Of a stretch of DNA of 8,129 nt, positions 1-8,129 are shown piece by piece. The first letter of the stretch is position 1. Each line of letters starts with the position of its first letter. The DNA is from Candidatus Pelagibacter sp. TMED239. Lineage in GTDB: Bacteria; Pseudomonadota; Alphaproteobacteria; Pelagibacterales; Pelagibacteraceae. The notes below the pieces were generated by a model. The model saw only the letters and a program-made list of their open reading frames with translations. It was not told where the DNA came from and made no database searches. The DNA lies in NCBI GenBank assembly GCA_002169475.2, contig NHKK02000034.1:3804-11932 (forward strand), in the 5' to 3' direction. The position numbers and the translations under genes are program-made.

Positions 1-266
1 CTAGATAATATTAAATTATATAATGCTTCTAAATTAGATTTATCTTTTGAATAAATTTTTTCAAAAATAATTGATGCATTGAGAAAATCATCTTTTTTTG
101 AATTAGGATTTAGAACCTTGGAACCTGCATATCCCATTCTTAAGTAAATAGGCAAATCTTCGATTGAACCTAATTTTTCTACTTGAGACTCGAACTTAGA
201 ATAATTTTGAGTCTCAAATAATCTTTTGAGTTTTTTTTTTTGATCTTGGTTAAGATCAACAATCAT
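1..266 (-). CDS. Probable TPR-repeat protein, 5' part only (runs off left edge)
   Basis: An open frame of 88 complete codons starts with ATG at 266-264 and has no stop before the window edge, so only the N-terminus is visible. It begins MIVDLNQDQKKKLKRLF. Residues near 65-88 (NASIIFEKIYSKDKSNLEALYNL) have the tetratricopeptide pattern: an amphipathic helix, a turn with Asp/Lys/Ser/Asn, then LEALYNL. Residues 13-50 look like a preceding helical pair. TPR proteins are binding scaffolds; in marine alphaproteobacteria such N-termini are often fused to sulfotransferase- or methyltransferase-like domains, but that part is not in view. The start lies 2 bases after the rho stop, so it is probably co-transcribed with rho. 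No Shine-Dalgarno motif is visible. The frame contains an 11-A tract (codons 9-12). Coding status is fairly sure; the product is tentative. Confidence 0.7.
   Translation of the reverse strand, partial: MIVDLNQDQKKKLKRLFETQNYSKFESQVEKLGSIEDLPIYLRMGYAGSKVLNPNSKKDDFLNASIIFEKIYSKDKSNLEALYNLILS
183..217. repeat. 9-bp perfect inverted repeat in the TPR gene start
   Basis: TTGAGACTC (183-191) and GAGTCTCAA (209-217) are perfect reverse complements around a 17-base loop. They fall in codons 17-28 of the TPR gene, just downstream of rho. Each arm is itself nearly palindromic, and the protein repeats FETQ/FESQ at the same place, so a coding origin is possible. No U-tract follows in the direction of transcription, so it is not a standard terminator. 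Confidence 0.35.
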
Positions 267-268
267 TA

Positions 269-1537
269 TTAAGCAGGCTTATTCATTGAGTTAAAAAATT
301 CAGAATTATTTTTCGTATCTTTTAATTTTGAACTAATAAATTCAATTGCATCCATGGTTCCCATTGGGGCTATAATTCTTCTTAAAACATTCATTTTTTG
401 AAGGTCATTCTTATCAAAAAGTAGCTCTTCTCTTCTTGTGCCTGATTTTGTTATGTCTATAGCTGGATAAATTCTCTTATCAGCAATTTTTCTATCAAGA
501 ACTGTTTCACTATTACCTGTGCCCTTAAATTCCTCAAAAATTACCTCATCCATTCTACTGCCTGTGTCTATTAAGGCCGTAGAGATAATTGTTAAAGAGC
601 CACCTTCTTCAATATTTCTTGCTGCACCAAAAAATCTCTTAGGTCTTTGAAGAGCGTTAGCGTCCACACCACCTGTTAGTACTTTTCCTGAGCTAGGTAT
701 AACAGCATTATAAGCTCTTCCTAATCGGGTGATAGAATCTAGCAAAATAACCACATCTTTCTTATGTTCAGTTAATCTTTTAGCTTTTTCAATGACCATT
801 TCTGCGACAGCTACGTGTCTTTGAGCGGGCTCATCAAAAGTAGAACTTATAACTTCTCCTTTAACTGTTCTTTGCATGTCGGTAACCTCTTCAGGTCTTT
901 CATCAATTAATAAAACAATCAAATAACATTCTGGATAATTTTTAGCTATTGAATTAGCTATACTTTGCAAAATCATTGTTTTACCAGCTTTTGGTGGCGA
1001 AATAATAATTGATCTTTGACCCTTACCTATTGGGCTTACTAAATCTATTAACCTTGGTGTTAAATCTTGTTTTTTTTCAGGCTTTGTTGCTTCTACCTCC
1101 ATAACTAATTGTTTGTCTGGATAAAGAGGAGTTAAGTTATCAAAGGCTATTTTGTGCCTAGATTTTTCAGGTTCTTCAAAATTGATTTTACTTACTTGAA
1201 GTAAAGCAAAATATCTCTCTCCTTCTTTAGGCGCTCTCACTGGACCTTCTACTGTATCACCAGTTCTTAAACCAAATTTTCTAATCTGACTTGGACTAAC
1301 ATAAATATCATCTGGTCCAGGTAAATAATTTGACTCCATTGCTCTTAAAAAACCGAAACCGTCTTGTAAAAGTTGTAATACACCAGCACCAGTAATTTCT
1401 TCTTTTTCAGCCACCTTTTTTAAAATAGCAAAAAGAATTTCTTGCTTCCTTAAGGTGCTAGCATTTTCTATACCGAGCTCTTCAGCTTGGGTAATAAGCT
1501 GTTCAGACGATTTTAGTTTTAGTTCTTGAATGTTCAT
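269..1537 (-). CDS. rho: Transcription termination factor Rho
   Basis: Rho is the hexameric RNA helicase/ATPase that ends transcription at C-rich untranslated RNA. The 422-residue length is normal for the family (E. coli 419), and the protein is complete. An N-terminal helical domain (about 1-48) precedes the cold-shock-like primary RNA-binding domain (about 50-125, with [14 protein letters not shown] at 52-65). The ATPase core follows: Walker A SPPKAGKT at 180-187, the DERPEE segment at 212-217 with the family's catalytic Glu, Walker B DVVILLD at 261-267 running into SITR, the secondary-site Q-loop around 282-291, and the R-loop region [14 protein letters not shown] at 361-374. All key motifs are intact. 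It lies 65 bases downstream of hemJ with a likely promoter of its own, and a TPR gene follows after 2 bases. No clear Shine-Dalgarno sequence precedes ATG. Identity is essentially certain. Confidence 0.98.
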
Positions 1538-1546
1538 GATTTAAAA

Positions 1547-1564
1547 TTATTAAGGACTTAATAA
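1547..1564. promoter_or_regulatory. Perfect 8+8 bp palindrome in the rho leader
   Basis: TTATTAAGGACTTAATAA has two perfect 8-base arms around a 2-base centre. It lies between the predicted rho promoter and the rho start codon, ending 10 bases before it. The tiny loop and almost pure A/T arms make a stable RNA hairpin unlikely, so a dimeric protein operator or chance is more plausible. Rho genes are often autoregulated through their leader in other bacteria, but nothing here shows that mechanism. Confidence 0.35.
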
Positions 1565-1572
1565 GACTTATG

Positions 1573-1600
1573 AATATATATACTATTTAAAATTATTCAA
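1573..1600 (-). promoter_or_regulatory. Candidate sigma70-type promoter for rho
   Basis: On the minus strand a -35 element TTGAAT (1600-1595) is followed after 16 bases by a -10 element TATATT (1578-1573), one mismatch from TATAAT. Transcription would start near 1566, giving a leader of about 29 bases that includes the palindrome at 1547-1564. The gap is A/T-rich, so chance matches are easy. The presence of a 65-base gap in an otherwise gapless run of genes supports a real control region. Confidence 0.45.
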
Positions 1601-1602
1601 CC

Positions 1603-2037
1603 CTAGATAGGCTTAAATATTACCACAAATATGATAAAAATAAGCAATAAAGTAGGTATTTCGTTTATTAAACGATAATATTTGTGAGAATGCTTATTTA
1701 GATCTAACTTAAATTGTCCAAGAATTCTTCCTAGATAAAAATGGTAAAAAGTTAAAATGACTACAAAGATTAATTTTAAAATCATCCATTTCTGTCCTAG
1801 TTGGTCTAATCCTATTTCGTGTATTAACAGTAAACCAAATAACCAAGATAGAATCATTGCTGGGGACATGATGTAAAAAAATAGTTTTTTTTCCATAACT
1901 TTAAATACTTCTGTCATAATTGGTTTTGAGCTATTCTGAGAATGGTAAACAAAAATTCTTGGAAGATATAATAGCCCAGCCATCCAAGAAATTACTGATA
2001 TCAAATGTAAAGATTTAAATAGTAAATAAGTGTTCAT
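1603..2037 (-). CDS. hemJ: Protoporphyrinogen IX oxidase HemJ, integral membrane
   Basis: HemJ (UPF0093 family) oxidises protoporphyrinogen IX to protoporphyrin IX, the penultimate step of heme synthesis, in many Gram-negative bacteria that lack HemG and HemY. The 144-residue length is typical. The N-terminus carries the family pattern with H11, W18, LPRIF at 25-29 and H32; the conserved histidine of the first helix is proposed to bind heme. Four membrane segments are visible at about 5-25, 52-72, 83-103 and 124-142. K88 lies in a conserved position of helix 3. It follows hemH directly: the hemH TGA is followed by an in-frame TAA and then the hemJ ATG. Its position next to hemH and hemE supports the heme role. 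No sign of damage. Confidence 0.93.
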   Translation of the reverse strand: MNTYLLFKSLHLISVISWMAGLLYLPRIFVYHSQNSSKPIMTEVFKVMEKKLFFYIMSPAMILSWLFGLLLIHEIGLDQLGQKWMILKLIFVVILTFYHFYLGRILGQFKLDLNKHSHKYYRLINEIPTLLLIFIIFVVIFKPI

Positions 2038-2040
2038 TTA

Positions 2041-3039
2041 TCAAATACTTTTTTGAATTAAAGATTTTAGTAAAAATATGTGATCATCATTATCATTTAA
2101 ACAGGGCACCATGTCAAAATTTTCACCACCAGATCCCAAGAAACTTTCCTTACCCTGGATAAGTATTTCCTCTAAAGTTTCAACACAGTCTGAAGAAAAA
2201 CCTGGACATATTGTAAGGACATTCTTTTTTCCTTCACGAGGCAAACTTTCTAAAGTTTTATCTGTATAAGGTTCAAGCCATTTTTGAGGACCAAATCTTG
2301 ATTGAAAAGTTGTTTTAATTTCTATTGAATTAAATTTTTCTGAGATCAGTCTTGTAGTTTTGTGACAATAACAATGATATGGGTCTCCTTTATCAAAATA
2401 CTTCTTAGGTATACCATGATAAGATGCCAATATTAAGTCGGGCTCCCAATTTATTTCTTTTATTTTCTTGTTTAAAGAATTTACCAGTGCATCTATGTAT
2501 AAAGGGTCAGACTCGTAGTGTGGAATTATTTTTAATGATGGTTGCCATCTCATTTTCATAAGTGTTCTATAGACTTCATCACAAACTGTTGCTGTAGTCG
2601 CTGCCGCATATTGAGGGTACAGCGGTAAAATTACTAAATTTTCACATCCTTGATCATGTAATTTAATAATTTTACTTTTTATACTTGGATTGCCGTATCT
2701 CATGGCAAAATCTATAATCACATTATCTCTCGTAAAAGTGCTAGATACTTTTTTGGCTTGTTCTCTTGTATAATAAAGAAGCGGTGAGATATTTTCTTCT
2801 TTCATCCAAATTTCTTTGTATGCTTTAGCAGTTTTTGATGGTCTTAAGTTTAAGATAAAAACATTAAGTATTATTTGCCAAAAAAGAGGGGGTACTTCTA
2901 TTACTCTCCTATCCGACAAAAACTCTTTTAAATATTTTCTTATATCAAACCAACTAGTTGAATCTGGTGTCCCTAAATTAACTATTAAGACTCCAGTTTT
3001 CCCAAATTTTATTGGAGGATGATTGTTGGTATTTTGCAT
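2041..3039 (-). CDS. hemH: Ferrochelatase
   Basis: Ferrochelatase inserts Fe(II) into protoporphyrin IX to make protoheme, the last step of the pathway, at the inner face of the membrane. The 332 residues match the bacterial family. Visible motifs are GVLIVNLGTPDS at 16-27, LPLYPQYAAATTAT at 138-151, ASYHGIPKKY at 205-214 with the metal-site His208, DPYHCYC at 219-225, TTFQSRFGPQKWLEP at 243-257, and CPGFSSDCVETLEEI at 278-292 with the conserved Glu287. Some alphaproteobacterial ferrochelatases carry a [2Fe-2S] cluster; several cysteines are present here (132, 153, 223, 225, 278, 285, 313), but I cannot assign ligands without an alignment. The ATG immediately follows the hemE TAA with no spacer, indicating translational coupling. 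No frameshift is seen. Confidence 0.97.
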   Translation of the reverse strand: MQNTNNHPPIKFGKTGVLIVNLGTPDSTSWFDIRKYLKEFLSDRRVIEVPPLFWQIILNVFILNLRPSKTAKAYKEIWMKEENISPLLYYTREQAKKVSSTFTRDNVIIDFAMRYGNPSIKSKIIKLHDQGCENLVILPLYPQYAAATTATVCDEVYRTLMKMRWQPSLKIIPHYESDPLYIDALVNSLNKKIKEINWEPDLILASYHGIPKKYFDKGDPYHCYCHKTTRLISEKFNSIEIKTTFQSRFGPQKWLEPYTDKTLESLPREGKKNVLTICPGFSSDCVETLEEILIQGKESFLGSGGENFDMVPCLNDNDDHIFLLKSLIQKSI

Positions 3040-4041
3040 TTAGTAATCTTTTACCAGTTTCACTAAATAGTCCATCATAATGGGATCAGTTTCTGGAAGC
3101 ACCCCATGACCTAAATTGAAAATATAAGGGTGATCCTTAAAAATATCCAGATATTTTTCAGCTTCTCTTTTTATATTTTCTTTGTCTGTTAACAAAACCT
3201 TTGGGTCCATACCGCCTTGAATAGGAATATGAATTTCCTTGGAAACTTTAACTGGGTCTACTTCGTAATCAATACAAATAACATCTGGCTTAACAATTCC
3301 ACAATAACTTTTATAATCCTTGATGCCTCTGGGGAAGCATATTACTGGTATATTCAAAGACTTCACGTATTCAACTAAATTTGATGTTGGAGCATAAACA
3401 TATTTTGATAAGTCTCTTTGTTCAAGCAAGCCAGCCCAACTATCAAAAATTTGTATTATTTCGGCACCATTATCAATTTGATTTTTAATGTGAACTTTTA
3501 AAAATTTTTCTAAAATAATCAAAATTTTATTTATTAAAAAAGAATCTTTAAAAAAATCTTGTTTTAATTTTAACTTAGGTGATTTTTGGTTTATCATGTA
3601 CACCAAGAGTGTCCAAGGAGCTCCTACAAAACCTATTGTGCTTTTATTTTTCATAACTTGACTTTTGTTTACTAAGCTAATCGCTTTATAAACAGGATGA
3701 ATTTTTTCAATAAAATCTGCCTCTTTTGTTTTTAAGATATTTTCTAAATCTAAATCTCCTAATAGTGGCCCAAAATTTTTTTTAAATTCGACACTTTGAT
3801 TTAGACCATATGGTATCATTAAGATGTCAGAAAAAATAATAGCGGCATCAAGATCAAATCTTTTAAGTGGCTGCAAAGTTATTTCTGACGATAAATCTTT
3901 ATTAAGGCATAATTTTATAAAATCTGGATTTTGTTTTCTAATTTCTCTAAATTCTGGTAAATATCTTCCAGCTTGTCTCATTATCCATATTGGATTAATA
4001 GTAGTTTGTTTGTTAATTATTACTTCTCTTAATGGTGACAT
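3040..4041 (-). CDS. hemE: Uroporphyrinogen decarboxylase
   Basis: HemE removes four carboxyl groups from uroporphyrinogen III to give coproporphyrinogen III in the cytoplasm. The 333 residues are about normal length. Signature 1 is at 17-33 (PIWIMRQAGRYLPEFRE) with the substrate arginines R22 and R26. The key Asp is D72 in FSDILMIPYGL. Signature 2 is GFVGAPWTLL at 137-146, followed by Y148. The region FDSWAG and the C-terminal GHGVLPETDP, with its conserved His near residue 312, are present. It is the first gene of the leftward hemE-hemH-hemJ unit, with the putative origin directly upstream. A close TATAAT promoter lies in that gap. In Caulobacter, a CtrA-controlled hemE promoter also lies inside the origin; similar wiring here is inferred, not shown. 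Confidence 0.98.
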   Translation of the reverse strand: MSPLREVIINKQTTINPIWIMRQAGRYLPEFREIRKQNPDFIKLCLNKDLSSEITLQPLKRFDLDAAIIFSDILMIPYGLNQSVEFKKNFGPLLGDLDLENILKTKEADFIEKIHPVYKAISLVNKSQVMKNKSTIGFVGAPWTLLVYMINQKSPKLKLKQDFFKDSFLINKILIILEKFLKVHIKNQIDNGAEIIQIFDSWAGLLEQRDLSKYVYAPTSNLVEYVKSLNIPVICFPRGIKDYKSYCGIVKPDVICIDYEVDPVKVSKEIHIPIQGGMDPKVLLTDKENIKREAEKYLDIFKDHPYIFNLGHGVLPETDPIMMDYLVKLVKDY

Positions 4042-4082
4042 ATTAATAATTAAATATATTTGATAGTATTATTAGTATAACC

Positions 4083-4091
4083 TGTGAATAA
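4083..4091 (-). promoter_or_regulatory. DnaA box TTATTCACA
   Basis: Read on the minus strand the 9-mer is TTATTCACA, which fits the general DnaA-box consensus TTWTNCACA at every position. It lies inside the candidate origin and overlaps the predicted transcription start of hemE (about 4090). Binding of DnaA here could affect both replication and hemE expression; that is inference. Confidence 0.55.
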
Positions 4092-4096
4092 CGATG

Positions 4097-4125
4097 ATTA
4101 TATTTTGTAAACATTTTATTAACAA
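4097..4125 (-). promoter_or_regulatory. Candidate hemE promoter inside the origin
   Basis: On the minus strand a -35 element TTGTTA (4125-4120) is separated by 17 bases from a perfect -10 element TATAAT (4102-4097). The start would fall near 4090, giving a leader of about 49 bases before hemE. The -35 hexamer overlaps the CtrA-like site at 4119-4133, an arrangement that would allow repression by a bound regulator. Confidence 0.5.
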
Positions 4126-4140
4126 TTTATTAACATTTAG
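4110..4140. repeat. 11-bp tandem repeat, helically phased
   Basis: Two 11-base units, AACATTTTATT (4110-4120) and AACAATTTATT (4121-4131), are followed by a partial third, AACATTTAG (4132-4140). The period is close to one turn of DNA, so the TAAC cores sit on the same helix face. This is the layout expected for cooperative binding of a protein to direct repeats. It contains the CtrA-like site. Confidence 0.6.
4119..4133. promoter_or_regulatory. CtrA-type site TTAA-N7-TTAA
   Basis: The sequence TTAACAATTTATTAA is an exact match to the alphaproteobacterial CtrA full-site consensus TTAA-N7-TTAA, and is followed by C as in many CtrA half-sites. It overlaps the -35 of the predicted hemE promoter. 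In Caulobacter, CtrA binds such sites in the origin and represses initiation and the hemE promoter. TTAA is common in A/T-rich DNA, and whether this organism has CtrA is not visible here, so function is uncertain. Confidence 0.4.
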
Positions 4141-4261
4141 TGCTAAAAATTTATTTAATATATAAGAAAAATTGAAGCTTATTAACAAATATCGCAAATT
4201 ACAAAAATTTTAATAAAGATGTTTAATATTGTTAATAAAAGTCTGGTTTTACAACGTAAAT

Positions 4262-4290
4262 TTTAGAATGTTAAAATGATTGAATATAAT
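4262..4290 (+). promoter_or_regulatory. Candidate promoter for the DUF299-maf-aroE-coaE-dnaQ operon
   Basis: A -35 element TTTAGA (4262-4267) and a perfect -10 element TATAAT (4285-4290) are separated by 17 bases. Transcription would start near 4297, leaving a leader of about 26 bases. A TTAACATTTAGT element (4309-4320), repeated at the other side of the gap, lies between the start and the ATG. This is the only obvious promoter upstream of the five overlapping genes. Confidence 0.5.
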
Positions 4291-4322
4291 TTAAACAATA
4301 AAAAGTTGTTAACATTTAGTAC

Positions 4323-5147
4323 ATGAGCAATACATATCAGATTTACTTAATTTCAGACTCGACAGGAGAGACTCTAGATAGAATTTTTATTGCAATTAAA
4401 GCTCAATTTAAAAATATTGATTATAAAATACACACCTGTTCATTCACCAGAACAGAGAATCAGATATACAAAATCCTCTCTGAAGCTGAAAAGCATTCTA
4501 ATTCGATTATTTTATACTCAATAGTTGACAGTAACCTGGCCAAACATCTAGCAAACATCAGCAACGATAAGAAAATACCTTGTTTTGGAGTATTGGGTGA
4601 TTTGATCTTAAGCTTTTCTAAATTATTAAACCAAAAAGCCTCACATCAGCCAAGTGGACAGTACGCTTTAAATGATGAGTATTATAAAAGAATTTCAGCA
4701 ATTCAATTCACAATGAGTCATGATGACGGAAATCTTTTAAAAGAACTAAATAAATCTGATATTATATTGTTAGGAGTTAGTAGAACCAGCAAAACGCCAA
4801 CCTCAATCTATTTGGCAAACAAAGGCTTTAAGACATCAAATATTCCCTTAATTAATGAAAACTCAATTCCAAAAATACTTAAGGATAATCCAAAATTAGC
4901 CTGTGTGGTTGGTCTTAATACAGAACCTGAAAGACTTGTCGATATTAGAAAAAACAGGATGAACTCAATCAAAGAAACAGAAAATAAATCTTATACAAAT
5001 CTTGAAAAAATAAAAAAAGAAGTTGATCAAGCTAAAGTTACTTTTAGAAAATATAAATGGCCTGTTATTGATGTTACAAGAAAGTCTGTAGAAGAAACCG
5101 CAGCATCAATAATAAAGATATACGAAATATATAAAAAAAATGTTTAA
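4323..5147 (+). CDS. Kinase/pyrophosphorylase (DUF299), PPDK or PEP synthase regulatory protein
   Basis: Members of this family phosphorylate and dephosphorylate a threonine of pyruvate phosphate dikinase or PEP synthase (E. coli PpsR/YdiA), switching the enzyme off and on. The 274 residues are of family length. The N-terminus YLISDSTGETLDRI (8-21) is the family hallmark, MSHDDG lies at 131-136, and the nucleotide-binding loop GVSRTSKTPTSIYLA is at 151-165. The last third includes PERLVDIRKNRM (202-213). Which target enzyme it acts on cannot be told from this window. The ATG at 4323 aligns with the usual start of the family; no Shine-Dalgarno motif precedes it. It overlaps maf by 8 bases and heads the rightward operon. 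It is the homologue of the gene flanking alphaproteobacterial origins. Confidence 0.94.
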   Translation: MSNTYQIYLISDSTGETLDRIFIAIKAQFKNIDYKIHTCSFTRTENQIYKILSEAEKHSNSIILYSIVDSNLAKHLANISNDKKIPCFGVLGDLILSFSKLLNQKASHQPSGQYALNDEYYKRISAIQFTMSHDDGNLLKELNKSDIILLGVSRTSKTPTSIYLANKGFKTSNIPLINENSIPKILKDNPKLACVVGLNTEPERLVDIRKNRMNSIKETENKSYTNLEKIKKEVDQAKVTFRKYKWPVIDVTRKSVEETAASIIKIYEIYKKNV

Positions 5148-5724
5148 GATAATTCTCGCATCAAAAAGCAAAGTAAGAAAAAAAATTCTTGACCAAAATA
5201 ATATATCTGTTCAAGTTCAGCCTTCCAACATAGATGAAGACTTGGTTAAGAAAAGCTTAATAAAAGAAAAAAGTTCTCCAGAAAATATTGCAAAGAATTT
5301 AGCGGAACTAAAAGCAAATAAAATAAGTCAGAAAGAGATTAACTTTTTGGTTATAGGAGCAGACAGCGTAATAGATTTAAATGGTGAATTAATATCTAAA
5401 CCAAGAGATAGAAAGGAAGCAATGCACATTTTACAGAAGTTGAATGGAAAAAAACATTATTTAGTAAGCTCCGTGTGCATTTCAAAAAATGGGTCGATGG
5501 TTTGGAATTATACTGACAAAGCTATACTAACTATGAAAAATATGACAAATAATGATCTTGAAAATTATTTATCTAAAATATCTGATGATGACTTATACGC
5601 TTATAATGTTTATCAAATAGAAGGAGAGGGTAAAAATTTATTTTCTAATATTGAAGGGGATGAAAATACAATTATGGGTTTACCGATAAAAAAAATTAAA
5701 GAATATTTAAATAATTATAAATGA
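5140..5724 (+). CDS. maf: Maf-family nucleotide pyrophosphatase
   Basis: Maf proteins hydrolyse non-canonical or standard nucleoside triphosphates to monophosphates and, in some bacteria, delay septum formation. The 194 residues match the family. The N-terminus IILASKSKVRKKIL (4-17) corresponds to the usual phosphate-binding ASxSPRR motif, here with Lys-Val in place of Pro-Arg. PSNIDE is at 28-33, VIGADSVID at 71-79 contains the conserved acidic residue D75, and SKPRDRKEA at 86-94 matches the GKP motif with Ser for Gly. The C-terminal block is YQIEGEGKNLF at 158-168 and IMGLP at 178-182. Substrate choice within the family cannot be read from the sequence. It overlaps the DUF299 gene by 8 bases and aroE by 4 (ATGA). 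The N-terminal motif is looser than usual. Confidence 0.9.
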   Translation: MFKIILASKSKVRKKILDQNNISVQVQPSNIDEDLVKKSLIKEKSSPENIAKNLAELKANKISQKEINFLVIGADSVIDLNGELISKPRDRKEAMHILQKLNGKKHYLVSSVCISKNGSMVWNYTDKAILTMKNMTNNDLENYLSKISDDDLYAYNVYQIEGEGKNLFSNIEGDENTIMGLPIKKIKEYLNNYK

Positions 5725-6515
5725 AGAAATACCTAGTAATTGGAAATCCTATAGAACATTCGTTGTCACCAAAATTACATAATTATTGGATTAAACTTAA
5801 TAAAATAAATGCGATTTATGAAAAAAAAAAATTAAATGAAGATGAAATTAAAGATCTAATTTTAAAAGTAAAAGAAAAAAAAGTTTGTGGTGTTAATGTA
5901 ACTGTGCCTTTCAAAAACAAGGTTATTTCTTATTTAGACAAACTAACTCCAGAGTCCGAGAGCACTCAATCAGTAAATACAATATATTTACATAACAATC
6001 ATATTGTAGGGCATAATACAGATATTTATGGTTTCGAAATGAGTATAAAAAAAACCAATTATAATTTGGAGGGGAAAAAAGTATTGATCTTAGGAAGTGG
6101 TGGAGTTGTACCCTCAATAATTTTTGCTTTAAAAAAAAAGAAAGTTTCTCAGATAACTTTAAGCAATAGGACTAGAGAAAAAGCAGAAAAATTAAATGAT
6201 TTATTTCAAGATTTAAATATTGTTAATTGGGGGGAAGTTCCTAATTTTGATATGGTAATTAATGCAACAAGTTTGGGTCTTAACCAGGATGATCGAATTG
6301 GAGTTGATTTTTCTTCTGTAGGCAAAGACAAATTTTTTTATGATGTAATTTATAATTCTAAAGAAACTCATTTTTTAAAATTAGGAAGAGAAATAGGTAA
6401 TAAAACAGAAAATGGAGAAAAAATGTTTATTTATCAGGCTTATTCAGCTTTTAACATTTGGCATGGCATCCAACCAAATGTAAATGACGAGATAACAGAA
6501 CTATTAAACCAATGA
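5721..6515 (+). CDS. aroE: Shikimate dehydrogenase (NADP-dependent)
   Basis: AroE reduces 3-dehydroshikimate to shikimate in aromatic amino acid synthesis. The 264 residues are typical. The substrate half shows IGNPIEHSLSPKLHN at 7-21 with S14 and S16, VNVTVPFK at 58-65 ending in the catalytic K65, and HNTDIYGF at 98-105 with the catalytic partner D101. The NADP half has the glycine loop LGSGGVVPSI at 124-133, the NRTREKA phosphate-binding segment at 149-155, and INATSLG at 180-186. Q239 in the FIYQA block is the conserved substrate-binding glutamine. The loop has GGVVPS where many family members have GGAARA, an acceptable variation. It overlaps maf and coaE by 4 bases each (ATGA), so translation is coupled. 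An 11-A tract lies at codons 34-37, yet the frame is intact. Confidence 0.97.
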   Translation: MKKYLVIGNPIEHSLSPKLHNYWIKLNKINAIYEKKKLNEDEIKDLILKVKEKKVCGVNVTVPFKNKVISYLDKLTPESESTQSVNTIYLHNNHIVGHNTDIYGFEMSIKKTNYNLEGKKVLILGSGGVVPSIIFALKKKKVSQITLSNRTREKAEKLNDLFQDLNIVNWGEVPNFDMVINATSLGLNQDDRIGVDFSSVGKDKFFYDVIYNSKETHFLKLGREIGNKTENGEKMFIYQAYSAFNIWHGIQPNVNDEITELLNQ

Positions 6516-7081
6516 TTAGAATAGGAATTTTAGGAGATATAGGATCTGGTAAAAGTTATATAGCCAAGGAATTTGGTTACCCAGTTTTTAATGCTGATGA
6601 AGAGGTTGGTAAACTATATAAAAAAAATAAAAAAATTTTAAAAAAGTTTAAGAGAGTTTTGCCTGGATATTTTAACTCTTTACCAATTAATAAGAAATAT
6701 GTTTCACAAGCAATATTAGATAATAAAAATAATTTAAAAAAAATTATCAAGATTGTTCATGTAGAAATAAAAAAAAAAATGAATTTTTTTCTTAAAAAAA
6801 ATAAAAGAAAAAAATTTGTTATTTTAGACATACCTTTACTGTTAGAAAATAATATTAATAATAAAAATGATATTTTAGTTTTTGTTCAAACTAAAAAAAG
6901 TGATGTTTTAAAAAAACTCAAGATGAGAAAGAATTTTAATAAAAAATTAATGAACCACTTTAACAAAATTCAACTACCGCTTGATTATAAGAAGAAAAAA
7001 TCTCAGTTTATTATTAAAAATGACTTTAAAAAAAAAACTGTGTTAAAATATATAAAAAATATTTTACAGGAAATTGATTAA
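6512..7081 (+). CDS. coaE: Dephospho-CoA kinase, very lysine-rich
   Basis: CoaE phosphorylates the 3'-hydroxyl of dephospho-CoA with ATP, the last step of coenzyme A synthesis. The 189 residues are slightly short of the usual 195-210. The Walker A loop GDIGSGKS is at 8-15. VFNADEEV at 25-32 carries the acidic D29 expected to act on the substrate hydroxyl. The CoA-domain helix (about 74-95) has IVHVEI where the family usually has a VHP motif. The second beta strand VILDIPLLLE at 103-112 is characteristic. Lysine makes up about 23% of residues (44 of 189), more than in the neighbours, and arginine is scarce. The frame includes an 11-A tract (6769-6779). It starts within the aroE stop and shares one base with dnaQ. 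Identity is secure from motifs and context despite the divergence. Confidence 0.92.
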   Translation: MIRIGILGDIGSGKSYIAKEFGYPVFNADEEVGKLYKKNKKILKKFKRVLPGYFNSLPINKKYVSQAILDNKNNLKKIIKIVHVEIKKKMNFFLKKNKRKKFVILDIPLLLENNINNKNDILVFVQTKKSDVLKKLKMRKNFNKKLMNHFNKIQLPLDYKKKKSQFIIKNDFKKKTVLKYIKNILQEID

Positions 7082-7743
7082 TGAAAGAAGTAATACTAGA
7101 TACAGAAACAACGGGTCTTTCAGTTAAAGATGGCCATAGAGTAGTTGAAATTGGTTGTATAGAATTAGAAAATTTAATTCCTTCAAAAAAAACTTTTCAT
7201 CATTATTTAAATCCTGAAAGAAAAGTCTCAGAAAAAGCATTAGAAGTACATGGTTATACTGACGATTTTTTATCTAATAAAAAAAAATTTTCTGAAATAG
7301 TGGATGATTTTTTAAATTTTATTAATGATAAAAAATTAATTATCCATAACGCAGAATTTGATTTGTCTCATCTAAATAATGAATTAAAGATATTAGGGAA
7401 AAAACCTATAAACAATGAAGTAATAGATACTTTAATTTTAGCCAGGAATAAATTTCCTGGGTCACCATCAAGTTTAGATGCTCTATGTAAAAGATATAGA
7501 ATTGATAACTCGAGTAGAACTTTGCACACAGCATTAGTCGATTGTGATTTGCTGGCTAAAGTATATATTAACCTTATTGACCAAAAAGAGCCTACTTTAA
7601 ATTTTCAAAATCAAGACATACAATTTAAAAATGAGAATGATAAACAAATATCATATTTTAAAAAAGTAGTGGCTTTGTCTGAAGAGGAACGTAAAAATCA
7701 CCAAATTTATCTTAAAAATAATCTTAAAAAAAATTTTTTCTAA
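7081..7743 (+). CDS. dnaQ: DNA polymerase III epsilon subunit, 3'-5' proofreading exonuclease
   Basis: DnaQ removes mispaired bases during replication, bound to the alpha subunit. The 220-residue length fits short alphaproteobacterial forms. All DEDDh residues are present: D7 and E9 in ILDTETTG (Exo I), D94 in HNAEFDLSHLN (Exo II), and H149 and D154 in LHTALVDCDLLAKVY (Exo III). After the domain, EPTLNF at 170-175 resembles the epsilon clamp-binding motif (QTSMAF in E. coli) with Glu for Gln; that reading is inference. The C-terminal 40 residues are polar and lysine-rich, as expected of the segment that contacts alpha. The start is set by TAATG overlap with coaE, with AGGA nine bases upstream as a plausible ribosome binding site, rare in this window. 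It ends the operon, with its stop overlapping that of convergent secB. Confidence 0.95.
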   Translation: MKEVILDTETTGLSVKDGHRVVEIGCIELENLIPSKKTFHHYLNPERKVSEKALEVHGYTDDFLSNKKKFSEIVDDFLNFINDKKLIIHNAEFDLSHLNNELKILGKKPINNEVIDTLILARNKFPGSPSSLDALCKRYRIDNSSRTLHTALVDCDLLAKVYINLIDQKEPTLNFQNQDIQFKNENDKQISYFKKVVALSEEERKNHQIYLKNNLKKNFF

Positions 7744-8129
7744 TTAAATCTTTCGCTATATAGTTTGTGAAAATCTACTTTTTTATCTAATTTGATATTT
7801 TGATGTCCAGAGTTGTGTAGTAAATTTAAAAAAGAGCTTTCTAGTTCTGGATAAATTTTTGTAGGGACATCACACAAAATAATTTTTTCTAAATCTTTCT
7901 TTTCTTTAACATCATCATCAACTTTAATAATTGTTGTGTAAACTATTTCGAAATAAGATTTTTTTTCGTTAGCTTCCTTATCCTCAAATTTTAAAGTTGT
8001 ATCAACTTCTATGAGCTTATTTTTAATTGCTTTGGAATTAATATCTATATTAAGCTGATATTTAGAAACATTATCTTTAACGAATAAATAAGTTTCTACA
8101 TCAGCTGTTTCACTTGATGCATCTTTTAT
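7740..8129 (-). CDS. secB: Protein-export chaperone SecB, 3' part only (runs off right edge)
   Basis: SecB is a tetrameric cytoplasmic chaperone that holds preproteins unfolded and delivers them to SecA. The frame enters from the right edge and gives 129 residues ending in TAG at 7742-7740; the start codon is outside, and about 10-20 N-terminal residues are missing. Visible family marks are the early IKDASSE (usually YIKDxSFE), YQLNIDINSKAI in the middle of the beta sheet, an acidic-basic connector, ILCDVPTKIYPELES where SecB has IECPxxLFPF, and a terminal VDFHKLYSERF matching the usual DFxxLYxxR. The helix-loop that normally reads GGFPPLxL is changed to NSGHQNIKL. dnaQ next to secB is the expected alphaproteobacterial neighbourhood. 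Identity rests on this pattern plus context; it is a divergent member. Confidence 0.85.
   Translation of the reverse strand: MKDASSETADVETYLFVKDNVSKYQLNIDINSKAIKNKLIEVDTTLKFEDKEANEKKSYFEIVYTTIIKVDDDVKEKKDLEKIILCDVPTKIYPELESSFLNLLHNSGHQNIKLDKKVDFHKLYSERFN

Follow-up and report, generated by a model that had tools for sequence, protein, structure and literature searches.

A candidate chromosomal replication origin between hemE and ppsR in a SAR11 bacterium, with a DnaA-box code relaxed at position 6

The 281-bp gap between the divergent genes hemE and ppsR in this SAR11 bacterium is very probably its chromosomal replication origin. We favour this reading of the sequence because five lines of evidence agree: the flanking genes, the conservation of the gap, an array of DnaA boxes, a DnaA-trio-like element and a switch in strand skew. 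The window, that is the whole stretch of 8,129 nucleotides that was analysed, belongs to SAR11 (Pelagibacterales). Within it, a preliminary description had proposed an origin at this place, pointing to hemE and a DUF299 gene on either side and to outward gene polarity. Both observations held, with Pfam matches flanking the gap at exact coordinates and the two genes directed away from it:

4042..4322, no strand: candidate oriC, the 281-bp intergenic gap that separates the divergent genes hemE and ppsR
3040..4041, minus strand: hemE, flanking gene (PF01208, URO-D, E 2.7e-84)
4323..5147, plus strand: ppsR (DUF299/COG1806), flanking gene (PF03618, Kinase-PPPase, E 1.7e-87)

On the minus strand of the window, rho, hemJ (UPF0093), hemH and hemE all lie before the gap, with secB at the far end, while the plus strand carries ppsR, maf, aroE, coaE and dnaQ after it; the short names hemJ and dnaQ are those we take these genes to bear. 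The window has no Rfam match to an RNA gene at gathering scores, and a search for terminators found none. The location is a known alphaproteobacterial origin place: the mapped origin of Caulobacter crescentus, Cori, is described as lying between hemE and COG1806 (PMC1914354), with the same divergent flanks and an AT-rich intergenic region that carries DnaA boxes. What is new here is the detail, namely a SAR11 box code with A at position 6 (A6), a phased array, an AT-eroded trio-like element and a near-constant length across SAR11. The literature searched yielded no detailed account of oriC in SAR11, though DoriC may contain a prediction for Pelagibacter. In this analysis we computed the uniqueness of the gap in a 600-kb contig of the relative G001 as well as its position, skew, conservation, box code, pitch and trio register.

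A scan for relatives identified at least 584 stretches encoding one, of which we kept the best 80, all titled Pelagibacteraceae, Pelagibacterales or Candidatus Pelagibacter. In each of these 80 SAR11 loci hemE lies on the minus strand and the gap measures 270-283 bp (the hemE start was extrapolated in L009, L053 and L059). Fifty further loci of the SAR11 order, made up of 30 plus 20 of 40 other places and coinciding in a few cases with the earlier ones, gave the hemE/ppsR pair in 48 cases, with gaps of 258-289 bp. In L135 and L136, also of this order, hemE was not found beside the ppsR gap, and the upstream gene appears by eye to be the start of rho. Including the window, 129 gaps reduced to 122 distinct sequences, 104 close and 18 distant; all of them share descent, so that counts across the 122 gaps are non-independent. 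The preliminary description had expected conserved blocks among relatives, and alignment brought these out together with the near-constant length: mean pairwise identity of the gap is 74.3% (81 sequences, the 80 loci plus the window), as against 41.7% in ppsR and 42.3% in hemE at fourfold sites in codons that share their first two bases, which places the gap under strong selection. Its length alone is unexceptional, since at least twelve divergent gaps of the relative G011 are longer; intergenic distances in that genome have a median of 3 bp between called genes and 74.5 bp between divergent genes.

The arrangement extends beyond SAR11. In a class-wide sample of 114 genomes, 78 had a PpsR match and 36 had none, and hemE was divergent in all 28 loci inspected (the best 28 of 76 class genomes besides G001 and G007), with gaps of 308-1,067 bp. 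Within the order, a PpsR match was absent from 28 of 98 genomes, 22 of which had a HemE match. In this group without a PpsR match (L217-L238) the gap sits between hemE and maf in 22 of 22 loci and measures 262-278 bp, and the origin place thus appears to persist after loss of one flank.

We searched the 122 distinct gaps for recurrent words and recovered, de novo, TTATTAACA as the most enriched 9-mer, which 114 gaps contain, compared with 8.8 expected when dinucleotides are shuffled. The family TTATN[AC]ACA occurs 398 times compared with 26 in such shuffles and is absent from only 2 of the 122 gaps. By spelling at position 6, the A6 boxes TTATNAACA account for 309 occurrences (21 expected) and the C6 boxes TTATNCACA for 89 (5.0 expected), while the G6 form TTATNGACA (3 against 1.9) and the T6 form TTATNTACA (15 against 18.6) stay near expectation. 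The elements along the gap of the window are as follows:

4042..4063, no strand: AT-rich stretch adjoining hemE, the proposed unwinding (DUE) side, a putative role suggested by its place beyond the trios
4064..4078, plus strand: five DnaA-trio-like triplets, reading ATA CTA ATA ATA CTA on the minus strand from S0, with the middle A on the plus strand
4083..4091, minus strand: S0, the sole classical DnaA box, TTATTCACA, an exact match
4105..4113, plus strand: S1, DnaA-like 9-mer TTGTAAACA, first of the array with 11-bp pitch
4116..4124, plus strand: S2, TTATTAACA, in the 11-bp-pitch array
4127..4135, plus strand: S3, TTATTAACA, which with S2 gives an apparent CtrA motif
4172..4187, plus strand: conserved block TTGAAGCTTATTAACA, whose 3' part is S4 (4179-4187)
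4230..4238, minus strand: S5, TTATTAACA, DnaA-box-like
4246..4254, plus strand: conserved block GTTTTACAA, exact in 56 of 104 close gaps
4307..4315, plus strand: S6, TTGTTAACA in the window, TTATTAACA or TTATACACA in relatives
4318..4326, plus strand: S7, a weak candidate 9-mer picked by eye, 11 bp past S6 and overlapping the ppsR start codon

The consensus DnaA box and the repeated 9-mers of the preliminary description were both confirmed: the gap of the window holds one perfect TTATNCACA (4083-4091, minus) and four TTATNAACA, a DnaA-box cluster, and TTATTAACA starts at 4116, 4127 and 4179 on the plus strand and at 4230 on the minus strand. The description of the gap as poor in classical boxes is correct for the C6 spelling only and fails overall, since A6 boxes are abundant. 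Column by column, position 5 is variable, with S1 and S2 showing all four bases, and A or C predominates at position 6. At S0 the close gaps are uniformly C6 (104 of 104) and the distant ones mostly A6 (14 of 18); S3 is TTATTAACA in 59 of 104 close gaps and has C6 in 8 of 18 distant gaps. At S5 the close gaps read TTATTAACA (77), TTATCAACA (11), TTATTCACA (4) or TTATAAACA (3), and at S6 (103 gaps) the counts are T 61, A 28 and C 14 for position 5 and A 76 and C 27 for position 6. Conservation is lower at S4, which reads TTATTAACA in 9 of the 104 close gaps, and S7 is spelled TTATACATG in the consensus alignment and TAGTACATG in the window. Judged from these columns, the sites vary as a DnaA box would if its position 6 were relaxed. 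SAR11 DnaA itself has a canonical domain IV with an RDHTT recognition helix.

Lone mismatched boxes carry little weight, because the window has 18 boxes with at most one mismatch against 12.8 expected and 20 of 200 shuffles reach 18; the four TTATTAACA among these 18 all fall within the gap. Across 600 kb of G001, the gap alone has three exact sites and other separate windows have at most two. One-mismatch boxes were rejected as a genome-wide discriminator, as other windows of G001 (genome about 29% GC) reach 7-8 and the gap 6-7.

The boxes are also phased. S1-S3 form a head-to-tail array with an 11-bp pitch, that is 9-mers with 2-bp gaps. Counting same-strand pairs of boxes with at most one mismatch in the 104 close gaps, we found 157 pairs at 11 bp and 72 at 22 bp, with 0-20 at each remaining spacing between 9 and 25; all 122 gaps, once their bases were shuffled, gave 1.6 pairs at 11 bp. 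The 18 distant gaps show a weak peak with one mismatch, with 5 pairs at 11 bp against 7 each at 10 and 22 bp, and a clear one with two, where 58 pairs at 11 bp are followed by 31 at 22 bp. The same pitch is found in E. coli oriC, whose low-affinity DnaA sites are reported to lie 2 bp apart (PMC6727663). The SAR11 gap differs from it in its flanking genes and its smaller array, and the likeness is known here at the level of sequence.

Box code and pitch bear on a rival account, in which the gap is a mere divergent promoter or regulatory region of hemE and ppsR and the 9-mers bind a transcription factor. The gene pair is indeed divergent and sigma-70-like matches are present, but the latter occur at chance (7 compared with 5.4 in shuffles), and the box code and the 11-bp pitch fit DnaA. 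Such an account also sits poorly with the hemE/maf gap of similar length in all 22 loci that lack a PpsR match, and with G007 and G013, in which hemE was not found in the stretch examined and similar sites are seen by eye upstream of ppsR. In its favour stand two conserved blocks, GAAGCTT and GTTTTACAA. On balance we regard it as very unlikely. GAAGCTT occurs in 72 of 122 gaps against 0.5 expected, and conservation across 4172-4181 is 0.94; in the GTTTTACAA block, positions 5-7 (T, A, C) are invariant in 104 of 104 close gaps. Conserved as they are, these blocks match no known origin element that we could name.

The preliminary description had further noted a CtrA-type site. One TTAA-N7-TTAAC is present in the gap of the window, so the motif match stands, and it spans the adjacent DnaA-like boxes S2 and S3. 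We considered whether the repeats carrying TTAAC are CtrA sites through which the origin is repressed, on the Caulobacter model, a reading compatible with the gap being an origin. The full motif is somewhat more frequent than expected, 17 in 122 gaps against 7.7. A TTAAC half site, however, requires T5 together with A6; the repeats vary at position 5 in the manner of DnaA boxes, which breaks TTAA, and C6 replaces A6 at the same sites. With full sites so few, we rejected CtrA as the main reading of the repeats, and the 'CtrA site' is better read, from its pattern of variation, as two putative adjacent DnaA boxes. G001 and G011 each encode four OmpR-type winged-helix proteins; none of the four of G001, one of which is PhoB, reaches the NCBIfam cut-off for CtrA (the best among the matches listed scores 113 against 350 bits, with a Rhodobacter-type model and a single-cell assembly of about 1.1 Mb). 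CtrA control of these repeats thus strikes us as quite unlikely. A short OmpR-type winged-helix protein of SAR11 (L315:1159-1719 and L314:1492-2073) has an N-terminal half resembling a degenerate receiver domain, and among the NCBIfam matches listed for the L315 protein none is above cut-off.

For IHF, no WATCAN5WTR site was found in the gap of the window, and the 122 gaps together hold 45 compared with 57 in base shuffles. The SAR11 gap thus differs from Cori, for which five CtrA sites and one IHF site are described (PMC1914354), in having no convincing enrichment of either, and also in its short length (281 bp) and its mostly TTATNAACA boxes. The CcrM target GANTC is depleted, the 122 gaps having 2 sites where about 14 would be expected (4 against 28.8 counted on both strands); in G011 as a whole it occurs 1,475 times, compared with 3,503 expected from base composition. 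A CcrM homologue has been reported in SAR11 (PMC3973325). SAR11 origins are almost without GANTC although GcrA was found in 6 of 8 genomes.

On the hemE side of S0, a 4-bp spacer (4079-4082) separates the box from the five triplets, which face the AT-rich DNA adjoining hemE; there, mean conservation is 0.92 and 0.89 in the first two ten-base blocks. Read on the S0 strand, the middle position of the successive triplets is T at frequencies of 0.89, 0.90, 0.45, 0.91 and 0.46, compared with 0.01-0.28 at the other two positions. Runs of at least three triplets follow S0 in 90 of 122 gaps and in 45% of base shuffles, and runs of at least four in 57 of 122 gaps and in 18% of shuffles. Control scans of the 122 gaps after S3, S4 and S5 gave 59, 33 and 40 runs of at least three and 10, 15 and 14 of at least four. 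A single register holds 89 of the 90 runs after S0; this shared register partly reflects descent, because all 40 runs of the S5 control also fall in one. The window sequence thus contains a box, a spacer within 0-16 bp and at least three trios with a middle A, the composition of a basal unwinding system. It resembles in this the systems of Bacillus subtilis and others, described as a box followed, past a short spacer, by three or more triplets with A in the middle (PMC8287927), and is set apart by its 4-bp spacer and by AT-eroded triplets of the 3'-[T/G]AT-5' type. TAGTAG-like triplets beside a CTGTG box are visible by eye in other class genomes and in the hemE/maf group (e.g. L226, L238 and L289), and a simple search for a CTGTG box next to triplets found none in a number of these wider loci.

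From this layout we infer how DnaA might bind at the gap, how its sites would rank in affinity, where the DNA would open and how DnaA-ATP could time the event. DnaA would sit on S0, the single classical box, and with ATP would fill the presumably low-affinity A6 boxes, S1-S3 at their 11-bp pitch and S4-S7. A DnaA filament could then extend from S0 onto the trios of the plus strand and open the AT-rich stretch adjoining hemE, where the helicase would be loaded. More tentatively, and as a serious possibility rather than our expectation, SAR11 may have a recoded origin, with mostly TTATNAACA boxes in a phased 11-bp array, one classical anchor box and no CtrA or IHF input, in which initiation would be set mainly by the level of DnaA-ATP and whose spelling would have arisen independently in AT-rich mycoplasmas. 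The same A6 9-mer, TTATTAACA, has been put forward as a DnaA box in Mycoplasma hominis, M. mobile and M. arthritidis (PMC2751442). That lineage is unrelated, and its one or two boxes are described as lying upstream of dnaA (PMC2751442). The 281-bp gap offers a substrate with which to study origin function in a streamlined, AT-rich cell.

SAR11 are among the most abundant bacteria in the ocean. Their replication has been estimated in situ from origin-terminus coverage gradients (PMC9589681), and one recent study takes dnaA as the starting point for aligning SAR11 genomes (PMC12421898). That gene is about 64 kb distant from the gap; a precise origin would be a better anchor than dnaA for such coverage and alignment work. 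We ran chromosome-wide tests on the relatives G011 (1.32 Mb, last 649 bases left out), G001 (600 kb of contig 1) and G021 (24 sampled stretches). The preliminary description had named a GC-skew minimum at the gap as evidence that would support an origin there. After strand correction, the GC3 switch lies at 301,018 in G001, about 2.6 kb from the gap (303,522-303,803), and at 1,165-1,166 kb in G011, 10-11 kb from the gap (1,155,070-1,155,349), so that two of the three relatives have a switch within 11 kb, with wide intervals; the 24 stretches of G021 gave no clear switch. The uncorrected cumulative minima, 333,959 in G001 and 1,182,879 in G011 (maximum 528,020), are 28-30 kb off. AT3 skew in G011 fits about equally at 635 kb and 1,165 kb and lacks a single switch. 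The SAR11 strain HTCC1062 is listed among chromosomes with apparently unequal replication arms (PMC2099444).

These positions also speak to the proposal that the true origin lies near dnaA and that the gap is a relic of an ancestral origin. The dnaA-dnaN region is a common place for origins. The distance between dnaA and the gap is about 64 kb in both G001 and G011 and about 63 kb in G021, and the bootstrap intervals of the switch, 253-383 kb in G001 and 1,074-1,198 kb in G011, include dnaA. The likelihood nevertheless prefers the gap in both genomes tested, an origin there outfitting one at dnaA by 4.0 (G001) and 2.7 (G011) log units and falling short of the best-fitting points by 1.6 and 2.5, respectively. 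In the three of six loci where dnaA was located, the roughly 380-390 bp upstream of it contain no TTATN[AC]ACA, and neither 74% identity nor near-constant length is expected of a relic. An origin at dnaA is, in our assessment, extremely unlikely, even though most exact boxes have been lost from the gap of G011. That gap (L097) keeps its length and flanks with one exact box only, and makes a natural test case for the limits of origin erosion.
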